The notes under the pieces were generated by a model. That model was not told the DNA's origin and did no database searches. It saw only the letters and a list, made by a program, of their open reading frames with translations. From Dehalococcoidia bacterium (GTDB lineage: Bacteria > Chloroflexota > Dehalococcoidia > Tepidiformales > Tepidiformaceae): 7,858 nucleotides of DNA. This document shows, piece after piece, positions 1 to 7,858 of the stretch. The position numbers were made by a program, and so were the translations under genes. Numbering within the stretch: position 1 is the first letter of the stretch; the number at the start of each line of letters is the position of its first letter. The stretch covers positions 1 to 7,858 of the forward strand of contig VXRS01000159.1 of assembly GCA_009838385.1 (NCBI GenBank). Direction: 5' to 3'.

Positions 1-38
1 GCGAAGCGATCAGTGTCGAAGGCGAGGGAGTCGGGCAT
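1..38 (-). CDS. Possible 5' end of a gene leaving the window (uncertain)
   Basis: On the minus strand an ATG at 38-36 opens a frame, MPDSLAFDTDRF, that stays open to the window edge. It lies about 20 bases beyond the T-tract of the intrinsic terminator at 61-98. No convincing Shine-Dalgarno precedes it, and 12 codons are too few to recognise a family. It could be the first gene after a terminator or attenuator, or simply a chance open frame. Confidence 0.25.
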   Translation of the reverse strand, partial: MPDSLAFDTDRF

Positions 39-60
39 GGCCGGCGGGAATCCGGGAATG

Positions 61-98
61 AAAAAGGGGCCTGGCGGCAATCGCACCGCTCAGGCCCC
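61..98 (-). terminator. Intrinsic (rho-independent) terminator, minus strand
   Basis: Read on the minus strand, GGGGCCTG (98-91) pairs perfectly with CAGGCCCC (73-66). An inner GCGG/CCGC stem (89-86 with 77-74) extends it to 12 base pairs with one bulged base and an 8-base loop. Five T residues (65-61) follow directly. On the plus strand the hairpin is not followed by a T run, so it works only for minus-strand transcription. It ends the unit that contains the small ORF at 120-179, or acts as an attenuator before a gene starting near 38. Confidence 0.85.
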
Positions 99-119
99 GT
101 TCGTAGCTCAACGCTTGTT

Positions 120-179
120 CTAGGAGGAGGTCACCTCCTGCGCTAGAAAATGGGGTTGGCTACTACTGTGGTCGTCCAT
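120..179 (-). CDS. Small ORF, 19 residues, unknown function; possible leader peptide
   Basis: The minus strand encodes MDDHSSSQPHFLAQEVTSS followed by TAG. The ATG at 179-177 is preceded by AAGGAGGTGAT (194-184), which is essentially the full complement of the 16S rRNA 3' end, with an 8-base gap from GGAGG to the ATG. An in-frame ATG six bases upstream overlaps the Shine-Dalgarno and is a worse start. The ORF ends 21 bases before a strong intrinsic terminator, so it looks like a short transcript of about 120-150 nt. The peptide has no cysteine, no transmembrane stretch and no run of one amino-acid codon beyond Ser-Ser-Ser, and I do not recognise a family. It could be a regulatory leader peptide, a small protein, or the coding part of a small RNA. 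The ribosome-binding site is the strongest evidence that it is translated. Confidence 0.55.
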   Translation of the reverse strand: MDDHSSSQPHFLAQEVTSS

Positions 180-183
180 GCGC

Positions 184-194
184 ATCACCTCCTT
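184..194 (-). promoter_or_regulatory. Near-perfect Shine-Dalgarno of the small ORF
   Basis: AAGGAGGTGAT on the minus strand matches the anti-Shine-Dalgarno core over 10-11 bases. Its GGAGG lies 8 bases before the ATG at 179. It is stronger than the ribosome-binding site of any other gene in the window, including the ribosomal protein genes. Confidence 0.7.
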
Positions 195-353
195 CCTTGC
201 GGCTAACGATAAACGTCCGCTCGCCCGGTGGCTAGAGGTGAAGGTTTGGGAGGTCCACGCTTCCGCGTGTGGGGGAGCACCGGTATTCTGAGCGGGCGCG
301 CGGCGCCTGGCGGTCTGCGTCAAATCTATGCGTCGCGCAGAAAGGGGCGGACC
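195..353 (+). other. rpsB leader region, mostly non-coding
   Basis: This stretch precedes the TTG start of rpsB. The rpsB frame is open from 228, but the extra residues do not resemble the N-terminus of S2, so it is read as untranslated leader. It contains a hairpin, CACGC-TTCC-GCGTG (256-269). A weak -10 candidate, TATTCT (284-289), has TTCCGC 17 bases upstream (261-266) as a poor -35 match. Some ribosomal protein operons are autoregulated through their leaders, but no known leader motif is recognised here. Confidence 0.4.
284..289 (+). promoter_or_regulatory. Candidate -10 element for the rpsB operon
   Basis: TATTCT matches the sigma-70 consensus at four of six bases. It would place transcription start near 296, leaving a leader of about 58 bases before the TTG at 354. 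The -35 region is weak, so the operon promoter could lie elsewhere or upstream of the window. Confidence 0.25.
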
Positions 354-1211
354 TTGGTCACGCCCGTCACGATGAAACAGCTCCTCGAAGCCGGTGTGCA
401 CTTCGGCCACCAGACACGTCGCTGGAACCCGAAGATGCAGCACTTCATCTTCACCGAGCGCAACGGCATCCACATCATCGACCTGCAGCAGACGGTCACG
501 CGGCTGGACGAAGCGATCGACTTCGTGCGCGAGGTCGTCGCCAGCGGCAACGACGTGCTCATCATCGGCACGAAGAAGCAGGCCCGCGAAACGGTCGAGC
601 AGGAGGCGCAGCGCGCCGGCCTGCCCTACGTGAACAACCGTTGGCTGGGCGGCACGCTCACCAACTTCCGCACGATCCAGGCGCGCATCCGTCACATGCG
701 CGACCTCGAGGATCGCACCGAACGCGGGGAGTTCGCGCGGCGCGCCAAGAAAGAGCAGCTCGACATCGCCAACGAGATCGAGCGGCTGAACCGCTACTTC
801 GGCGGCATCAAGTACCTTGACCGGCTTCCCGGAGCCGTCTTCGTCATCGACACGATGAAGGAGGCGATCGCGGTGGCCGAGTGCGATCGGCTGGGAATCC
901 CGATCGTGTCGCTGGTCGACACGAACTGCGACCCCGACCCCATCGCCTACCCGATCCCGAGCAACGACGACGCCATCCGCGCGATCAAGCTCATCCTCGG
1001 CAAGATTGCCGACGGAGCGATCGAGGGCCGCGCGGCCCGCGAGGCGGGAGTCGGCGCCGAGGCGTACAGCGAGGAGATGGCGCAGCTCGCGGCCGAGCAG
1101 GAAACCGCGGCAGCCGAAGCCGAGGGCGAGGCCCCGGTTGAAGCGCCAGCAGCAGAAGAACCGGTCGCCGCGGCGGCCGTACCGGCATCAGAGGAGCAGA
1201 ACACTGGCTAG
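354..1211 (+). CDS. rpsB: 30S ribosomal protein S2
   Basis: S2 is a small-subunit protein added late in 30S assembly and needed for binding of S1 and mRNA. The protein (285 residues) shows the family N-terminal block [20 protein letters not shown], then [31 protein letters not shown] and the IVDTNCDP-type stretch (here LVDTNCDPD). The C-terminus is an Ala/Glu-rich acidic tail of about 45 residues, common in GC-rich lineages. The start is set at TTG 354, because AAGGGG (342-347) lies 6 bases before it, whereas the in-frame ATG at 372 has no ribosome-binding site. The resulting [10 protein letters not shown]-terminus matches the usual short extension before MKQLLEAG. The stop codon (1209-1211) overlaps the beginning of tsf, so the two are translationally linked. 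Confidence 0.96.
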
Positions 1212-1710
1212 CATCTCAACGGCGATGGTGAAGGAGCTGCGCGACGCGAGCGGCTCCGGGGTAATGGACGCAAAGCGCGCCCTGGAAGAGGCCGACGGCG
1301 ACATGACGCAGGCGGCCACCATCCTGCGCGAGCGGGGACTGGCGGCGGCGGCGAAGCGCGCCGAACGCGAGACCGGCCAGGGGGTCGTCGACACGTACAT
1401 CCACGCGGGGGGCCGCATCGGCGCGCTCGTGGAGGTCAACTGCGAGACGGACTTCGTGGCGAACACGGACGAGTTCCGGTCGCTCGTGCACGAGATCGCC
1501 ATGCAGGTCGCGGCGATGAATCCCGCCGTGGTTTCGGCGGACGACCGCGAGCCGGAGCTCGAAGGCGCCGACGACGAGGTCGCGCTGTTGAGCCAGCCGT
1601 GGGTGAAGGACGCCTCGAAGACGATTTCGGACCTGGTCCAGGATTCGATGGCGAAGACGGGGGAGAACATCCGCGTGCGGCGTTTCGCACGCTTCGAACT
1701 CGGATCGTAG
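1204..1710 (+). CDS. tsf: Elongation factor Ts (short form), CTG start
   Basis: EF-Ts is the nucleotide exchange factor that regenerates EF-Tu-GTP. The protein has the N-terminal UBA-like domain (about residues 1-45, [19 protein letters not shown]) and the EF-Tu-contacting motif TDFVAN at 82-87. It ends at 168 residues, so it is the short form with a single core subdomain and no C-terminal coiled-coil region. The start is unusual. CTG at 1204 lies 7 bases after GAGGAG (1191-1196), and its frame aligns without gaps to the classical MAEITAxLVKELR N-terminus (here [13 protein letters not shown]). The first in-frame ATG (1225) has no ribosome-binding site and would remove the first seven residues of the domain. 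The start overlaps the rpsB stop by eight bases. No in-frame ATG, GTG or TTG lies near the CTG. Confidence 0.93.
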
Positions 1711-1720
1711 AGGGGGAGCC

Positions 1721-2467
1721 GTGACCGACGCGTACCGGCGCGCGCTCGTAAAGCTCAGCGGTGAGGCCCTGATGGGCGACCGCGAGTTTGGCATCGATCC
1801 CGACACGATCGCCAATCTCGCGGAACAGATCGCGCGAGCCTCGGCCGGTGGGGTCGAGGTCGCGATCGTCGTGGGAGGCGGCAACTTCTGGCGGGGCCAG
1901 TCGGCGGCGGAGACCGGGATGGACCGCGCCACCGCCGACTACGCGGGGATGCTCAGCACCATGATGAACGCCCTCGCGCTTCAGGACGCCCTGGAGCACG
2001 CCGGCGCGGAGGTTCGCACGCAAACGGCGTTGACGATGGCGCAGATCGCGGAGCCCTACATCCGGCGCCGAGCGATCAGGCACCTGGAGAAGGGGCGTGT
2101 GGTCGTGTTCGCGTCGGGGACGGGCAACCCGTTCATGACCACCGACACGGCGGCGGCCCTGCGCGCCATCGAGGTCGACTGCGAGACGCTATTGATGGCG
2201 AAGAACGGCGTGGACGGCGTGTACGACGCCGACCCGGCGACCTCGCCGGATGCCACGAGGTTCGAGCGTTTGAGCCACATCGAGGCGATCCAGCGGCGTT
2301 TGCAGGTGATGGACAGCACCGCCCTGAGCCTCTGCATGGAGCACGAGCTCCCCATCGTCGTCTTCGATGTGCGGGCGAAAGACAGCATCTACCGGGCGCT
2401 CAACGGGGAGCGCATCGGCACGACCGTGAGCGCGGGAGCGCTCACCGAGCCCGCCCATCCGGGCTAG
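1721..2467 (+). CDS. pyrH: UMP kinase
   Basis: This cytosolic enzyme phosphorylates UMP to UDP in pyrimidine nucleotide synthesis and belongs to the amino-acid kinase fold. Visible motifs are KLSGEAL (11-17, phosphate binding), GGGNFWRG (52-59), [18 protein letters not shown] in the UMP-binding and oligomer region, [10 protein letters not shown] (133-142) and [12 protein letters not shown] (161-172). At 248 residues it is slightly longer than the usual 240, from a few extra C-terminal residues. The start is GTG 1721, placed 10 bases after the tsf stop with a G-rich AGGGGGAG just upstream. In proteobacteria and firmicutes this enzyme is allosterically controlled by GTP and UTP; whether that holds here cannot be seen. 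Confidence 0.96.
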
Positions 2468-2482
2468 AACGAGGGCAGACGC

Positions 2483-3046
2483 ATGGCGGACCCAGACGAA
2501 ATCATGCTCGACGCGGAGATGCGTATGGACGGCGCCGTGGAGGCGTTCCATCGCGAGCTCGCTGGTGTCCGCACCGGCCGAGCCCACCCCAGTCTCATCG
2601 AGGGGCTGCAGGTGGAGCACTACGGGCAGACGCAGCCGCTCAACCAGCTCGGCACCATCAACGCGCCCGAGGCGCGGCTGCTGGCCGTGCAGGTGTGGGA
2701 CGCCGGGGCCGTGCAATCGGTCGTGAAGGCGATCCAGACCTCCGACCTGGGCCTGAACCCGAACATCGATGGGCAGCTCATCCGCCTGCCGATTCCCCAG
2801 CTCACGGAGGAACGCCGCCGCGAGTTCGTGCGGATGGTCCACCAGAAGGCGGAGGACGCGCGCGTGGCCGTGCGCAATGTGCGCCGGCACTCGCACGACG
2901 ACCTGCGCAGGGGCGAGCGCGACGGCGATATGACGCAGGACGACCTGCGCGACTACGAGGGCGACCTGCAGAAGCTGACCGACTCCCACACCGGCCTGAT
3001 CGACGAGGCGATGAAGCGCAAGGAGGAGGAGCTGCTTGAGCTATAG
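2483..3046 (+). CDS. frr: Ribosome recycling factor
   Basis: RRF splits post-termination ribosomes together with EF-G. The 187-residue length is normal. Family blocks are visible in order: VRTGRAHP (29-36), YGQTQPLNQL, SDLGLNPNIDG, IRLPIPQLTEERRREFV (LTEERR at 107-112), VAVRNVRRHSHDDL and LQKLTDSHTGLIDEAMKRKEEEL, which together form the long helical-bundle domain and the small beta domain. The ATG at 2483 is preceded by GAGGG (2471-2475) with a 7-base gap, 15 bases after the pyrH stop. The 3' end carries AGGAGGAGGA (3021-3030), which also serves as the ribosome-binding site of uppS, whose start overlaps this gene by 11 bases. Confidence 0.97.
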   Translation: MADPDEIMLDAEMRMDGAVEAFHRELAGVRTGRAHPSLIEGLQVEHYGQTQPLNQLGTINAPEARLLAVQVWDAGAVQSVVKAIQTSDLGLNPNIDGQLIRLPIPQLTEERRREFVRMVHQKAEDARVAVRNVRRHSHDDLRRGERDGDMTQDDLRDYEGDLQKLTDSHTGLIDEAMKRKEEELLEL

Positions 3047-3836
3047 GCTGGCGCAGCGCGCGGGGACCGAACCCCGGACCGACCCCGGCGGCGACCGCAT
3101 ATCGTCGCTGACGGGTGGGCGCGTACCCGGCCACATCGCGATCATCATGGACGGCAACGGTCGCTGGGCCACGGAACGCGGCCTGCCGCGCGCGGCCGGG
3201 CACCGGGCGGGGGCGGAGAACATCCGGCGCGTGATCGAGCGCTTCGCGGAGCACGACGTCCGTTACGTGACCCTGTTCGCCTTTTCGACCGAGAACTGGA
3301 ACCGGCCGCCGAGCGAGGTGTCGGTGATCTTCCAGCTGATCGACCGCTTCCTCCAGCGGGAGCTGCAAAACATGCAGCGCGATAACGTCCGCATCCGCCA
3401 CTTCGGCCACCTGGAGCAGCTCCCGGCGGCGCTGGCCGTGCGAGTCAAGGAGGCGGTGGCGGTCACCCGCGGGAACGACGGGCTGATGCTGAACATCTGC
3501 CTGAGCTACGGCAGCCGGGATGAGATCGTGACCGCCATCCAACGGATCGCCGAAGAGGGCATCCCCGCCGAGGAGATCGACGAGGCGACAGTGGCGTCGC
3601 ACCTTCTGACCGGAGGCCTCCCGGACCCCGACCTCGTCATCCGGACGGCGGGTGAGCAGCGCATCTCGAACTTCCTGCTCTGGCAGAGCGCCTACGCGGA
3701 GCTCTACTTCACCTCCGCCTACTGGCCGGACTTCGGGCGGGAGGACGTTGACCTCGCGCTCGCCGAGTACGGCCGCCGGAAGCGGAAGTTCGGCAAGCTG
3801 CTGCCGGAAGACCTCGACGCGTTCGAGGACGCCTAG
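3036..3836 (+). CDS. uppS: Undecaprenyl diphosphate synthase (cis-prenyltransferase)
   Basis: The enzyme condenses isopentenyl units onto farnesyl diphosphate to make the C55 lipid carrier of cell-wall and glycan synthesis, at the membrane face. HIAIIMDGNGRWA (33-45) holds the catalytic Asp39. FSTENW (83-88) and RTAGEQRISNFLLWQ (203-217), followed by SAYAELYFT, form the substrate- and Mg-binding region. It is 266 residues with a non-conserved N-terminal extension of about 30. The TTG start at 3036 sits 5 bases after a strong AGGAGGAGGA inside frr, and no ATG occurs before the conserved domain. The product chain length (C55 or other) cannot be read from the sequence. The stop overlaps the cdsA GTG by one base. 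Confidence 0.95.
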   Translation: MSYRLAQRAGTEPRTDPGGDRISSLTGGRVPGHIAIIMDGNGRWATERGLPRAAGHRAGAENIRRVIERFAEHDVRYVTLFAFSTENWNRPPSEVSVIFQLIDRFLQRELQNMQRDNVRIRHFGHLEQLPAALAVRVKEAVAVTRGNDGLMLNICLSYGSRDEIVTAIQRIAEEGIPAEEIDEATVASHLLTGGLPDPDLVIRTAGEQRISNFLLWQSAYAELYFTSAYWPDFGREDVDLALAEYGRRKRKFGKLLPEDLDAFEDA

Positions 3837-4645
3837 TGCGAATCCCCCGCAATCTCGCGCTTCGCCTGGCGACGGCGGCCGTGGGCGTGCCCCTGCTGCT
3901 GCTGCTCATCTGGGCGGGGGGCTGGCCGTTCGCCATCGTGGCAGGGTTGATCACGCTGGGCGGCACGATCGAGTTCGCGCACGCCTGGCTCATGCCCACG
4001 CGGCCCTACCGGGAGGTGGCGCGGCTCGGTCCTTTCCTGCTGGGGCCGGCGATCGTGGTGGCCGGCGTGCATGCGGACGAACGCTTCCTTATCGCGGGAG
4101 CGCTGCTCGCCGCCCTCTTCCTGGGTGCAGGGTACAGCCGCACGAACGCCTTCGGCCCGCGGAAACCGCTGCGTGTGATGGGCTGGGCGATCATCTACCC
4201 GGGCATCATCTTCTCGACGATCGTGCTGACGCGGGATCTCGACCAGGGCCGCGAGTGGGTGCTGCTCACCGTGCTGACAACCTTCACGATCGACACCGGC
4301 GCCTACTTCACCGGGTCCCTGCTCGGGCGGCACAAGCTGTGGCCTGCCATCAGCCCGCGGAAGACGTGGGAAGGCGCCGTCGGAGGGGTGTGCGGGGGAG
4401 TCCTGGCCGTCGGCGTGCTCTCGCCGTGGATGGACCTTGGATTGGCCGTGGGCGCCATCGTGGGTCTGGGGGTGGGGCTGGGCGTGGCGGCGCAGGCAGG
4501 CGACCTGCTGGAGAGCTGGATGAAGCGCAGGGCCGACATCAAGGACTCCTCGGGCTTGCTGCCGGGACACGGGGGCCTGCTCGACCGGCTCGACTCGGTC
4601 GTGTTCGTGGCGCCGGTCGTGTTCCTGGTCGCGAACTTCACCTGA
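3836..4645 (+). CDS. cdsA: Phosphatidate cytidylyltransferase (CDP-diglyceride synthase)
   Basis: This integral membrane enzyme makes CDP-diacylglycerol from phosphatidic acid and CTP, the branch point for phospholipids. The C-terminal family signature is complete at 227-253: SWMKRRADIKDSSG, then LLPGHGGLLDRLD, with the KRxxxxKD and HGG..DR residues that bind CTP and metal. ISPRKTWEG, another family block, lies upstream. About seven hydrophobic segments are visible, starting with GVPLLLLLIWAGG. The length of 269 is normal. It starts at GTG 3836 within TAGTG, so the uppS stop and this start share one base; GAGG (3825-3828) gives a 7-base spacing. It is the last gene of the six-gene block. In many bacteria dxr and rseP follow, but here unrelated genes do. 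Confidence 0.95.
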   Translation: MRIPRNLALRLATAAVGVPLLLLLIWAGGWPFAIVAGLITLGGTIEFAHAWLMPTRPYREVARLGPFLLGPAIVVAGVHADERFLIAGALLAALFLGAGYSRTNAFGPRKPLRVMGWAIIYPGIIFSTIVLTRDLDQGREWVLLTVLTTFTIDTGAYFTGSLLGRHKLWPAISPRKTWEGAVGGVCGGVLAVGVLSPWMDLGLAVGAIVGLGVGLGVAAQAGDLLESWMKRRADIKDSSGLLPGHGGLLDRLDSVVFVAPVVFLVANFT

Positions 4646-4662
4646 CCGAAACGCGCCGGCCT

Positions 4663-4675
4663 GCCCGTTCCGGGC
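4663..4675 (+). other. Small GC hairpin after cdsA
   Basis: GCCCG-TTC-CGGGC forms a perfect 5-base-pair stem with a 3-base loop, 18 bases after the cdsA stop. No T run follows, so it is not a standard intrinsic terminator. It could protect the 3' end of the operon message or be incidental. It overlaps the position where a -35 box for the next gene would lie. Confidence 0.3.
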
Positions 4676-4682
4676 GCTCGCC

Positions 4683-4688
4683 TAAGAT
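4683..4688 (+). promoter_or_regulatory. Candidate -10 element for a leaderless hydrolase transcript
   Basis: TAAGAT matches TANNNT and four of six bases of TATAAT. Its last T lies 8 bases before the A of the ATG at 4696, so transcription would start on or one base before the start codon. No Shine-Dalgarno is present between cdsA and this ATG (GATAGGACTA), as expected for a leaderless message. The -35 region (about 4660-4665) is weak. Confidence 0.45.
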
Positions 4689-4695
4689 AGGACTA

Positions 4696-5571
4696 ATGGC
4701 TCCCGAAGCACCGTTCGAGCCCCAGCACCGCCAGGTCGTGGCGAACGGGCTACGCATGCATTATGTGGAGAGCGGCGAGGGGGAGCCGGTCGTATTCCTG
4801 CACGGCTTCCCGGAGTGCTGGTACTCCTGGCGAAAGCAGCTGGCGGCGCTGGCGCCGAACTACCACGTCATCGCCCCCGACCTGCGGGGCTACCACGAGA
4901 CGGAGGCGCGCCCTCCCTACGACACGGAGACGCTGCAGCGGGATGTACTCGGGCTCATCGAGGCCCTGGGCGAGCGCAGCGCGCACATCGTGGGGCACGA
5001 CTGGGGCGGAGCGATCGCCTGGCAGCTGGCCATGAATCACCCGGAGGCCCTCCGCTCGCTCGCGATCCTGAATATCCCGCACCCGGCGCTCTTTCGCGAG
5101 GGGCTGCGGAGCATCGCGCAGCTGCGGCGGAGCTGGTATATCGCCTTCTTCCAGCTGCCCTGGCTTCCCGAGCAGATGCTGGCCTTCGATGGCTATCGGC
5201 GACTGGCACGCTCGGTGTGCCGGGGAATCCCGACCGGGGAAGAGCGCCGCGCGGACCTGGCGTTCTATCGAAAGAGCTGGCGAGAGCACGGCCTCACCGG
5301 CGGGATCAACTGGTACCGCGCCCTCCTTCGCAACCCCCAGTCCCTCCCCGATCCCGTGCCCATCATCGGGGCGCCGACGACGATGATCTGGGGCGAGGAG
5401 GACGAGGCCCTCGGCAAGGAGCTGACGGTCGGGACGGAGCGGTTCGTGCACGACTTCGACCTGCACTACCTCCCGGGGGCCGGGCACTTCGTGCAGCAGG
5501 ATGCGCCGGAGCAGGTCAACGAGCTGTTGCTGGCACACCTGGAGCGGGCGGGGAGCCGTTCGAATGGTTGA
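4696..5571 (+). CDS. Alpha/beta hydrolase, epoxide-hydrolase type
   Basis: The 291-residue protein has the full alpha/beta-hydrolase layout of soluble epoxide hydrolases and related dehalogenases. HGFPE (36-40) is the oxyanion loop. GHDWGG (100-105) carries the nucleophile Asp102, which indicates an ester intermediate as in epoxide hydrolases rather than a Ser esterase. WGEEDEA (232-238) supplies the acidic residue, probably Asp236, and GAGHFVQQDAP (261-271) the catalytic His264. The cap domain contains SWYIAFFQ (Tyr148) and NWYRALLRN (Tyr207), at the positions of the two ring-opening tyrosines of mammalian soluble epoxide hydrolase, which favours epoxide over haloalkane substrates. No signal peptide is seen. 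ATG 4696 is chosen because the frame upstream overlaps cdsA without similarity. The 3' end overlaps the next gene by 8 bases. The natural substrate is unknown. Confidence 0.88.
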   Translation: MAPEAPFEPQHRQVVANGLRMHYVESGEGEPVVFLHGFPECWYSWRKQLAALAPNYHVIAPDLRGYHETEARPPYDTETLQRDVLGLIEALGERSAHIVGHDWGGAIAWQLAMNHPEALRSLAILNIPHPALFREGLRSIAQLRRSWYIAFFQLPWLPEQMLAFDGYRRLARSVCRGIPTGEERRADLAFYRKSWREHGLTGGINWYRALLRNPQSLPDPVPIIGAPTTMIWGEEDEALGKELTVGTERFVHDFDLHYLPGAGHFVQQDAPEQVNELLLAHLERAGSRSNG

Positions 5572-6358
5572 GCAAGGCTCCGCGCGCACGCTGCGCAAGC
5601 CCACCATCACGGATTTCGTCGCCGAAGGGGAGGAGACGCCGATCCTGCTGCGGCCGCGCGTGCTGGCAGGCATCGCGGTGGTGTTCCTCGCCCTGGTAGC
5701 GGCCTACTTCATCCTTGCCGACGTCTTCGACATTTCGCTGCAGTTCGACCCCGAGCCGCTGCAGGACTGGGTGGAGCAATGGGGCGTCTGGGGCCCGATC
5801 GCGTTCATGGCGGTGATGGCCTTCTCGGTGCTGTTCGCGCCCGTCCCGAACGCGCCCATCTTCATCGCGGCGGGCCTTGTCTGGGGGCCGGTGCTGGGGA
5901 CGGTCTACTCGATGATCGGGATGATGTGGGGCTCGGCGATGGCGTTCTGGGTGGCGCGCTGGCTGGGCCGGCGCCACCTGCCGAAGCTGGTGGGCAGCAA
6001 GGCGGCAGCCAACATGGACTCCCTCTCCGTCCGAATGGGCGGGCGGCTCATCTTCTGGGCGCGCATGCTGCCTGTCGTGAACTTCGACTGGATCAGCTTC
6101 CTCGCGGGGCTGACGGCGATGCGCTTCTGGCGGTTCTTCTTCTTCAGCTTCCTGGGCATGCTCACGCCGACAACCGTGGGCGTGGTCGCAGGCGACAGCC
6201 TCGGACGCGACCTGCGCATCACACTCGTCATCGTGGCGGTGTGGGTTGCGGCCATCATCCTGAGCGGGCTCTACCTCTGGTGGCGAAGGCGGCAGGCGCG
6301 AACGCAGCCGCCGCCCCCACCCACGAAACCACTGGCGGAGGGGCAGTCGGGGCCGTAG
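5564..6358 (+). CDS. VTT-domain (TVP38/TMEM64, DedA-like) membrane protein
   Basis: This is a 264-residue multi-pass membrane protein. After a 30-residue polar N-terminus comes a transmembrane segment (about 33-55). The VTT core follows: GPIAFMAVMAF, then APVPNAPIFIAAGLVWGP (92-109) with the helix-breaking prolines, a glycine-rich membrane stretch, the RMLP motif (167-170) and NFDWISFLAGLTAMRFWRF. A final transmembrane helix lies near 220-239, followed by an Arg-rich and Pro-rich cytoplasmic tail. Families of this kind include undecaprenyl-phosphate or phospholipid flippases/scramblases. Given uppS and cdsA just upstream, a lipid-transport role is an attractive but unproven inference. GGGAG (5551-5555) lies 8 bases before the ATG, inside the hydrolase gene, so the two are co-translated. 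It converges on the next gene with only 9 bases between stops. Confidence 0.88.
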   Translation: MVEQGSARTLRKPTITDFVAEGEETPILLRPRVLAGIAVVFLALVAAYFILADVFDISLQFDPEPLQDWVEQWGVWGPIAFMAVMAFSVLFAPVPNAPIFIAAGLVWGPVLGTVYSMIGMMWGSAMAFWVARWLGRRHLPKLVGSKAAANMDSLSVRMGGRLIFWARMLPVVNFDWISFLAGLTAMRFWRFFFFSFLGMLTPTTVGVVAGDSLGRDLRITLVIVAVWVAAIILSGLYLWWRRRQARTQPPPPPTKPLAEGQSGP

Positions 6359-6367
6359 CCAGAGGGC

Positions 6368-7168
6368 CTACTGGAAACGGTGGGGCAGGGGGTCGACGCG
6401 CGGTGGCAGGGCGATCTCGTGGTCGAGCCAGATACCGATGTTCTCGCCGGTGCGGCCGTCGGGGCCCTCCTCGAGGAGGTCGACGAGGAGGCCGGCGATC
6501 TGCTCGGGACGCATCCAGCGGTCGAGGAGCTCCTGCGGAGGCGTCATGCCGAGGGCGCCCCGGATCATCTCCGAGTCGGTTGCGTCCATGCAGAGGGCGT
6601 TCACGCGGACGCCGTGGGGCTCGAGTACGCGCGACCACGCCTGCGTTAGGCCGTTGATGCCCCACTTGGAGGCGTCGTAGACGTCCATGCGGGTGCCACC
6701 TCCGGTGTTGTAGCCGGGTGGCGGACAGATGTGGTCGGTGGCGATGTTGACGATGTTGCCGCCGCCCATCTCGGCCATGTGAGCGGCGATGGACCGCCCG
6801 CAGAGGAACACGCCCTTGAGGTTCGTCGCGATGAGCGCATCGAAGTCGTCAACAGCCTTCTCCCAGGGGTCGAGGGGGGAAGTGGCGCGCCAGATGCCGG
6901 CGTTGCTGACCATGGTGTGGATGCGCCCGAAGCGCTCGATGGCGGCATCGACGAAGGCGCGGACGGCCGCGGGATCGCTGACGTCGGCCTCGGCGGCAAT
7001 GACGCTGGCGCCGTCCGCCTCGAGCTCGGCGGCGAGGTCGTGGACGGCGGGAGCGATGTCGCACAGGGCGAGGGCGACGCCCTTCCCCGCAAGGACGCGG
7101 GCAATGCCGTTTCCGATGCCGTGGGCAGCTCCGGTGACGATCGCGGTTGTGCCTTCGAGGTCGCTCAC
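6368..7168 (-). CDS. Short-chain dehydrogenase/reductase, NAD-type, atypical active site
   Basis: A 266-residue classical SDR with a Rossmann fold. TGAAHGIG (12-19) binds the dinucleotide. Asp37 at the end of the second strand favours NAD(H) over NADP(H). DV (62-63), SNAG (88-91) and N116 are conserved. YDASK (164-168) provides catalytic Tyr164 and Lys168. Two things are unusual. The residue normally Ser after the NI motif is Thr144 (NIATDH), with about seven extra residues (PPPGYNTGGGT) before Tyr164. The usual PG after NA-x-C is replaced by MDATDSEM (194-201), a likely altered substrate loop. The start is GTG at 7168, within a GTGA overlap with the stop of the upstream redoxin, so the two are translationally coupled. 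The substrate is unknown. Confidence 0.9.
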   Translation of the reverse strand: MSDLEGTTAIVTGAAHGIGNGIARVLAGKGVALALCDIAPAVHDLAAELEADGASVIAAEADVSDPAAVRAFVDAAIERFGRIHTMVSNAGIWRATSPLDPWEKAVDDFDALIATNLKGVFLCGRSIAAHMAEMGGGNIVNIATDHICPPPGYNTGGGTRMDVYDASKWGINGLTQAWSRVLEPHGVRVNALCMDATDSEMIRGALGMTPPQELLDRWMRPEQIAGLLVDLLEEGPDGRTGENIGIWLDHEIALPPRVDPLPHRFQ

Positions 7169-7858
7169 GTGGTGGCCTCAATGGGGCGGTAGAAGGCGTT
7201 CCCGGCCTCCGTCCACTCGTTCACGATCTTCATGAAGTCCTCACCCATGGGGTCGAGGCCGCGGATGAGCATGGTGCCGCGACGGATGGTGAAGTCGTGG
7301 GGCGCGAGCTCGCCGGCGCGCACGTAGTGGGGCTCTGCGTCCTCGGCGTGGCCCCGCTGCGAGAGCCACCAGGCGAGCGTGAACTCGGCGCGGGCCTCCT
7401 GCTCGGCGGCCGTGGGGAGCGTCTGCGCGGCACGCGTCTCCTCGGGAGTCATGGCGGGGCCCTCGTCCCGCACCCAGGCGCGCAGCCGCTCGAGATGGAG
7501 CTCGGAGTCGATGCCCGTCATCTCCTTGAAGTCGTTGGACCCGAAGGCGACGTCGTTGGGACGCGCGATGCGGCCTTCCTCGTCGATCCAGAGGATGGTG
7601 GGCACGTTGATCATGCCGTAGAGGTCCGGGACCAGGTGCTCGGTATCGATGAGGCTGGGGTGCTCGGCGCTGGCGGCCTCGATCCAGGGGCGGGCGTCGT
7701 CGGGCGAGCGCTCAATGGCGATCGTGATGACGGTGAAGCCCTCGTCCTTGAGCTCATCGTAGACGGACTGCCAGACCGGCAGGTCGTAGCGGCAGCCTCA
7801 CCAGGAGGCGTAGGCGACGAGCAGGACCTTCTTGCCGCGCTGGTCGCTCAGGGAGTGC
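7165..7858 (-). CDS. Selenocysteine-containing thioredoxin-fold redoxin (ResA/TlpA-like), 5' end missing
   Basis: The frame runs from the window edge to the stop at 7167-7165, 230 codons, and continues straight through one TGA at 7800-7798. Numbering from the first full codon, the strand GKKVLLVAYASW is followed by TGA (position 20), Gly, Cys22, Arg, then YDLPVWQ. This is the redox centre of a ResA/TlpA/AhpC-type fold, so the TGA most likely encodes selenocysteine in a U-x-C motif. The rest of the fold continues after it: VITIAIE, then NVPTILWIDEEGRI with cis-Pro86. A C-terminal helical region contains one TPR-like repeat (about 157-187). A SECIS-like hairpin follows the TGA. The final stop is also TGA, so TGA is not reassigned. 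An ATG at 7614 would give a 149-residue fragment without the active site. I recall a ResA-like WAxxUGC selenoprotein family that fits this motif, but could not verify it. Partner: overlapping SDR gene. Confidence 0.85.
7763..7787 (-). promoter_or_regulatory. Bacterial SECIS-like hairpin
   Basis: On the minus strand CTGCC (7782-7778) pairs with GGCAG (7772-7768) around the loop GGTCT. Below a 2x2 internal loop, ACG (7787-7785) pairs with CGT (7765-7763). The upper stem starts 15 bases after the TGA, and the apical loop 20 bases after it. Bacterial SECIS elements lie inside the coding region just downstream of UGA and present a G and U in the apical loop to SelB. The E. coli fdhF loop, as I recall it, also contains GGUCU at nearly the same distance. 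The stem is short and was paired by eye. Confidence 0.7.
7798..7800 (-). other. In-frame UGA, predicted selenocysteine codon
   Basis: The TGA lies between TGG (Trp) and GGC TGC CGC (Gly-Cys-Arg), at the position of the attacking cysteine of thioredoxin-like centres. It is one base change from the Cys codons TGC or TGT. Protein similarity to a thioredoxin fold is present on both sides of it in the same frame. Confidence 0.82.

Follow-up and report, generated by a model that had tools for sequence, protein, structure and literature searches.

An internal UGA very probably read as selenocysteine in a TlpA/ResA-like redoxin gene of a Dehalococcoidia bacterium

The window, a 7,858-nt stretch of DNA from a Dehalococcoidia bacterium (contig VXRS01000159.1), ends within a minus-strand gene for a TlpA/ResA-like protein whose first redox position is occupied by an in-frame TGA in the context W-U-G-C-R. 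We are highly confident that this codon (7800-7798) specifies selenocysteine (Sec), because in the relatives the TGA exchanges only with Cys codons, a candidate hairpin behind it is conserved, and the five nearest genomes contain the Sec machinery. The relatives showing this exchange come from several phyla, and sequence alone could hardly make the assignment stronger. The features of the gene in the window are the following.

7165-7857, minus strand: predicted UGC selenoprotein, C-terminal 230 residues, with a TlpA/ResA-like domain followed by a TPR-like helical tail; the window end cuts off the 5' part
7798-7800, minus strand: UGA codon predicted to be read as Sec, residue 136 in the full-length L001 homologue
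7792-7794, minus strand: codon of the second redox residue, the Cys of the U-G-C motif, invariant in a 17-sequence alignment
7768-7782, minus strand: candidate SECIS hairpin with a 5-bp stem (CUGCC/GGCAG) and a 5-nt loop (GGUCU), at nt 19-33 with the U of the UGA as nt 1
7279-7383, minus strand: weak TPR_14 match in the C-terminal tail (18.6 bits, below the cut-off of 23.5), helical in the structure model

Read from 7857 to 7165, the gene encodes HSLSDQRGKKVLLVAYASW-TGA-GCRYDLPVW..., 230 residues with one internal TGA at codon 20 and a terminal TGA at 7167-7165. The initial annotation had proposed that a single frame runs through both sides of a TGA at the first redox position, and this was confirmed. 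The Pfam AhpC-TSA domain spans the TGA (residues 2-98 of the window part, 47.4 bits with a cut-off of 26); Redoxin also matches across it. Alignment with solved DsbE/ResA proteins showed that the active-site motif is U-x-C, one residue fewer than the usual CxxC, and the Cys at 7792-7794 is probably the resolving cysteine. Both the frame and the TGA are retained in five separate records titled Chloroflexi or Dehalococcoidia MAGs, whose DNA identity to the window is 96.9% (L001, over 6.7 kb), 94.2% (L002), 90.0% (L003), 86.1% (L004) and 93.2% (L005), and the frame through the TGA is therefore not due to chance. In all five, an in-frame ATG located 135 codons ahead of the TGA is likely the gene start, while that of the window gene lies outside the window. 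The full-length L001 product has 346 aa (~38 kDa).

To follow the codon beyond these records, we kept 79 distinct loci from 90 genome-contig stretches encoding a relative, all of which cover the site except L033. The aligned codon is TGA in 64 loci, TGC in 12 and TGT in 2, with no other codon among the 78, in agreement with the earlier expectation of Cys or Sec at the homologous column. Of the two patterns used to fetch the loci, one required a Cys at this codon and the other was located further downstream, so the retrieval was not tilted towards TGA, and the counts are no census. The TGA-form loci are titled Rokubacteria, Chloroflexota, Pseudomonadota, Actinomycetota and Deltaproteobacteria. 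A tree built from 91 proteins, 70 with Sec and 21 with Cys, requires at least four changes of the Sec/Cys label; L051, whose alignment begins only just before the site, and L037 are long branches in this tree. The protein of L016, a record titled Klebsiella pneumoniae, groups with that of L026 from an alphaproteobacterial MAG, and the label may be wrong.

Only one base separates TGA from TGC or TGT, and the window comes from one record, so a nonsense mutation in a pseudogene or a miscalled Cys codon could be suspected. We consider the chance of this negligible. The same TGA occurs in 64 of the 78 loci, all from assemblies other than that of the window. Among them are the five nearest genomes, where each of the two tandem copies has it; this speaks against the misread or frameshift that the initial annotation had named as a risk. 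In addition, coding constraint persists 3' of the TGA, where the window differs from L001-L005 mainly at third codon positions; compared with L004, there are 10, 9 and 53 differences at codon positions 1, 2 and 3.

Most database records of close relatives do not include the active site. It had been predicted that standard gene calling would leave a 149-residue protein starting at 7614; such an ORF is present in the window, and the relatives follow the same pattern. A protein search of 5.8 billion sequences returned 2097 relatives at E ≤ 0.001, and among the best 120 of these 2097, the active site is present in 7, all with Cys (CGC). The remaining 113 lack it, and 105 of them are 199-209 aa long and so start soon after the site. 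If these C-terminal pieces were taken at face value, the TGA would terminate translation and the gene would yield an N-terminal protein and, by re-initiation further downstream, a C-terminal protein of 149 to ~209 aa. This is very improbable, since each of the seven relatives that include the active site is one continuous Cys protein of 344-349 aa spanning the join, the thioredoxin fold would be cut at its active site according to the structure model, and both the Cys/TGA exchange and the hairpin would have to be explained in some other way. With Sec at the TGA, the short records instead appear to be a case of gene calling hiding a real selenoenzyme. The spread of the TGA form is thus easily missed, and a widened family model could repair such records.

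Directly 3' of the UGA, the candidate SECIS hairpin would form by pairing of nt 19-23 with nt 29-33; a further pair, 18-34, is not formed in the window. We compared 70 Sec sequences (the 64 loci, the window and 5 tandem copies) with 14 Cys sequences and found that all five pairs are possible in 69 of the former and 3 of the latter. Because much of the stem is dictated by the peptide, we recoded the Sec peptides synonymously 1000 times. The five pairs were then possible in a mean of 30.6 and a maximum of 45 of the 70 sequences, compared with the 69 observed; when only Watson-Crick pairs were counted, 51 were observed, compared with a recoded mean of 24.2 and a maximum of 39. The Leu codon at +6 ends with G in every Sec sequence having Leu there (69/69), at seven other Leu positions in 9/47 to 36/47 (19-77%), and in the Cys forms at +6 in 10/14. 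Most of the changes that occur in the stem are wobbles, and we saw no clear compensatory changes among these sequences, which are related rather than independent events.

The ribosome covers the first dozen nucleotides at decoding. When nt 13-45 were folded locally, the complete hairpin was the best structure in 55 of the 70 Sec sequences, including the window and L001-L005, and in 3 of the 14 Cys sequences. When nt 1-57 were folded, it lay within the best fold of 36/70 Sec and 2/14 Cys sequences. The best folds of this longer stretch were not uniform, and a longer rival hairpin that uses the same 3' arm was preferred for the window as well as for L001-L005. The SECIS claim thus rests on the fixed-position counts and the local folds, and binding of SelB to the hairpin is a prediction. 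Rfam gave no match in the window at the gathering threshold. The loop is CGUGU in 41 of the 70 Sec sequences. The peptide encoded here is LPVWQ in 58 Sec forms, LSVWQ in 8, LPGWQ in 3 and MSVWQ in 1, and LPVWQ is found in 2 of the 14 Cys forms. Such pairs of Sec and Cys forms of one protein could be used to test what selenium contributes to a UxC site and how the protein is constrained by an RNA signal within its coding region.

In the passages on SECIS elements in PMC9312934, the bacterial element is placed immediately 3' of the UGA. The 17-nt E. coli-type element (ggttgcaggtctgcacc), in the part of PMC3834832 that describes it, is likewise a short hairpin after the UGA with a GGUC(U) loop, although its stem sequence is unlike that of the window.

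The initial annotation implied that sel genes lie elsewhere in the genome. This was borne out in the five nearest genomes (G001-G005), where tRNA-Sec scores 71.1 bits each (cut-off 47), SelB scores 293-302 bits (cut-off 242), and SelA and SelD are both over their cut-offs; for the window's own organism, we infer the machinery from these close relatives. We searched the genomes of 50 of the 79 loci, 36 of the TGA form and 14 of the Cys form. tRNA-Sec exceeds the cut-off in 31/36 TGA and 10/14 Cys genomes, with a best hit of at least 63.9 bits in all 41, and SelB is over the cut-off in 34/36 TGA and 7/14 Cys genomes, two of these 41 SelB-positive genomes passing only by summing neighbouring pieces. 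Among the control genomes, 5/14 exceed the cut-off for tRNA-Sec and 2/14 that for SelB, indicating that the tRNA-Sec cut-off alone may be permissive. Neither tRNA-Sec nor SelB is over the cut-off in four Cys genomes, all Nocardioidaceae. In one TGA-form genome, G025 (L025), tRNA-Sec, SelB and SelA are not over their cut-offs and SelD was found; we assumed that this MAG is incomplete.

General reassignment of UGA, for example to Trp or Gly, occurs in some bacteria and would also allow the frame to be read through. It does not fit here, because three genes of the window, the cdsA-like, the hydrolase and the redoxin gene, end with TGA, as had been pointed out at the outset. The homologues have Cys at the site rather than Trp or Gly, and the nearest genomes contain the machinery for Sec. 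We regard such a code in this organism as scarcely credible.

Two observations concern other genes in the same genomes. SelD is over the cut-off in nine of 12 genomes searched, and in eight of these nine (G001-G006, G008 and G025) the match contains one in-frame TGA, so that SelD may itself be a selenoprotein there. We also noticed weak redoxin-like matches with one in-frame TGA each at G001:C8:46414-46785 and G005:C33:14378-14746, which are possible further selenoproteins.

To place the codon in the protein, we modelled full-length L001 with AlphaFold using 17 sequences (mean pLDDT 90.8). The model consists of an N-terminal domain, a TlpA-like domain and a helical tail, with the Sec just ahead of a long helix (138-155). 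Its best PDB matches are ResA, headed by 2f9s (E 2.9e-11, TMt 0.77), and it has the thioredoxin-like fold of the ResA/TlpA/DsbE subtype with U-G-C in the place of CxxC. As in Bacillus ResA and the DsbE/TlpA proteins related to it, the first redox residue lies at this position of the fold, but those proteins have CxxC, whereas the window protein has UxC and extra N- and C-terminal domains. ResA is membrane-anchored and lies outside the cytoplasm. In the homologue, reading the sequence by eye revealed no evident signal peptide, and the enzyme would therefore probably be cytosolic. All 17 aligned proteins have a CxxxxC pair in the N-terminal domain. We set it aside as a conserved feature because the strict pattern matches only 52/77 loci; some of the others have a looser form, and several Rokubacteria are without that part. 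L009, L011, L012, L039 and other Rokubacteria loci keep the TGA site and lack the Cys-containing part of the N-terminal domain.

These features suggest how the gene may work. SelB with Sec-tRNA-Sec would bind the hairpin and insert Sec at the internal UGA, and the last UGA of the gene, in a different context, would lead to termination. Judging from the fold and motif, the selenolate would attack a disulfide or a peroxide of the substrate, a selenenylsulfide would be closed by the Cys located two residues after the Sec, and a cellular thiol donor would then re-reduce it. We favour these catalytic steps with some reserve. An engineered CGC thioredoxin is said to have isomerase activity.

Once Sec is inserted, the enzyme might also act mainly as a peroxidase (Prx-like) rather than as a disulfide reductase. 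In Pfam, the full L001 homologue matches AhpC-TSA best (65.5 bits), and the family was named Prx-like in 2008, as seen in the relevant part of PMC2398784. The nearest solved structures, both by sequence and by fold, are ResA/DsbE-type thiol-disulfide oxidoreductases, however, and the second redox residue is placed as in a shortened CxxC. We consider a mainly peroxidatic role unlikely.

Selenoproteins of this UGC kind have already been described, and the window gene is a new member of this kind, in a branch that narrowly misses the curated cut-off of the NCBIfam model NF041054 (WAxxUGC_long, ResA-like). An ocean survey reported 46 Sec and 855 Cys sequences of a 'Prx-like (UGC-containing)' family in the portion of its text that covers it (Zhang and Gladyshev 2008, PMC2398784). 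The reviews PMC9312934 and PMC13188914 list a UGC-containing family in their corresponding passages, the latter as 'UGC-containing TlpA disulfide reductase family protein'. As far as these descriptions go, the family resembles the window protein in having a pfam00578 or cd02966 domain with the UGC motif, and the window protein has both the pfam00578 domain and the UGC active site of this wider kind. NF041054 shares with the window's homologue the U-G-C motif and an N-terminal domain followed by a TlpA/ResA-like domain; L001 has this arrangement, with the N-terminal domain lying outside the window. With a cut-off of 300 bits, the full L001 homologue scores 268.4 and the window part 178.9, both below it. 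Two other members of the homologue set and tree, L047 and L068, lie above it with 368 and 558 bits. The window branch has YASWUGC, in contrast to WASWUGC in NF041054. A literature search by the model's name gave no match, and among the matches listed for SAR202/Rokubacteria (best 12 of 3,334), none was on the YASWUGC branch by title. We propose, with the chances evenly balanced, that a large YASWUGC branch of three-domain cytosolic UGC selenoenzymes escapes annotation, that these Dehalococcoidia keep a tandem Sec-Sec pair in one operon with a short-chain dehydrogenase (SDR) gene, and that LPVWQ is fixed largely by the RNA hairpin, so that the peptide drifts once Sec is replaced by Cys.

The second copy with a TGA was found in all five nearest genomes, its TGA lying 1.1-1.2 kb upstream of that of the first copy, at the following positions.

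4541-5578 in L001, 4538-5575 in L002, 4456-5499 in L004, ~4969 in L003 and ~4943 in L005: second UGC copy, upstream of the first

The second copies are 73-76% identical to the first copy of L001. In the 91-protein tree they group together with support of 99/84, separately from the first copies, whose branch is weaker (91/52), and the duplication is therefore probably older than the split of the five genomes. In the sections of the ocean survey dealing with gene neighbours (PMC2398784), a few reads are named that carry two selenoprotein genes side by side, and no UGC pair is among these.

On the downstream side, the gene meets an SDR gene.

6368-7168, minus strand: SDR gene, whose GTG start overlaps the TGA stop of the selenoprotein gene by 4 nt (GTGA, 7165-7168)

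The same 4-nt overlap is present in the window and in L001-L005, and the selenoprotein and SDR genes likely form one operon in which they would be coupled. An SDR-like frame lies within 1.2 kb downstream in 16 of 76 sequences: the window, four Dehalococcoidia/Chloroflexi loci (the pattern missed L004) and eleven Rokubacteria. Eight of the eleven Rokubacteria frames begin from 4 nt before to 15 nt after the stop, and most of the eleven are of another length (330-332 aa). As SDRs are common, the link is weak. In four Rokubacteria loci (L009, L011, L014 and L030), the same 4-nt overlap occurs with another SDR type. A wider survey of neighbours gave clusters that included doubtful GC-rich frames, and the SDR alone was followed.

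The other genes of the window, as identified by Pfam, encode ribosomal protein S2, EF-Ts, an amino acid kinase that we take to be pyrH from its position, RRF, undecaprenyl diphosphate synthase, a cytidylyltransferase (cdsA-like), an alpha/beta hydrolase and a VTT domain protein, in addition to the SDR. The EF-Ts gene is short (1225-1710), with 161 aa from the chosen start.
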